Shown here piece after piece: positions 1-64,000 of a stretch of DNA of 64,000 nt. The notes under the pieces were generated by a model. It was not told where the DNA came from. It was given only the letters and a program-made list of their open reading frames with translations, and ran no database searches. The DNA comes from Methanosarcina horonobensis HB-1 = JCM 15518 (GTDB lineage Archaea > Halobacteriota > Methanosarcinia > Methanosarcinales > Methanosarcinaceae), in NCBI RefSeq assembly GCF_000970285.1, contig NZ_CP009516.1, forward strand, positions 3,513,036 through 3,577,035, in the 5' to 3' direction. How positions within the stretch are numbered: position 1 is the first letter of the stretch; each line of letters starts with the position of its first letter. A program made the position numbers and the translations under genes.

Positions 1-13
1 AGGAATAAGACAA

Positions 14-1066
14 ATGGTAAACACACTCTCCCACCTTGGAATCGGCCTCCTTATCGCTCTCGCCCTCGGCTATAAAGGAAAAAAACGAGGCTCTCTGGCA
101 CTCCTGTCAATCCTCCCTGACCTCGATTTCATCCCCTACATCCTTTTTGCCCTTCTCAGCAGCAGCGTAAGTCACGATACCAGAAACCAGCTATTCTACC
201 TCCTTGGCCACAGGGAGTTCATGCATTCCATCCTTTTTATCCTGCTTGTCACGCTTTTTATCTGGCTCAGGACAAAAGACCGCCTGTTCACAGCCGCCGG
301 GTTTGCAGCCATTCTGTCCCACAGCTACCTTGATTATGCAACCAGCTGGAAAATGCGACCCCTCTACCCGTTCAGCACCGAATCATCCATCATGGGGGCA
401 GTCTACTTTTTCGATCCTCTTGCAAACTTACTGCCCCTGTTGCCGGTTTTTATCGTGTTTGTAGGATATCTGAAAAGCCGGGGAAAATGGAACGGCAAAT
501 TCAACAACTTCTGTACTTTTGTAACCAACAATCGGCGCAGCCTCTATAGAACGCTTGTAGTTGTACTTCTGGTATGGCTTACAGTCCTGCCGGTAGCAAA
601 ATTCTTCCTTGTCAATCAGATTTCCGAAGCGGAAGGGACAAAAATAAGTTATCAGGGCACTTATCCGGTTTCACCCGTAAGATTCCTGGCTGCATACCAG
701 TATAACGATACGCATTACAAAATTATGGAAATCAGTTACCTCTCAGGCATCAAAAGAAGCGATTTTATCGAAAAAGTTAACTCAACCGGCGGCGTCCCGG
801 ATGCTTCTGCCTACGCTGAAGGAGCAGGTGAACTCTACAGCACAGCCCTTCCTCAGGAAATCGATTATCCTGTTTATTGGGTTTCCGAAGATAACGGTTC
901 GGTAACTGTCCTGTTGAGCGATGCAAGAAATTCTTATGTTGAAAGATGGGCGTATTTCAGGACAGTTTACAGATTTGTGTTTGATAAGGAGAGCGGGGAG
1001 TATGAGGCTTATGCGAGTGAGCAGGAGGGGAGGGAGAAGAGGTTGGATGAGAATTATTTTGAGTGA
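14..1066 (+). CDS. DUF457/YdjM-type membrane metal-dependent hydrolase
   Basis: Predicted integral membrane protein of 350 residues. The N-terminal half has the histidine and aspartate pattern of the DUF457 (YdjM, LexA-binding inner-membrane) family: His7, PDLD at 35-38, HREFMHS at 66-72 and LSHSYLD at 101-107, set between hydrophobic segments. These residues fit a metal site at the membrane face, but the substrate of the family is unknown. The family core is about 170-200 residues. Here, after a hydrophobic segment near residues 180-200, there is an extra C-terminal domain of about 150 residues that ends in a charged tail; I do not recognise it and it probably lies outside the membrane. The start has an AGGAATAAG ribosome site just inside the window, so any upstream partner is not visible. 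Family call is good, function unknown. Confidence 0.85.
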   Translation: MVNTLSHLGIGLLIALALGYKGKKRGSLALLSILPDLDFIPYILFALLSSSVSHDTRNQLFYLLGHREFMHSILFILLVTLFIWLRTKDRLFTAAGFAAILSHSYLDYATSWKMRPLYPFSTESSIMGAVYFFDPLANLLPLLPVFIVFVGYLKSRGKWNGKFNNFCTFVTNNRRSLYRTLVVVLLVWLTVLPVAKFFLVNQISEAEGTKISYQGTYPVSPVRFLAAYQYNDTHYKIMEISYLSGIKRSDFIEKVNSTGGVPDASAYAEGAGELYSTALPQEIDYPVYWVSEDNGSVTVLLSDARNSYVERWAYFRTVYRFVFDKESGEYEAYASEQEGREKRLDENYFE

Positions 1067-1203
1067 AATTTTAAGCATTTAAAGCGCTATTTCGAAGAAA
1101 TAATTGTTTTTAAGTTTGTTGCGCTAAATTCTCGTTTTTGAGTTCTTTCAATCTGTCAAATAAATTAGCAAAATTTAAAGCGAGCTAGTAAATATCTCAT
1201 AAT

Positions 1204-4200
1204 ATGGATAAAGAAGCCTTCCTGAATAAATTGGAATCTTCTGCTGCAAATAAGGACAAAAGATTGTTTTCTAAAACCATTATCGATCTTCCAGCTGATG
1301 TAATAGTTGGCTTTACCAAAGAGGAATTTTTAAGAATTATTTGCTTTTCCAAGTTGTTTAGCTCACAGAAGATGGACAGATTATGCAATTTTCTTGAAAT
1401 TAAGGGATCATTCTCTTTAAAAAACACGTTAAAAGGGATTGATGAACTGCATAATGCTCTTCTCAGTAAATTCTATTATAGTTTATATGTTTCTCTTTCC
1501 GAAAATAATAGAGAAAAAGCTAAACGTGCATTAGGAAATAATGCTGTTGCCTGCATCAAGATTGCTGAGATGGATGTTGACATCAAGGAAAATCTTGAAA
1601 CTGCTATCCATTTTTGCGAGACTGCTCAGGAAATATTCCCAAAAACGAGTGCGTCTTATGTTCTCGTATTGGCAAACGAGGGTTCTGCAAGATTGAAGCT
1701 TGCAGAGATAGGTGTTGACATCAAGGAAAATCTTGAAACTGCTATCCGTCTTTATGAAACTGTCCAGAAAATCTTTCCAAAAACAAGTGAAAATTACGCT
1801 AGTGCGTTGACTGACGAGATCTCTGCAAGAGAAATACTTGCAGAAACAGGTATTGACAGCAAAGTAAATCTTGAAACTGTTGTCCGACTATATGGAGTCG
1901 TTCAAGAAATTTTCCCAAAAACGAGTGTATCCTACACTTCTGCACTGACGAACGAAGGGAATGCAAGAGTAAGACTTGCAGAGATGGGCATTGATAGTAG
2001 AGAAAATCTTGAAACAGCGTTTAATCTTTATGACAAAGTTCAGGAACTTATCCCCAAAACAAGCACAGATTATGCTCTGACGTTAATTAACGAGGGGTAT
2101 GCAAGAAAAGTGCTCGCTGAAATGGGTGTTGATAGTCGTGAGAATCTTGAAAAGGCTGTGCGCCTTTGCGAGATTGTCCAGAAAACATTTCCCAAAACAA
2201 GTACTGTTTATGCTTGTGCGTTAATAAACGAAGGTAGCCCAAGAAAAACACTTGCAGAGATGGGTTTTAATAGTAAAGAAAATCTTGAAACAGCTATCCG
2301 TCTATATAAACTTTTCCAAGAAATATCCCCAAAAACAAGTGTAAATTATGCTCGGGCTTTGATGAATGAGGGTAATGCAAGAGAACTACTTGCAGAGATA
2401 GGTGTTGATAGTAGTTTAAACCTTGAAAATGCCGTATATCTTTGTGAAACTGCCTCTGAAATATTTTCCAGAGAAGGCGTAGATTACGCTCGCGCATTGA
2501 TGAACAAGGGTAATGCACTAGAGAAACTTGCAGAAATGAATTTTGATAGTAAGGTAAATCTTGAAATTGCTATACATCTTTATGGACTTTCCCAAGAAAT
2601 ATTCCCCAAAACAAGCGTTGATTACGCCTGTGTATTGACTAACGAGGGTAATGCGAGAGAACTGCTTGCAGAGATGGGAGTTGACAGTAGGGTAAATCTT
2701 GAAACTGCTATACACCTTTATGAACTTTCCCGAGAAATATCTCCCAAAACGAGTGTAGATTATGCTCGTGCATTGGTAAACGAAGGCACTGCAAGATCAA
2801 TTCTTGCAGAAATGAACGTGGATGATAATAAAAATTTTGAAATGTCACGGGGATTGTACTTAGGAAGTATTTCAATTCTTGAAAAATTAGGAGATGGCTG
2901 GACATATTCTCTGGCTTTATTGAACTTGAACAGTCTATTAAAAAACAAATTCCTCAAAACGGGAGATAAGAAATATCTTGAAGAGTTGGAGAGATATCTC
3001 GATGATATTGAAGAAAAGATAAGAAATCGAAATATTAGGTACAAAGAAATTGTAATGGCAAAAATTCACGAAATACGTGCCAATTTACTTGAATTTGATG
3101 GTAAGTCAGGAATAAACAGAGCATCTCGTGAATATGATAAAGCCTATGAGCTTTCAAAATACCCATTTTATAAATTCATGGACGAATTCTGCCAGGCGAG
3201 AATTGACACCATATCTTTTTGTGAGCTTATATCTAAGTGGAAATTAGAAGAGAAAACAGGTATCTTTCTTGATTATTATGATTACACTGTCTTTGAGTGC
3301 CATCTTGAAAACGCTTTGAAAAGTACCATTAACGAAGAAGACGAGTTGAAACTCGCAGTGAAAAAACTTACAGAAATAAGAGACCGGACACAAATTAAGA
3401 TCATCAAAGATAGAGTGTCAGCTTATATTTACCTCTTACAAGCTCTTATTGATTGTTTTAGTGAGGAAGCATACAAAGAAGCTGCAAAGAATGTTGAAGA
3501 AGGCTGCAACATCTTCCGCGAGTATGGGGATAAACAGGGACAGCAAATGTGTGAGGTTTTTAAGAAAGCGATTGTAAATAAAAGAGATCCTTCTGCATGG
3601 CAGGAAATAATTCGAAAAAGGGAATTTTCGTCTAATTTTTACAGTTTGCTCTGTGAGTACTCAGATCGTAAAAGAATAGATCTGGAATATTATAAGCATG
3701 GACAAACAAATGAAAGAATGGAAACTGTTTCTGAAGATGTAAAACAGGTAAAAGAGATTTCAATACGCACTGAGAACAAAATTGATGAAATCCAGAGTCA
3801 GCTACATTCTGGATTTACCGAAATAGAGGGTAAGATTGAAGAAGGATTCGAAGGTACGGCTGCTGAACTTAGACAAATAAAGGGAAAAATCAATAATATT
3901 CAGCAAGACCTTGACAATTTAGTGCAGATTTCAAACGATGTCGGCGGTAAAGAAGGAGAATGTATCAGGAAATTCACATCGCAGATGCTTGAGCTTATGA
4001 AAAAAGGAGATTACAAAGCTTTAAAGCGTTTCAGTGAAAAGATTGTTCAAAACAGTTCATCCATTGAAGAAATCATAGAAACAGCAGAGATTCCTATAAA
4101 GGAGAAAGCAGAAGCAAAATCCAAACTCGCAGATCTAAAAAAGATACCTGAGATTTTGAAAGGAAAAGCTAAATCTTTCAGCGTAGGTGTCTCAGAAAAC

Positions 4201-4377
4201 GTGATAGCGAATTTGATTTATGGTGAGATTGTTGATGGTGAGGCTATTAAAATAGTGAGTTTGGCTTCTGGTGAGATCATTAAATTACTTATTCCAGTGT
4301 TATCGACAGCAGCATTTGGGATGCCTATACCTTCTAAGATTGTTGAAATGCTGCTTGAAGCTATGAAAGATTCGTGA
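1204..4377 (+). CDS. Large helical repeat (TPR-like) protein with coiled coil
   Basis: Protein of 1057 residues with no enzyme domain that I recognise. Residues about 120-545 are nine to ten near-identical 46-residue helical repeats; each has a core like NLETAIxLY, then EIFPKTS, then an NEGxAR and LAExGVDS stretch. This spacing suits tetratricopeptide or Sel1-like helix pairs, so a protein-binding superhelix is likely. Residues about 835-920 look like a coiled coil rich in Glu, Lys and Gln. The last 60 residues are more hydrophobic and could touch a membrane or form an effector domain. The gene is visibly more AT-rich than the topoisomerase genes downstream and stands alone between long intergenic regions, which suggests transfer or a fast-evolving accessory gene. 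No NTPase (STAND) domain is visible. Start ATG at 1204 has no clear ribosome site. Confidence 0.8.
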   Translation: MDKEAFLNKLESSAANKDKRLFSKTIIDLPADVIVGFTKEEFLRIICFSKLFSSQKMDRLCNFLEIKGSFSLKNTLKGIDELHNALLSKFYYSLYVSLSENNREKAKRALGNNAVACIKIAEMDVDIKENLETAIHFCETAQEIFPKTSASYVLVLANEGSARLKLAEIGVDIKENLETAIRLYETVQKIFPKTSENYASALTDEISAREILAETGIDSKVNLETVVRLYGVVQEIFPKTSVSYTSALTNEGNARVRLAEMGIDSRENLETAFNLYDKVQELIPKTSTDYALTLINEGYARKVLAEMGVDSRENLEKAVRLCEIVQKTFPKTSTVYACALINEGSPRKTLAEMGFNSKENLETAIRLYKLFQEISPKTSVNYARALMNEGNARELLAEIGVDSSLNLENAVYLCETASEIFSREGVDYARALMNKGNALEKLAEMNFDSKVNLEIAIHLYGLSQEIFPKTSVDYACVLTNEGNARELLAEMGVDSRVNLETAIHLYELSREISPKTSVDYARALVNEGTARSILAEMNVDDNKNFEMSRGLYLGSISILEKLGDGWTYSLALLNLNSLLKNKFLKTGDKKYLEELERYLDDIEEKIRNRNIRYKEIVMAKIHEIRANLLEFDGKSGINRASREYDKAYELSKYPFYKFMDEFCQARIDTISFCELISKWKLEEKTGIFLDYYDYTVFECHLENALKSTINEEDELKLAVKKLTEIRDRTQIKIIKDRVSAYIYLLQALIDCFSEEAYKEAAKNVEEGCNIFREYGDKQGQQMCEVFKKAIVNKRDPSAWQEIIRKREFSSNFYSLLCEYSDRKRIDLEYYKHGQTNERMETVSEDVKQVKEISIRTENKIDEIQSQLHSGFTEIEGKIEEGFEGTAAELRQIKGKINNIQQDLDNLVQISNDVGGKEGECIRKFTSQMLELMKKGDYKALKRFSEKIVQNSSSIEEIIETAEIPIKEKAEAKSKLADLKKIPEILKGKAKSFSVGVSENVIANLIYGEIVDGEAIKIVSLASGEIIKLLIPVLSTAAFGMPIPSKIVEMLLEAMKDS
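1566..2830 (+). repeat. 138-bp coding tandem repeats
   Basis: About nine direct repeats of 138 bp inside the helical repeat gene. They are similar at DNA level as well as protein level (repeated AATCTTGAAAC and CCCAAAAC blocks), which points to recent unequal exchange or duplication. Confidence 0.8.
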
Positions 4378-4539
4378 ATTTTTAAATCTCTGCTCTGTGT
4401 TTAGTTTTGGAATATTCTGTTTTGTCTTTTTTCACAACTAACCGCCTGCTTCGCAGTCGTATGGCTGCCCTGTTTTTAAGAAGCATCAAAAATCGAACCG
4501 GCCTGAGTAACAAGAATCCGTAAAAATCAACGGACGGTC

Positions 4540-4625
4540 AAAAAAATCAGAAATTTGTTTTTAAACCTTACGTTGCAATTTTATATTCATTTATATACAC
4601 TAGTAAAATGCCAACGAAAGCTATA
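4540..4625 (+). repeat. 86-bp direct repeat, copy 1
   Basis: Similar to 4899-4984. Both start with an A-run and AGAAATT, contain a TATA-like block (TTTATATACAC here) and end with AAAATGCCAACGAAAGCTAT. In this copy the ATG frame stops after six codons. It may be a duplicated promoter or a remnant of a mobile sequence. Confidence 0.65.
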
Positions 4626-4898
4626 TGAACAAACTTTCAAGTCAACAGCAAAAGTGAAGAAAAACAATCTATATCTGGTAACAGTTTCAGCCTGAACCCA
4701 TCCCAAAATTAAGAAATCTGTAAAACAAACCAGTATTCGGTCTTTTCAAAAATCTACTCAAAAAACTCGCCCCAAAAAATAAGTCCCCTGCCCGGCTCCT
4801 CTTCCTGACTCAAAGCCCGCCGCCGAAATTTTCATGCAATTTGTCACTTCGACGAGGACTGACTGATTTTTCTTGAAATTTTAGATACAGGAGAACGA

Positions 4899-4984
4899 CA
4901 AAAAATTAGAAATTCATTTTTAAACATTACCTTGCAGTTTCATATTTACTTATAAATACCAATAAAATGCCAATGAAAGCTATA
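4899..4984 (+). repeat. 86-bp direct repeat, copy 2
   Basis: Second copy of the 4540-4625 sequence, with scattered substitutions. Its TATA-like block reads CTTATAAATACC and it ends with AAAATGCCAATGAAAGCTAT. Confidence 0.65.
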
Positions 4985-5087
4985 AAAATCCAAAACAGAG
5001 ATTCAAAACTCGTCTCTAAAACTCAATGTAAAAAACCCATAGAATAATATCAAAAAAGTATGTAAATGGCAAAATAAAGCCACTTCA

Positions 5088-5402
5088 TCAATCTACTATA
5101 ATAAATCTCTCTTGCATAATAGTAGGTTCTTCTATTTTAAGAGGGTGAGAGAACCTCACATTACGGAAGACAAATCTGCCTTTACCTTTCTTGATTGCAA
5201 CAAACTTGAAGCGGCTGGTTCCCCATTTTCCAGGTATGATCTGCTTATCAGGTGTGTATGTTGACTCTATGAAATAAACACACCCTGGCATCTCTGACAG
5301 TAAGCAGCTATAGCCGGTTGAAACAGGATTTGACGGCAGTGAAACCTCGATTATATCTCCAACTTTCGCATTCATTGGCGGCAATAACTCCAATTGTTGC
5401 AT
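5088..5402 (-). CDS. Chagasin-family (I42) cysteine protease inhibitor
   Basis: Small all-beta protein of 104 residues. It has the I42 inhibitor loops: NPVSTGY at residues 25-31 (consensus NPTTGY), a PGKWGTSRF stretch near residues 58-66 for the second loop, and RNVRFS in the third. In the family these loops insert into the active cleft of papain-like cysteine peptidases. The length matches the family norm of about 110 residues. No signal peptide is visible, so it would act inside the cell unless the start is wrong. It sits alone, with a possible AGGAGGAGT ribosome site just upstream of the ATG at 5402. Target peptidase unknown. Confidence 0.88.
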   Translation of the reverse strand: MQQLELLPPMNAKVGDIIEVSLPSNPVSTGYSCLLSEMPGCVYFIESTYTPDKQIIPGKWGTSRFKFVAIKKGKGRFVFRNVRFSHPLKIEEPTIMQERFIIVD

Positions 5403-5704
5403 TCTTTTACTCCTCCTTTATGTTTGCTCTCTCACAGTTGTTCTGATAATTTTTATAACAAAAAACTTCATTAAATTTATTTGGAAGATTGTGTTAAAAG
5501 TCAGAATGAAGGTCCAGATATATATTACTTTCTAACATCGTCTAATAAATCAAAATGTAAGGCTTGTTTGACATCCCCCCAAGATGTGTATAAGCGTGAT
5601 AAGACAACTAGAAATATTGAATATAAGATTTTTCGATATATTAACTCTTTCGACTCAATATATTTTAAACTGTCTGTGTTCAAGAAAATTATAATCAAAC
5701 TCAA

Positions 5705-5850
5705 CCGTGAACTACCCCTCCCTGCTTTCTTCGAAAGCGAGGACGGAGCTTCCTTCGAGTGATTACATCACTTGGATATTTGCAGAATGCATGTATCCAT
5801 CAGTAAACCTGTTTGTCGAAGATTATCAGAAAACTTCTGATAGCCTGTCC
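5705..5850 (-). ncRNA. Possible right-end guide (omega/re) RNA of TnpB
   Basis: TnpB systems are known to make an RNA from the 3' part of tnpB and the adjacent element end, whose guide reads into flanking DNA. Here the tnpB 3' end, the 5724-5738 hairpin and the GGGAGGGGTAGTTCAC terminus are in the expected order. The feature is inferred from family knowledge; its 5' limit is approximate, and activity is uncertain because the RuvC-II motif of this TnpB is atypical. Confidence 0.35.
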
Positions 5851-7015
5851 ACAGGGCATTCTGTGATAAGAACCGCTTCATAATATTGATAGCACTATTT
5901 CTATCTCTATCAATTACGTTTCCACAATCACATTTCATAGTCCGTTCATAAAGAGGCATCTCGTGTCTTTTTCCACAAACATAACACTCTTTTGAAGTAT
6001 AGCTTTCATCAATTTTTATTACCCTTTTACCTATAAATTCTGCTTTATAGGCTAAAAATTCGATGAAGCGAGATAAATATCCTTGATTTTGGGTTGATCT
6101 GTTTTGAGAACGTTTTCTTTTTCCTTTTAACTTCTTAGATTGAGCCATTTCCTTGACACTAAGATCACCAACAATTATAGTATTGGCTTTAGTGTTCTCA
6201 ATCATGGTTTTAGAAAGCTTATGCTGAAAATCTTTGATCTGATTAGATTTCTTTGCTTCTATTTTTCTATATGTTTTGTGTAGTCTATTCCATCTCTTGC
6301 TTCCTTCTTTACAATGATCTCTTCTGGATTTAATTAGATCTATCTTCGAATTCCAATATTTATCTGTTCTTGGTGTTTTAACTTCAAAGAATTTTCCTTG
6401 AGTGTTTAGTGCTGTCACTATTTTTGTAATTCCTAAGTCTATTGCTTGATACAAATAGTTATCAACATACTCTGTGATTGGAGTTTCTTCGTATGTTATG
6501 GATACAAAGAATTTTCCTCTGCCCTTATATGGATCATCATTGTAAATTTCAATCTGCTTGATTGCCAACAAATCAAATGCGTTTCCTACTTCGAAAGATA
6601 ATGGGATTTCATTTACCTTATGAGAGAAACTGAGTTTTCCATCCTTGATTTTGAATCCGCTTTGATTGTAAACCAGAGTTATAAAATATTTTCCACTTCT
6701 GAATTTTGGTGGTCTTGCAGATTTATCACCATTTTTCCAGAGCGAAAAGAATGATTTATAACTAGCATCGAGCTTTTTCAGAACTGATTGCAGTACTTTA
6801 GAATACACTATATTGTACTCAGGAAATTTTTCTTTTAATGTTGGAAGCTGATTCTGTTGTTCTACATACTTTACACTTCTCTGTTCAGTTTTCCATGCTT
6901 CTTTTCTTTCAGCTAGAGCGAAATTATAGAGGCATCTACACTGTTCCGAGAGTTGCCAAAGAACATCTACCTGTTCTTCAGTTGGATTTATCTTGATCTT
7001 CTTCGTCAGATGCAT
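5768..7015 (-). CDS. tnpB: TnpB RNA-guided nuclease-like protein of IS200/IS605 element
   Basis: About 415 residues if translation begins at the internal ATG at 7015, which opens MHLTKKIKI as is usual for TnpB; a longer start at 7036 adds seven residues and overlaps tnpA more. Counting from 7036, an N-terminal OrfB domain (10-150) is followed by a RuvC-like nuclease domain: RuvC-I Asp200 in AIDLGITK, a four-cysteine zinc ribbon at Cys351, 354, 369 and 371, and RuvC-III DRDRNSA with Asp378. The RuvC-II block reads IIVGDLSVKEM, where the catalytic glutamate normally stands before DL; here that position is Gly290. It is therefore either a variant with a relocated glutamate or nuclease-impaired. 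The reading frame is intact. Confidence 0.92.
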   Translation of the reverse strand: MHLTKKIKINPTEEQVDVLWQLSEQCRCLYNFALAERKEAWKTEQRSVKYVEQQNQLPTLKEKFPEYNIVYSKVLQSVLKKLDASYKSFFSLWKNGDKSARPPKFRSGKYFITLVYNQSGFKIKDGKLSFSHKVNEIPLSFEVGNAFDLLAIKQIEIYNDDPYKGRGKFFVSITYEETPITEYVDNYLYQAIDLGITKIVTALNTQGKFFEVKTPRTDKYWNSKIDLIKSRRDHCKEGSKRWNRLHKTYRKIEAKKSNQIKDFQHKLSKTMIENTKANTIIVGDLSVKEMAQSKKLKGKRKRSQNRSTQNQGYLSRFIEFLAYKAEFIGKRVIKIDESYTSKECYVCGKRHEMPLYERTMKCDCGNVIDRDRNSAINIMKRFLSQNALWTGYQKFSDNLRQTGLLMDTCILQISK

Positions 7016-7427
7016 ATTTGCCTTGATTCTCCACATATTTTTTAAGTACGTCTAGGGTTACCTGCCCTGTCGATGCTATAAAATACGATCTTGACCAGAA
7101 CATATCTTTCCATAACATAGTTTTTACTTCAGGAAAATTTTTTCGAATCTCCCTTGAAGTTATTGTTTTGATGGTGTTAATGTACTTTGGAATATCGAGT
7201 GAAGGTTTTGCTGAAAATAATAAATGAAAGTGATCTTTGTCACACTCTATATTCAACACTTCAACTTTGAAGGTTTCACTTATGTTATGGATTTTAGTTT
7301 TGAGAAAATCAATAATTAGAGGATTAGTTAGAGCCTTTCTTCTATATTTCACACATTGGACGAAATGATAATGGAGTGAATATACAGAATGGCTTCCTCG
7401 ATCCAGTTTATACTGCATAGTTATCAC
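6978..7427 (-). CDS. tnpA: TnpA Y1-HUH transposase of IS200/IS605 element
   Basis: Single-strand DNA transposase of 149 residues, the usual size. The HUH metal motif is HFH at residues 66-68 in DKDHFHLLF and the nucleophile is Tyr131 in KKYVENQG. It would cut and rejoin the top strand at the subterminal hairpins of the element. It overlaps tnpB by 38 bases, typical of IS605-type pairs. Translation may start at the GTG at 7427 or at the ATG at 7418; neither has a strong ribosome site, which fits the low expression common for transposases. All catalytic residues are present. Confidence 0.92.
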   Translation of the reverse strand: MITMQYKLDRGSHSVYSLHYHFVQCVKYRRKALTNPLIIDFLKTKIHNISETFKVEVLNIECDKDHFHLLFSAKPSLDIPKYINTIKTITSREIRKNFPEVKTMLWKDMFWSRSYFIASTGQVTLDVLKKYVENQGKYASDEEDQDKSN

Positions 7428-7742
7428 TATATTGATATAACTATAAGTATAATAATTATGCTAATGTTGTTTTGTAGAAGTTGACGGCTTTCATCCCCCA
7501 CCTGCCAGCCTGATGGCTGTCGAGGAAGGGGACTTCCCGCCTTAGAGTTAAATTCAGAAAAATTCGTAAAAAACGGTTACCCAACTTTTTTAAAAAACAT
7601 TTTATTCCCACCCAAAAATTATTCCCCGCCCAGCTCCCCTCCAGACTGAAATTTCGCCGCCGGAAAAGTCCCCAAAATAATCTCTTCCGACAGCACTTTG
7701 AATGGATTTGAGTGAAGGCTTATTTCCTTCACCCAGAATCAT

Positions 7743-10586
7743 TCAGTACTCTTCTTCGTCTTCATCTTCTTCTTCGTCTTCTACCTCTTCTATTTCTTCT
7801 TCCTCGGATTCGTCAATGTCTTCAAACTCATCGAGTTCTTCGACTTCGTCCTCTTCGACCTCTTCGTCTTCTGTTTCAGCTCCCGTTTCTTTTGCTGTTT
7901 TTCTGGAAAGGGCTGTCTGTTTCAGCTTCTCGTCTTCTTTTCCGTTTTTGATCCTTGCCATACCGCCGACTTTGTCCCCGGATTTAATGTTCATAACCCG
8001 TACACCCTGAGTGTTTCTGCCCTGGATGGAGATGTCTTTTGCAGGGATGCGGATAATGATGCCTTCTGCACTCGTAAACATCAGTTCGTCGTCTTCAGCT
8101 ACAGACTTAACGTTCGAGACAAAGCCGTTCCTGAGGTTTGTGACAATTGTAATCACTCCTTTTCCACCACGGCGGTACACAGGGTACTGGGAGTATTCCG
8201 TCCTTTTACCAAAGCCGTTTTCGGTCACTGTCAGGAGGGTTGTGGTCTCGTCGACCAGGTCCAGGCTGACTACCTCATCATCCGGGCCGTCAAGGGTCAT
8301 GCCGCGGACTCCTCTAGCAGTCCTGCCCATAGGACGGACGTCTTCTTCGGAAAAGCGGATGGCTTTGCCTTTCTTTGAAACCATCACAATTTCCTGTTTT
8401 CCGTCGGTAAGGAGGACCTTAACAAGCTCGTCGCCTTCGTCAAGGCTGACTGCGATAATGCCGGCTCTTCTCGGGTTCCTGAACTCGGAAAGCGGGGTCT
8501 TCTTGACCGTGCCTGCCCTTGTTGCCATAAAGAGGTATTTGTCTTCGGCAAACTCTTTTACAGGGATCATTGCATTGACAGCTTCGCCTTCCTGCAACTC
8601 AAGCAGGTTAACTATGGCTTTGCCTCTTGACTGGCGGGAGCCTTCAGGAATCTCGTAGACTTTCTGCCAGTAGAGCCTGCCCCTGTTTGTGAAGAAGAGG
8701 ATGTAGTTATGGGTTGACGAAACGAAGAGATTTTCAACGAAATCTTCTTCCTTCATTTCCATGCCGATAATTCCTCTGCCTCCGCGGCGCTGCATGGTGT
8801 AGGTAGCAAGCGGAATGCGCTTTATGTAGCCACTATTTGTGATTGTTACCACAACGTCCTGTTCGGGGATCAGGTCTTCATCAGTCACATCTTCAGTGTG
8901 ATGTACAATCTTTGTCCTGCGGGTGTCCCCGTACTTTTCTTTGAGCTCAATAAGTTCGGTCCTGATGATTTCGTACTTGAGCTCATCACTTGCCAGTATC
9001 TTCCTGAGTTCGGCGATCAGTTTTATGAGAGCTTCAAGTTCTTCAAGGATTTTCTGAGTCTCAAGCCCTGTCAGACGCTGCAGGCGCATATCCAGGATAG
9101 CTTTTGCCTGAACCTCGTCAAGGGCAAAGTTGTCCATTAAACCCTGTTTTGCTTCATCGCCATTTGCAGAACTCTTGATAAGGGCAACAACTGCGTCTAT
9201 ATTGTCAAGGGCGATCTTTAACCCTTCCAGGATATGGGCTCTTTCTTCACTCTTCCTCAGGTCATATAGCGTCCGCTTCTGGATAATTTCCATCCTGTAC
9301 TCCAGGTAGATCTCGAGAAGCTGTTTCAGGTTCAGCTCTTTGGGCTTTCCGTCCACAAGGGCAAGGTTGATGATCCCGAAAGTGGTCTCCATCTGAGTGT
9401 GCTTGTAGAGCTGGTTCAGGACAACCTTGGGATTTATGCCTTTTGAAAGCTCGATCACAACCCTGATTCCTTCCCTGTCGGACTCGTCCCTCAGGTCTGA
9501 GATTCCGTTAATTACCTTCTCCCGTGCAAGCTGGGCAATATTTTCAATCAACCTTGCCTTGTTTACCTGGTAAGGGAGCTCGGTTACGATAATCTGCTGC
9601 CTGTCTTTTTTAAGTTCCTGAATTTCAGCAACTGCCCTGATCTTTACAGGACCTCTGCCTGTCATGTATGCGGATCTTATGCCTGAAGTCCCCAGGATAT
9701 GGGCACCTGTTGGAAAGTCCGGACCTTTTATAACGCTCATCAGTTCCGAAACCTGCGTTTCGGGGTTGTCAATAAGCATCAGGGTTCCGTCAATAACCTC
9801 ACTTATATTGTGAGGCGCCATGTTTGTTGCCATTCCCACGGCAATACCGGTTGAGCCGTTGATAAGGAGGTTTGGAAGCTTTGCAGGGAGGACTTCCGGC
9901 TCTTCAAGGGAGCCGTCATAGTTAGGCCTGAAAGGAACGGTTTCCTTGTCGATGTCAACCAGCATCTCCTTTGCAATCCTGTCCATACGGACTTCGGTGT
10001 ATCGCATGGCTGCAGCCGAGTCTCCGTCTATTGACCCGAAGTTACCCTGCCCGTCGATCAAAGGATATCTGAGCGAAAAGTCCTGGACCATGCGTACGAT
10101 ACTGTCATAAACTGCAGAATCTCCGTGAGGGTGATACTTACCGAGCACGTCTCCCACAATACGGGCGGACTTTTTGTAGGGCTTGTCGTGGGTAATCCCG
10201 GACTCATTCATGGAGAAAAGAATCCTGCGGTGGACAGGCTTTAAACCGTCACGTGCGTCAGGGAGAGCTCTTCCGACAATTACGCTCATTGCATAGTTAA
10301 TGTAGGAGCGTTTCATCTCGTCGTCAATAAGGATGGGGGTAACTCCTGCTCTTACCGGTTCCTCATCGCCCGGGTCTTCGAAGTCAGTATCGATTCCGAT
10401 TTCTTCTTCGAAGCTGGATTCTTTATCCGTCTGGGGTTCATCAGGCTCTCCGGATGTAAAGCCTGATAATTCTTCTGTTTCCGGTTCTTCAGCCGTGTCT
10501 TCTGACGGGTCTTCCGGAATAAGGGTTGCCTGGTATGATTTCTTCATTTCTGCTTCTGATTTGTTTTTATCTTCATATTCTGCCAT
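7743..10586 (-). CDS. gyrA: DNA gyrase subunit A
   Basis: Breaking and rejoining subunit of gyrase, which adds negative supercoils to DNA with GyrB. At 947 residues it is longer than usual (about 800-880). The core begins near residue 83, so there is an acidic N-terminal extension of about 80 residues rich in Glu and Asp. The winged-helix active site [10 protein letters not shown] gives the DNA-linked Tyr196. A GyrA-box-like QRRGGRG motif is present in the C-terminal beta-pinwheel region, supporting true gyrase rather than topoisomerase IV. The last 45-50 residues are almost all Glu and Asp; in bacterial GyrA an acidic tail tunes wrapping. It follows gyrB by 11 bases with a GAGG ribosome site, so the two form an operon. 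Confidence 0.97.
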
Positions 10587-10597
10587 TTTTTACCGCC

Positions 10598-13210
<2,613 letters not shown>

Positions 13211-14320
13211 TCAAATCATGCCCATTTCTCTCAGCCGATTCGGAAGATAAACCTCGGTTACGAAGTCCAGACCTTTTCCTGCAAAAGCCTGCTGTTCAGC
13301 CTTCTTGCCAATATCGAGCTGGAGCTGGATCTGCTCTTTCCAATACTCAGACTCAAAGCGGGGATCGGAAAGTTCGCTCCGAAGTGCGCTTACGTCCTGC
13401 TCTGTGAGCTTGTCGGTTGAGAGTTCGTATTCCACGATATCCGAAGGCTGAAGCCCCAGGAATTTGGCTCCGGGTGTTGCCATGAATTCCGAAAGGTGAG
13501 CACTTTTTATGGCTCCGTAGGCAACAGAAGCATAAATTCTGTAAGACCATGGGTCGCCGTCAGTAAAAACTGCCACAGGGATCCCGAGCTCCTCGTTCAT
13601 GCGCTTGATTATCCTGCGGGTTGACCGTGCAGGCTGACCCTTTAAGTGGACAAGGATTGCATTATAAGCCTCATCGAACCCGTTTTCCATCAACCGGGCG
13701 TACATACCACCGGTTTCTATGGCTATAATCATGCTTGCATCGTGGTTTTTAAACTCTATATTTTCCACATTGAAGGGGATCTGATACCCGCCTTCCCCCA
13801 CATCCTTCTGGCAGTGGATATCCCGCTCTCCGCGCTTTGTCAGTTCCGAAATTTCAATAGGCCCGAACATGGTAGCCCCGTCTTCTTCGGGACGCATATG
13901 GAAATACTCTCTCTGGAGGCTGGTTAAAAGTTCCAGGTCTTCAATAAGGCGGTCGCTTTCAGCCTGTTCTTTGAATTTGGCATAATCCCAGCCCTCTGAT
14001 ATATAATAAAGTTCTCGAAGGGTTGAGCCGCGGTTATGAGCAAGATGCTCGTTTATGAGAAAATCCGTTGCATAGGTTGTTTTCAGGAGCTGGAATGCAC
14101 CCTTTACGGTTTTTGCACTCCTTTCGCTTTCCCTGTCTCCGTAGACCCAGACATCGCTCTCGTCGGAGTATTCTATGTTTGCTTTTGTCCTGCTTGGAAG
14201 GCTGACGCTCGGGACAACCTCATCTTCAAACTGGTTATAGATCTTTTCTGCAATCTCAAGGAGTTTTTCCCTGGCAAGGGCATCTCCCTCTCTTGTTTTG
14301 CTACTTGTTTTTCCTGCCAT
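13211..14320 (-). CDS. top6A: DNA topoisomerase VI subunit A
   Basis: Spo11-like DNA-cleaving subunit of the archaeal type IIB topoisomerase. The catalytic winged helix contains [10 protein letters not shown], with the nucleophile among Tyr108/Tyr109 when counted from the GTG at 14329. TOPRIM residues follow in [12 protein letters not shown] and in [12 protein letters not shown], whose DGD acidic pair binds magnesium. Length of about 370 residues matches the family. I prefer the ATG at 14320 (MAGKTSSK) because AAGGGTG stands at ribosome-site distance and the gene then starts just after the top6B stop; the GTG at 14329 would overlap top6B by eight bases. Translation is probably coupled. It works with Top6B to decatenate and relax DNA. 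Confidence 0.96.
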
Positions 14321-14321
14321 T

Positions 14322-16187
14322 TCAAACACCCTTGAAAGCCTTTGCCCCGGTTACCAGTTCTTCTTCAATACCTTCTACAATCAATTGAGGTAATTTTCGT
14401 AGTTCTTCTTCGGTTGCGGATTCTATTTTGTAGCTCAATACTTTGGAAGACCCCGCAGCTGCCGAGAGATCCCAGATATAATCGTAATCGTTGCCCATAG
14501 TTACAACTTTTGGTTCGGGTTTTGTCCCGCTGATTTTACAGGGGAGCATCTCATGAACCTTGAAAGAATAAGCAGAATTCCCGAAATTCCTGACCTTTAT
14601 CGCCACATTTGCAGTCCCGTCCCCGTTACTTTTTACCTTCCTGTGTACAAGCAGGTTTCCCATAATATTTGCAACAACGGGATTTATATCAGGGACATCT
14701 TTTTCCAGGATATTTGCAACCTTTATCGCCATCTTCGGAAGCACTTTTGTAATGATAATCTCTTTCTCCCGGCGCTTCTTGAGGTTGCTCTGCTTGCTCA
14801 GGTAATGCTTGAGTTTTCTTGCAACGTCTTTGATTGCGAGGTCCACTTCTTCTTTAATCACGGGAATATCTGCAATCGCATCCTTTGATTCGGAAGTAAA
14901 AGGCACGTTAATAGAAGCAACATGTATCAGGAGGATAACAGGTCCTATGGGAATTCCTCCCCCAGGCTGGTTTAAGCCGTACTGCTTCCACTTGATTTCT
15001 TCTACGGCATGTGTGGTCACGCAACCGCCCTGCTGGTAAAGTAGAGGTACACGGTTTGCAAACCGCATGATGCTTATCTTTTCTTCTTTCGGGAGATTGC
15101 CCCCATATGCCATCCCTACTTCCACTACAAAGGGGTTTCCCGAATAAACGGCAGGTTTCCTTGTGCTTGTAGCAATGAAGTCCACGGTTGTCTCTTTTTC
15201 AAGCCCCCTGTAGATCAGCTCTTCACCAATAGGAGAAAGGCAGTCCGTCGGGGGAGCCATAATCTTTACTTTCTCAAAAGCTTCAATCAGCTTTCTTGCT
15301 TCATGACGGCCCAGAGCATGAGGGTCGATTTCTGGATCAAGTCCTGCAGCTTTGCAAATCTCCTCTGCAGTCAGCAGGCCTATTTTACAAAAAGAGTAGC
15401 GCAGGAATGGAGCAAGTTTCTGGCGCTCCGTATAATGGAGCATTTTCATGAGGGTTCCGAGTTCTATGCCTTCGGGATGGGGCAGGATTTCTTCCGCAGG
15501 CTCGGGCATTTTATCCGTAGCCCTTTCAAAGACTTCCTCATTGCCGTCAGGATCGATAAGAGTTATCCTGGCATGGGGGTTTACAATTGCAGTGGCTTTA
15601 AGGTATTCATAAATTGACTGCCTTCTTCCTTTCACATAGGCAGCCTTCATCTCCAGCTCTATCTGGGTCCCGTGAGGGCGGAACCAGTCCCTGATCTCAT
15701 CTATCAGGATATCAGGCTCGTTGGTGCTGGTATTGATCATGAGCTCATAGTAGTGAGCAGGAGCTGTCGGGCTGGTTTTTGAGAGAATTTTTGTGTGCCT
15801 GCCTGCTGTCATCTGGGCATAGAGCACGGCTGCCGAAATTCCTATTCCCTGCTGCCCCCTGCTCTGCTTGAGGGCATGGAATCTTGAACCGTAGAGCAGT
15901 TTTGCAAATACTTTGGGGATCTGCTCTCTTATAATTCCCGGACCGTTGTCTTCGATAATAACGGTTACATAGTCCTGTCCTGTTCTCTCAACCTGGACAA
16001 GAATATCTGGCAGGATTCCGGCTTCCTCACAGGCATCGAGAGAGTTGTCCACTGCTTCTTTTACAGTTGTTATAAGGCTTCGAGGCGCAGAGTCAAAACC
16101 CAGGATCTGCCTGTTCTTTTCAAAAAATTCTGCTACACTTATCGATTTTTGTTTTTTGGCGAGTTCTTCTGCAATAGGGGTTTCCAT
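14322..16187 (-). CDS. top6B: DNA topoisomerase VI subunit B
   Basis: ATPase subunit of topoisomerase VI, 621 residues. The GHKL fold is shown by [17 protein letters not shown] (Mg-ATP Asn), IIEDNGPGI and [11 protein letters not shown] near the N-terminus. A helix-two-turn-helix region and transducer domain follow, with the switch lysine expected in the [11 protein letters not shown] segment (near residue 400). The C-terminal 110 residues form the extra beta-rich domain known from the Methanosarcina mazei enzyme. It is first in a two-gene unit with top6A. The same strand carries gyrB-gyrA downstream, so both type II topoisomerases lie within 8.5 kb. Confidence 0.97.
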
Positions 16188-16477
16188 AGACTTTTACCTC
16201 AGGGCTGAAAAATTGATCTAAAGTTTAAAATAAATCTGATGTTTAATAAGTTTTGTAAGTCTGTATTTGAAACGAATCCGATACTGGAAAGATAGTATGT
16301 TGATTCTATCCGGAGGTTTATGAAAGACTTATAACAGTCTTCAAAGTAAATTTGCTGTCCAAATTAGAATCTCTTTCATAATAAAAACACGAGGTAATAA
16401 TAATAGTGCCTGCTAAAAAAGATATCGATTATCCAGCTTTTTTCTGCCGGAATGGTACACTTTCAGGCGCCGATTAC

Positions 16478-16717
16478 TCAGAGTTCAGCACCTATAATTG
16501 TCTGTGTTGCGGTTACGGTCTCGCTTTCCCTTATCCTGTCTACCACGGCATTGAGGATGCTCAGGTCTTCAACGTCTATAATCACGACAAAATCGTATTC
16601 TCCGAAAACATGGTAGACGTCTTTAATTCCCTCTATATTCCTTAGTTCTCGGTATGCTGCTTTTTCGTATCCGGGCAGCACGTTTATCATTGTAACTCCT
16701 ATAACCATGGGTATCAC
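16478..16717 (-). CDS. Stand-alone Lrp/AsnC ligand-binding (RAM) domain protein
   Basis: Small protein of 76-79 residues that is almost only a RAM domain, the alpha-beta module by which Lrp/AsnC regulators bind amino acids and assemble. The pattern VIGVTMINVLPGYEKAAYREL, then GIKDVYHVFGEYDFVVIIDVED, then VTATQTIIG is diagnostic. No DNA-binding helix-turn-helix is present, so it cannot regulate DNA alone; in the family such proteins may sense a ligand or modulate full-length partners. Start is ATG at 16717 or the third-codon-later ATG at 16708 (MVIGV), which better fits the domain edge. Monocistronic, opposite to the transporter genes downstream. Confidence 0.88.
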   Translation of the reverse strand: MIPMVIGVTMINVLPGYEKAAYRELRNIEGIKDVYHVFGEYDFVVIIDVEDLSILNAVVDRIRESETVTATQTIIGAEL

Positions 16718-16987
16718 TAAGAAGTAACGGCTGCAAGTTATTTATTTTTATCCGACGCGCCGGAGAAAAAGATGCTAATTGAGTTTCTGATTTCGAGTTT
16801 TGGATCAATTCTACAGATGAATTCTTCAAAAGAATTCTTAGCAGAAAACCATACCTGGTTTATTTCGAATTTAATAGGGTTTCAGAAAATGCATAAGTAT
16901 ACTCTATAAGATGCAAAAAAACTTGCAAAAACTCATTTTTAGGATGTTACCTATTATTTTAATAATATCAGTGTATAATACAACCGC

Positions 16988-17614
16988 ATGCCCTCCGAGT
17001 CGCACAGGGATGAGGATATCTTCGAATCCCAATTTAGAGACAGATACCTCAGCGAATACGCCAGTATTTCGTCAATTGTACGGGAGGCGTTGCCTTTTGA
17101 ACTTCTTGCGACTGTTGGAGGAGTCATTGCAGGGATCATTTTTTCAGGAATGACCAGTGAACTTGAGATGATCCCCGGATTAATTGTGATTTATCCTGGT
17201 GTGCTGGGGCTGCGAGGGAATATCTCCTCAACCCTGGGTTCCAGGCTCGGCAGTGCGATCCATATGGGATTGATCACTGATATAGACAGGAATAACCCTG
17301 AACTGACAAATAATATTTCAGGTTCCCTTCTCCTGGGTTTTATAATGGCTATTTTGCTCGGGTTTTTAGGGCACTATGTCACTCTTGCTATGGGCTTTGA
17401 AAGTGCAGGGGCTTTCAAGCTTATACTCATATGTGCGATTTCTGCTCTTACTTCCGGAGTAATTCTCTCTTTTGTTGCTGTCCTGCTTGCCATAGGTATG
17501 TTCAGGTTCGGCTTTGACCCGGATAATGTTGTTACGCCATCAATTGCAACCATCGGGGATATCGTTTCCATGTTCATGCTTTTCCTCTCGGCAAAACTGG
17601 TGGTGATGCTTTGA
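16988..17614 (+). CDS. MgtE/SLC41-type divalent cation transporter, first half
   Basis: Membrane protein of 208 residues with about five hydrophobic helices, equal to one MgtE integral domain. The conserved pore motif of the family reads here PGVLGLRGNISSTLGSRLGS near residues 75-95 (MgtE consensus PxLxxxGGNxGxQ). It lacks the cytoplasmic N and CBS domains that gate bacterial MgtE, so regulation must come from elsewhere. The next gene begins inside its stop codon (TTGA overlap), and the two products should assemble as a heterodimeric pore for magnesium or a similar ion, the arrangement of SLC41-like archaeal pairs. No strong ribosome site precedes the ATG. Confidence 0.85.
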   Translation: MPSESHRDEDIFESQFRDRYLSEYASISSIVREALPFELLATVGGVIAGIIFSGMTSELEMIPGLIVIYPGVLGLRGNISSTLGSRLGSAIHMGLITDIDRNNPELTNNISGSLLLGFIMAILLGFLGHYVTLAMGFESAGAFKLILICAISALTSGVILSFVAVLLAIGMFRFGFDPDNVVTPSIATIGDIVSMFMLFLSAKLVVML

Positions 17615-18189
17615 GAAAAAACGGGAGGCAGACAAGCTACTACACAGTAAGAGGGATTATCCAGCGCGGACTTCCGGTACTTTCTATCACCTGTGTAATG
17701 GGCATCGTTGTCGGGCAAATCCTTAACACAAGAGAAAGCAGCCTGCTTTCCATGCCTGCAATCCTTATCCTTATCCCTGCCCTGATCAAAATAGGAGGAG
17801 ATACCGGGAGCATGCTTGGCGCCAGGCTTTCCTCTGCCTTTCATATGGGGCTTGGGGACCGGATCTACAGAAACCCAGTGGTACACAACAGCGTTATCGC
17901 AGCTTCAATTGTTGGTTTTGTTTCTTCAATCTCTGTCAGTGTACTTGTTTTTCTTGCAAGCAAGCTTATGGGTTTTGGCATGCCTTTCATTACCCTGCTG
18001 GAAATCAGCCTTATTGCGGTTTTAATAGAACTTTTGGTAGTATATTCTGCAACAGTTGGCATTGCCTTTGCTTCTCACCGTTTCGGGATAGACCCTGATG
18101 ACACTGTCATACCTTTAATAGCAAGTCTTGGAGACCTGGTGGGAGTTATGGGGATCTTCGTAGCCCTTCATTTACTGAATATTTTATAA
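17611..18189 (+). CDS. MgtE/SLC41-type divalent cation transporter, second half
   Basis: Partner of the preceding gene, 192 residues, with five or so membrane helices. The repeated pore motif is LIPALIKIGGDTGSMLGARL near residues 50-70, followed by SSAFHMGLG, parallel to SAIHMGL in the first half. The TTG start at 17611 overlaps the previous stop codon by four bases, so translation is probably coupled. Together the two halves supply the two-fold repeat of a magnesium-type channel. No regulatory domain is present. The downstream PhoU/TrkA-C gene is a plausible soluble regulator. Confidence 0.85.
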   Translation: MRKNGRQTSYYTVRGIIQRGLPVLSITCVMGIVVGQILNTRESSLLSMPAILILIPALIKIGGDTGSMLGARLSSAFHMGLGDRIYRNPVVHNSVIAASIVGFVSSISVSVLVFLASKLMGFGMPFITLLEISLIAVLIELLVVYSATVGIAFASHRFGIDPDDTVIPLIASLGDLVGVMGIFVALHLLNIL

Positions 18190-18285
18190 ACTAGATATGT
18201 ATTAATAATATCACTTTTATCCAGAACATTATTATTTAATTGAATAAGCTTCCAAATAAGGAATAATTCGAAAATTAATAATTAC

Positions 18286-18305
18286 TATGAGGTATATACC
18301 TCATA
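18286..18305 (+). promoter_or_regulatory. Perfect 20-bp palindrome at promoter (putative operator)
   Basis: Two 10-base half sites TATGAGGTAT and its complement meet without spacer. The centre, GTATATAC, is also the best TATA-box candidate for the gene that starts at 18339. A dimeric protein bound here would block TBP, so repression is likely. The binding protein is unknown. Confidence 0.6.
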
Positions 18306-18338
18306 CACCAACAACAAGGTAGAGTTGATACAGAGACC

Positions 18339-19538
18339 ATGTTCCCTAAAGAATTCAGATACAGTCCAAGGAATCTTATAGATCTTTTGACTGAGATGAA
18401 GGATACTTCCGAACTCATGGTAGACCTGGCATATTCTGCAATGGTCTATGATGATGAGGACATTGCAGAAGAAGTGCTTAACCTTGAAGATAAGATGGAT
18501 ACTCTTGACTATCATATGAAAATGGCTGCAATGTTAAGCACACGCAGGGTCGATGAAGCTGAAGAACTCCTGGGAGTTCTGAAGGTTGCTGCGTCCTCGG
18601 AAAATATAGCAAACGCTGCAGGCGATATTGCCAAAATCGTTCTTATGAACATGGGCATTCCGATGGAATTAAAGGTAGCCCTCAGAGAAGCAGAAGAAAC
18701 TATCTTAAGGGCAACCGTTGCTGCAGAATCCGTAATGGTAGGTCGTACTCTTGGGGATCTCGAACTCGATATCGAGACAGGGATGTGGGTAATTGCAATC
18801 CGCAGAAGTGAAGACTGGATTTATGACCCGGACAAGGAAACCCGGATCCGCCAGGGAGATGTTTTAATTGCCAGAGGGCATGACGAAGGAGTCCCGCTAT
18901 TCTTCCAGATGGCAACTACAAGGAAGTTCGTTCCGAGAGAAATCGAGCACGATAAAGTCATAAAGGACCTTGAGCATGCCGTGGACATAATCGTGGACAT
19001 GAAAAACATGTCCGAACTTTCCGTAGGGCTAGCGTATTCTGCCATCCTTTTTGATAACGAAGATATTGCATATGAAGTGAGCGCGCTTGAATCCGAAATG
19101 GATTCCATGAAGTACGAACTTCAGCACTGGGTGCTTGAGACTGCAAAACATGTTGAAGATGTAAATCTGCTTAGAGGAATCCTGCACCTTGCCAGCGCCT
19201 CGGAAGCAATATCGGATGCTGCCTACGGGATTGCGGATACTGTCCTCAGGGACATAGAGCTCCACCCGATCATTACCCTTGCAGTCCGTAATTCAGAAGA
19301 GGTAATCACACGGCTCCAGGTCGAAAAATGTTCTCCAATAGTAGGCAAGACCTTCTCTGAACTGAGACTGGAAACCGAAACCGGACTGCATGTGATGGCA
19401 ATCAAAAGAGCTGAGCGCTGGGTCTATGCTCCCAAAGGCAACACCGTTGTTCAGGCAGGAGATATGCTTATTGCCCGCGGTTCCAGAATAGGGGAAGGAG
19501 CTCTTATAGAGATGTGCGAGTGTAAGTTACGCCAGTAA
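18339..19538 (+). CDS. Duplicated PhoU + TrkA-C (RCK-C) domain regulator
   Basis: Soluble protein of 399 residues made of two similar halves. Each has a PhoU-like helical domain (about 5-100 and 208-300) and a TrkA-C/RCK-C nucleotide- or ion-sensing domain (about 115-195 and 310-395). The parallels are clear: LAYSAMVYDDEDIAEEV against LAYSAILFDNEDIAYEV, and VGRTLGDLELDIETGMWVIAIRR against VGKTFSELRLETETGLHVMAIKR. RCK-C domains gate ion channels and transporters, and in archaea such proteins lie next to SLC41/MgtE pairs, as here. I infer that it controls the upstream cation transporter. A 20-bp palindrome overlaps its promoter. Confidence 0.85.
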   Translation: MFPKEFRYSPRNLIDLLTEMKDTSELMVDLAYSAMVYDDEDIAEEVLNLEDKMDTLDYHMKMAAMLSTRRVDEAEELLGVLKVAASSENIANAAGDIAKIVLMNMGIPMELKVALREAEETILRATVAAESVMVGRTLGDLELDIETGMWVIAIRRSEDWIYDPDKETRIRQGDVLIARGHDEGVPLFFQMATTRKFVPREIEHDKVIKDLEHAVDIIVDMKNMSELSVGLAYSAILFDNEDIAYEVSALESEMDSMKYELQHWVLETAKHVEDVNLLRGILHLASASEAISDAAYGIADTVLRDIELHPIITLAVRNSEEVITRLQVEKCSPIVGKTFSELRLETETGLHVMAIKRAERWVYAPKGNTVVQAGDMLIARGSRIGEGALIEMCECKLRQ

Positions 19539-20054
19539 CTCCAGAGTTGTGCCAGCAGATTTGCGTTTTAGGAGCCAAGTTTAGCTTCGGGACAGAAAAA
19601 TCACAGATTTTTCCTGCAGTTACGATGTAATCGCAGCAGCAATTGACATGAAAAGTGAGTACTGAAAAGGGGGAGAGACTGGACGGTATAAATGAAAAAC
19701 TTCAAATCTACCAACCAGAGCAGTATTTAAACTCAAAATAAAAAATACTTTTCTGGCTCCTGTTTATTTTCCTTTTATTTCTCTTTTTCAAATTTCTCTT
19801 TATTTTCCCTTCTCTTTTCTACCGGCCTCTGGGCAGGTTGAACGGAGTATGATTTTTACTGTAAATCAAAGACCTGTCTCCTGGGTCAAAAAACATTTTT
19901 TTCTCATACCGGGACGTATTTTTGCCCGGTAACAGTTCATTCTAGTACCGGTGCCGGTTAACGGATTGTTTTTGTAGGACTGCAAGTGAGGTCACAACTA
20001 CAACTATATGACGCTTTTATACATCGGATTACAATTACTCTATGGGAGTTTGAT
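19539..20054. other. Intergenic region
   Basis: A 516-base stretch without a gene. A pyrimidine-rich tract at about 19750-19820 may end transcription of the upstream gene. ACCGG/CCGGT half sites separated by two bases (19947-19958) stand about 100 bases before the DUF362 gene and could be an operator. Confidence 0.4.
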
Positions 20055-20933
20055 ATGGTAACTGTTGGGCTTTCAAGAAATAAGGATACCCTGGAATCCG
20101 TAAGAACAGCCGTGGAGCTTGCAGGAGGGCTTAGGATAAAAGAGGGAGCAACTGTATTGATCAGGCCGAATGCAAACACTGCAGACTCTGCTCCGGGTTC
20201 GACAAATCCTGAGGTGTTGAGGGGAGCTATAAGGGAAGTAAAAAGGTATAACCCCGGAAAAATAATTGTGGCTGAAAAGTCAATGACAACCCTGAACACT
20301 GAAAAAGTGCTCAAAAAACTGGGACTCTGGCAGGTTGCGGAGGCTGAGGGGATTGACGAAATTCTGACATTTGACCACCTGAAACGTGAACATGTTGAAC
20401 CCAGGCAGGCTTATTCCTGGCCGATGGGATTTGATGTGCCTGAGTTTCTGGCGTCTATGGATTATACGATTGCCCTTCCGGTAATCAAGACTCACTGGAC
20501 TGCGATATTTACAATGGGCCTTAAGTCCCAGATCAGCATAACTGCAGATAGGGATAGGAGGCAGCTTCCTCACGGGCAGGGGATGGATGTGCTCTTCGGA
20601 AATATGATCGCCGAATCTAACCTTGTTTATAAGCCTGATTTTTACATATCGGATGCTACAAAGTGCTTTGTGACCGAAGGCCCGAATATAGGGACCCTGA
20701 GAGAGCCTGGAATTGTGCTGGCAAGCCCGGATGTGATCGCAAATGATATTGCAGGACTTGCCCTTCTGAAAACCCTGGGCACGGTTCCGAAGATTCAGAA
20801 GAACTCGGTCTGGGATCAGCCACAGATAAAAAGGGCTGTAGAACTGGGACTGGGAGTACGGAGCAAAGAAGAGATCACGGTAAGGGGTTCAGGAATCGAG
20901 GAGATAAACGAAATTATCACCAACCTTGCATGA
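20055..20933 (+). CDS. DUF362 domain protein
   Basis: Protein of 292 residues of the DUF362 family, often annotated as an iron-sulfur protein. The domain starts with VTVGLSRNKDTLESVRTAVELAGG, contains the conserved VLIRPNANTADSAPGSTNPE block (about 45-65), a VAEKSMTT segment and a LPVIKTHWTAIFTMGLKSQ segment (about 150). No ferredoxin-type cysteine cluster is present, unlike some members, so an Fe-S claim is not supported here. I chose the ATG at 20055 because GGGAG precedes it at good distance; an upstream frame from 19986 adds residues that look non-coding. Function unknown. Confidence 0.85.
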   Translation: MVTVGLSRNKDTLESVRTAVELAGGLRIKEGATVLIRPNANTADSAPGSTNPEVLRGAIREVKRYNPGKIIVAEKSMTTLNTEKVLKKLGLWQVAEAEGIDEILTFDHLKREHVEPRQAYSWPMGFDVPEFLASMDYTIALPVIKTHWTAIFTMGLKSQISITADRDRRQLPHGQGMDVLFGNMIAESNLVYKPDFYISDATKCFVTEGPNIGTLREPGIVLASPDVIANDIAGLALLKTLGTVPKIQKNSVWDQPQIKRAVELGLGVRSKEEITVRGSGIEEINEIITNLA

Positions 20934-21174
20934 TTTGCCAGTTATCTGCTGTCATCTAATAAACCTGATCTTGTCGGGGGAATAACTCCAAAGACATTAA
21001 ATTCCCTGAACTGCCGGATTTGAACTGCCGGATTTTCCGAAAATATCGAACCGGCAGAGTAAGCAGTGAACGAGTTACATGAAAGAGTCCTCTGTACCTG
21101 CAATATTATTTTTGTATTATCAGAGGCTTTACAATTCTGCTCACATATCACCAAAATTTATTTATTATCAACAG

Positions 21175-21191
21175 CCCCATAGATTATGGGG
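21175..21191 (+). promoter_or_regulatory. Inverted repeat overlapping the ribosome site
   Basis: CCCCATA, a three-base loop, then TATGGGG: a perfect 7-bp stem. Its 3' arm contains the GGGG that would serve as ribosome site for the ATG at 21201. It could hide that site in RNA or serve as an operator. Confidence 0.45.
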
Positions 21192-21200
21192 TATATTTCT

Positions 21201-21407
21201 ATGAAATGCGAAATTTGTGGAGCAGAGAGCGATGCAAGATACTGCACCGACTGTGGCAGAGTTATGAACGATGTTATAAGGCGCGTAGGAGAAGCTCGCT
21301 GGGCAGCAATTGATGATTGCTCATTTATTTATCCGCTTGTAAGGCGCGTAGGCAAAGGAGAAGCTACGGTTAATGATATAATTCAGGCTCTTGAAGTTGA
21401 AGACTGA
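21201..21407 (+). CDS. Small zinc-ribbon protein
   Basis: Protein of 68 residues. It opens with a four-cysteine ribbon, CEICG then CTDCG (CxxC-x9-CxxC), followed by a helical stretch of about 45 residues with an acidic end. Such miniature zinc-finger proteins are common in Methanosarcina; roles in nucleic-acid binding are presumed rather than shown. I prefer the ATG at 21201 over that at 21186 because GGGG stands eight bases before it and the ribbon then begins at residue 3. Monocistronic. Confidence 0.75.
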   Translation: MKCEICGAESDARYCTDCGRVMNDVIRRVGEARWAAIDDCSFIYPLVRRVGKGEATVNDIIQALEVED

Positions 21408-21790
21408 TTCATCTTGCCTTTCAGGATTCCAGTCTTTATCAAGAAAAGGTTTTAGAGACCGTTTCGGAGCTACAGTTTGTTTTGAGACCTGTTTTCAGGT
21501 TACCAGAGGCACTATACCGGATGAGGCAGAACTTAGGGACTCCATCAGAAGGGTTCAGCCATGCGGGTTAAACTAAATAAATCCGATTGAATAGGCTAAA
21601 CCTTTTTTTGAAACTTCAGAATTTAAGTTCAGGCTTCAAATTAGTTCAGACTTTGGACTTTCGGTTCAATTCTAAGCTGGGCTCTGAGATAGAGTCCTTA
21701 AAGGTTATATCTCTTCAGTCTTAATATTACAGCAGTCTTAATATTACAGTGTTAGGCAATTTTCTCTGGGCTCAGGGACTGGTGCTGTAC
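21408..21790. other. Intergenic region
   Basis: A 383-base stretch. CAGTCTTAATATTACAG occurs twice in tandem near 21717-21749, just before the PEBP lipoprotein gene, and may be a duplicated promoter element. A 61-codon frame at the left edge is not convincing. Confidence 0.4.
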
Positions 21791-22420
21791 ATGAACAGAA
21801 AAGCCGGAGTAGTTGTTTTAGTGTTCCTGTTTGCAGGAATGCTCCTGATTTCGGGATGTATTGAAAATAAGCAGGTTGAGTCACCCGTAGATGAAGGAGC
21901 TTCCGACAAAAACGAGCAGATGGAAGCACCTGCAAATGAAGAACCTTCCAATGCCGGCAAAGGGGATGAGAATATGGATAACCGGATTATAAAGGTTTTT
22001 AGCAGCGCGTTTGAATCGAACAGTACTATCCCCAGGAAATATACGTGTAATGGGGAAAATATAAATCCGCCTCTGGAATTCGAGAATATTCCGGAGGGAA
22101 CTGAAAGTCTGGTACTGATCATGGATGATCCTGATGCTCCCATGAATCCATTTACTCACTGGATCGTCTGGAACATCGAGCCGGTGGCGAAAATTGAGGA
22201 GGATAGTATCCCCGGGGTTGAAGGAATGAATAATTTCAGGAAGATTGGCTATGGCGGCCCATGCCCTCCCTCAGGCACGCACAGGTTTTTCTTCAGGGTT
22301 TATGCGCTGGATAGACAGCTTGAGCTCAAAGCAGGAGCAGGAAGAAAAGAGCTTGAAAGCGAAATGATAGGGCACATCATTGCCGAAGGGGAACTGATGG
22401 GAAAATACGGTAAAACCTGA
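21791..22420 (+). CDS. YbhB/YbcL-type PEBP (Raf kinase inhibitor-like) lipoprotein
   Basis: Exported protein of 209 residues. The N-terminus is a lipoprotein signal: MNRKAG, a hydrophobic run, then lipobox LLISGC, followed by an acidic linker of about 50 residues. The remaining 150 residues are a phosphatidylethanolamine-binding-protein domain: FSSAFESNSTIPRKYTCNGE, then NPPLEFENIPEGTESLVLIMDDPDAP with the ligand-pocket Asp, then FTHWIVWNI and the YGGPCPPSGTHRFFFRVYAL block. The ligand is unknown in archaea. The ATG at 21791 gives a proper signal peptide; a GTG at 21749 is possible but adds nothing recognisable. msrA follows by 34 bases and may be cotranscribed. Confidence 0.9.
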   Translation: MNRKAGVVVLVFLFAGMLLISGCIENKQVESPVDEGASDKNEQMEAPANEEPSNAGKGDENMDNRIIKVFSSAFESNSTIPRKYTCNGENINPPLEFENIPEGTESLVLIMDDPDAPMNPFTHWIVWNIEPVAKIEEDSIPGVEGMNNFRKIGYGGPCPPSGTHRFFFRVYALDRQLELKAGAGRKELESEMIGHIIAEGELMGKYGKT

Positions 22421-22454
22421 TTAGAGAATCTTGAAACTTGAGGGGGGAAAGATA

Positions 22455-23021
22455 GTGGAAGAAATAACAAAAGTCGAAAAGAAAAACACAACGTCTGAAG
22501 AGAATACAGATATATTTGAAAATCCCGGAGAAGGCCTGGAAAAGGCAACCTTTGCAGCAGGCTGTTTCTGGGGAATTGAAGAAGCTTTTCGCCAGGTTAA
22601 AGGTGTGGTTGCAACTGCAGTTGGTTACAGTGGGGGACATTTTGAAAAGCCTACTTACGAGCAGGTCTGCACTCTCGATACCGGACATGCAGAAGCAGTA
22701 AGGGTTATTTTCGACCCTAAAGTCGTTTCATATAAGACCCTGCTGGATGTTTTCTGGAAGATCCATGACCCAACTACAAAGGACCGACAGGGCCCTGATG
22801 TAGGAAAACAATACCGTTCCGTGATCTTTTACCATAACGAAGAACAAAAGGCTGCTGCACTCGCCTCAAAAGAAGAACTCGAAAAGGCAGGAGCTTTCAA
22901 AAATCCTATTGTAACCGAGATTGTACCTGTTTCTGAATTTTACATGGCAGAAGAATATCACCAGCAGTACTTTGAAAAAAAAGGATTTTTACAGAATGTA
23001 CTCAGGAGTTTTAAAAAGTAA
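22455..23021 (+). CDS. msrA: Peptide methionine sulfoxide reductase MsrA
   Basis: Reduces methionine-S-sulfoxide in proteins and so repairs oxidative damage. The active-site motif GCFWG lies near residue 39 in [15 protein letters not shown]; the sulfoxide-binding acidic region GHAEAVRV and the [18 protein letters not shown] block are typical. There is no visible resolving cysteine near the C-terminus, so recycling would depend on other thiols. I chose the GTG at 22455 because AGGGGG lies eight bases upstream; a TTG at 22431 has no such site. The first 30 residues before the domain are charged and variable. Not fused to MsrB. Confidence 0.95.
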
Positions 23022-23149
23022 GTGCTGGAGACAGGTTATAGGGACAAAGAAAATCTGACACAGAACTGCATCCAGAGCAGAACTGCAGGCTGATGCAGCA
23101 AATACCATATAAAAAGATTAATTTAGAGGAATCCTCAAAGTAGTTCCGG

Positions 23150-23863
23150 ATGGAAAACGCAGTCTCCATAAGGAAGCTGTCAAAGGTTTTCGGGAAAACT
23201 CCTGTCCTGAAAGCCCTTGACCTTGACCTTAAAAAAGGCGAATTTGCGGTTATTTTCGGCCCTAACGGGGCTGGAAAGACCACTCTTTTGAAGCTGATCT
23301 CGACCCTGATAGAGCCTACCGAAGGTTCTGTTTTCGTTTCCGGGTTTGATACGGCCGAAGAACCTGAAAAAGCCCGCAGAGAAATAGGAATGCTTTCTCA
23401 TGATTCCTACATTTACGGAGAGCTTACCGCAAAAGAAAATCTGCGTTTCTTCGGGCAGATGTATGGAATCAAAAGTCAGGAACTCGAAGAGAGAATCTCA
23501 AACCTTCTGGAAAATGTCGGGCTCGTAACAAAAGCAGACGAGCGAGTCAGCACTTTTTCAAGAGGCATGAAGCAGCGACTTTCCATTGCAAGAGCTCTAC
23601 TCCATAGACCTTCTCTGCTCCTTCTTGACGAGCCCTATACCGGTCTCGATCCCGGAGCTTCTCTGATTTTTGAAAATCTCCTCAAAAGTCCCGAATTCGA
23701 AGGGAGCACAAAGTTGATGGTTTCTCACGATCTGGAACGGAGTTTTGCCCTCTGCGACAGAATCCTTGTCCTGAATAAAGGAAAATTTGTATATGACGGA
23801 CTTAAAGAAGATCTCTCAGGTTTTGAGGGCTTCAGAGAAAAGTGCGGTTCCATGCTAGTTTAA
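23150..23863 (+). CDS. ccmA: ABC transporter ATPase CcmA (heme/cytochrome c maturation)
   Basis: ATP-binding subunit of 237 residues. Walker A is GPNGAGKTT (about 39-47), the signature is FSRGMKQRLS and Walker B is LLLLDEPYTGLD; the switch His is in VSHD. The family choice comes from the downstream CcmB-like permease and CcmC homologue. In the CcmABCE system the ATPase releases heme-loaded CcmE for attachment to apocytochrome c. Methanosarcina makes multiheme cytochrome c, so a Ccm pathway is expected. ccmB follows after 113 bases. No CcmE, CcmF or CcmH is evident in this window. Confidence 0.85.
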   Translation: MENAVSIRKLSKVFGKTPVLKALDLDLKKGEFAVIFGPNGAGKTTLLKLISTLIEPTEGSVFVSGFDTAEEPEKARREIGMLSHDSYIYGELTAKENLRFFGQMYGIKSQELEERISNLLENVGLVTKADERVSTFSRGMKQRLSIARALLHRPSLLLLDEPYTGLDPGASLIFENLLKSPEFEGSTKLMVSHDLERSFALCDRILVLNKGKFVYDGLKEDLSGFEGFREKCGSMLV

Positions 23864-23976
23864 ATTCCGAAAACAGGGATGGAAGTTAAAAAGAAAAAGT
23901 GCTATTAAGGTTCAACATTAAAAGTAGGTTTTGAACTCAAGAAAATAACAGATAACATGAAAAAAGGAGTTTAAAA

Positions 23977-24657
23977 ATGATCCGGAGCTTTTATATCGCT
24001 GCAAAAGACCTTAAAGCCGAGTTCCGGACAAAACAGATGCTTAACTCAATGTTCATTTACTCGCTTCTTGTGCTTGTGGTCTTCAGTATCTCTTTTGGGG
24101 ACTTCCTCGGAGACACCGAAAAGGTTGAAAAACTTGCTCCAGGTGTGCTCTGGATTGCTTTCACCTTTGCCGGGATGCTCGGGCTTTCCAGAACCTTCAT
24201 CATGGAAACTGAAAACGGATGCCTTGAAGCCCTTATGCTTTGCCCTGTAGACAGAGGTGTTATCTATACCGGAAAAATCCTCTCCAATCTTGCGATTGTG
24301 TTTCTTATGGAAGCTGTAACCCTTCCTTTCTTTATTGTACTCTACAATTACAGCCTGAGTATCCAAACCTTGCTCTTACTCCTGATAGTCCTCTTCCTCG
24401 GGACTTTCGGGTTCATTGCTGTCGGAACTCTGCTCTCTGCCCTTACTCTGGGCACCCGTACCAGAGAACTTCTTCTGCCTGTCCTTCTCCTGCCACTACT
24501 TCTTCCTGTCCTGATTCCCTCGGTTGAAGCAACTGCCGGAGTCCTAGCCGGAAGCAGCATCGAAAGCTTAGTTCCAGAAATTAGATTGCTTGCAGTTTAC
24601 GACCTTGTATTTTTTGTGATTTCACACCTGGTCTTTGAATATGTTGTTTCTGACTGA
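23977..24657 (+). CDS. ccmB: Heme exporter permease CcmB
   Basis: Integral membrane protein of 226 residues with about six hydrophobic helices, the CcmB size. It opens with the typical RSFYIAAKDLKAEFRTKQML and has the conserved FTFAGMLGLSRTFIMETENGCLEALMLCPVDR stretch near residues 65-95, spelled here in parts, which contacts the ATPase. Works with CcmA and CcmC in cytochrome c maturation. The ATG is preceded by AAAAAGGAG. Downstream lies a 487-base gap with purine-rich repeats before ccmC, unusual for genes of one complex. Confidence 0.85.
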   Translation: MIRSFYIAAKDLKAEFRTKQMLNSMFIYSLLVLVVFSISFGDFLGDTEKVEKLAPGVLWIAFTFAGMLGLSRTFIMETENGCLEALMLCPVDRGVIYTGKILSNLAIVFLMEAVTLPFFIVLYNYSLSIQTLLLLLIVLFLGTFGFIAVGTLLSALTLGTRTRELLLPVLLLPLLLPVLIPSVEATAGVLAGSSIESLVPEIRLLAVYDLVFFVISHLVFEYVVSD

Positions 24658-25144
24658 GGCTTCTCTGATAGAAAAAGAAGGGAAAAGAGAATAAGAAAAG
24701 GGACGAGAAGAAAAGAGAGGATAAGAAAGGGTGCAAGAAAAAAGAGAGGATAAGAAAAAGGACAAGAAAAAAAGAGAGAATAAGAAAAGGAAAAGGGAAA
24801 AAAGGGAAAAAAGAGAAAAATAGTAAAATAGAAGTCTGTCAAGTTAGCGATTAAAATCGAATCAATAATAAGTAAAGTAATTGATACATTCACATGTTTG
24901 TAAGTAATTGCTTAAATTTGCACCCGCTGCTTCATATTATGCTTACTCAAACTTTACACCCAGTCCCTTACAAGTTCGTTTTGAAGCCTGATTTCAGTCC
25001 TTCTGGACCATAAAGATGGAAAACTTATATCGAAGTATATATAAAGCTTGTATCGAATTATATTACATAGGAAGAATAAATATATAAGAATAATTTGATG
25101 GTCTTCCATATAAGACTCATCTTAATTTTAACCTGCAAAAACAC
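24658..25144. other. Intergenic region with purine tract and ccmC promoter
   Basis: A 487-base stretch: purine-rich repeats at 24671-24823, then AT-rich DNA with a good TATA box (AAGTATATATAAAGC, about 25033-25047), so ccmC probably has its own promoter. No gene is supported. Confidence 0.55.
24671..24823 (+). repeat. Purine-rich degenerate tandem repeats (about 29 bp)
   Basis: About four units with the core AGAGAGGATAAGAAAAGGGA and lengths of 28-30 bases, ending in a run of GGGAAAAAA. The plus strand is nearly pure purine for 150 bases, with only isolated T and C. Confidence 0.7.
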
Positions 25145-25867
25145 GTGAACAAAATGACTTCAAGTTCCAGAAAAATCGGAATGCTGGCAACTGTGACTGC
25201 CGGCGTAATGCTTCTTGCGATATATATGCTCTTTTTCTACCTGCCCCCAATAAGGGACGAGTCAGGGGAGGTTCTGAGCGGAAGTTTCAGAATCTTTTTC
25301 TTCCATATGCCAATAGCGATCATGGCTTACCTGGCTTTTGGAGTCGTATTCTTTGCAAGTGTCCTTTATCTCCGTGAAAAGTCCCTTAAATGGGACATCT
25401 ATGCCCGTTCTGCTGCTGAGATCGGAACCCTTTTTGCGTTCCTTGTGCTGGTTACGGGCTCCATCTGGGCAAAGGATGCCTGGGGATGGTACTGGATCTG
25501 GGACATCAGGCTGACCACTTCTCTTGTCCTTTTCCTTGTTTACCTTGCCTATAACATGCTCAGAAAAGCCCTCGAAGAGCCTGAAAAAAGGGCCAGGCTT
25601 GCAGCAGTTTTCGGAGTTTTGGGTTTCCTGTCCGTACCCCTCAGTTTCTTTTCAATCCGACTCTGGCGCTCGGCTCACCCCCTTATGTTCGGAGGAAACA
25701 CAGGCGGAAGTGGAGGAGGACTTGAAGGGACATCGCTTCAACTGACTCTCTTTGTCAATTTTATAGCTTATTTCCTGCTTTTCCTTACACTCTTTTCTGT
25801 GAAAGTGCAGAACGAGCGGATGGGAGAAGAACTGGATGCACATATATCCGCCGAACTTGAAGTCTGA
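25145..25867 (+). CDS. ccmC: Cytochrome c maturation heme-handling protein CcmC
   Basis: Membrane protein of 240 residues with six likely helices. The diagnostic tryptophan-rich heme-handling motif is WGWYWIWDIRLTTSLVLF near residues 115-135, preceded by VTGSIWAKDAW. Conserved periplasmic histidines before and after it (FFHMP near residue 54 and SAHPLMFGG near 177) would ligate heme. CcmC passes heme to CcmE. The GTG at 25145 is used or the nearby ATG three codons on. It has a separate promoter from ccmAB. Confidence 0.92.
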   Translation: MNKMTSSSRKIGMLATVTAGVMLLAIYMLFFYLPPIRDESGEVLSGSFRIFFFHMPIAIMAYLAFGVVFFASVLYLREKSLKWDIYARSAAEIGTLFAFLVLVTGSIWAKDAWGWYWIWDIRLTTSLVLFLVYLAYNMLRKALEEPEKRARLAAVFGVLGFLSVPLSFFSIRLWRSAHPLMFGGNTGGSGGGLEGTSLQLTLFVNFIAYFLLFLTLFSVKVQNERMGEELDAHISAELEV

Positions 25868-25963
25868 TTTCTGGCGCTCCTTTTTTTTAGATAACATTAC
25901 ACAATATAGATATACGTTACACTAAATATAGATAATAATTTTTTTAATTTTTGAGGGAAGGTT

Positions 25964-26797
25964 ATGCGTTTCAAAACTTTGGCTATTGTAGGGATTATTC
26001 TTTTGGGAACTGTGACTCTTTCTGTTTACTCCAGTTATAACAAAGAGAGTGCGCAGACTGATGGGGATATATTTCAAAAAATAGAGGTTAACAATAGCAG
26101 TTTTCTTGAGGTCCAGGAGGATTGGGACGGTTTTGAAATAATAATTGTCGATATCGATAAGCTCAGGAAAGCCGCAGATGATGGAAATTTAACTCTTAAT
26201 GTAATGGGAGAGAACTTTGAGGTAGAAATTAAGGAAAAGTCCAGACTTGAAGGAGAAAATGCTTATTTTTATACAGGACCTATTTTAGGCAGTAAAGACA
26301 AAGACAGCAGAGCTGACCTATATGTAGGAGAAGAATCTTTAGGCGGGTCCGTTGAACCGGGTGAGCCGTGGAATGTTACATACAATATTGCACCAACTGA
26401 TAAGAGGTACAACGGAAAAATAGTTCACGTTGTATTTATGCAGGATTGGGAAAAACAAAGGGAAAGGCTGGAACAGGCAGGCATTGATCCCCTGCAGTTT
26501 TTCCTGATAAACAATGATTCCAGAAAACATGTGATGTCCATCGAGATTTTCGATTTTAATAACAAATCCGTGTTCAAAGAAAACTATACAATAAATCCTG
26601 GCGATGAGATCTCTTCGCCCAAAATAGACGCTGAACTGGGAAAATACAGATATGAAATTATTCTGGACAACGAATTAACTTATGAAGCAAAAGTGCATGC
26701 AGGTTTTGCATCTAATCTGGGCGGCTCAGAGAAATTGCATCTTACTATCCGTGATGATCCGGATAACCCTATACAGTTCGTAGGCGAGATTTCCTGA
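25964..26797 (+). CDS. Membrane-anchored extracytoplasmic protein of unknown function
   Basis: Protein of 277 residues with one N-terminal hydrophobic helix (about 5-24) as signal or anchor and a beta-rich exterior. I recognise no catalytic motif. The segment around ADLYVGEESLGGSVEPGEPWNV is reminiscent of beta-hairpin regions in secreted archaeal proteins and protease prodomains, but this is weak. It has neither the heme-binding His nor the Cys motif of CcmE, so it is not that protein despite following ccmC by 96 bases. Ribosome site GAGGGAAGG precedes the ATG. It could be an accessory protein of the Ccm locus or unrelated. Confidence 0.65.
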   Translation: MRFKTLAIVGIILLGTVTLSVYSSYNKESAQTDGDIFQKIEVNNSSFLEVQEDWDGFEIIIVDIDKLRKAADDGNLTLNVMGENFEVEIKEKSRLEGENAYFYTGPILGSKDKDSRADLYVGEESLGGSVEPGEPWNVTYNIAPTDKRYNGKIVHVVFMQDWEKQRERLEQAGIDPLQFFLINNDSRKHVMSIEIFDFNNKSVFKENYTINPGDEISSPKIDAELGKYRYEIILDNELTYEAKVHAGFASNLGGSEKLHLTIRDDPDNPIQFVGEIS

Positions 26798-26855
26798 AAG
26801 TTCCTTTGCCCCTTCCTGTTGCTATTAAGGAAAGATTTATACCTGCTGTAAGATT

Positions 26856-26875
26856 TCCCAGTTTCAAATCTGGGA
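26856..26875 (+). promoter_or_regulatory. Short hairpin upstream of OYE-family gene
   Basis: TCCCAG, an eight-base loop, then CTGGGA: a 6-bp stem placed just downstream of a TATA-like GATTTATACC, near the expected transcription start. Could be an operator. Confidence 0.3.
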
Positions 26876-26909
26876 TAATTATTTACCCTTCCCGTTCCTA
26901 TTTTTTCCT

Positions 26910-28013
26910 ATGATTTTTGACCCTATCACAGTCTGTAATATGGAGCTTCAGAATCGCTTTGTAAGGTCTGCAACTCATGAGTTTATGGCTGAAGAGGACG
27001 GAACGCCGACTTCAAGACTAGGAGACTTCTACGAAGAACTTGCAAAAAATGAAGTTGGCTTAATAATAACCGGCTACTCTTATGTTCTTCCCGGCGGGCA
27101 GAGTGATGCTAACCAGCAGGGGATTTATGACGATCGTTTTATTGAGCCTTACAAAGGAATTACAGATAGGGTACATGAATACAGAAGCAAAATTGTGCTC
27201 CAGATAGTGCACGGAGGAAGGCAGGCAGACGCTTCTCAGGAACATCCCGTCCCCATGGCTCCGTCGGTGGTTAAAAACGGGCATTCGGCAGCTATCCCCA
27301 GGGAAATGACAGAAGAAGAAATCCTGAAAATGATTGAAGCATTCACACAGGCTGCTGTCCGGGCAAAAAAAGCAGGTTTTGACGGGGTTCAGCTCCACTG
27401 CGCTCACGGCTTCCTCTTAAGTAACTTCATATCTCCTTACACTAACAGGCGGACTGACAGGTGGGGAGGTTCCGTGGAAAACCGGGCAAGGATAGTCACG
27501 GAAATAGTCAGGCGCATAAAAGAAGAAACTGATGGAAATTTCCCGATCCTTGTGAAAATGAATGCAACGGACGGTTTTCAGCCTGGCACGGCTAAGGCAG
27601 AGCTCGGACTTAATATATCTCAGGCTGTGGAAACCGCAAAGCTTCTGGAAAAGGCAGGCGTATGTGCGGTAGAGGTCAGCGGAGGGATAAGCGAAGCGGG
27701 CGGAGTGACTATAAAAACCGCAATCAGTTCTCCTGCTAAAGAGGCTTACTTTAAGGACTACTCTAAAAAAATAAAGAGCGCAGTGAACATTCCTGTGATC
27801 CTTGTAGGAGGTATCAGGTCTCTTCCTGTTATGGAAGAACTTCTTGAAAACGGGTTCGCGGACCTTATATCCATGAGCAGGGCATTCATCTGCGAATCCG
27901 ATTTAGTTTTAAAACTTAAATCCGGAGAGGCTAAAAAGGCAAAATGCGTATCCTGCAATCTATGTTTTGATCCCAGAGGAATAAAATGCAATTTCGAGTT
28001 TGATCGATCTTAA
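26910..28013 (+). CDS. Old Yellow Enzyme-family FMN oxidoreductase
   Basis: TIM-barrel flavoprotein of 367 residues in the NADH:flavin oxidoreductase family. It begins with the classic MIFDPITVCNMELQNRFVRSATHE; the substrate-binding HCAHGFLLSNFISPYTNRRTDRWGGS stretch (about 165-190) and the FMN phosphate segment VPVILVGGIRS are present. The C-terminus has CVSCNLC and a further Cys seven residues on. That resembles the Fe-S ligand cluster of dienoyl-CoA reductase and trimethylamine dehydrogenase relatives, but the extra NAD-binding domains of those enzymes are missing. Substrate unknown. The usual ribosome site is absent, so the mRNA may be leaderless or weakly translated. Confidence 0.9.
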   Translation: MIFDPITVCNMELQNRFVRSATHEFMAEEDGTPTSRLGDFYEELAKNEVGLIITGYSYVLPGGQSDANQQGIYDDRFIEPYKGITDRVHEYRSKIVLQIVHGGRQADASQEHPVPMAPSVVKNGHSAAIPREMTEEEILKMIEAFTQAAVRAKKAGFDGVQLHCAHGFLLSNFISPYTNRRTDRWGGSVENRARIVTEIVRRIKEETDGNFPILVKMNATDGFQPGTAKAELGLNISQAVETAKLLEKAGVCAVEVSGGISEAGGVTIKTAISSPAKEAYFKDYSKKIKSAVNIPVILVGGIRSLPVMEELLENGFADLISMSRAFICESDLVLKLKSGEAKKAKCVSCNLCFDPRGIKCNFEFDRS

Positions 28014-28324
28014 AAAACTATGGATTTTTCCATTTTGCCGACCTTCCTTACCTTTTTCTGACTGTACTCTTTTTCTATTACGGAAAAAGTCTATCAGGTA
28101 ATTACAAACTGCCGATTTCTTTCATTGTTTTTGTATCTTTTAAATGTTTTTAATTTTGAGTTTACAATTGTTTTTTAATTATCATTTAGAAAAGAGGGTC
28201 TGAACGTATATTTTTTATAATAGATCAATACAAAAGAGATAAGCTTTACAGGCTTTTTACAGGGACTCAGGTTTACATTTTTCTACCGGGTCCGCTACCT
28301 AAAAATGTGTGTGAGGAGAAGAAA
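28014..28324. other. Promoter region of the XRE-cupin operon
   Basis: A 311-base stretch without a gene. TATA-like runs occur at about 28206-28222, and a leader hairpin stands at 28275-28308. Confidence 0.45.
28275..28308 (+). promoter_or_regulatory. Leader hairpin before XRE-cupin gene
   Basis: ACATTTTT and AAAAATGT form a perfect 8-bp stem around an 18-base GC-rich loop (TACCGGGTCC core). The stem ends a few bases before the GAGGAG ribosome site of the gene at 28325. It may be an operator for autoregulation or an RNA element. Confidence 0.4.
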
Positions 28325-28903
28325 ATGTCAGAAGAGAACCGTGTCGGCAGTAAGATACACCAGCTTAGAGAAGCCCAGGATATGACTGTTGAAGAACTGG
28401 CTGAAGCCAGTCAGAGCAGCGTGGAGTTAATCCAGCAGTTAGAAAACGGAGCTCTCGTTCCGTCTTTGACCCCTCTTTTAAAGATTGCTCGGGCTTTAGG
28501 CGTCCGTCTCGGTACTTTTCTGGACGACGTGCCCCAGAGCGGACCTGTAGTGGTAAGAGCAGGACTATCTGAAAACGTGGTCCGTTTTTCCGGAAAGACT
28601 GAGAGGCCAAAGAAGAGTGCGCTTGAGTTTTACTCCCTTGCCTCGGATAAAGCAGACCGTCATATGGAGCCTTTTATTATTGACATCCACCCTTCCCCTG
28701 AAGAGAGCCATAAACTATCTTCCCATGAAGGAGAGGAGTTCATCTATGTCCTTGCAGGAGAAATTGAGATATTCTATGGCAAGGATGTTCACAGACTGAG
28801 TGTGGGAGACAGCATCTATTACGATTCCATTGTCCCTCATGATGTTCACGCAGCAGGAAAAGAAGATGCACGCATAATGGCTGTAGTCTATGCCCCTCTC
28901 TGA
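28325..28903 (+). CDS. XRE-family HTH regulator with C-terminal cupin domain
   Basis: DNA-binding regulator of 192 residues. Residues about 8-65 form a helix-turn-helix of the Cro/XRE type ([23 protein letters not shown], then [25 protein letters not shown]). Residues about 110-190 form a cupin with [16 protein letters not shown] and the metal/ligand strand [17 protein letters not shown]. Such proteins respond to a small ligand bound in the cupin. The ATG at 28325 follows GAGGAG. The next genes encode a thioesterase and an acyl-CoA ligase, so it probably regulates acyl-CoA metabolism and perhaps itself. Confidence 0.92.
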
Positions 28904-29025
28904 TAGCTTCAATCGGGCTGGAAGGAGAGTAAGGATTTGACTTAAACAATGAAGGCTTAAACGGGCAAAAACTTAGATCAAAAATTGGATATTGAGTAAA
29001 GATACCAAGAGTTAGGGAATCCAAA

Positions 29026-29481
29026 ATGTTCAGTATAAATGTTAGTCCGCGCTTTGGGGATATTGATGGTCTCGGGCATGTAAACAATACAGTCCTTCCG
29101 GTCTGGTTCGAAACGGGAAGAAACTCTATTTTCAGGCTTTTCTCCCCGGAACTTGACCTTAGCCCGGATGTGTGGCACCTGATCCTTGTCAGAACTGAAT
29201 TTGATTTTCTGAGCCAGATGTATTTCAGGTCCGATGTGGAAATCAGGACCTATATTACAAAGATAGGGAACAGTTCCTTTACTGTAGGGCATGAGGCCTG
29301 GCAGGAAGGAGAACTCAAGGTCAGAGGTCAGGCAGTACTGGTCTACTATGACTTCAAGCTCCAGAAATCAATTCCCCTTCCGGACTCAATCCGCGAAATT
29401 TTAAAAATGCATATGTTTCCTTCAATGGACGAACCCTCGGCGGATGCAGAAACTGAAACGGATTCTCCTTGCTCAATTTAA
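29026..29481 (+). CDS. Acyl-CoA thioesterase (hotdog fold, 4HBT type)
   Basis: Protein of 151 residues with the 4-hydroxybenzoyl-CoA thioesterase pattern. The first strand and helix contain FGDIDGLGHVNNTVLPVWFE, with the catalytic acidic residue in the DIDGLGHVNN loop, followed by the long helix and VRTEFDFLSQMYF and YITKIGNSSFTVGHE strands. It would hydrolyse an acyl-CoA or carrier-bound acyl group in the cytoplasm. It lies between the XRE-cupin regulator (122 bases upstream) and the acyl-CoA ligase (98 bases downstream), an arrangement that implies a shared pathway. Substrate chain unknown. Confidence 0.88.
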   Translation: MFSINVSPRFGDIDGLGHVNNTVLPVWFETGRNSIFRLFSPELDLSPDVWHLILVRTEFDFLSQMYFRSDVEIRTYITKIGNSSFTVGHEAWQEGELKVRGQAVLVYYDFKLQKSIPLPDSIREILKMHMFPSMDEPSADAETETDSPCSI

Positions 29482-29579
29482 ATATGTTTCAGGAACACCT
29501 TTGACTGGTCTCATGTAAAAACCCCAAAACATAAGCCAGAAGTTTCTGAAAGTATAGTCCAGAAGGAGAGGCTGAAACT

Positions 29580-31232
29580 ATGGATCTTATAGAAGATTCT
29601 CTGGGAGAATACTTTGAAAAACAGGTAGCTATAGACCCCGACCACGAGTTTATAGTTTATCCGGACCGGAACCTTCGCTTTACTTACGGTCAGTTTAACG
29701 AAAGAGTTAACAACCTTGCAAAAGGACTGCTTGCGATCGGGATAAAAAAGGGAGACCATGTAGGCATCTGGGCGAAAAATGTCCCTGACTGGCTTACTTT
29801 CATGTTTGCCACCTCAAAAATCGGGGCAGTGCTGGTTACGGTAAACACTGCCTACAGGAGTCATGAAGTTGAGTACGTGCTCAAACAATCAGACATGAAG
29901 GCTCTGGCCCTTATCGACAGCTTCAGGGAAGTTGACTACCTTGAGATAATCAACGAACTGGTTCCGGAGTTGAAAAGCTCGGAAAGAGGGCGCCTGAAGA
30001 GCAAGAAATTCCCCTTCCTTAAGAGCGTAATTTATGTAGGACAGGAAAAGCACAGGGGAATGTACAACACCAGCGAGCTGATGCTCCTTGGAAGCCATTC
30101 TCCGGATGACGAGCTTAAAGAGATTCTGGCAGGTATTAGCGGGGATGATGTGGTCAATATGCAGTACACCTCAGGGACTACAGGTTTTCCTAAGGGAGTT
30201 ATGCTGACCAGCAAAAACATTCTTAATAACGGGCTATCCATTGGCGACCGCCAGAAATTCACCCATAAGGACCGCCTCTGTCTGCCTGTGCCCCTTTTTC
30301 ACTGCTTTGGAATAGTACTCGGGGTCATGGCTGTCCTGACCCACAGGGCAACGCTTGTTATGCTTGAGGTTTTTGATCCTCTCCTGGTGCTTGCCGCAGT
30401 CCAGAAAGAGAAGTGTACTGCCCTTTACGGCGTACCTACAATGTTCATTGCAGAGTACACCCACCCCATGTTTGACATGTTCGACCTTTCTTCTTTGAGG
30501 ACAGGGATTATGGCTGGTTCTACCTGTCCTGTAGAAGCCATGAAAAAGGTCGTCAAAGATATGCACTGCTATCAAATTACGAGTGTTTACGGGCTTACGG
30601 AAGCTTCCCCAGGCATGACCCAGACCACTGTGGACGACCCGGTAGAACTCAGGGTCGAAACTGTGGGTAAGTGCTTCCCTGGCGTTGAAGTCAGAGTGGT
30701 TGACCCGGCTACCAATGAGCCAGTGCCCCCGAATACTGTTGGGGAGATCTGCTGCCGTGGCTATAATATCATGAAAGGCTACTACAATATGCTGGAAGAA
30801 ACAAAAAAAGTGATTGATAAAGGCGGCTGGCTACACAGCGGAGACCTTGGAACCTGTGATGAAAACGGTTACTACCGGATTACAGGCAGAATAAAGGACA
30901 TGATCATCCGGGGCGGAGAAAATATATATCCACGGGAAATTGAGGAGTTCCTGCATGTCATGCCAGGAGTTAAAGACGCTCAGGTCGTTGGCATCCCTGA
31001 TAAGAAATACGGAGAAATTGTGGGAGCATTTGTTATTCTCGAAAAAGATGCAGACCTTACGGAAGCCGATATAAGAGACTATGCAATAAGCAAAATCGCC
31101 CGCTATAAGGTTCCAAAACATATCTTCATCGTAAACGAGTACCCTCTGACCGCAAGCGGCAAGATTCAGAAATACAAGCTCAGAGAAATGGCTGTAGACC
31201 TGGTAAAGAATAAAGAAGTAGACAACGATTAA
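29580..31232 (+). CDS. AMP-forming acyl-CoA synthetase (fatty acid-CoA ligase)
   Basis: Adenylating ligase of 550 residues that activates a carboxylic acid with ATP and CoA. The P-loop is [11 protein letters not shown] (about 197-207), then [14 protein letters not shown], the [35 protein letters not shown] hinge region (parts near 420-450) and the C-terminal SGKIQKYKL with the catalytic Lys. This is the medium-chain/FadD-like branch rather than acetyl-CoA synthetase. GGAGAGG precedes the ATG. With the thioesterase and XRE-cupin protein it forms a small acyl-CoA module. Methanogens lack beta-oxidation, so branched or aromatic acid activation is a likely role; the substrate is not visible. Confidence 0.93.
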
Positions 31233-31247
31233 AATAAATAGCAACTA

Positions 31248-31361
31248 GAGCAAGCAAGAATTAGAGCAAGCAAGAATTAAAAAAACAAGAATTAAAGAAA
31301 CAAGAATTAAAGAAACAAGAATTAAAGAAACAAGAATTAAAGAAACAAGAATTAAAGCAAA
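31248..31361 (+). repeat. Short tandem repeats (15-16 bp, about seven copies)
   Basis: Two copies of GAGCAAGCAAGAATTA followed by five copies of a 15-base unit AAACAAGAATTAAAG, the last nearly perfect. Lies directly after the acyl-CoA ligase stop codon and before the terminators. Confidence 0.85.
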
Positions 31362-31377
31362 TAAAATCAGTTTAGTG

Positions 31378-31407
31378 CTATCGACTTCTAGATCGATGGT
31401 TTTTTTC
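31378..31407 (+). terminator. Hairpin plus T-run terminator 1
   Basis: CTATCGA, an eight-base loop CTTCTAGA, then TCGATGG, followed by seven T. Placed 145 bases after the acyl-CoA ligase gene. Confidence 0.65.
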
Positions 31408-31425
31408 CTTTAAATTTAGGCTTTG

Positions 31426-31456
31426 CTATCGACTTTTAGATCGATAGTCTTTTTCT
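31426..31456 (+). terminator. Hairpin plus T-rich terminator 2
   Basis: CTATCGA, loop CTTTTAGA, then TCGATAG (perfect 7-bp stem), followed by TCTTTTTCT. It is a near copy of the hairpin 48 bases earlier, so the terminator seems duplicated. Confidence 0.65.
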
Positions 31457-31847
31457 TAGGATTTAGACTTCTGTTTTCCGGTCTGGATTTCTGCTTTCCA
31501 AATTTCTTTTTGTTTTTATATTATCAGAATATTTTTTACTGAACTCGCCTAAACTTTTTTAAGCCTTAGTACTGCAATCTCAAGTTTTTTGGAAAAATTA
31601 GATCCTGAGAGTTATTTATCAGTTACGGGCCTAATACGTGTTTTCAATCGAGGATAGGATAATTGAAATTATTTAACTATAAAAATCAGTTTAGTCCTTA
31701 CTTTGTTTTGCTTGAAAATTTCAAGCAGATTGAAAAATTAGAAGATAACTATATTTTATAGATTAACCACAATTATTAAAAGGTTATAAAATAATGCCTT
31801 AATCAAATCTCAGTAAGCGAACAAAATTAATGAAATATTGAATATTT

Positions 31848-31869
31848 AACGGAATTTATTATATATAGA
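31848..31869 (+). promoter_or_regulatory. Predicted promoter of candidate ncRNA
   Basis: TTATTATATATAG is a strong archaeal TATA box, preceded by a purine-rich BRE-like ACGGAA. Start of transcription would be expected near 31888-31893, just where the 14-bp closing stem begins. No gene for 650 bases downstream. Confidence 0.55.
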
Positions 31870-31887
31870 ATTTCAGCATTAGAAGGA

Positions 31888-32160
31888 TTGTAATTGTAAG
31901 AGAAGCTAACCAGGCATGTTTGTACAGGGAATATTTTGGGGAAATATTCATCAATAGGGGTTTCATCCGGTTGAGAGCTCAAGGGATTACGGGCTCTCAA
32001 TCATCACGCCAATGAAAAGCAAATCTTTATTGCCTTCTCTTACAATTGTGTAAAGAATATGTGGGAGTATTCTTTAAGGGGGTTTCATTCGAATGAGAGC
32101 CCAAGGGATCATTTCGGGCTCTCATCAATCACCAATACTGAAACTTCAATTAACTTTTTT
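31888..32160 (+). ncRNA. Candidate structured small RNA with tandem duplicated motif
   Basis: Two copies of one architecture occur about 120 bases apart. Copy A: hairpin GAATATTT/AAATATTC with loop TGGGG (31929-31949), GGGGTTTCAT (31957-31966), and a 10-bp hairpin TTGAGAGCTC/GGGCTCTCAA with loop AAGGGATTAC (31971-32000), then ATGAAA (32012-32017), which can pair with TTTCAT. Copy B: hairpin TAAAGAATA/TATTCTTTA with loop TGTGGGAG (32051-32076), GGGGGTTTCAT (32078-32088), hairpin ATGAGAGCCC/GGGCTCTCAT with loop starting AAGGGAT (32093-32125), then TGAAAC (32139-32144), pairing with GTTTCA. Stems are kept by different bases while loops are conserved. Copy A is also closed by AATTGTAAGAGAAG (31892-31905) with its complement at 32034-32047. 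A T-run follows at 32155-32160. I do not recognise the family. Confidence 0.6.
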
Positions 32161-32544
32161 AAGTAGTATTTTAAGTAGTAATAATTCATCACATGGAAGA
32201 CAGAGGAAGTCAACTATTGAGAGAATTTTTCAGTTATAAAGTGTCCCCGAAACAGAATTTCCCCTGAATGTCGCTATGAAACCTAATAAATCTTTTAAGC
32301 AATTACCATACGATTTTATGATATATAAGTTCTTTGATACCTTATCAAAATATAAATTATCTACTCTAAAATCAAGATATTTATGCTTATTTATGCTGCA
32401 ATTAGTGATAGAATACGTCTGTAATGAGGCATAAATGAACTTTCCTGTGATCAAGAAAAATAACTATCTGCTGTTTGAATCTTTTGATACTATTACGGTA
32501 GAGTCAACGTTCCAAATTATTTGAATTTCTTTACAGGGTAGCTT

Positions 32545-32967
32545 ATGGTTTCAGATGATAAATCCAGGAAATCATCCTGTTTTCGAGAAGTTGCTGAAGA
32601 CAGGACATATGCAAAGAATACAGATTATAAACAGAATAGGGATCATAAATCCAGTTCTCTTGAGGCTTCTCAACTCAATAAGGCCTTAGAGCATGTTCAG
32701 CAGATGCAGACCCGGCAGGTAGTAGATGACACTCCTGAAAACCTCCTTATCTGTATGGAACACTGCGGAACATGCCCAAGTCTGCCTTTTCCACCTGAGC
32801 CTTTACTTTTTTGTGCACGGGGGTGCTCTTTAGAAAAAGTTTCTAAAAAAAGCTGCAACTGTCCTGCATGTCCAGTTTACAAAAAATATGGGTTGCAAAA
32901 TCTGTACTTCTGTGAAACCGGAAAAGCCGTAGGAAAGAAAGAACACAAAGTTGAAACTAAAATTTAA
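32545..32967 (+). CDS. DUF2769 cysteine-rich protein
   Basis: Protein of 140 residues. The first 60 residues are polar and probably unstructured. Residues about 66-125 match DUF2769, a small cysteine-rich domain found mainly in Methanosarcina: CMEHCGTCPS, then LLFCARGCS, then CNCPACPVYKKYGL and YFC, with nine or more cysteines able to bind zinc or an Fe-S cluster. No signal peptide is present. Function of the family is unknown. AGGGT precedes the ATG. It lies about 400 bases downstream of the candidate structured RNA; a link is possible but not shown. Confidence 0.82.
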   Translation: MVSDDKSRKSSCFREVAEDRTYAKNTDYKQNRDHKSSSLEASQLNKALEHVQQMQTRQVVDDTPENLLICMEHCGTCPSLPFPPEPLLFCARGCSLEKVSKKSCNCPACPVYKKYGLQNLYFCETGKAVGKKEHKVETKI

Positions 32968-33206
32968 TCAAGAAATAATTTTAATCAAGAAATAATTTTT
33001 GGAGTCCCCCTCCAGCTTGTCTGGAAGAGAGTATCACAAAATTGCCGACTAAAAAAATAGATTCTGGTTTGGGAACCTTCTCTGGCCGGAGGTCGGCTAC
33101 ATCCCTGTATGAAGCAGGAGAGAAAGCGGAGTATATTCGGATATTTTGGATCTATCAATCGGTAACTAAAAACCATCCTTTTTCAGGGAATTCCTTTTTC
33201 AGAGAG

Positions 33207-33992
33207 TTATATAATTCCTGTTATCAGCACTCCGATTCCCATAAGAGCCACAAACCCGACTGCTGCCACATCTGTCCTGTTCCAGGAAAGCCTTTGCTTT
33301 TCTGCGCTCCGGCGGCTTCTATAACCTCTCATATCCATTGTCAGGCCGAGCACCTGAGTCCTGCCAAGGGAATTTGCTACAAGGGGCACAAGGATCGGCT
33401 TTACACTTCTTATTTTTCCGCTTATTCCTTTTCCAGGGTTATAGCCTCTGGCAAGCTGAGCTTCATGAATGCGCTGGCCTTCGACCTGCAGGCTCGGGAT
33501 AAAGCGAAGGGCAATTACGAACATGAGTACATAATCCACAGGAATACGGATCTCCAGGAGAGCTTTCATGAGGTCGCTTGGCTTTGTTGTAACTACAAGG
33601 AGCTGGAAAGCAAAAAGCATTGCAAAGAAACGGAGAGATAGGACAGTTCCGAAGTCAAGGGCTCCGGTGGTGACAGGAACCAAACCTCCGGCAGTAAGGG
33701 TACCGGCTGGAATCAGGTATCCGATCGTTTCCCCGCTTTTAAGGGTAAAGATCGTAAGCAGGATAAGAGTCACACTTAAAAACACCAGGAGTTTGAGCTG
33801 CCTTAGAAGTTCCTGATGGAGCCCTGCTTTCAGGGAAGCAAGAAATATTCCCAAGACCAGGAGACCAAGAACTGTAGAATCTGTGGTAAAGACGCTCAGG
33901 ATTATTATCCCTGTAACGGCAGCGATCTTCGAAAGCGGGTTCATGCTGTGTAAAAAGCTGTCCCTGTTAATATATTGCATAATTTCTTTCAT
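33207..33992 (-). CDS. ECF transporter transmembrane subunit EcfT (system 1)
   Basis: Energy-coupling membrane subunit of about 261 residues with hydrophobic helices at the N-terminal half and two coupling helices. The two short Ala/Met-Arg-Gly motifs that dock to the ATPases are visible: QLARGYNPG near residue 185 and MDMRGYRSR near 220. It connects the ATPase pair with the substrate-binding S component. I chose the ATG at 33992 (MKEIMQY) because GGGG of the preceding gene is at ribosome-site distance and the ecfA stop is at 33997; an upstream start at 34016 would overlap ecfA. Last gene of the S, A-A, T unit on the minus strand. Confidence 0.9.
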   Translation of the reverse strand: MKEIMQYINRDSFLHSMNPLSKIAAVTGIIILSVFTTDSTVLGLLVLGIFLASLKAGLHQELLRQLKLLVFLSVTLILLTIFTLKSGETIGYLIPAGTLTAGGLVPVTTGALDFGTVLSLRFFAMLFAFQLLVVTTKPSDLMKALLEIRIPVDYVLMFVIALRFIPSLQVEGQRIHEAQLARGYNPGKGISGKIRSVKPILVPLVANSLGRTQVLGLTMDMRGYRSRRSAEKQRLSWNRTDVAAVGFVALMGIGVLITGII

Positions 33993-33996
33993 GCTA

Positions 33997-35499
33997 TTAT
34001 TCCCCAATCGGTACACTTTCCTTCAGTGAAATTTCCTTTAACGCATTCGATTTTTTATTAAAAGAACCACCGGTTCCATTTACCAGATCTTCCACGATTT
34101 TCCCGGACTCCATGAGAATGACCCTTTCAACATGGTTTTTAACTATCTGCATGTTGTGAGTCACCATTACTATTGTGTGGCCTTCATGCTGGAGTCTTTT
34201 CATAAGCTGCATCATCCTGTCGGACTCTTCCGCGTCCAGGCCCGTTGTGGGCTCATCAAGCACAATCAATTCAGGCCGCATTGCAATTACACAGGCAACA
34301 GCAAGTCTTTGCCTCTCTCCGCGGCTCAGGTGGCGTGGAAACACCTTCTCTTTGCCTTTCAGGTTCACGAGTTCAAGGGAACGGGCAATTGCTTCGGTTG
34401 CCTGAGAGCCGGTTATCCCAATATTGTTTAGCCCGAAAGCTACCTCGGCTTCAACCGTATCTTCAAAAAGCATATTGTCAGGGTTCTGGAAGACCAGGCC
34501 AGTATGTTTTACGAGCTCGTTAATGGGAACTCCGGAAGTATCCAGCCCTTTTACGACCACGTTTCCGGAGTAGGGGCGCAGGAGACCGTTGAAATGTTTG
34601 ACAAGCGTAGTCTTGCCTGAACCGTTTTCCCCAAGAATTGCAACAAGCTCTCCTGAGTAGATCTCAAGGTCAAGATTGTTAAGAGCAGTGAATTCACCAT
34701 ACCGCTGGGTCAACTTTTTTACGGAAATAGCAGGCTGCCCTTCTTTTTGAGGACGAGGATGCTCCTGCTTGCTATTTTCAGGGGTAAGAGCAGAGTTTTC
34801 AGGTAAAGCTACAAAATCCACAGGATTTTTTACGACTTTTATTTCCCCCTTTTCAAGAAGTACAACCCGGTCCCCGATCTCAAGAAAGTCCTCTATATTG
34901 TGGTCCACGATTATAATCGTCTTTCCGGCCTCTTTGAGTTTCTTCAGGACGGAAAATACCTTTCTTACCGCCTCTGTGTCCAGTTCGGCAGTAGCTTCGT
35001 CAAGGATCAGGACTTCCGTATCAAGGGCAAGTGTTGCAGCAAGGGCAACTTTTTGCTTCTGCCCTCCGGACAGCGTGTGCGGAGCTCTCTGTTTCAGATG
35101 GCTGATTTCACAGAGTTCCATTACCTCATTTAGCCTGCGCTGAATCTCTTTTTCCGTATGCCCGCGGTTTTCGAGTCCTGAGAGAATCTCTTCTTCAACT
35201 GTTGTAAAGATCAGCTGGGATTCCGCATCATCAAAAACCATCCCTGTGTACCGGCTCAGTTCTTTCATGCCGTCAAAATCCTTTATATCCCTGTTTTTGA
35301 ACCTGAAGTTCCCTTCAATTTTGCCTCCGAGCTCGTGGTGGAGGATGCCCGCCATTGCAAGGGCAAGGGTGGTTTTTCCGGCTGCACTGTGCCCTGTAAC
35401 AAGGAGCAGTTCGCCTTTTTTGACGTCCAGATTTATATTTTTTAAGGCAGGTTTTTCTGCTGTCCCGTAGGTATACGAGAAGTTCCTGAGTTCAATCAT
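33997..35499 (-). CDS. ECF transporter fused double ATPase EcfA-EcfA (system 1)
   Basis: Protein of 500 residues containing both ATP-binding domains of an ECF importer in one chain; most bacteria encode EcfA1 and EcfA2 apart. Domain 1: Walker A GHSAAGKTT (unusual Ala-Ala), signature LSGGQKQKV, Walker B VLILDEATAELD. Domain 2 begins near residue 255: Walker A GENGSGKTT, signature LSRGERQRL, Walker B LIVLDEPTTGLD, switch His in VTHN. It follows the S-component gene by three bases. It powers vitamin or ion uptake through EcfT; the substrate is set by the S component. Confidence 0.93.
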   Translation of the reverse strand: MIELRNFSYTYGTAEKPALKNINLDVKKGELLLVTGHSAAGKTTLALAMAGILHHELGGKIEGNFRFKNRDIKDFDGMKELSRYTGMVFDDAESQLIFTTVEEEILSGLENRGHTEKEIQRRLNEVMELCEISHLKQRAPHTLSGGQKQKVALAATLALDTEVLILDEATAELDTEAVRKVFSVLKKLKEAGKTIIIVDHNIEDFLEIGDRVVLLEKGEIKVVKNPVDFVALPENSALTPENSKQEHPRPQKEGQPAISVKKLTQRYGEFTALNNLDLEIYSGELVAILGENGSGKTTLVKHFNGLLRPYSGNVVVKGLDTSGVPINELVKHTGLVFQNPDNMLFEDTVEAEVAFGLNNIGITGSQATEAIARSLELVNLKGKEKVFPRHLSRGERQRLAVACVIAMRPELIVLDEPTTGLDAEESDRMMQLMKRLQHEGHTIVMVTHNMQIVKNHVERVILMESGKIVEDLVNGTGGSFNKKSNALKEISLKESVPIGE

Positions 35500-35502
35500 G
35501 TT

Positions 35503-36027
35503 TTATGCTTTCCCCCGGGCAAGTACCTTTGAAGCAGGAACATAGAGGATCTGGGCAATGGTAGAGTTAGCAATCGCAGTTCCCACTACTATAGGGATAA
35601 TAGCTACTACAAAAGCTCCCATAGTATCGTACTTGGTCAGGATTGTAGGGGCGACCATAAACATTGCAACTACCACAAAGGTTGTCCCGCTGGCAAGAGT
35701 TCCGAGGAAGGTTGAAATTGCAGGAGAGACCGAAAGCCTGCCCATAAAGGCTTTGTATATGATCAGGGCGACTATCGCACCAATCGGCTCACTGATAAGG
35801 TTTGCAGGCGGAAAAATAGAATGGCTTAAAAGGGCGCAGACTATTCCTGCTACAATTCCTATGCCTATTACTTCGGTGAATGTTGGTATGACAAGAATAA
35901 CGGCAAGACAGTAAAAGGCTATTACGAGATTTGAGACAATTGGGCCTGGAATTACCAGGGACAGGTATCGAACTATCGCACCGACTGCGAGTAAAATTCC
36001 AACAACAGCAATATCCTGAGATTTCAT
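35503..36027 (-). CDS. ECF transporter substrate-binding S component (system 1)
   Basis: Hydrophobic protein of about 174 residues with six likely helices, the normal size of an S component. The N-terminal helix SQDIAVVGILLAVGAIVRYL carries the small-residue alanine/glycine pattern that packs on EcfT. The sequence is nearest to my recollection of the TrpP-like group, but the substrate cannot be read from it. I prefer the ATG at 36027 because AGGAAG lies nine bases before it; the ATG at 36036 overlaps that site. First gene of the operon and separated from the next gene by only three bases. Confidence 0.85.
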   Translation of the reverse strand: MKSQDIAVVGILLAVGAIVRYLSLVIPGPIVSNLVIAFYCLAVILVIPTFTEVIGIGIVAGIVCALLSHSIFPPANLISEPIGAIVALIIYKAFMGRLSVSPAISTFLGTLASGTTFVVVAMFMVAPTILTKYDTMGAFVVAIIPIVVGTAIANSTIAQILYVPASKVLARGKA

Positions 36028-36036
36028 AAAAATCAT

Positions 36037-36444
36037 CTTCCTACATCAGTTTTTACATCAGTTTTCAGGAGAATTATCCTGAACTCACAGGCACCACAGA
36101 TCCAATTAAATATTGTAAATCAGTCAAACACTATAATCAATTAAATCAAGTGAATTGGTTAAACACAATAAGCCCATTATACATTATAGTACAACAAAGC
36201 ATAATAATGTACATTAGTATATGTACTTTACGCTTTATTAGCCTATTTTTGCGCTTTTTCCTCAACTTATCCTTATCTGTCCTGAACTTCTCAGGATTTC
36301 AATACAGTCCGGGAGATTTGCTTACTCTTACCGCCCTGAGATCCCTCGTATCCTTAACGGATTTTCAAGAGGTAAAAACCCTGATAGGAAAACTGATCAT
36401 GAGGCAGGACATAAGACTAACAATGACTATTCCGGAGTTGTTGC
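36037..36444. other. Divergent intergenic region
   Basis: A 408-base AT-rich stretch between the minus-strand ECF operon and the plus-strand gene at 36445. GTACAT/ATGTAC half sites with a six-base spacer (36209-36226) could be an operator or a hairpin. An open plus frame here (36150-36461) has no ribosome site and atypical composition, so I do not count it as a gene. Confidence 0.45.
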
Positions 36445-37356
36445 ATGTCTTCAGTAGATGAACGTGAACTGGCTGAAGTCAGGATGATTGAAGAGGGATT
36501 GAGGAGTGCCTATGACGGGGATGCTGAAAGGGTAGTAGAAGCTTTAAGTCGCCTCAGGGATTTCGCAGTACAGCTGGTACATCTGGAAATTACTGCAGAA
36601 TATGAGCTTGATGCAAAAGCTCTCATAATTGCTATGGGAGATATAGGCAGGGAGACTGCTGAAAAAAGAATGGAAACCGCATCTATAGCCTCGGTTCGCG
36701 CTCTTGGAGAAGTAGCTGTTGAAGCTGTAGATCAGAAAAGGGAATCCCTTGCATTAAAAGCACTGTCTGTTCTGGTGAGCCTTGCACTGGAATTAGGAGG
36801 AAAAAGTATGGACGCGGCAGCAAAAAGCGCAGCCGAATCTCTGGGAAGTTTCGGGAAAGTCTCCTCAAGGAAAAAAATGGAGGTTCTGACAGGCCTTTCA
36901 GAAGTATATCTTATGCAACTGTCCATTAAAGCGATGGAAAAAAATCTCTCAGAGACCTGGGATATTGCCTTAAGTTTCCTCAGAGAAATAGGAAGTTCTT
37001 CAGCCGAACAGGCAATGGAGAATGGTGCGGTCGGAACTGCAATCCTTCTTGAGGAACTGGGTACTGCTGCTGTAAGGGGACGAGATGAACCCAGGGTGAC
37101 AAATGTGATCCAGACGCTTGGAAAGCTGGGCAGGGAACTTTCTCAGCATGGTTCTAAGAGTGCACTTGTCCAGACTGTATGGGCTCTGGAAATACTTCGA
37201 ATCCTCGCACTGAGATCTAAGATGGAAAGTGCCGAAACTGCAGGAAAGGTGGAACTGGAATCCTTAAGCACGGCAGGAATCCTTGACGAAGAACAGAATT
37301 TGGAAAAAATCCAGGAAATAAAGGAGTTCCATCAGCATATCCTTAGAAGAAGCTAA
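36445..37356 (+). CDS. Alpha-helical repeat protein of unknown function
   Basis: Protein of 303 residues that appears all-helical, made of amphipathic helices about 35-40 residues per pair, rich in Ala, Leu and Glu, with recurrent patterns such as AIxxLGEVAVEAVDQ and TLGKLGRELSQHG. It resembles HEAT/armadillo-like repeats rather than TPR. No signal, membrane helix or catalytic motif is visible. GGAG stands before the ATG at 36445. It is alone in its transcription unit; a helical scaffold for protein contacts is the most one can infer. Confidence 0.75.
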   Translation: MSSVDERELAEVRMIEEGLRSAYDGDAERVVEALSRLRDFAVQLVHLEITAEYELDAKALIIAMGDIGRETAEKRMETASIASVRALGEVAVEAVDQKRESLALKALSVLVSLALELGGKSMDAAAKSAAESLGSFGKVSSRKKMEVLTGLSEVYLMQLSIKAMEKNLSETWDIALSFLREIGSSSAEQAMENGAVGTAILLEELGTAAVRGRDEPRVTNVIQTLGKLGRELSQHGSKSALVQTVWALEILRILALRSKMESAETAGKVELESLSTAGILDEEQNLEKIQEIKEFHQHILRRS

Positions 37357-37577
37357 CTGATAATAACGAGTGACAATAGTGGATGACAGTAATGGATCAC
37401 AGTAACGGATTTGGCATGATAGATGACAAAAGATTGACCTGTAACGGATTGGAGAAGGCAAGTGTAAAAACCGAGTAAAGGAATCTGAGATAAATTTTTT
37501 AAAATTTATTAAAATAAGATATCCAAAAATATATTTTTTAACATTGAACAAAAAATATCAGAAAAAGGAATAGAATT

Positions 37578-37655
37578 TGGTGCTCCGGCCGGGATTCGAA
37601 CCCGAGTCTTCGGCTCGAAAGGCCGGAATGATTGGCCGGACTACACTACCGGAGC
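37578..37655 (-). tRNA. tRNA-Glu (UUC), copy 1
   Basis: Minus-strand gene starting GCTCCGG and ending CCGGAGC-A-CCA; CCA is encoded. The seven-base anticodon loop CTTTCGA places UUC at 34-36, so glutamate. The anticodon stem has four normal pairs (CGGC/GCCG) and a C27 against A43 mismatch at its base. The T arm GGGTTCGAATCCC is canonical. Identical in sequence to the copy at 38021-38098. A TATA box (minus TTTATATATTA, 37693-37703) lies about 40 bases upstream. Confidence 0.97.
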
Positions 37656-38020
37656 ACATCGCATCTCACAGCGAGACCAACAATATACCTTGTAATATAT
37701 AAATCTGTCCCTTCTCTGCCAGCTTCTGGTGTTTTTGCCGGTCAAATGCAGCTTATCGATCTAATTTTCAGGAAAGTGGATTCAGTTTTTCACTAAGTAT
37801 GAGATGACTGACTGAAAAATATTTAGTTAGAAATCCTTATTCAGAACTTAGAAACTTGGGAAAGCGCGGCAATGGAGAGAAAGTAACAAATCAAAACCAA
37901 GTAACAAAAGAAAATGGTATATAAGTAAAAATGAAAAACGGAAATAACAACGAAGAATTTTCAGACAACCAATATAAAACTTCGGAAAATATAGAAATTT
38001 TGGAGCTATTAAAAAAAGTT
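37656..38020. other. Spacer between the two tRNA-Glu genes
   Basis: A 365-base AT-rich spacer. It holds the promoter of copy 1 (TATA box 37693-37703, minus strand); nothing else is recognisable. Confidence 0.5.
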
Positions 38021-38098
38021 TGGTGCTCCGGCCGGGATTCGAACCCGAGTCTTCGGCTCGAAAGGCCGGAATGATTGGCCGGACTACACTACCGGAGC
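38021..38098 (-). tRNA. tRNA-Glu (UUC), copy 2
   Basis: Identical 78-base gene including encoded CCA, same strand, 365 bases upstream of copy 1. Its 5' flank differs from copy 1: the nearest TATA box (minus TATTTATA, 38165-38172) is about 67 bases away and a perfect 12-bp inverted repeat stands between, so the precursor leader would carry or start inside a hairpin. Confidence 0.97.
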
Positions 38099-38128
38099 GT
38101 TTTGATTGTTTTTAATTGAGTTTTATTT

Positions 38129-38157
38129 CCCTTATTGAAGGGGTTCTTCAATAAGGG
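38129..38157. promoter_or_regulatory. Perfect 12-bp inverted repeat in tRNA-Glu leader region
   Basis: CCCTTATTGAAG, a five-base loop, then CTTCAATAAGGG. It lies between the TATA box and tRNA-Glu copy 2, near the expected start point. No T-run follows on the minus strand, so it is not a good terminator for the gene at 38307. Confidence 0.6.
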
Positions 38158-38258
38158 TTTCTCGTATAAATAGTTATTGGTTGAATAGAGTTTCTGAGGA
38201 CATATTATTGAAATCTTCAGAGATATTTTTAAGACCTTTAGGTCTCTTTATAGATTAT

Positions 38259-38296
38259 AAGAGATTTTTGTATCTCTAAGAGATTTTTGTATCTCT
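38259..38296. repeat. Tandem duplicated 19-bp hairpin
   Basis: AAGAGATTTTTGTATCTCT occurs twice in direct succession. Each copy folds as AGAGAT/ATCTCT with loop TTTTGT. They stand directly after the stop of the gene at 38307 and may end its transcription or stabilise its mRNA. AGACCT/AGGTCT at 38232-38245 adds a third short inverted repeat. Confidence 0.6.
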
Positions 38297-38306
38297 TACT
38301 TTCCTT

Positions 38307-38696
38307 TCAGATCTCTTCTTCAAATTCGTCCTCATCTTCCTGGGATTTCTTAGCTTCTTCCACCATAAGGCTTCCTATCCATTCGCTGAGTCTTCCGCAG
38401 TACTCAGGTTCACAGTCCCCTGTACAGCCAGTACAGGCCGAAAACATGTCTCTGGCTAGCAGAAGGTCGTATTTCTCTTTAACTTCTTCTTTTGCTTTCA
38501 GGAGGTATGTCCTTGCTCCGTTTGAGACTCCCACCTCACGGATAATAAGGTCTTTGTCCAGAAGTTTTTTTATGATCCTGGAGCACTTCCTGCTGTCGAT
38601 ATCCAGCTCTTTCCAGATAACGTTCTGGAAAACGCCGTCTTTATGTCTTCTTATAATATTGTATGCTTCTTCTTCAAGATCCATGCCTGTTTCCAC
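38307..38696 (-). CDS. Winged-helix protein with Fe-S-type Cys cluster, TFE-beta/Rpc34-like
   Basis: Protein of 129 residues. Residues about 8-70 form a winged helix with the Rpc34/hRPC39 pattern: DGVFQNVIWKELDIDSRKCSRIIKKL, then LDKDLIIRE and GARTYLL. Near residues 87-99 there is CTGCTGDCEPEYC (Cx2Cx3Cx4C), suitable for a 4Fe-4S cluster, and the protein ends with an acidic tail. Archaeal TFE-beta, partner of TFE-alpha in transcription initiation, has exactly a winged helix plus Fe-S domain and is known from some Euryarchaeota. I infer this identity; a plain regulator is the alternative. It follows the Lsm gene by 27 bases, suggesting an information-processing operon. Confidence 0.75.
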   Translation of the reverse strand: METGMDLEEEAYNIIRRHKDGVFQNVIWKELDIDSRKCSRIIKKLLDKDLIIREVGVSNGARTYLLKAKEEVKEKYDLLLARDMFSACTGCTGDCEPEYCGRLSEWIGSLMVEEAKKSQEDEDEFEEEI

Positions 38697-38723
38697 ACTA
38701 ATGAGGTTCCTTCTTCAGACGTT

Positions 38724-39020
38724 TCAGTCTTCGACAGGAGTGATCAGTATGATATTATTGCCCCGAAGCACTACAGAACCAAGGGAGCGGACTTTTTCCC
38801 CTTTTACTATCTCCATCGTGTCCACAAGATGAAGATTCATATAGTCGTCCACACTCTTCAGAGTGCCTTCAAGCAAATTAAGGTCGCCTTTCATTTCTAC
38901 CTGGATCCTTGATCCAACGATTTTCTGAACTTTTTTATTTGGGAACAAAATTAAACCCTCGCTGATTTGTTCTGAATTTTCGGTTCCCCGTACTCCCGGG
39001 TCCTGTGTTTCTGATTCCAA
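38724..39020 (-). CDS. Sm-like (Lsm) RNA-binding protein
   Basis: Protein of 98 residues. The Sm fold is shown by Sm1 (SRIQVEMKGDLNLLEGTLKSVDDYMNLHL, with the DxxMN motif at DDYMNL) and Sm2 (LGSVVLRGNNIILITP, with the RG motif). Lsm proteins form rings that bind U-rich RNA. The first 25-30 residues are an extra polar extension before the domain. Upstream partner of the TFE-beta-like gene on the minus strand; no ribosome site is striking. A TATA-like TTATATATC about 150 bases upstream may be its promoter. Confidence 0.93.
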   Translation of the reverse strand: MESETQDPGVRGTENSEQISEGLILFPNKKVQKIVGSRIQVEMKGDLNLLEGTLKSVDDYMNLHLVDTMEIVKGEKVRSLGSVVLRGNNIILITPVED

Positions 39021-39443
39021 AGCCTGGCAGGGTAAATTGTATCAGGGCAATATACACACTTACAATAAGCCTGCTGCCTTTATCAGCCGCTTCCTGTCGG
39101 CAACTGAAAAAACATTCCGAGCTATCACTCCACCGGCTCTTAAGAAAACTGAAATTACATATCCTTTTCAGAGATATATAACCATCGATGTCCGGAAGTG
39201 TTGAATGGTCTTATGAGCCTCTCAAATCTTAAACAAGACAAAAGAGGTTAAAACAGAGTTAAACTTTTACCGGAAAGAAAGTAAGTTAAAATAGGAAAAG
39301 CACTGCTGCTCTATTTTTATTCAGTTTTTAAGATTCTTTGCAGCCTTAACCTCTGAACTTCAAGTTTTCTGATCAGGTTTTTTTACGGATATTAACAGTT
39401 TAAACTCGGCTTCAACAATAATACGAACCGGATAAATATGCAC
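39021..39443. other. Intergenic region
   Basis: A 423-base stretch holding a minus-strand TATA-like box near 39173-39181 for the lsm gene. Nothing else is recognised. Confidence 0.45.
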
Positions 39444-39845
39444 TTAGATGTAACCCTGAATATTGGTGCTTTCGTCAACAGATTTTGAGGGCTCCTTTCG
39501 GGGCAGTCTCGGGATTGCTCGTGCAATAGGCCCGAAAACGGATTCATACTCGTTTATATGCTGGGTCAGCCAGCGACTCAGTTCAAGAGCTGCAACCGGA
39601 GAGAGTATGACTTCGGCCTCAACGCGCCTTTCGATAACTCTGGACTCTGAAGAGTCTCCGAACATCTTCGGGGTATCATTGTAAAAACCGATCCTGAAAT
39701 CATAAGGACTGTGCCCGCCTGCAGCTCCTATTGCATATATCTGCCGGAAGTCTTCAGGCTTTACAAATTCAATAGTAATGCTCTTTTTCCCTTTTTTAGG
39801 GGCTGCACCTTCAATATTTTCCCTGGATTCAACGTCTTCGGTCAT
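39444..39845 (-). CDS. DUF3467 protein
   Basis: Protein of 133 residues. After a basic-acidic N-terminus of about 20 residues, it matches DUF3467: PEDFRQIYAIGAAGGHSPYDFRIGFYND, then AEVILSPVAALELSRWLTQHINEYESVFGPI. The domain is found in many bacteria and archaea and its role is unknown; its shape suggests a small beta-rich oligomeric protein. It lies 180 bases after the helicase gene on the same strand. The last 15 residues are not conserved in pattern. Confidence 0.85.
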   Translation of the reverse strand: MTEDVESRENIEGAAPKKGKKSITIEFVKPEDFRQIYAIGAAGGHSPYDFRIGFYNDTPKMFGDSSESRVIERRVEAEVILSPVAALELSRWLTQHINEYESVFGPIARAIPRLPRKEPSKSVDESTNIQGYI

Positions 39846-40024
39846 AAAAATTACCTCTGTGCCTTGATCTTGTGAAAACCCCGATACTCGGGCTCTGCTC
39901 TGGACTTTGCCAGTTACTCACATACGGCAGGTTGTTTCTTGCAGGCTATTTTCCCGATACAAACAGGGATATTTACCTCTTCATCACTTATAAATCACTT
40001 GTTTCAAAAGCTTTTATAGATTTT

Positions 40025-42505
40025 TTAACCCTGGACTTTCTTTTTAAGTTTCTTTGCACCTTCTGCAACTTCCTTTTTCGAATGAACTCTTGCAATCAGC
40101 TCGACAGCGTCGAGGTTGCGCACGGCATTGTCCAGATATCCGAAAACATCCCCCTGGTACGCTGAGATGCCGTACTTGTCTTCAAGAGTCTTAATGATCT
40201 GGGAGGGATCCTGACCTTCCATACGCAGCCGGATAATCTTCTCCGAAAACTTCTGCTCTGCGCATCCGCAGTAAGGAGAGTCTCTGCATGCACACGTTAA
40301 AAAGTCCGAGGCAAAATTCAGCATAAGTTCCCTTATTTTTATATCCAGATGGGACAGAGATTCTCCGTCAAAGATGATATCAAGAGCCGCTCCCTGAAAG
40401 ACTCTCGAAGGCATATTGACGTGCAGAGAACTTCCTATCTGGCTTGCGTACTTGAAGTATGCAGCATCGAAAAATTCCAGATTGGTTGCAATCTTAATCG
40501 GACTGTTTTCCTCAAGCACAGCGTCTCGAATAAGGAAAGCTTTGGAAACCGGAAGAAAATGAGCTGAAACAATTTTCCCGAACCGTGTAAGTGTTACTTT
40601 ATTTCCCTTTTTCTCAAGGAACCTGTAACTCTGGAGGCGGGAAACCAGCCTATCCAGATCAAAGCTTCCGAACATAAGGGAATGGATACTCCTTAGATCC
40701 TGGACCGAAGAAGTAACTGCAACTGAAGCGAGCACCTCTTCAAGCTGCTCAGCTTCCCCATATTCGACTCCTGCAGAAAGCATCTCACCCTGAAGTAACT
40801 TGATTGCAACCTCTTCTTCGGTATCGGACTGTGCGCTTGAATATGACTTCCCTGGCACGGGCATAAGCACAACAACGCCCCGGTCGTGATAATCAGGCCT
40901 GCCTGCCCTTCCGCTCATCTGCAAGAAGTCCTGGACCGAAATCCAGTCTATACCCATTGCAAGGGACTCGAATATAACCTGAGAAGCCGGAAAATCAACT
41001 CCAGCTGCCAGGGCAGCAGTGGTCACGATTACAGGAAGTTCTCCTTTCGCAAAGAGGGTTTCAACCTTTTTTCTTTCATACTGAGAAAGCCCTGCATGGT
41101 AAGGAGAAGCACGGATTGAAAGGGCTCCTGCAAGCTTATGGCAATTTCTCCTTGAATTCGTAAAGACTATGGTCTGACCCCTGTGCTTTTTCGAAGAGAA
41201 CATGGAATACTCTTCTTTTGCAAGCTGGGAGATCAGTTTTGCCTTTTCGCTTTCCTGGCAGAAAAGAAGATGCCTGTCTATAGGAACAGGTCTATGTTCA
41301 TAGCGGACAAGCCGGGCTCCGAGTTTTTTTGCATATCCTTCAGGATTTGCAACTGTTGCCGAGAGATAGATAAATTGGGCTTCAGGCGCCACATAGCGGA
41401 GCCTTCCTATAAGCCCGTCAAGTCTGTGCCCTCTTTCCTGGTCTTCGAGAGTATGGACCTCATCTATAACAACAGTCCCGATTTTGCCGAGAAAATCAGC
41501 ATTTCCTGAACGCAGCATGTGGTCTACGCCTTCATAGGTGCCCACAATAATATCGGCATTGGGGCTTGTATGCATTTTCACGCGCTGAGAGGTCTTTATG
41601 AGAATTGCACCGATTTTGATAGAGGTTGTCAGCCCAAGCTTTGAATAACGTTCTGTGAACTGGTCGTATTTCTGGTTTGCCAGAGCTACAAGAGGAACCA
41701 GATAGAGCATTTTCCCTTTCTTTTCCAGAAGGTTCTGGACCCCTGCCATCTCCCCGATAAGAGTTTTCCCGGTTGCGGTTGCAGAAACCACAAACTGGTT
41801 TTTTCCTTCCAGAAGCCCGGCTTCTACAGACAGTGCCTGCACCGGGAGCAGGGTTTCGGATTTATGGAGGAGCATTTCTTTGAACTTTTTTGCAATGGGA
41901 AGATTCTTTACCCTGACAGTGGCTTCTGAAGGGGTTGTCCTGATTGTATCATACTTTGTGAACTCCGGGTCCAGCCTCTCAGGACTCAGCATGCGGATTG
42001 TTCTGTCAAGGTCTCTGGTTTTGTGGAGAACCTGCTCAAGGAAATCCACGGACTTCTCCCCGTACTGTGCACCTGCTGAACGGACTGCCCTCAGAAGTTC
42101 TTCTTTTGCACAGTCTGCACATATAAGCTCATCGTGGTACTTGATTGACTTGCTGTTTACAAAATTGAAACGCTTATTGATCCAGCAGTGTTTGCAAATC
42201 TTTACTCTATCTGCACTGAGCTGAAAACCTTTAAGCATCTCAAGGAAGGCCTCTTCATTTGCAGGGTCCCCTCCTTCTGCCAGCATGATCCTGTTTGCAC
42301 TGCGCAAAATCTCTATGAACTGCTGGGGAGGGATAAACTCCTCATTTTTTTTGCCGGTAAGAAGCCTGATTTTGTGAGGACGTGGACCTTTGTAACTCTC
42401 CTTTATATGGAGTTCGGCCACGGAAAGAGGCTGCTTCATCCGGTCCTTTATTGTCATTACTATAATTTTTGATTTTTCGGCGTAACCGAGGACCCACAGT
42501 GTCAT
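40025..42505 (-). CDS. Archaeal Ski2-like DEAD/DEAH helicase with DUF5814-type N-terminus
   Basis: Superfamily 2 helicase of 826 residues. An N-terminal region (about 1-210) has a zinc-binding pattern CKHCW then CADC, and is found with this helicase type in methanogens and relatives. The motor: Walker A SATATGKT, motif II DEVH, motif III SATVANP, motif V/VI TTAALAAGVDFPASQ and QMSGRAGRPDYHDRG. The C-terminal part has CACRDSPYCGCAEQK, a second cysteine cluster, and helix-hairpin-helix-like ends. RNA or DNA remodelling is likely; the exact substrate is unknown. Possible start sites include the internal ATG 16 codons on (MTIKDRMKQP), which has homology-like character. Confidence 0.9.
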   Translation of the reverse strand: MTLWVLGYAEKSKIIVMTIKDRMKQPLSVAELHIKESYKGPRPHKIRLLTGKKNEEFIPPQQFIEILRSANRIMLAEGGDPANEEAFLEMLKGFQLSADRVKICKHCWINKRFNFVNSKSIKYHDELICADCAKEELLRAVRSAGAQYGEKSVDFLEQVLHKTRDLDRTIRMLSPERLDPEFTKYDTIRTTPSEATVRVKNLPIAKKFKEMLLHKSETLLPVQALSVEAGLLEGKNQFVVSATATGKTLIGEMAGVQNLLEKKGKMLYLVPLVALANQKYDQFTERYSKLGLTTSIKIGAILIKTSQRVKMHTSPNADIIVGTYEGVDHMLRSGNADFLGKIGTVVIDEVHTLEDQERGHRLDGLIGRLRYVAPEAQFIYLSATVANPEGYAKKLGARLVRYEHRPVPIDRHLLFCQESEKAKLISQLAKEEYSMFSSKKHRGQTIVFTNSRRNCHKLAGALSIRASPYHAGLSQYERKKVETLFAKGELPVIVTTAALAAGVDFPASQVIFESLAMGIDWISVQDFLQMSGRAGRPDYHDRGVVVLMPVPGKSYSSAQSDTEEEVAIKLLQGEMLSAGVEYGEAEQLEEVLASVAVTSSVQDLRSIHSLMFGSFDLDRLVSRLQSYRFLEKKGNKVTLTRFGKIVSAHFLPVSKAFLIRDAVLEENSPIKIATNLEFFDAAYFKYASQIGSSLHVNMPSRVFQGAALDIIFDGESLSHLDIKIRELMLNFASDFLTCACRDSPYCGCAEQKFSEKIIRLRMEGQDPSQIIKTLEDKYGISAYQGDVFGYLDNAVRNLDAVELIARVHSKKEVAEGAKKLKKKVQG

Positions 42506-43060
42506 TGTTTATCCTGATATTTGAATGGTATAAGTAAGCTTCCTTTCCGAATTTGAAAAATAACATGTCTCTATCTATTTGACGTCTCCATTTGACGTCC
42601 GGTACTGCTAACACCTGTAAAGTTGAAGTGTGCATGTATACTTAAAAGAAAAAATATGCGGACGTTTTCAGTAATTCTTCCAGGAAAAAACACTTTTCAG
42701 GGCATACCCCCAGTTTTCTCTGGTGTATGCTTTTCTGAGCGCTTTCTTCAGAACGTCTCCACAGTATCTCTTTATATCACATTTATCATATTTATAATTT
42801 ATTACTTAATTATTATATAATAATCGTTGAGGCTAGTTTACATCATCAAAATCTTGATTTTAAAGATAAGGAATCTTCGTCCAAAGTGGCAGATAGGTTC
42901 AGTTCAGTTGAAATGACAATTGAGCTGGATCAAGAGATCTGGTTAAATAAAGAAATTCAACTAACCAATTTCCAGTTAAATAAAGAACTCGCACTAAAAA
43001 GAGAGTACAGAGAGAGTTTCATGTTTAGTTGAGACTTTTCCCATTCACTCTCCTGAAGTT
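42506..43060. other. Intergenic region between helicase and phosphorylase genes
   Basis: A 555-base AT-rich stretch. The word GTTAAATAAAGAA occurs twice (about 42943 and 42974). No gene is supported: a short plus frame at 42623-42820 ends in an AT-rich hydrophobic run and has no ribosome site. Confidence 0.45.
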
Positions 43061-43837
43061 TTAAAGGCAGGCTCCTTCCTTTGCAAATCTGCACATGCAG
43101 TTCCTGGTCTCTGGAATTTTTCCGATTGCATCCGAGAGGATTTCGAATATTGAGTCCTGAGCTTTTCCGACAACTTCTGTGACTTCATCTGCAGTTAATT
43201 TCTGTGTTGCCATCCCGCACGCCTGGTTTGTAACGATAGCCAGGGAAGCGTAACATAGGCTTAGTTCTTTTGCAAGGACCACCTCAGGTACGCCCGTCAT
43301 ACCAACGACATCTGCAAACTGGCTCATCATTCGTATTTCAGCTCGAGTCTCAAAACGGGGACCTTCTGTGCAGGCATAAATGCCTTCCGTATAGGAAAGA
43401 CCCTGTTTTCCCAGAGCATACTTAAGGGCTGCCTTTATTTCAGGACAATATGGTTCGGTAACATCAACGTGAACGGTTTTCTCGTCATAAAAGGTAGAAG
43501 ATCTGCTACGGGTAAAATCTATGAAATCATCAAGCACTACAAAACTGCCAACAGGGTGCCCGCGCATTGATCCTACCGAATTTGTTGATATTACACGTTT
43601 TACTCCAAGAGAATGTGCGGCCCAGACATTTGCCCTGTAGTTAACCCTGTGAGGCGGGATATGGATTTCTTCAGCGTGCCTGGGAATTATTGCAACCCTT
43701 TTTCCTTTTATACTGGTAATATAAGCGGTAACTCCCCCATAGGGAGTTTTTACCGGATGACTTTCACAGTCCCTGTATGAACTGAAACCCACACCTCCAA
43801 GTACTGCAATCTCTGCAACTTCATCTACCGTATCCAT
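43061..43837 (-). CDS. S-methyl-5'-thioadenosine/thioinosine phosphorylase
   Basis: Purine nucleoside phosphorylase-2 family enzyme of about 258 residues. Motifs: phosphate/ribose region GGVGFSSYRD, IIPRHAEEIHIPPHRVNYRANVWA (phosphate-binding RH), STNSVGSMRGHPVGSFVVLDDFIDFT, and the base/ribose pocket CTEGPRFETRAEIRM and VGMTGVPEVVLAKEL. It cleaves the S-methyl nucleoside made from S-adenosylmethionine, with phosphate, to S-methyl-5-thioribose-1-phosphate. Methanogen relatives can prefer methylthioinosine, after deamination, so both names are kept. The ATG at 43837 follows AAAGGAGATC at eight bases; the upstream ATG at 43867 lacks a good site. Confidence 0.9.
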   Translation of the reverse strand: MDTVDEVAEIAVLGGVGFSSYRDCESHPVKTPYGGVTAYITSIKGKRVAIIPRHAEEIHIPPHRVNYRANVWAAHSLGVKRVISTNSVGSMRGHPVGSFVVLDDFIDFTRSRSSTFYDEKTVHVDVTEPYCPEIKAALKYALGKQGLSYTEGIYACTEGPRFETRAEIRMMSQFADVVGMTGVPEVVLAKELSLCYASLAIVTNQACGMATQKLTADEVTEVVGKAQDSIFEILSDAIGKIPETRNCMCRFAKEGACL

Positions 43838-43903
43838 TTTTAGATCTCCTTTCCCGTGTTTTAACATAGACCTACTAATTTTAACCGGTCGGTTCTGCGA
43901 AGT

Positions 43904-45043
43904 TCATAAAACTTTTTTACTTTTTCTTCTTCCCCTCACTCTCTTTTCATTTTCCGGAGCCTGGTTTGACAGAGAATACTTTATCCCTGCAAGAGCAATG
44001 AGGATTGCAATTGCGATCGAATATACGAAGTACTGCAATGCAAGGGTGGGATCGCTAAAGGTGCCGTCCGATAAGGAGGCTGCTGCCAGGATGTATGTGC
44101 TTGCCCCCCAGAAGAGTAGACCAGTTGCGATCACAAAGAGGGAAATCGAAATATTCCTGTATATGGGCCTGCCGTCTGTTTTGAGATCGAAAATCTTTCC
44201 CATGTCCGCAAGCAGCAAAGCTACTGCATACCACCAGACAGAGACATTGATGAAAACTGAGATAAGAGTCAGGGTACCATGGTACCAGACCCCTTCTGCA
44301 GAATAGAGCTTCCATACCTCCATAGCTCCGTATACTGTGGCTACAAGACTGACAAGCAGGGCAGCAGTATAACTTATGAAAACCATTCTCTGCTCAAGGA
44401 AAGCATCCCATAGCTTTTCTTTCTCAAGGGCGACAATATCATCGAGACCAAAGCCCCTGTAGAGCATGTAAAGTCCTACAGCTGCAAGAATTCCTACAAC
44501 TGCCCCTTCGGGATAACGGGCAAGCAGGAAAATGGCATAAATGAGAAAGGCAAGACCCAGAGGCACGAAAAAAGTTTGAGATATCTTGGGATCGCTGAAG
44601 GCATGTTTGAGAATATAATATGTGCTTTCCAGGTTTTCGCTCTGCATAACTACAATTCGTTTCACGGAGTCGATTTTCATTCTGGACTGCACTATAGGGA
44701 CAAGAGTCTCATCTTCTGCTCCATCCGAGACAAAAATCGCTCTCTGCACCTCGTTCATCTGGAGATAAAGTTCGAGCTGTTCGGCGATTTTCTGGTCAGA
44801 GATTACTCCAACATTCTTGTCCCCTGCAAAAGAGACTATCTCCGCATCAACTCCTTTTGCCCGAAGCTCGTCAAGGATTCGGATCCCTCCGAAGATAGTA
44901 TTTGTATCCGAATCTTCAGGGTCGGCAATCCCGAGTGCAACTGCTGCCTGAACATTTGCCTCCCTCCCTACAATGGGAGTTCCCATTTTCGCTTTTTCGC
45001 CGAGATCGTTATCCCGATCTATGCATATAACTAAGGTCTGCAT
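43904..45043 (-). CDS. DUF373 family membrane protein
   Basis: Protein of 379 residues. The cytoplasmic N-terminal half is the conserved DUF373 part: TLVICIDRDNDLGEKAKMGTPIVGREANVQAAVALGIADPEDSDTN, with DRDNDLG and DPEDSD acidic motifs, then VDAEIVSFAGDKNVGVISD. The C-terminal half has about six membrane helices, then a basic tail RVRGRRKSKK. The family is nearly restricted to archaea and its function is unknown; the acidic motifs could bind metal or nucleotide. It ends 66 bases before the phosphorylase gene starts, so the two may share a transcript. Confidence 0.9.
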   Translation of the reverse strand: MQTLVICIDRDNDLGEKAKMGTPIVGREANVQAAVALGIADPEDSDTNTIFGGIRILDELRAKGVDAEIVSFAGDKNVGVISDQKIAEQLELYLQMNEVQRAIFVSDGAEDETLVPIVQSRMKIDSVKRIVVMQSENLESTYYILKHAFSDPKISQTFFVPLGLAFLIYAIFLLARYPEGAVVGILAAVGLYMLYRGFGLDDIVALEKEKLWDAFLEQRMVFISYTAALLVSLVATVYGAMEVWKLYSAEGVWYHGTLTLISVFINVSVWWYAVALLLADMGKIFDLKTDGRPIYRNISISLFVIATGLLFWGASTYILAAASLSDGTFSDPTLALQYFVYSIAIAILIALAGIKYSLSNQAPENEKRVRGRRKSKKVL

Positions 45044-45641
45044 GTCTCCTCAATCATTTTTATGGAGGTATTCTGTCCCGGAGATCCAGTTCTTTGCTGA
45101 AAAATGTATCTTATCACGTTTCGACTTTCTCAGCTTGCAGGGAGTAAATTACAGGACCCATATTTTTATATTTGCCGGATCCTTTTCTTCCCGGAAATTT
45201 CTACCTGACCTGACACACTCTTTTAATTTGTTGAACTTCCTTACTCATTACAAGCATACTATTTTAATTTATAGTTTATAAGCTTGTAGCGTAATGGAAC
45301 TTGTTTCAAAAACCAGTCTTGACCATCATGGGTTTTTACAACACTGACTTGAGAAGGACTGAAAATCGCAAAAAACTGCTGATTGAAGTTTAGTCATAGA
45401 TATATAAATTTGTTTTGCATGTTTGAAAGTGAGCGAGCTCAAAATCGCTCTTAACTTTCCTGATTCTCAGCTGCAGACTTATTATCCGAAAACGATTTTC
45501 TATAAATTGCAAAGACCTTAACTTTCAAGGATAATATTATAATTCTGGATGCCAATATATAAGTGTCTAAAAAACAGGCTCTCTTTATAGGAGAGATTAT
45601 TGAAAGATTATTATCATTATTGAACATTTAAAGGGGTTTAT
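45044..45641. other. Intergenic region with hairpin and promoter elements
   Basis: A 598-base stretch. TATATAAA (45411-45418) is followed by a hairpin at 45425-45459. The promoter of the gene at 45642 is probably AATATATAAG (about 45554-45563), about 80 bases upstream. Confidence 0.5.
45425..45459 (+). promoter_or_regulatory. Hairpin near a TATA box
   Basis: GAAAGTGAGCGA and TCGCTC-TTA-ACTTTC pair as a 12-bp stem with a three-base bulge and loop GCTCAAAA. It stands where a transcript from the TATATAAA at 45411 would begin. Role unknown. Confidence 0.4.
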
Positions 45642-45956
45642 ATGGCAGAAATAGTTGAAACTGAAACAAAAGAAACCGGTAAGAAAGGTTTCAATATTCA
45701 GGAGAAAATTAGAAAAACAGGAGATGATGTTGACAGCCTTGCAAAAAAGACAGGGGATGAAGCCTCAAAACTTGCAAAGAGCATAAATGGGGAAATAAAG
45801 TCGTTATCGGGGGAAATAAAGTCTATTGATGTAAAAGATGATGTAAAGAGCATTACCGTCAGGGTCGAAAAACTGGTTGATGCAACCGGAGACAATGCGA
45901 AAAAGCTTGCTTCGGAGATCAAGGCAGATATCAAAAAGCTGATGGATAAAATCTGA
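45642..45956 (+). CDS. Small helical LEA/phasin-like protein
   Basis: Protein of 104 residues, nearly all Lys, Asp, Glu, Ala, Ile and Ser, with a regular amphipathic pattern (SLAKKTGDEASKLAKS, then GEIKSLSGEIKSI, then KKLASEIKADIKKL). It should form one long helix or coiled coil like LEA, apolipoprotein or phasin proteins. No signal peptide or cysteine is present. Its strong ribosome site (AAAGGGG) and well-formed TATA box suggest high expression. Role unknown; membrane or granule association and stress protection are guesses. Confidence 0.75.
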   Translation: MAEIVETETKETGKKGFNIQEKIRKTGDDVDSLAKKTGDEASKLAKSINGEIKSLSGEIKSIDVKDDVKSITVRVEKLVDATGDNAKKLASEIKADIKKLMDKI

Positions 45957-46090
45957 GGCTGATTTAAAGAAAAAAATCAAAGCAAATAAAATAACAGATG
46001 AGAAGGCGAAGTATTCTCTTTGTTTTTACCTTGATTTTATTTTCTTTTTGGCTTTCAAAGTACAGTTCTGAAAGTCTACTTGAGTTTTAC

Positions 46091-46453
46091 TTAATACCTG
46101 CTTCCCTGAGCATATACATTATCCACGATCTCGCCTTCGATTACAGTAACTGTCACTGTAGCTGTATCGACAACAGACAGATCTTTTTCGGAAACAAGGT
46201 CAAACTCATATGTGAACTGCCAGCAAGAGAAACAATTTAGATCCTTAGCTTCAATAAGAACTGGTTCCGTCAGGTTGTAGGTTTTGTAAGAGTCAAGATC
46301 TCTTACATAATTTTCGGCTATCTGCCTGCTCTCTTCTTTCGTGGTCTCGTTTAATTCATTGTTGTTTTCATCATTGCTTTCAGTACAGCCGGATATGACA
46401 GCAAAAACGCAAACAATTATCAGGAGAAGGTAGAAGATGGAATAGTTTTTCAT
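46091..46453 (-). CDS. Small lipoprotein of unknown function
   Basis: Exported protein of 120 residues. The N-terminus has a signal with lipobox AVISGC, so it should be lipid-anchored on the outer face. A short acidic-asparagine linker is followed by a beta-rich domain of about 80 residues that contains CFSC, a possible disulfide or metal pair, and ends with VIEGEIVDNVYAQGS. No family recognised. It is the last of three minus-strand genes with the VTT membrane protein and the protein at 47077; spacing of 61 bases allows cotranscription. Confidence 0.75.
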   Translation of the reverse strand: MKNYSIFYLLLIIVCVFAVISGCTESNDENNNELNETTKEESRQIAENYVRDLDSYKTYNLTEPVLIEAKDLNCFSCWQFTYEFDLVSEKDLSVVDTATVTVTVIEGEIVDNVYAQGSRY

Positions 46454-46514
46454 AGTGTATCATCCTTTTTACCTGTCTTTTATTCTCAAAGTATCACCCA
46501 AGTTAACTCTAATT

Positions 46515-47066
46515 TTAAAGCTTCAGGATCAAAGTCGTCGAAAAAATGTAGAACGCATTAAGTACTGATTCTCCCATAAAAACTCCCATCAGACACTTGA
46601 GCACAGGTATTCTCAGACTTGATCCGACATACACTATCAAATCAGTCGGTACAAGCGGGAAAAAGCTCCAGCCGACAATTACCGGGAGTTCTTTGTCGGT
46701 GATGCCTCTCTTTATTTTCTGGACATATTTTCCGTACTTTGTTTCAAAATATAAATCAAAGCCGAGGTATTTGGAAAAATAATATACTATGGTAGAGGAA
46801 CTCAGGATTCCTGCCATATTTACGAAGAAGAGTTCCAGAGGGTCGAATATCAATACACCTGCCAGAAGAAGGGGAGTCGAAGGGATCATGGTAAGACCTC
46901 TGGCTGACAGGAGAAGAAAATAGATACTCAGTGCTATGTAATGATATTCGTCGGAGAGTTCTTCCAGGAAAAGGATATTTATTTCGTCCGGGAAAATGAA
47001 ATATGCTGTTACCCCTCCCGTTATAAGGAGCAGCCAGAGATAAAAAGCGAGCTTTTTCGGGTTCAT
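46515..47066 (-). CDS. VTT-domain (DedA/TVP38-like) membrane protein
   Basis: Integral membrane protein of 183 residues. The VTT pattern is clear: a re-entrant region with LTMIPSTPLLLAGVLIF, the glycine/alanine stretch FVNMAGILSSSTIVYYFSKYLG, and SFFPLVPTDLIVYVGSSLRI near the C-terminal helices. Members move lipids or small ions across membranes, and bacterial DedA types support polyprenyl-phosphate recycling. The exact substrate is not visible. Ten bases separate it from the gene at 47077, so they probably form one operon. Confidence 0.88.
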   Translation of the reverse strand: MNPKKLAFYLWLLLITGGVTAYFIFPDEINILFLEELSDEYHYIALSIYFLLLSARGLTMIPSTPLLLAGVLIFDPLELFFVNMAGILSSSTIVYYFSKYLGFDLYFETKYGKYVQKIKRGITDKELPVIVGWSFFPLVPTDLIVYVGSSLRIPVLKCLMGVFMGESVLNAFYIFSTTLILKL

Positions 47067-47076
47067 TTCTGATCGC

Positions 47077-47550
47077 TCACTTCCTTCCCTGATCTGCTGG
47101 CGGTTTCATATCCTTCTGAAAAACTTCGCATCTTTTTTCATCTACATGATGTACTTTTCTGGTACTTACATAAACAAGATCAGTATACTTATTTATCCCA
47201 TAAAGTGTATAGGTGAAATTGTCCTCAGGGTCCTGAATATCATAAGTAACTATCAGAAACTCATCTTTCTTATTGGAAGTCCCGTAACGGCTCTCAAAAA
47301 GATCTATAAAATCGTCTTCCGGCCTTAATGACACGTTTAAGTGTTCCAGTGCAAATTCTTCTTTTGTGTAAGTTTGAAACTTAAATTCGTGGGGATCGGT
47401 CCCGCTGTGCTTAACAAGTAAACTAACGTGCGCATTAAGGAAAAAAGGGTGAGAAAAAACCAGAATACCTGATATAAAAATAAGTATGGACAGAGTTAGA
47501 AAGGTATAGATTGCAATTTTCAGGTATTTTTTCATTTTTCCTGTCATCAA
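47077..47550 (-). CDS. Membrane-anchored small extracytoplasmic protein
   Basis: Protein of about 152-158 residues. One N-terminal hydrophobic helix (about 8-30, after KMKKYLKIAIY) is followed by a polar, probably external domain with no recognised family. The start may be any of three nearby ATG codons (47550, 47547 or 47535). The mature domain contains few cysteines and ends in PPADQGRK. It is directly upstream of the VTT gene, and may be its partner or only a neighbour. Confidence 0.7.
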   Translation of the reverse strand: MMTGKMKKYLKIAIYTFLTLSILIFISGILVFSHPFFLNAHVSLLVKHSGTDPHEFKFQTYTKEEFALEHLNVSLRPEDDFIDLFESRYGTSNKKDEFLIVTYDIQDPEDNFTYTLYGINKYTDLVYVSTRKVHHVDEKRCEVFQKDMKPPADQGRK

Positions 47551-47732
47551 CCTGATTTAGTTTTGTAATAGTTATAAATATAATCCTTTAATGAAATTGC
47601 CCCTTTCATGAGAAGTAAAATAGAAATGAAGTCGAAACAAAACTTAGAATGGAATATAATATAAAATTAGGCCTTTTAAGTTGCTTCCTTAAGTTTTAAT
47701 GATTAAACAGGATATCTGTTCATAATAAATAA

Positions 47733-48005
47733 TTTTATAATTCATTCCTGCTTTCCTGGAACTAGTTTGCTTATCAGGAGAGTTCAGCCAGTCAGGGTAC
47801 AGTTGGCAAACAGGCAATGAACATTGTTGTAATGGACCTTAATGGAAACAGAATATCTTTTGACTGTGCAGCGAGGCGTTTTGTGGGAAAGATTCTGGCT
47901 TCTCTTCCTTTTTTTGCAGGATTTTTGCCAATTCTGTTTGATGAAAAGAGTCAGGAGCTGCATGGCAAATTTGCAAAAACCCTGGTGATCGTTCGGGAGG
48001 ATTGA
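47733..48005 (+). pseudogene. Decayed RDD-family membrane protein gene
   Basis: The last 62 codons (from the ATG at 47817) match the C-terminal part of an RDD protein: ISFDCAARRFVGKILASL, then the C-terminal ILFDEKSQELHGKFAKTLVIV with the DxxxQxLHxxxA pattern. The homologous frame continues upstream of that ATG as AYQESSASQGTVGKQAMNI, which is the RDD segment after the second helix, and then meets a TAG at 47763-47765 and a TAA at 47730-47732. The first helix is missing. The TAG could be read as pyrrolysine in Methanosarcina, but the further TAA shows decay. I therefore call it a remnant, although a short protein from 47817 may still be made. Confidence 0.65.
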
Positions 48006-48253
48006 ATTCCATTACCGGGCTTTTTTCATTCTTATATATTTTTTGTTCTTTTCTTTATTTCTCTTTTTCGTATTTCTTTTTTGAATTCTCTATTTTCTAT
48101 CTGACTTTTCCATTCAGCCTTATTTGTAGCAATTTTCATTTTTTTATGCCTTAACAGTTAATTATATTATTTAGAATGAGTAAATATTTTTATCATTCCT
48201 GCTATAGTAAGTAGGAAACTATTTGCCGTCAGAGAGGATAAGGAACGGTTGTT

Positions 48254-48991
48254 ATGTCCAGATATTTTAATCAGAGCAGATTTACAGAGAAAATTTCTAT
48301 GAAGCTTAACCCTACTTCAACGGATTATATCAAGAGTAATTCAGTTCAGAACAGCCCGGTTCAAGATTTTTCATTTCAGGATTTCCCTGCCCGGAACAGT
48401 CTAATTCAGGGCAGTTCTTTAAGTCTTTACAGTTCCTCTCAAGCCGATTCCTCTGACTCGCTCTCTTTCGGGCAGGACTTACAACTGAAGGTTTTTCTGG
48501 ACATGGACGGAGTACTCACAGATTTCACAGGCGCGTGCGAGAGATTAAGTGAACATATGATGTTTTGGTACACTGCCGATAAGGAACGTTTCTGGAGGCA
48601 CATTACAGAGGCAGGAGCCGATTTCTGGTCAGATATGCCATGGATGGCAGGAGGCAAGGAGCTACACGGCTTTCTAAAAAGTTCCGGTTTACATCCTACG
48701 ATCCTTTCTGCTCTCCCAAACCCGGACCGAAAGGCTGCTCTCATTAATGCCAGAAAAGGAAAACTGGAGTGGCTGAAAAAAGAACTCGGAACTCCATACG
48801 CAAATAATGCAATTCTCTGTTTCCGTCCTGAAAAAGCTCTCCAGTCCGGAACCTCAAGAGTCCTGATCGATGACAATCCTGATAATATCCGAGAATGGGA
48901 AGAAGCAGGAGGGACAGCTGTCCTGCATAAGAGTGCGGATCGAACGATCAGATGTTTGGGCAGAATCGTCAAAAAAGAACAGACAGCCTGA
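48254..48991 (+). CDS. HAD-superfamily 5'-nucleotidase-like phosphatase
   Basis: Protein of 245 residues. Residues about 80-240 form a HAD hydrolase like NT5C nucleotidases: motif I VFLDMDGVLTDF (nucleophile and acid Asp), the PWMAGGKELHGFL and TILSALPN (motif II Ser) region, Lys in WLKKEL and the motif III/IV RVLIDDNPDNIREWEEAGG with the metal-binding Asp pair. It would dephosphorylate a nucleotide or similar phosphate. The first 75 residues are a polar stretch rich in Ser, Gln and Asn with short repeats (VQDFSFQDF), not part of the family, and could be unstructured. Start ATG at 48254. Confidence 0.85.
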   Translation: MSRYFNQSRFTEKISMKLNPTSTDYIKSNSVQNSPVQDFSFQDFPARNSLIQGSSLSLYSSSQADSSDSLSFGQDLQLKVFLDMDGVLTDFTGACERLSEHMMFWYTADKERFWRHITEAGADFWSDMPWMAGGKELHGFLKSSGLHPTILSALPNPDRKAALINARKGKLEWLKKELGTPYANNAILCFRPEKALQSGTSRVLIDDNPDNIREWEEAGGTAVLHKSADRTIRCLGRIVKKEQTA

Positions 48992-49571
48992 GTTCAATAC
49001 CTTTTATCCTCTGTACTTATTCTTCTGCGAACCTGATAGAACTCCACTGAGGTTTTGCTTCCGTCCGGAGAAAAGTACTTTATTCCAAAAATATTCTGGC
49101 ACTACTCTAACTGTTCTGAAACTAATCTGGAAACAATTGTGGCTTGAAACATTTATGGACGGAAGCATCGTTAATTAGAACCCTGTCTCTCAATTTAAAT
49201 TAACTTATCAGGATAACGAACCTTAGCTTCAGGGCTTATTTTCGGGTTGACAGGTTAAGGTTCAGACTAGCACCTGTTGTTCACGCGAGTTTTCTCGATA
49301 TTGTGTTGTTTTATCTTTCTTACCCCAAAAACTAATAATCGTTAGCCCGATCATCCGAATTAAGTACTAAAACCGTATTTTTTATATTGTTTCTGCTCTC
49401 GCCAGCTTCTGACACCTTGATCACATGAAGAGCTCCTTTTCATCTGGCGGGAGCATTTAATCCTTATCATTTTCTTTTATACGGTTTTAATTAAAGTCCT
49501 GGAAGGGAAGAGCTCTAATCTCTTCCATTTTCCAGAAAGTAGAGTTTTCGCCTTCAGATTCACCTTTTACC
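48992..49571. other. Intergenic region
   Basis: A 580-base stretch without a gene. The sequence around 49200-49230 (TTATCAGGATAACGAACCTTAG) resembles 52036-52065 on the other side of the VIT/VWA gene, as direct repeats. Nothing else is recognised. Confidence 0.4.
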
Positions 49572-51548
49572 TTATCTTTTCCGGAAGCAGAATGCGATTC
49601 CTAAAAGTCCGCTCAGTGCGAGAGAAACTTCGAACCCGGGTGTTGCTGCCTCTTCAGCTTCTTCAACTGGTTCTTCAGCCATCGCCCCCTCATAGACTGC
49701 ATTCCTGTCATAGGGTGAAGAAGCAGCAGGTTTCGGCTGGCCTGCAGAGGGAGTAGACATTGCTCCGTCCATTAAAGCCTCTCCTTCCGCAGGCATTTCC
49801 ATAACTTCTTCGCTTACGGAGTCAATAGTTTCCGGATTTGCCAGCTCAGGCAGCTCAACGAAAAGGGAGGTATAAGGAGTTACAAACCCGAATTCCAGGG
49901 CAAGTCCGGTTACTTCGGACACAAGGGCTTCGTTTTCTCCTTCGACTTCGATCCTGTCAAGGAGAGAATTTATAGTTGTATAAGCCCAGAGCCTTGGGAT
50001 GAAGGAGTTTGCAGCCTTTGGAATTACAGAAAACTCTTTTGAGAAACTCCTGTTGCCTGTCCTCGTGTTTGCAGAGATATCTGCGCGGATAGTGCCTGCC
50101 CCAGGACTGTATTTTCCCAGAACTATTGTATCTGAGCCAGCAAAGAGGTTCTTTTCCCCGGTGTTTACGATTTCAGAGACCTCTCGTCCATAGGAGAAGT
50201 CCATATCCGTGATCAGAGGAGTCGAGATCGTTTCATAGAAGCTGCCTATTTCTTCTGCTGCATTAGCTTCAGGTGAGAACCACTCCGCAGTCCCGCAGTT
50301 TTCAAGGCTCATAGCCCTCAGGAAATGGTAATTGCTTTCGTCCTCGATCCCGAAGGCAATCGAAAAGATAGAAACCTGCGCGGTATTTGCATCCTTTATG
50401 TTCTGACGGATTGCGTAAGGGGAAACAACGCCTTCGGTTGGCTCCCCATCGGTCAAAAAGACTATAATCGGAACCCTCTCACTCTCCGGACTGAACATCC
50501 CGAGAGCTGTCAGCAGGGCTTCGTTAATGTTCGTGCCCCCGTTTGCATCAAGGCTGTTTACAAAGTCCAGGGCTCCTGCCTTTTGTTCCAGGTCAGCTTC
50601 CATAAGGGTTCCGGAATAACTCTGAACCGTGGAGTCAAAGAAGATTATGTTGAAATAGTCTCCGGGAGGGAGGTCTTCAATAATATTTCCGAAAACTTCC
50701 TTTACCTGCTCGATTTTGTACCCTTCCATAGAACCGGATTTGTCGAGCACGAAAATTATCTCCTTGTCCATAGCTGAAGTCCCGAGATCTGCTTCCTCCG
50801 GGGAAAAGACATGCATGAAGTATCCCTCACTCCCATTTTCATAAAACAGCATGTTTCCGTTCAGGGGAGGGTTTTCAGTATCAAACACGACCCTGAGTTC
50901 CGAAGCAGAAAGAGAATCCGTCTCATACCTTACCTGCCCTCTGTTTGCCGAAACATACTCAACCTTAGCTGCCGGAAAATCCGGGACTTCCAGCCGGGTG
51001 AGCTGATTTTCCGAATTGATGTTTATGGTTACAGAGAGGTACCCCGCGGACTTTCCACTATCCAGGAACTGTACAAATTCGTACTCCCCGAGGGTTTTTT
51101 TAAGAGCCTGTTCGTAGGTCAGCTTGACAATAATACTCTGCCCAGGTTCAAAGCTCAGAGCATAAGAAAAAAGATTCTTTTCCTCAGTTTCCAGTAGCCC
51201 TGCAGTCCTGCCTGCCAAGGCTGCAGCATTGAACCTCTGCGAAGCTTCTTCTTTTTCCAGGACATCGGCTGTATATTCCTTTCCGTCAATTGTTAGGGAA
51301 AATCCCGAAATAAAAGCCTCCTCCGGAATCAGGAAACTGAAACTATCTTTAACTGCCGAATCAGCAGGATTGGAAAGCTTTTCTTCAACAGTGGTACTGG
51401 CATATCCGTCGTTTACGTCCGTGCTGAGCTTCAGGTATTCTACAACAGGGCTGGCTGCTCCTGCCTGAGCACCTACAAGCAAAACCAGGCAGATTATAAA
51501 AATTCTCTTAATCTGGTTCTTTGTTTGATTCTTGATCTGGTCTTTAAT
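49572..51548 (-). CDS. VIT and VWA domain surface protein with PGF-CTERM-like end
   Basis: Secreted protein of about 658 residues. A VIT domain (about 30-150) is followed by a VWA domain with a complete MIDAS: VLDKSGSMEGYK (DxSxS) near residue 265, plus later Thr and Asp in GGTNIN and FLTDGEPTEG. The C-terminus has PGF, a hydrophobic helix and FRKR, the PGF-CTERM sorting pattern processed by archaeosortase. Anchored cell-surface adhesion or protein contact is expected. The signal peptide (IKRIFIICLVLLVGAQAGA) is only in frame upstream of 51482 and no ATG, GTG or TTG precedes it; I place the start at an ATT at 51548, six bases after GGGGGA. A TTG at 51482 would remove the n-region. Promoter-like TATAAATA at about 51674. 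Confidence 0.85.
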   Translation of the reverse strand: MKDQIKNQTKNQIKRIFIICLVLLVGAQAGAASPVVEYLKLSTDVNDGYASTTVEEKLSNPADSAVKDSFSFLIPEEAFISGFSLTIDGKEYTADVLEKEEASQRFNAAALAGRTAGLLETEEKNLFSYALSFEPGQSIIVKLTYEQALKKTLGEYEFVQFLDSGKSAGYLSVTININSENQLTRLEVPDFPAAKVEYVSANRGQVRYETDSLSASELRVVFDTENPPLNGNMLFYENGSEGYFMHVFSPEEADLGTSAMDKEIIFVLDKSGSMEGYKIEQVKEVFGNIIEDLPPGDYFNIIFFDSTVQSYSGTLMEADLEQKAGALDFVNSLDANGGTNINEALLTALGMFSPESERVPIIVFLTDGEPTEGVVSPYAIRQNIKDANTAQVSIFSIAFGIEDESNYHFLRAMSLENCGTAEWFSPEANAAEEIGSFYETISTPLITDMDFSYGREVSEIVNTGEKNLFAGSDTIVLGKYSPGAGTIRADISANTRTGNRSFSKEFSVIPKAANSFIPRLWAYTTINSLLDRIEVEGENEALVSEVTGLALEFGFVTPYTSLFVELPELANPETIDSVSEEVMEMPAEGEALMDGAMSTPSAGQPKPAASSPYDRNAVYEGAMAEEPVEEAEEAATPGFEVSLALSGLLGIAFCFRKR

Positions 51549-52299
51549 ATGAAATCCCCCTCAATTCAATCCTGTGAATATGTAAAGTAATCTGTGGCAC
51601 TTCATGCCGGAACTTAGAAATAAACCGAAAAAAAGCTTATTCAGTTTTTTAGTGAAAGATAGAGCACTGTTTTATTTATATTTGACCTTGACTGCGGATT
51701 ATTTCGAAGCTATTGAGAAAAAGAAAGACTATTCAGTGATGAAAAAATAAAATTGAAATTAATCGAGGTTCAGGTGGATCACCTATTTAATATCCATAAA
51801 ACAGAAAAGGAAAAAAACAAGAAAGAAAAACCAGTTGGCTGCATTTTTTAAGACTTAAATTAAATTTTTGAAAATGATAAATTTAAGAAGATCTCTGTAA
51901 ATAGGGCCCTTCTTTTTTCATACAGTCGAAAAGCTGCTTCCGCCTGAAAAGAAGAGTTATTGGGAGACATCCAGCTGTGGAAATTTTGGGTTGGCGGAAG
52001 CACTATTAACAAAAACACATTTTTATTATTTATGTTCGTTTATCCGGATAATAGACCTTAGCTTTGAGCTAATACTCAGATTAGATTTCATCTCAAGTCA
52101 GGTATGGTCAGGTCAAGATTTTTGCTATGCAGCTAAACTTTTTATGATTCATTTGAAGCTTGCTTTTATTCAGGTTGAGGCTACTTGCTAATGCTCTTTT
52201 TAGACCTTTTTTCCTAGCATGCCAGAAGGAATCTTTCTTAGCCAGGTGCTGTTGAACTCCAAATTTTTCCGGAAATAAGATTTATAGCCGCTTCTTTAA
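51549..52299. other. Intergenic region upstream of VIT/VWA gene
   Basis: A 751-base AT-rich stretch. It contains the likely VIT/VWA promoter (minus TATAAATA at about 51674-51681) and the second copy of the 49200-type repeat near 52036-52065. A short frame at 51991-52191 has no support. Confidence 0.45.
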
Positions 52300-53451
52300 T
52301 TAAATATAAGAAAACCAGTTTTTCTCCTGCAAGGTACGGATCAAGTCCTGGCAAATCTCTCTAAATTTCATTTCATAGACTTCAATTTCTGCAAGGATGC
52401 CTGGACCTTTTTCCTCAAGGCTCTTGGCAGCTACTGATTCCAGGTTTTCAGCAGTATACTTCAACTTTTCACCTGCTCTTGTAACTGGAGTCATTCCAGT
52501 ATCCTTATTATCTTCGTCCGATTTTTCGCCAGTTACGGCAAAGTGAGAAAAGCCCGTAGTTTCAGCTTCCAGATAAAGATATCTTTCATCCTCATCCAGT
52601 TTTTTTACAGGCAGAGACACCCAATTCTTTCCATCAAAATATTCAAGGACTATTGAATCTGCGTCGATATTGTTTTCACTTACCCTGGTTTTATCCACCT
52701 TGAAGCCGATCATGGCGTTTTCTATATTTTCCGAAGTTGCAACGCCATCGTTTCCAGCCCATATATTCAGATAGCAATAGATTTCACTATCAGGTGTATC
52801 CGGTGTAAGAGTTGAACGCTCTTTCAGCATCTCAACAATTGTCGTGATTTTTCCAAGGTTTTTTTTCGCGTCAAACTCTACATATTTTACGCAGGTAGCA
52901 TCCTGTGTGAAACTAAACCTGATCCGGCTGCTGCTTGTTACATACTGTTGAGAGAGCTCTTTGGCTTCCACATTGCCGGCGGGTTCCGGGGATACCGTTC
53001 CCCCACCGGAAGGACTGCTGCCGGAAGAACTCTTACCGGAAGAACTTCCCTCAGACGTGTAAACTTCTATATGAACAGGAATGATAACCCCTGTTCCAAC
53101 ATCTTTTCCAGGCACAGTACATGGGACTTTTATCTTGCAGTCTATATCCTCTTCAACCGAAGATGGGATACTGAGAGTAAACTTAACTTCTTTATTTTCT
53201 CCTGCACTCAACTCAAAAGAAGAGGCAGAAAATGTGAACCAGCTACTGTAAGCACTTTCATCTACGAAAACATTGTATGTTGCAGTTTCAGTTCCGGTAT
53301 TTATTACATACAGTGACTGCTCTGCTGAGGTTCCCGGAGCAAGCCTGTAACTTATGTTTCCTGGGCTCACTCCAACACCTATACCAGAAGCCACAGCCGT
53401 TTGCACCAGAACTATAAGAGCAAGGATAAATAACACAGCTTTTACTTTCAT
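52300..53451 (-). CDS. PGF-pre-PGF domain surface protein
   Basis: Secreted protein of 383 residues. A signal peptide (KVKAVLFILALIVLVQTAVAS) is followed by an N-terminal beta-sandwich region (about 25-130, VSPGNISYRLAPGTSAEQSLYVIN) and a Ser/Gly linker. Residues about 160-320 match the PGF-pre-PGF domain of methanogen surface proteins: NVEAKELSQQYVTSSSRIRFSF, then KITTIVEMLKERSTL, IYCYLNIWAGNDGVA, IGFKVDKTRVSENNID and TTGFSHFAVTG. Unlike typical members it ends in a charged helical tail and has no PGF-CTERM helix, so its anchoring is unclear. ATG at 53451. Confidence 0.85.
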   Translation of the reverse strand: MKVKAVLFILALIVLVQTAVASGIGVGVSPGNISYRLAPGTSAEQSLYVINTGTETATYNVFVDESAYSSWFTFSASSFELSAGENKEVKFTLSIPSSVEEDIDCKIKVPCTVPGKDVGTGVIIPVHIEVYTSEGSSSGKSSSGSSPSGGGTVSPEPAGNVEAKELSQQYVTSSSRIRFSFTQDATCVKYVEFDAKKNLGKITTIVEMLKERSTLTPDTPDSEIYCYLNIWAGNDGVATSENIENAMIGFKVDKTRVSENNIDADSIVLEYFDGKNWVSLPVKKLDEDERYLYLEAETTGFSHFAVTGEKSDEDNKDTGMTPVTRAGEKLKYTAENLESVAAKSLEEKGPGILAEIEVYEMKFREICQDLIRTLQEKNWFSYI

Positions 53452-53947
53452 TCGTAAACCTCAATATTTCCTGATCCATATTTATGCACACTATCTTGTT
53501 TGTACGTCGAATCTATCCTGAAGCTTAACCTATGATAAAAGAGCCAGAATTATGAAGGATGCAGAGCTAAGGCATTCCGTCGTTTTAACTCGATTTGTTA
53601 ATTCTGCAATTCAAAATGCTTTGGTTTCGTACCGGATTTCACATTAGCAGAATTTCCGGTACTTTGAAATGTATCTTTGGCCCTATTTTTTAAAGTAGTA
53701 AACATTTTGAAGTTCTTATATTAAAAATATTTGCTTTTGTACTATTTATTAAAATATATTGTTCATTAAATTTCATTTATTAACATTTTATAAGAATTAT
53801 TTCGAAAATATTAACAATTATCAGTTACAGATATTACGATTCTTTTTATGATTCAGGCTGGAAATAGTCTGGAAAAATATTAATCTCTGCAGGCCAGATG
53901 GACATCAAGAGATATCTTTTTGGGTTTTAACTCAGTAAAGTAAGGGC
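53452..53947. other. AT-rich intergenic region
   Basis: A 496-base stretch, very AT-rich, with runs such as TTAAAATATATTG. It should carry the promoter of the gene at 52300-53451. No gene seen. Confidence 0.4.
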
Positions 53948-55123
53948 TCAGTATTCTGAGATGGATTTCAGAGAATCCTCTGCAAAGTTTATGATTCTCA
54001 ACTTCAGATCCTCAATATTTTCGAAAAACGAGGTGTACCTTCCTGAGAAAATTTCTTCCTTAAGCTTTATCCCGAGCTCATCATCCTTTCCGGGCTTTAA
54101 AAGCAGGACCATTGAACCCGAAGCATAGTTCACTGCAGTTGCAAGTTCATCACAGTCCCCATCTGTAATCCCAATAACAGGAATTCCAAATCTGGATAAA
54201 ATACTTCCGGCAATCTCGGTTGTATCATCTCCAATAGTGATGGCAAGTCCTGCTCCTTCCAGTATCTCAAGTGAACGTTCAGCGCAGTGATCTATAAGAA
54301 TGACCTTAGTTCCACTCTCTGAGACTTTTTCCTGTAAAAAACTCTTTTTCAAAGAGGTACTTTTTGTTACTCCTCCATTTTTGTTTACTGGTAGGTTTTC
54401 GCAGACTTCAGGATTTTTTCGAGAAGCTGCAGTTTTTACCCATGCCCTGGACATGTCTACAGGCACTCTTTCTTCATAATTATGAAGAATTTTAATACCT
54501 TGCTCTTTTATGACTCCTCCCTCCATAGAAATCAAAAAGCCGTCCTGGGATATGAGAGCGACTTCAGAAGAAGTGGCTTTTCCAACTACAAACCCTTCAA
54601 CCATTATATTTGCCCCTGGAAAAGTTGAAATTCTTCTCAGAACCCGCCTTCCCTGGTCGCTTATTTCTATAGAGGTGACGGGCAAAGGAGGCTGAGAAAT
54701 TTTCAGGTTAAGAAGGCCTGAAAATTTCTCTATATGAAGTTCTGCAGCCCTATTCCACGCAATGAGTTCACCATCAACACATCCTGGCCTTTCAATCTGG
54801 ATTAGAGGCTTTTGTTCAGGATTCTGTATATGTGAAACCACGATTCTTCCGAAAATACGGCCGGTTTGAAGTTCGCGGCCATGGTTCAGAAGGCACACAA
54901 GGTCATTTGACCTGAAAAGGGCCTCGATACAGGCACTGGGCTTAAGAACTTGCTCGATTTCGATCAGGTTCTCAAGGCCGGCATCAATTGCCGCAACTTT
55001 TCCCATTGTACCGCAGAGACAGGCATTTATGCAATTTTCCCTGGATAGAAGCGTAAGAATATTCTTTACTGTCTGGGGCGAATCCATAAGCTGAAGGTTA
55101 TGAATTACAATTCCAATCTGCAT
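53948..55123 (-). CDS. DUF2117 family protein
   Basis: Protein of 391 residues of the archaeal DUF2117 family. The start has the typical IGIVIHNLQLMDSPQTVKNIL. A central part carries RPGCVDGELIAWN and FPGANIMVEGFVVGKATSSEV, and the C-terminal half has VILIDHCAERSLEILEGAGLAITIGDDTTEIAGSILSRFGIPVIGITDGDCDE, with acidic motifs that look like a metal or nucleotide site. No signal or membrane helix is visible, so it is cytoplasmic. Function unknown in the family. The gene is alone, on the minus strand, facing the surface-protein cluster downstream. Confidence 0.88.
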   Translation of the reverse strand: MQIGIVIHNLQLMDSPQTVKNILTLLSRENCINACLCGTMGKVAAIDAGLENLIEIEQVLKPSACIEALFRSNDLVCLLNHGRELQTGRIFGRIVVSHIQNPEQKPLIQIERPGCVDGELIAWNRAAELHIEKFSGLLNLKISQPPLPVTSIEISDQGRRVLRRISTFPGANIMVEGFVVGKATSSEVALISQDGFLISMEGGVIKEQGIKILHNYEERVPVDMSRAWVKTAASRKNPEVCENLPVNKNGGVTKSTSLKKSFLQEKVSESGTKVILIDHCAERSLEILEGAGLAITIGDDTTEIAGSILSRFGIPVIGITDGDCDELATAVNYASGSMVLLLKPGKDDELGIKLKEEIFSGRYTSFFENIEDLKLRIINFAEDSLKSISEY

Positions 55124-55505
55124 ACATATAAGACATATATAGTCAAACTAATTATACTCATCGAATTTATTTTGTATTAATAAACAGATAATTTTTACGA
55201 ATATTTAGAAATATTCATATGTACAACGGCGAAATCTCCGGAAGAAACCTCAGAGTTTTTTCGGTAAACATAATTGCAGTTGGTTGATAATTTAATTTTA
55301 GATTGTTTGAAGAGAACACATTTTCTTCTGGCATAGTGTTTGCTTTAAAGGAAAAATTCTCACTAAGAATCAAAAAAGCTATATATTCAGAATTTATGTT
55401 AATTAATTTAGAGATAGTAACATGAAATATTGTAATTTTCAGCGTTATTTATTCAAATATTATGAATTCGTGCAGTTTGATATGAGTTGACCTAGCCCTG
55501 CTCTC
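55124..55505. other. Divergent intergenic region
   Basis: A 382-base AT-rich stretch between the minus-strand DUF2117 gene and the plus-strand permease. It holds TATA-like runs for both directions. Nothing else recognised. Confidence 0.4.
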
Positions 55506-56720
55506 TTGCAGGAATTGGAAAAAGGATTGGTGAACGGTTTGATTGAAGAGTTCGCAATGGCAATACGACAGTTCCGCCTTAAAAAGTTCAGAACACTGCT
55601 CATTCTCCTCGGAATCGCTGTAGGAGTGGCAACAGTAGTAGCTGTTGTCTCGTTAGGAGAGGGGCTCCGCATCAATGCAATAGAAGAGATCCAGAAGTCA
55701 CGGGACCTGACTCTGATTGAGGTCTCCCCAGGTTTCAGGGAAAACGGACTTGTCCTTATAAGCGACTCAAAAATAGAAGAAATAAAGGAATACGGAGAAA
55801 TTGTCTGTCCTTACGTAAAAGACGCCTATGTAAGTCCTTCAGGGACCTATTTTGAAATATTCGGGGCTCAGGAGGGTTACAGGACTGCAAATGAGCTTGA
55901 GCTTGCCGAAGGGAGCTGGTATGATAGCGGGGAGAACCAGATTATTCTTGGAAGTGACCTGTGGGAAAAACTGGAAAAAATAGACGGAGCCAGGATAGGA
56001 ACCCCGATAACAGCCAGATTACGCCTTTACGGAGAAGATGGAAAGCCTCTTGATAAGGAAATAAGTTTTATTCCTGTGGGTTATCTGAAACCTTCAGGAA
56101 ATGAAATCGATTCCAGGGCCTTCATGAGGCTTGAATATGCAAAAGGACTCAGCAAAAAAGAGTATTATGACGGGGCTCTGATCAAAGTGGAAAGTTCTTC
56201 CCTGGTTCACGAAACAAGGGAGAAAATAGACAAACTGGGACTTTCCTCTTCAAGTGCACAGGATGAAATTGACTCGGTTAACCGGATAATGAACGGGGTG
56301 ACTCTTGTCCTTGCTTTTTTCTCAAGCATTTCCCTGCTTGTAGGCGGACTGATGGTGGTTAACACAATGGTAGTCTCGGTCTATGAGAGAACCCGGGAAA
56401 TCGGGATTTCAAAGGCAATAGGGGCTTCAGAATCTGATATCCTGCGGATGTTTTTAGCTGAATGCCTGTTTATAGGAGCACTGGGAGGAGTTTTAGGGGA
56501 CTTTCTTGGAGTTCTCTTTTCAACTTTCATAGATAAGATAGGAAGAGCTCTCTTGATGTCAAGGCTTGATGTAGGGAATATAGAGCATTTGACAGCCTTA
56601 AACTTCGAAATTCTTGGAGCCGGAATTCTTATCTCCTTACTTGTGTCCGTAGTTTCAGGGCTTTATCCTGCCTGGAGGGCTTCAAAACTGGACCCTGTAA
56701 GTGCTTTGAGGCAACTTTAA
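55506..56720 (+). CDS. FtsX/MacB-type ABC transporter permease
   Basis: Membrane protein of about 388-404 residues with the MacB-PCD fold: an N-terminal helix (FRTLLILLGIAVGVATVVAVVSLGEGL), a large external domain (about 65-265, GFRENGLVLISDSKIEE) and three C-terminal FtsX helices (LLVGGLMVVNTMVVSVYERTREIG, where the cytoplasmic loop reads GISKAIGASESDILRMF, then the last two helices ending with PAWRASKLDPVSALRQL). These proteins work with a MacB-like ATPase, which is not adjacent here. Start is uncertain: TTG at 55506, GTG at 55530 or ATG at 55557 (MAIRQF). It lies 77 bases before a DUF3344 gene and probably shares its transcript. Confidence 0.88.
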   Translation: MQELEKGLVNGLIEEFAMAIRQFRLKKFRTLLILLGIAVGVATVVAVVSLGEGLRINAIEEIQKSRDLTLIEVSPGFRENGLVLISDSKIEEIKEYGEIVCPYVKDAYVSPSGTYFEIFGAQEGYRTANELELAEGSWYDSGENQIILGSDLWEKLEKIDGARIGTPITARLRLYGEDGKPLDKEISFIPVGYLKPSGNEIDSRAFMRLEYAKGLSKKEYYDGALIKVESSSLVHETREKIDKLGLSSSSAQDEIDSVNRIMNGVTLVLAFFSSISLLVGGLMVVNTMVVSVYERTREIGISKAIGASESDILRMFLAECLFIGALGGVLGDFLGVLFSTFIDKIGRALLMSRLDVGNIEHLTALNFEILGAGILISLLVSVVSGLYPAWRASKLDPVSALRQL

Positions 56721-56797
56721 AGTAGATAGGCAACTGCAGAAGCAGTTGCCGCAGGAAGGAATTGTCGCAGGGAGATAATTTCAGGAGATGAACTGCC

Positions 56798-57739
56798 TTG
56801 GATACCGGGAAAAAGATCTTAACAGCAGGGCTTCTTGGAGTAGGACTGCTGCTCTTTCTTTCCTTCTTTTCGGGAAATGGGGGCTGGCAGGGAGACGGCA
56901 TTCCTCCCTATACGATAGCAGAAGGAGTTGTGAGGGGGGAGGTATACGTTGATGGGGGGCACGGGTATACCGGAGAAAACCCTTACATCCAGTATTTCGA
57001 ACTACCTCCTGGAGAGGAGCTGAGATATTCTCGGCTTTATGTGCCTGTCTGGAACTATGACAGCGGGGACAGTATTCACTTAATGGTCAACGGGCATGAA
57101 CATTCGACGAAAGAGGAGCCAGATTACGTTTCTGCCTGGGGAACTGCCCTCTACTGCTTTAATGCCAGTACTTTTCTTCATGCAGGGTTAAATGAAGTCT
57201 CGGTCCTATCTGAAAACCCGGGAGGAGGCCCCTATGGCATCACTCTTGCTGCTGTTTCAGAAAACAGCTCCACGCCTCCGATGAGGTTCTGGATCAACGA
57301 GGGAAACTATGCCCTTACATATACGAACAAAAAAGACAGGGTGACAAGCACTTTTAAAGGCACGTCCCCAGGGAAAAACTCAAGTCTCCACGTTCTGCTT
57401 GTGGCGGGCACCGAGGGAGAAAAGGATGAACTATATTTTGATTCTGAAAAGATCGGAAGCGATGTGGGGAGGTCTTCTCTGGGCAAATACTTTGACCTCT
57501 ACTCGATTTCGGTCTATCCAAAAGATACGGAAAGCATTCTCTGCTTCGAGCGGGGTGAGGAAGGGTATCTCCACCCCTGCGTTGCAGTCCTTATTTCCGA
57601 ATCAGAGTCAGACAGCGAGTTTCTCAAAATCCATGAACAAAAAACCTCAAAAGGAGGACAGGTCCCTTTTCCAGTAATTATAGTCTGTCTTCTGGCCTTT
57701 CTGGCGGTGTTTCTAAGGTTCAGGAGGAAAAGAGTTTGA
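56798..57739 (+). CDS. DUF3344 surface protein with C-terminal anchor
   Basis: Secreted protein of 313 residues. An N-terminal hydrophobic stretch (ILTAGLLGVGLLLFLSFF) is followed by a DUF3344 domain: VRGEVYVDGGHGYTGENPYIQYFELPPGEELRYSRLYVPVWNYDSGDSIHLMVNGHE, the repeated pattern of methanogen surface proteins that starts with a GGHG turn. Residues about 170-260 are a second beta region. The C-terminus has one helix and RFRRKRV, so the protein is membrane-anchored with its bulk outside. The TTG start at 56798 has a ribosome site GGAG upstream. The next gene starts after 42 bases and encodes an ECF S-type protein. Confidence 0.8.
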   Translation: MDTGKKILTAGLLGVGLLLFLSFFSGNGGWQGDGIPPYTIAEGVVRGEVYVDGGHGYTGENPYIQYFELPPGEELRYSRLYVPVWNYDSGDSIHLMVNGHEHSTKEEPDYVSAWGTALYCFNASTFLHAGLNEVSVLSENPGGGPYGITLAAVSENSSTPPMRFWINEGNYALTYTNKKDRVTSTFKGTSPGKNSSLHVLLVAGTEGEKDELYFDSEKIGSDVGRSSLGKYFDLYSISVYPKDTESILCFERGEEGYLHPCVAVLISESESDSEFLKIHEQKTSKGGQVPFPVIIVCLLAFLAVFLRFRRKRV

Positions 57740-57781
57740 TGAGATGATTTGAAGAAAAGATAGATGAAAATGAGGTAAAAA

Positions 57782-58873
57782 ATGAAATATGGATTTATTC
57801 TTTCAGTAGCGCTTGTGTTCATCCTTACAGCTTCCTGCGTTCCCGGAATTTTTGCAACAGGGACGGTTTCGAATTCATCTACCTCCTCCCTCAGGTGCAG
57901 CATGGAAATTCCCCTTGACAAAAACCAGGCCCCTTATGTCCTTGTAGCAGGAAGTTCCTGGGAGAGGGCACGGGTAAGCCTTGAGAATCCGGGATCTGAG
58001 CCCCTGTACAACATAACCGTACTTATCGAAATCCCGGAAGACCTGGAAACCGGTGTCTCTCCCCAGCCGTATCCCATATCAAAAGAAGGACAGAAAATTA
58101 AGGCTGAAATCAGGGATCTGGCTCCCGGACAGAGTGCAGACCTCATTTTTGACGTGAAGCCTCCGATCTCTATCGAATTCAAAAAACAGGTCGTTTTCAC
58201 GATCCATATGGACTACCCTGGTGGGGAACAGCAAAGCGAACAGAAGGTAAGCCTCATACCCCCGCCTTCCTGGCTGACTTATTTTACGATCCTGGCAAGC
58301 CTCCTGCTTTTTATCGGGATTCTGGCCGCGGTAAAACATTTTGGAGTCCTTGACCTCTTTTCGACTGTTGATCTGATAACCATAGCATTACTCGCCGCTG
58401 TTATTGCAGTGGTGTTCAGGTACCTGAGTAAGCTAATCAACCTGGGCTGGTTTGACGGGCTGGTCATTTCAATTCCCACGGTCGTCCTGATGGTGGTAGC
58501 CCTGCAGCTGGTCCGAAAACCAGGGACTGCAACTCTACTCTTCACCTGTGTCCTGCTCATCAGCATGGTTGTCTGGGGTTCCCATATTATGTGGCTGGGC
58601 TTTTACCTTGCCGAAGGAGTAATTGTTGACCTCCTCGTTATTCTGTTCGGGATGGACTATGCGGACAGACGCTTGACAGCGATAACCTACGGCATATCAA
58701 GAGGAGTGGTTTCAACCCTTGTATTTTACCTGCTCTACGCACCTGTTGAATGGAAAATTTCCTATGCACCCTGGTATATAGGACTCCAGCTCGCACTCGC
58801 ATGTGCAGGGGGACTTATAGGAGGAGCGCTTGGGTACGATACAGCAGTAAAAATGAGTGGGGCAAGACTTTAA
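57782..58873 (+). CDS. Candidate ECF S component with N-terminal extracellular beta domain
   Basis: Membrane protein of 363 residues. After a signal-like helix (SVALVFILTASCVPGIFA), residues about 30-150 form a beta-sandwich of the NEW3/DUF11-like kind (ARVSLENPGSEPLYNITVLIEIPEDLETG, then ADLIFDVKPPISIEF). The C-terminal 200 residues hold about six helices. Helix two-three has LFSTVDLITIALLAAVIAVVFRYLSKLI, which resembles the first helix of ECF S components (small residues that pack on EcfT), and 200 residues and six helices is the S-component size. Immediately downstream lie a converging fused EcfA gene and the divergent EcfT gene. The fold and role are inferred; the substrate is unknown. 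RBS: the start ATG follows GAGG. Confidence 0.7.
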   Translation: MKYGFILSVALVFILTASCVPGIFATGTVSNSSTSSLRCSMEIPLDKNQAPYVLVAGSSWERARVSLENPGSEPLYNITVLIEIPEDLETGVSPQPYPISKEGQKIKAEIRDLAPGQSADLIFDVKPPISIEFKKQVVFTIHMDYPGGEQQSEQKVSLIPPPSWLTYFTILASLLLFIGILAAVKHFGVLDLFSTVDLITIALLAAVIAVVFRYLSKLINLGWFDGLVISIPTVVLMVVALQLVRKPGTATLLFTCVLLISMVVWGSHIMWLGFYLAEGVIVDLLVILFGMDYADRRLTAITYGISRGVVSTLVFYLLYAPVEWKISYAPWYIGLQLALACAGGLIGGALGYDTAVKMSGARL

Positions 58874-58915
58874 AAAGATTCATCCAAATTTTTCTTTTTC
58901 CGTTCCGTAGCTGCC

Positions 58916-60751
58916 TTATTTGATTCCAGATATCTTCTTAATCTGTTTTCCGAGATCTGCAAACTCAGGACAGAGGGTCCTGATAAAGCTTTTCAATTCG
59001 GAAACGGTGAGCATGGGAGGGACTTCAATTCCCTGTTTTCTTAGATCCAGGGCAAGCCTTGCAGGAAGAGGAGGAATAAGCCCGGCTGCACCAAGCTCTT
59101 CAGGGCTCAAGAATACATCTGCTGTCGGACCGTCAAGCAAGATTTTTCCCTGTTTTATCACTACAATCCTTTCCGCGTATTCCGCTGCAAGCTCCATATC
59201 GTGAGTTATTAGAACCACTGTTTTACCGAGCCTGTTAAGCTCCCGGATCTTACCCAGAAACTTGCGGATATGTCCCCTGTCCTGCCCTGTGGTAGGCTCG
59301 TCCAGAACAAGCAGGTCCGGCTCAAGAGCAAGAATAGAAGCTACTGCCAGCCGCTGGCGCTGTCCTCTTGAGAGGGCATGAGGGTGCCTGTTTCTGTAAG
59401 CTGAAAGTTCCATTATTTCCAGGGTGGAATCTGCCAGCCTTTTTATTTCTTCTTCGGGAATTCCAAGATTCTTGAGCCCGAAACGGACCTCTTCAAATAC
59501 GCTGTCCGTGAAAATCTGAGAGTCCGGGTTCTGGAAAAGGTAGCCTACTTTTTTAGAAAGCTGAGCTGTAGAGTACCTGCTTATGTCTTTTCCATTGAGA
59601 AGGACTCTTCCAGAGGCAGGTCTATAAAATCCCATAAGGTGGCCTGCAAGGGTTGTCTTTCCAGCTCCATTGTGACCTAGCAGGGCAAGGAACTCTCCAT
59701 GTTTGATTTCAAGGTTAAGGTTTTTAAAAATTTCCGAACCATCCTCATGCCTGTAGCAGAGGTTCTCGATCCGGACGTGAGGAAAGCTTTCCAGGGATTG
59801 CAGCATAGAAATGGAAATTTCGGATTCGTTTTCCTCCCGGTTCTCAGGCTCACTTTTATCTGCAGGTGCCTGTAGAAGTTCAGACAGGCGTTTCAGGAGA
59901 GTTTCATAGGTAGGGACATTTGAAAACTCAGAAGCCAGACCCAGGAAGCTGGTAATCTCGGTAAGCTGAGGAGGATGAATACCGAGACTTCGGAGTTTTT
60001 CTTCTTCACGACACAGGATTTCAAAAGGTTTTCCATCAAGAATGATTCTGCCTTCGTCCATAACAAGTATACGGTCTGCCATTTCAAAAACGGCATCCAG
60101 TTTGTGTTCTATCAGGACAAGGGTAGTCTGTTTTTCCGCATTCAGCCGCCTGAGCAGTTCAAGCACTTCCAGGGTGCCCTCAGGGTCGAGGTCTGAGGTA
60201 GGCTCGTCAAGGACAAGGATCTCAGGCTGCATCGCCAGATTTCCCCCTATTGCAGTCCTCTGTTTTTCCCCTCCTGAGAGAGTGAAGATAAAATGGTCTC
60301 TCAGCTTTGCCAGCCCGACTGAGTTGAGAGTTTTTTCTACGCGAGTCATGACCTCCTGCCGGGGTAAGCCGAGGTTTTCAGGCCCGAAGGCAAGATCTTC
60401 GGCCACTGTCAGTGCGAACAGCTGGGTTTCGGGGTTCTGGAACACCATCCCAACTTCAAGGGCCAACCTGTGGACTTTTTCGTGTTCGAGATCTTTGCCC
60501 CGGAGCAGGACGCGGCCTGACAGGCTGCCTCCTGAAATTTCGGGCACCAGTCTATTAAAGCAGCGTACAAGAGTGCTTTTCCCACAGCCGCTTGGACCCA
60601 CTAGGAGCACGAATTCCCCTTTTTTAAGCTCAAGGTTTATGTCCGAAAGGGCCGATAAATCCGAATAGGGGTAGTTGTATGTGAGTTTTTCAAGCCTGAT
60701 ATGCGGAGCTGTGGCATCTGTGCCTGTTCCGGAGTCCATATTAGAGTCCAT
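58916..60751 (-). CDS. ECF transporter fused double ATPase EcfA-EcfA (system 2)
   Basis: Protein of 611 residues with two ATP-binding domains. Domain 1: Walker A GPSGCGKST, signature LSGGEKQRT, Walker B ILVLDEPTSDLD. Domain 2 begins near residue 330: Walker A GHNGAGKTT, signature LSRGQRQRL, Walker B LLVLDEPTTGQD. A polar linker of about 50 residues joins the halves (KSEPENREENESE), and a C-terminal extension of about 60 residues follows the second domain. It is on the opposite strand to the S-type gene and converges with it 42 bases apart, while EcfT is divergent with a 108-base gap. The order is therefore scrambled compared with system 1, though the parts match. Powers uptake through EcfT. 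Confidence 0.93.
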   Translation of the reverse strand: MDSNMDSGTGTDATAPHIRLEKLTYNYPYSDLSALSDINLELKKGEFVLLVGPSGCGKSTLVRCFNRLVPEISGGSLSGRVLLRGKDLEHEKVHRLALEVGMVFQNPETQLFALTVAEDLAFGPENLGLPRQEVMTRVEKTLNSVGLAKLRDHFIFTLSGGEKQRTAIGGNLAMQPEILVLDEPTSDLDPEGTLEVLELLRRLNAEKQTTLVLIEHKLDAVFEMADRILVMDEGRIILDGKPFEILCREEEKLRSLGIHPPQLTEITSFLGLASEFSNVPTYETLLKRLSELLQAPADKSEPENREENESEISISMLQSLESFPHVRIENLCYRHEDGSEIFKNLNLEIKHGEFLALLGHNGAGKTTLAGHLMGFYRPASGRVLLNGKDISRYSTAQLSKKVGYLFQNPDSQIFTDSVFEEVRFGLKNLGIPEEEIKRLADSTLEIMELSAYRNRHPHALSRGQRQRLAVASILALEPDLLVLDEPTTGQDRGHIRKFLGKIRELNRLGKTVVLITHDMELAAEYAERIVVIKQGKILLDGPTADVFLSPEELGAAGLIPPLPARLALDLRKQGIEVPPMLTVSELKSFIRTLCPEFADLGKQIKKISGIK

Positions 60752-60859
60752 ATTATCCAGTATTTCTTATACCTGCAAGGTTAAAATCCTTATGAAAAGT
60801 AAGAAATAGTTGGACTATTATTTTCTTTTGTGTGAAAAAATCTGAGGAGGATCTCTTGT

Positions 60860-61723
60860 TTGAAATGGCTTTTTCGCTATGAACAAAAAAACAGCCTGTT
60901 TCACAGGCTGGACCCGAGGGTAAAACTACTCTGGCTTTTCGGAATTTCGGTACTGAGCGTAGTGCTCGGAACTCCTTATTTGCTGGTAGCCCTGTTCGCC
61001 TCAACCCTGCCATTCTGGCTTATCCTGAAACCCTCAAAAAACAGGATAAAAGCAATGATCCTCGTTTTCGGAAGTATCGGGCTGGGCTTTATCCTTTCAC
61101 AGGCCCTTTTCTATTACTGGGCAAAAGACCCGCTGTTAACTCTCATCCCTCCTTCCTTTCCCCTGCTGGGCTCTCTTACAGGAGGAGTCTATTTCTATGC
61201 AGATGGGGCCGTTTACGGGCTATACCAGTCCTTCCGTTTTATGACATCGCTGAGCGCTGCAATGCTGGTGCTTGCCACAACCCACCCTTCCAGACTTATC
61301 TCTGGGCTTGTCAGCTTCTTTGAAATAAAAATAAGAGGAAAAAATTACAGGATAGGCCTCCCCTATGAAATTGCATTCATGCTTTCTTCTGCAGTCAGTT
61401 TTGCCCCTACGATGCTTGAAGAAAGCGGAGTAATTCTCAATGCTATGCAGGCAAGAGGACTGGAGTTAAAAGGCGGGGTCCGCACTAAAGCAAAAGCCCT
61501 GAAATACATTCTTGTCCCTCTCGTGGTCAATATACTCCGAGCAGGGCGAAAACTCGCCATATCTGCAGACACAAGGGGCTTTCGGGCAAATAGGCACAGG
61601 ACCTCCTTAAACGAACTTAGCCTGAAAAGCAACGACTACCTTTTTCTGGCATACACAATATTTTTTACGGCAGGCGGGCTCTATCTGAGCTACTCGGGGT
61701 TTGGAGGTACAGTCCCGGTTTAA
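60860..61723 (+). CDS. ECF transporter transmembrane subunit EcfT (system 2)
   Basis: Energy-coupling membrane subunit of 287 residues. It starts LFHRLDPRVKLLW, the standard EcfT opening, has about five helices, and carries the coupling motifs QARGLELKGG near residue 195 and ADTRGFRANR near 235. These correspond to the ARG motifs in EcfT1. TTG at 60860 is the start, with GAGGAGG 8-14 bases upstream; no ATG suits. It lies next to the divergent EcfA-EcfA gene with a shared promoter region of 108 bases. Together with 57782-58873 it should form the second ECF importer. Confidence 0.9.
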   Translation: MKWLFRYEQKNSLFHRLDPRVKLLWLFGISVLSVVLGTPYLLVALFASTLPFWLILKPSKNRIKAMILVFGSIGLGFILSQALFYYWAKDPLLTLIPPSFPLLGSLTGGVYFYADGAVYGLYQSFRFMTSLSAAMLVLATTHPSRLISGLVSFFEIKIRGKNYRIGLPYEIAFMLSSAVSFAPTMLEESGVILNAMQARGLELKGGVRTKAKALKYILVPLVVNILRAGRKLAISADTRGFRANRHRTSLNELSLKSNDYLFLAYTIFFTAGGLYLSYSGFGGTVPV

Positions 61724-61803
61724 TAAATGGTTTGATAAGGTGTTTAATAAGGAACACCCTCCCGAAAAAAAGAATTATGGAAAGAAGGCAAAAAAGGAAC
61801 CTT

Positions 61804-63072
61804 TTATTCTCGGGCTTCCTGCTTCCGGTACCCTGCAATCAGCTTTCCTCCTGTTAAAAAGACAAGGGTAGAAATGAATTCGAAGCCAGGAGCTTTTTCC
61901 GTTTCTTTTTCGGAAGTTTCTGCCTGAGTTCGTGTTTCTGAGGCTTCTGGAGTCGGATCTGTTTCTTCCGGATTCTCCGATGTCTCTCCTGTAGAGGCCT
62001 GCGTTACTCCTGCCAGGGAGTCTCTTTCAATCACAAGGAAAGTTCCTGAAGGTACCACATAATCCCCTATAGCCTGGAAAAGAATGGAATTTTCTCCGGA
62101 TTTCAGGTAGTCTTTGATTTCTCTTACATCAATATCTAGATCAGGGTAAGGTTTGCCATTGCAGATTCCCGGAAACTTTTCCTCGTTGACCAGAAGAGTG
62201 TTATCCTCCCAGTTCCCGGACTGAGTGATAGTCCAGAGAGTTGCGCTACGGAAAGGGAGCTGCAGGGTGGGCTTGAGCATTTCACATATCGTCTGGTCTG
62301 GAGTAGTATAGTAAAGCGGATTATCATTTTCGTCCACCTGGGAATTGAGCATGTCAGCTCCTTCACTGACCCAGTATTCTATATATTTCCCATTCGGATC
62401 CGTATATACGATAAGTAAACCTGCACCGTCGAAACAGACATAGGAAGCCCCAGAGCCTGTGTTTTCGAGATCTGTGACGAAAGTGCCCGAACCAGAAATG
62501 CGGTCACTCACATCGTAAGCCCAGGTGCCTGTGGGATAATCATAAATGCCCCAACCTTTCCTGTCAGTGTATTCCCGTTCAGGTGTAAGCTCTTCCCCAT
62601 TAAAGCTCAGTTTCATCTCAGGGTACCTGCCCTGGATTCCTTCGGCACTCCAGGTCCAGTAGGCATAAAGCCTTGCAAATTTCACAGTTGCTCCCTCAGG
62701 CAGGTTGACATTGAGGTTCACGGAATAGATGTCTCCGGGGTAGACTTTTCCGCTGTAATAGCTATTGCCTACAGTATAATAGAGATCTCCCTGAACCGTA
62801 TCATGGATATACAGTTCTAGAGGCTTGTCTGCTACATACCCGTTGTTCTCAGGAGACTGGGCCAGGGCAGGGGAAGCCAGCAGACAGCACAGCCCTGCTA
62901 TCAGCCAAAATAAACCTGCCGCCAGATAGGGTATATTCCCTACCCTTCGGAATCCTTTATTCTCTTTTTTGTGCCTGTTTTTTGCTTCATTTTCCGGATT
63001 TATTTTCAGATAGTTTTTAATCCTACAGATCGTCCTTCGATTCTCTTTTTGCTTTATGCTTCCAGCCTGCAT
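61804..63072 (-). CDS. DUF3344 surface protein with PGF-CTERM-like end
   Basis: Secreted protein of 422 residues. The N-terminus is long and basic, then a hydrophobic signal (YLAAGLFWLIAGLCCLLASPALAQ) ends near residue 72. DUF3344 follows: LELYIHDTVQGDLYYTVGN, then VYPGDIYSVNLNVNLPEGATVKFARLYAYWTWSAEGIQG, SFNGEEL, and SVDVREIKDYLKSGENSILFQAIGDYV, with acidic Gly turns typical of the family. A Thr/Glu-rich linker (ETSENPEETDPTPEASETRTQ) is followed by PGF, a helix and YRKQ, like a PGF-CTERM sorting end. Same strand as the ATPase gene but beyond the EcfT gene. Function is surface attachment or ligand binding, unknown. Confidence 0.85.
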   Translation of the reverse strand: MQAGSIKQKENRRTICRIKNYLKINPENEAKNRHKKENKGFRRVGNIPYLAAGLFWLIAGLCCLLASPALAQSPENNGYVADKPLELYIHDTVQGDLYYTVGNSYYSGKVYPGDIYSVNLNVNLPEGATVKFARLYAYWTWSAEGIQGRYPEMKLSFNGEELTPEREYTDRKGWGIYDYPTGTWAYDVSDRISGSGTFVTDLENTGSGASYVCFDGAGLLIVYTDPNGKYIEYWVSEGADMLNSQVDENDNPLYYTTPDQTICEMLKPTLQLPFRSATLWTITQSGNWEDNTLLVNEEKFPGICNGKPYPDLDIDVREIKDYLKSGENSILFQAIGDYVVPSGTFLVIERDSLAGVTQASTGETSENPEETDPTPEASETRTQAETSEKETEKAPGFEFISTLVFLTGGKLIAGYRKQEARE

Positions 63073-63619
63073 ATTCCGTCACCCGTCTGCAAAATTTCTC
63101 TGAAGATCTTTTCTAACAATATTGATCAGTACTCTAATGATTTTGACTAGCATGTAAATAGCATATTTGATGCATATAAATTCTTTTAAAAAATAAGTAT
63201 TTATTAACTTATAATCACATTAATTGTTATTATTTTGAAGCATAACTTTCAAATTTCAACTTAACAATCCACAAAAACCTGAACAATCCGTTATACAGAA
63301 CTCGAGGAAACAATTGACAGCATTCCATATTTTATTTCAATCAAATGTCCCACAAACGTCCGCAGTTTGCCGTAAGATGTGCCAGCTTAGTTATAGGTTT
63401 TTCAGCTTGATATGAAATTTCTATTTTTTTTATTATTTAATACAAGAGGAAAAAATAGTAACATTTAATAACTTTTACTTCGCTGTAATTATTTAATGAT
63501 ATGAAGCTCATTTAATGGGTTGTGCTTAAGAGTAAGAAATTTATCAAAATATAAAACTAGGAACAGTCTGAACTTCTCCTGAAGTTTAGTATTTTGATCT
63601 GGTAAGAAAGTGAACGGCT
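63073..63619. other. Divergent intergenic region
   Basis: A 547-base AT-rich stretch between two divergent DUF3344 genes, so it must hold both promoters. TATA-like runs occur at about 63170-63210 and 63430-63475. Nothing else recognised. Confidence 0.45.
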
Positions 63620-64000
63620 ATGAAAACAGGTCACGTAAAAATAACCTTACTATTTATCCTCTTGTTCTCATTTTTACTCCTGATCTTTCCTGTCGAGGCC
63701 AGATATTCGTATGATGGAATACCCCTTACTCCGGACGCTCAGGGCACATTCAGGGGAGAGATCTATATCGACGGAGGGCATGGGCTTTCTTTTACGCCTT
63801 ACGCTCAAAAATTTGACGTGCCTGAAGGCGCTCTTCGCTGGGCTCGCCTGTACATAGGAGTCTGGGGAGGCACGGAAAACTATGAAGGCTGGGTCCAGCC
63901 TGAGTTTAACGGGCAGAGGCTTGAGAAGTTCCAGCTTGCCGGGGCCAATGACGAAAACGAGGATGTGTACTGTGCAGGCCATGGGGTTTACTGGGTTTCT
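63620..64000 (+). CDS. DUF3344 surface protein, N-terminal part (cut by window end)
   Basis: First 127 codons of a gene that continues beyond the window. ATG at 63620 opens MKTGHVKIT, then a signal helix (LLFILLFSFLLLIFPVEA). The rest is DUF3344: DAQGTFRGEIYIDGGHG, then YAQKFDVPEGALRWARLYVGVWGGTENYEG, the same order as in the protein at 56798. The stop and any sorting end are outside the window. It is divergent from the DUF3344 gene at 61804. Confidence 0.85.
   Translation, partial: MKTGHVKITLLFILLFSFLLLIFPVEARYSYDGIPLTPDAQGTFRGEIYIDGGHGLSFTPYAQKFDVPEGALRWARLYIGVWGGTENYEGWVQPEFNGQRLEKFQLAGANDENEDVYCAGHGVYWVS

Follow-up and report, generated by a model that had tools for sequence, protein, structure and literature searches.

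A two-module structured RNA of Methanosarcina horonobensis and a candidate multi-copy small RNA family

In a 64-kb window (the whole stretch of DNA that was analysed) taken from the 5.02-Mb, single-contig genome of Methanosarcina horonobensis (G000), two similar motifs follow each other between positions 31888 and 32160, and the question arises whether they belong to an RNA in its own right and, if so, how such an RNA might act. A sequence-only reading of the window had proposed selection on RNA structure and a small RNA of about 250 bases that corresponds to no known riboswitch or Rfam family. From our point of view, the comparison with related genomes makes an independently transcribed noncoding RNA at 31888-32160 a well supported conclusion, and several alternatives of different probability can be set out for its possible mode of action.

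Locus, promoter and selection on RNA structure

By DNA search, the orthologous locus was found in 26 Methanosarcina genomes, with relatives being 71-88% identical. It is syntenic: in the sample of genomes compared for gene order, it is situated on the 3' side of an operon that comprises a flavin oxidoreductase-like, an XRE-cupin, a thioesterase-like and an acyl-CoA synthetase gene (named by eye), in Methanosarcina as well as in the sister genus g5. Besides the acyl-CoA synthetase gene, DUF2769-like or transporter genes flank the locus in part of the genomes; in the window, a small Cys-rich ORF (32545-32967, DUF2769-like by eye) adjoins the RNA and is present in only part of the genus.

The bounds of the locus are marked on both sides. 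An archaeal TATA box (TTATTATATATA, 31856-31867, + strand) is near-invariant among the orthologues and is immediately preceded by an upstream promoter element (TTGAATATTTAACGG, 31838-31852, +) that is kept in nearly all of them. A T-run at 32155-32160 (+) represents the likely terminator, and a T5 or longer run is found within 75 nt in 26/26 orthologues. Sequence conservation ends at promoter and T-run, with the flanks farther upstream of the promoter element not being conserved in the orthologue comparison. With its start placed by the TATA spacing and its end by the T-run, the predicted transcript would occupy the conserved block between the two (31888-32160, +) and measure ~270 nt, so that the size suggested earlier is upheld. 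At this locus no family of Rfam 15 is matched, be it by gathering score or by E-value (cmscan), the best sub-threshold matches in the region being attributable to chance.

Evidence for a function at the RNA level comes from the pattern of substitutions. Folding of 31888-32160 compared with dinucleotide shuffles gives a z of -4.6 on the + strand and of -6.2 on the - strand. In the 26-row alignment of orthologues, 98.8% of the pairs in four helices are standard pairs, as opposed to 34.5-48.5% when the partners are slid by 1-3 columns as a control, and nine pairs have changed on both sides, which was matched by 0/500 shuffles. A similar result was obtained with an alignment of 61 modules (92.4% paired). 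The proposed selection on RNA structure is thus confirmed. Since the second hairpin of the modules tolerates 34 G-U cells but only 2 A-C cells, the RNA can be assigned to the + strand, and we consider a structured sRNA on this strand to be very probable. On neither strand do the orthologues keep both the start and the stop of any reading frame, and the RNA is probably not translated.

Some further repeats were observed in the window. Immediately 3' of the acyl-CoA synthetase gene, at least six head-to-tail copies of the 15-mer AAACAAGAATTAAAG are located at 31253-31372, followed at 31376-31455 by a terminator-like hairpin (GCTATCGACTTCTAGATCGATGG) with a T-run that is duplicated, its copies being 48 bp apart. 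On the - strand, two tandem tRNA genes of equal Rfam score (37581-37655 and 38024-38098) are separated by ~440 bp, and a similar tRNA gene pair occurs in genome G096 (L043).

Two modules and an enclosing stem

As had been noticed before, two motifs follow each other on the + strand, and they can be delimited as module A (31929-32007) and module B (32051-32133). Each consists of a hairpin with a G-rich loop, the segment GGGG(G)UUUCAU, a 10-12 bp hairpin with the loop AAGGGAU, and the 3' flank (A)UCAC. Module A is enclosed by P1, a perfect 14-bp stem whose 5' arm (AATTGTAAGAGAAG, 31892-31905, +) is 100% complementary to its 3' arm (CTTCTCTTACAATT, 32034-32047, +). In the 26 genomes, 98.3% of the P1 cells are paired, an A-U to G-C double change is seen in 10, and the spacing between TATA box and P1 amounts to 24-26 nt in all 25 measurable orthologues.

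Within module A, the first hairpin (31929-31949, +, loop TTGGGG) is taken from the predicted fold; its GGGGAG is retained in most orthologues and its stem is degenerate in the M. barkeri-like clade. The linker AGGGGTTTCATC (31956-31967, +) is single-stranded in the consensus model and reads GGGGTTTCA[CT] in 56/61 modules. It is followed by the second hairpin (GGTTGAGAGCTC / GGGCTCTCAATC, loop AAGGGATTAC, 31969-32002, +), in which 99% of the cells are paired and four pairs have changed on both sides. In module B, the corresponding elements, all on the + strand, are a first hairpin TAAAGAATA / TATTCTTTA with the loop TGTGGGAG (32051-32076, 98.4% of cells paired), the linker GGGGGTTTCATTC (32078-32090), a second hairpin GAATGAGAGCCC / GGGCTCTCATC with the loop AAGGGATCATTTC (32091-32126, 99.4% of cells paired, three pairs changed on both sides), and the 3' flank AATCACC (32127-32133), which is conserved in the orthologue comparison.

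The statement that the motifs share order and loops but not stem sequence is overstated in its second half, as the second hairpins are near-identical (GAUUGAGAGCYC/GRGCUCUCAAUC) and the first hairpins have GAATAT..TATTC in common, with the register slid. The closing pairings envisaged for the two motifs (TTTCAT/ATGAAA and GTTTCA/TGAAAC) have to be abandoned, because a TGAAA block is present downstream of module A in only 1/26 orthologues and downstream of module B in 2/26. The P1 stem, the TATA box and the paralogues elsewhere in the genome were absent from the sequence-only reading.

Paralogous loci in Methanosarcina and two sister genera

A search of Methanosarcinales genomes with covariance models, which had been suggested as a check, returned homologues with covariation. 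Model R1, built from the window module, matches the window locus in 26/31 Methanosarcina genomes, plus the sister genera g4 and g5, and has no matches outside these three genera among 186 genomes of the order. In g5, up to three separate single-module genes are found ~650 bp apart, each with its own TATA box in genome G008.

From weak recurrent matches, a second RNA, RNA2, could be traced, which is conserved in 30/31 Methanosarcina genomes, and ~510 bp downstream of it lies RNA3. R1 matches RNA2 at E 2.6e-5 to 2e-3. Their stems differ from those of the window RNA, whereas order and loops agree, and the anatomy common to the paralogues comprises a GGG-loop hairpin, a GGGGUU linker and a second GGG-loop hairpin. 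RNA2 and RNA3 (G000:C1:4642430-4643031; L097, 1588-2195) are flanked on one side by a divergent helix-turn-helix (ArsR/Msr-like) regulator gene and on the other by an FmdE-like gene. In 25 genomes, RNA2 shows hardly any variation; it carries a Shine-Dalgarno-like loop (AGAGGUGG), and a palindrome (AGGTTATATACCT) overlaps its TATA box.

A covariance model of RNA2 and RNA3 (R3) matches 36/112 genomes of the taxonomic family, confined to the same three genera, with 1-12 copies each. Ten of its matches at E < 0.01 are found in M. horonobensis, most of them in a further and largest class with the core AGAUURAGAG-UAAUAGGGUUUC-CUCUYAAUCU-GGGUUGGAUCGCA-GGUAGGG...GAAUAGGGAC...CCCUACC and a TATA box. 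Besides RNA2 and RNA3, eight paralogous genes were located in this genome (G000:C1 1722188, 1900268, 1901004, 1903283, 2107572, 2463545, 2531139 and 3899325; L147-L154), seven of which have the linker GGTTGGATCGCA and their own TATA boxes; three of the eight form a cluster of no more than 3.1 kb about a gene resembling cytochrome c peroxidase. Tandem arrangements of the copies are frequent. In related genomes (L161, L165, L170, L176), a single promoter precedes two complete modules of the largest class at a distance of 97 nt from each other, which represents a second case of module doubling.

The window RNA itself has the GGG-loop hairpin, GGGG linker, GGG-loop hairpin and own TATA box typical of the others. 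In 232 kb searched, R3 matches it at 31928-32010 (E 0.0024) and at 32051-32135 (E 0.22), module B alone being a weak match, and reaches E values down to 6e-5 on other window-type modules; a further R3 match in the window (11373-11466, 18 bits, E 0.21) was taken as chance. However, the covariance scores by which the window RNA is linked to the remaining classes are modest (18-35 bits) and stem partly from the palindromic hairpin, and R1 also gives antisense matches of 18-31 bits on its own loci. Because hairpin 2 is palindromic, scores near 20-30 bits are used as supporting evidence only. We nevertheless treat all classes as one family, since the models R2 and R3 recognise almost every window-type module, and do so on the correct strand, and since a single intergenic region of genome G005 contains both a window-type module and, at a distance of 660 bp, a copy of the RNA3 type. 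That the window RNA, RNA2, RNA3 and the further class form a single family appears likely on these grounds. The tandem motif is real, and the locus noticed earlier would thus be one of a much larger set.

The paralogue loci are without an Rfam family as well, and no description of such a multi-copy GGG-hairpin sRNA family was found in the literature searched. Single members may already stand, unrecognised as a family, in the 2009 list of 199 intergenic sRNAs of M. mazei (PMC5867862).

Possible modes of action

Our best explanation is a ~270-nt, independently transcribed sRNA that carries two tandem copies of one module, belongs to a multi-copy family and acts by means of a scaffold and a seed. 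To this reading as a whole, mechanism included, we assign a probability of roughly 0.45; strand, helices, promoter, bounds, lack of a conserved ORF, orthology and copies elsewhere are well supported from the comparison of genomes. The family RNAs would act in trans at the post-transcriptional level, with the GGG-loop hairpins common to all paralogues serving as a shared scaffold for one protein or chaperone and the single-stranded linker as a paralogue-specific seed that would base-pair with mRNAs, probably close to where translation begins. A transcript with two modules would offer twice the number of sites.

This proposal builds on a contrast within the modules. In all classes, the two hairpin loops contain GGG and the linker begins with it, and at least three GGG runs per module are present in 54/61 window-type, 25/25 RNA2 and 10/11 RNA3 modules. 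The linkers read GGGGUUUCAYC in the window class, GGGGUUGAAUCAC in RNA2, GGGGUUGGAUCAUC in RNA3 and GGGUUGGAUCGCA in the largest class, and their 3' parts (UUUCAYC, UUGAAUCAC, UUGGAUCAUC and UUGGAUCGCA) are near-invariant within a class and different between classes. A constant GGG together with a class-specific 3' part is the look expected of a common scaffold or protein site combined with a pairing seed.

The search for targets sets bounds to the kind of pairing that can be imagined. In the genome, the perfect complements of the tested linkers are limited to the antisense strands of the family and one chance site in a histidine kinase gene. The start-codon region GATGAAACCCC yields as antisense matches only itself and the chance site, which lies in a PAS histidine kinase gene, and a perfect complement of GGTTGGATCGCA, the main linker, exists at no locus outside the family; both were dismissed as targets. 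In silico pairing with the ribosome binding sites of neighbouring genes produced no standout and no target. Without a perfectly complementary target for the tested linkers, pairing, if any, would have to be short or imperfect. The arms of hairpin 2 are themselves conserved in sequence, a feature compatible both with a role in binding a protein and with pairing.

The same observations lead to the strongest alternative, namely that the RNAs are sponges in which the three GGG motifs of a module (two loops and the linker) titrate a regulator of translation or decay, with copy number and two-module transcripts setting the capacity. The prevalence of three or more GGG runs, the conserved stem sequences, the many copies and the missing perfect trans targets of the tested linkers would all be in line with it. 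However, a single protein would not require that the 3' half of the linker is class-specific and yet near-invariant within each class, no archaeal partner is known, and each RNA offers only 2-6 motifs. If rather unlikely when taken by itself, a sponge is still almost as likely as the combination of scaffold and seed. The bacterial CsrB/RsmZ RNAs, which titrate CsrA through the GGA loops of repeated hairpins, resemble the present family in repeating hairpins with a short G-rich motif, and differ from it in having GGA instead of GGG and in the number of motifs, which is small here; we know of no CsrA partner in archaea. As for TRAM0076 as a partner protein, its paper reports no binding motif, and it was not retained as a candidate.

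Scaffold and seed, our preferred reading, can be compared with the characterised sRNAs of the genus, which pair with mRNAs near translation starts. sRNA162 (191 nt, three stem-loops, 39-nt linker, beside the ArsR gene MM2441) has been established to mask a ribosome binding site through its single-stranded linker, and sRNA162/sRNA171, like the window RNA, are intergenic, combine structured stem-loops with such a linker, and represent a duplicated sRNA that is conserved only in Methanosarcina (PMC3510493). The window RNA, in contrast, has ~270 nt and two repeated modules, and with an acyl-CoA synthetase operon instead of an ArsR-type regulator (MM2441 or its copy) on its flank, an identity with sRNA162/171 was rejected. 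The link to the nitrogen-regulated sRNA154, an RNA of about 130 nt (PMC3177094, PMC5867862) whose gene has its place between MM3337 and MM3338, had been raised by the sequence-only reading, which had also seen no GGTA-N6-TACC box upstream. sRNA154 is likewise a conserved intergenic sRNA of the genus with two hairpins (PMC3177094, PMC5867862); however, it has this NrpR operator in its promoter (PMC3177094) and carries a leaderless 20-aa sORF (PMC11456600), whereas the box is found in 0/26 orthologues of the window RNA, which has no conserved ORF, so that the observation stands and the link is not supported. Outside the archaea, several paralogous, partly tandem genes with a common motif are described for LhrC of Listeria (PMC4132741) and other sibling sRNAs (PMC4211561), from which the present family differs by its archaeal promoter and by loops that are rich in G instead of C; a relation at the sequence level is not claimed.

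Three further explanations carry less weight. A mimic of the 16S rRNA 3' end, in which the GGGG-loop hairpin plus GGAUCA imitates helix 45 with the anti-Shine-Dalgarno tail and the RNAs would bind Shine-Dalgarno sequences or proteins recognising the 16S tail, appears improbable. It could draw on the 16S-type tail of this genome (CTGGATCACCTCC) in comparison with GGGGUUGGAUCAUC of RNA3, GGGGUUGAAUCAC of RNA2 and AAUCACC of the window RNA, but the resemblance is short, and neither GGGUUGGAUCGCA of the largest class nor GGGGUUUCAYC of the window class is an anti-Shine-Dalgarno sequence. Even less credit can be given to a dispersed mobile repeat that carries a promoter and is functionless in itself, despite the numerous copies in intergenic regions of different kinds, one of which adjoins a TnpB-like gene, as the window locus as well as RNA2 with RNA3 hold their position across many species and the compensatory changes indicate purifying selection on structure. 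Small minus-strand ORFs (MKPL..., MKPP...) as the cause of conservation are largely refuted, for although short frames that begin with the ATG in the complement of GTTTCAT are found in many genomes, this start is lost where the RNA reads UUUCACC, neither stops nor frames are conserved, and hairpin 2, with 34 G-U against 2 A-C changes, speaks for the + strand.

Overall, the comparison points to a family not filed before, with about ten RNAs per genome, in Methanosarcina and two sister genera. Very few sRNAs of archaea are understood so far, and to our knowledge no general sRNA chaperone has been established in methanogens. A clearly covarying multi-copy family with a constant scaffold and a variable linker, in genetically tractable species, hence offers a route to the partner protein and the regulon. 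More tentatively, the single- and double-module RNAs may constitute a large, so far unrecognised paralogous sRNA family (~10 per genome) that combines one protein-binding scaffold with a short differing seed, or forms a GGG sponge, and that is served by a dedicated RNA-binding protein. With scaffold and seed, if true, this would represent an archaeal counterpart of the bacterial system of chaperone plus seed sRNAs.
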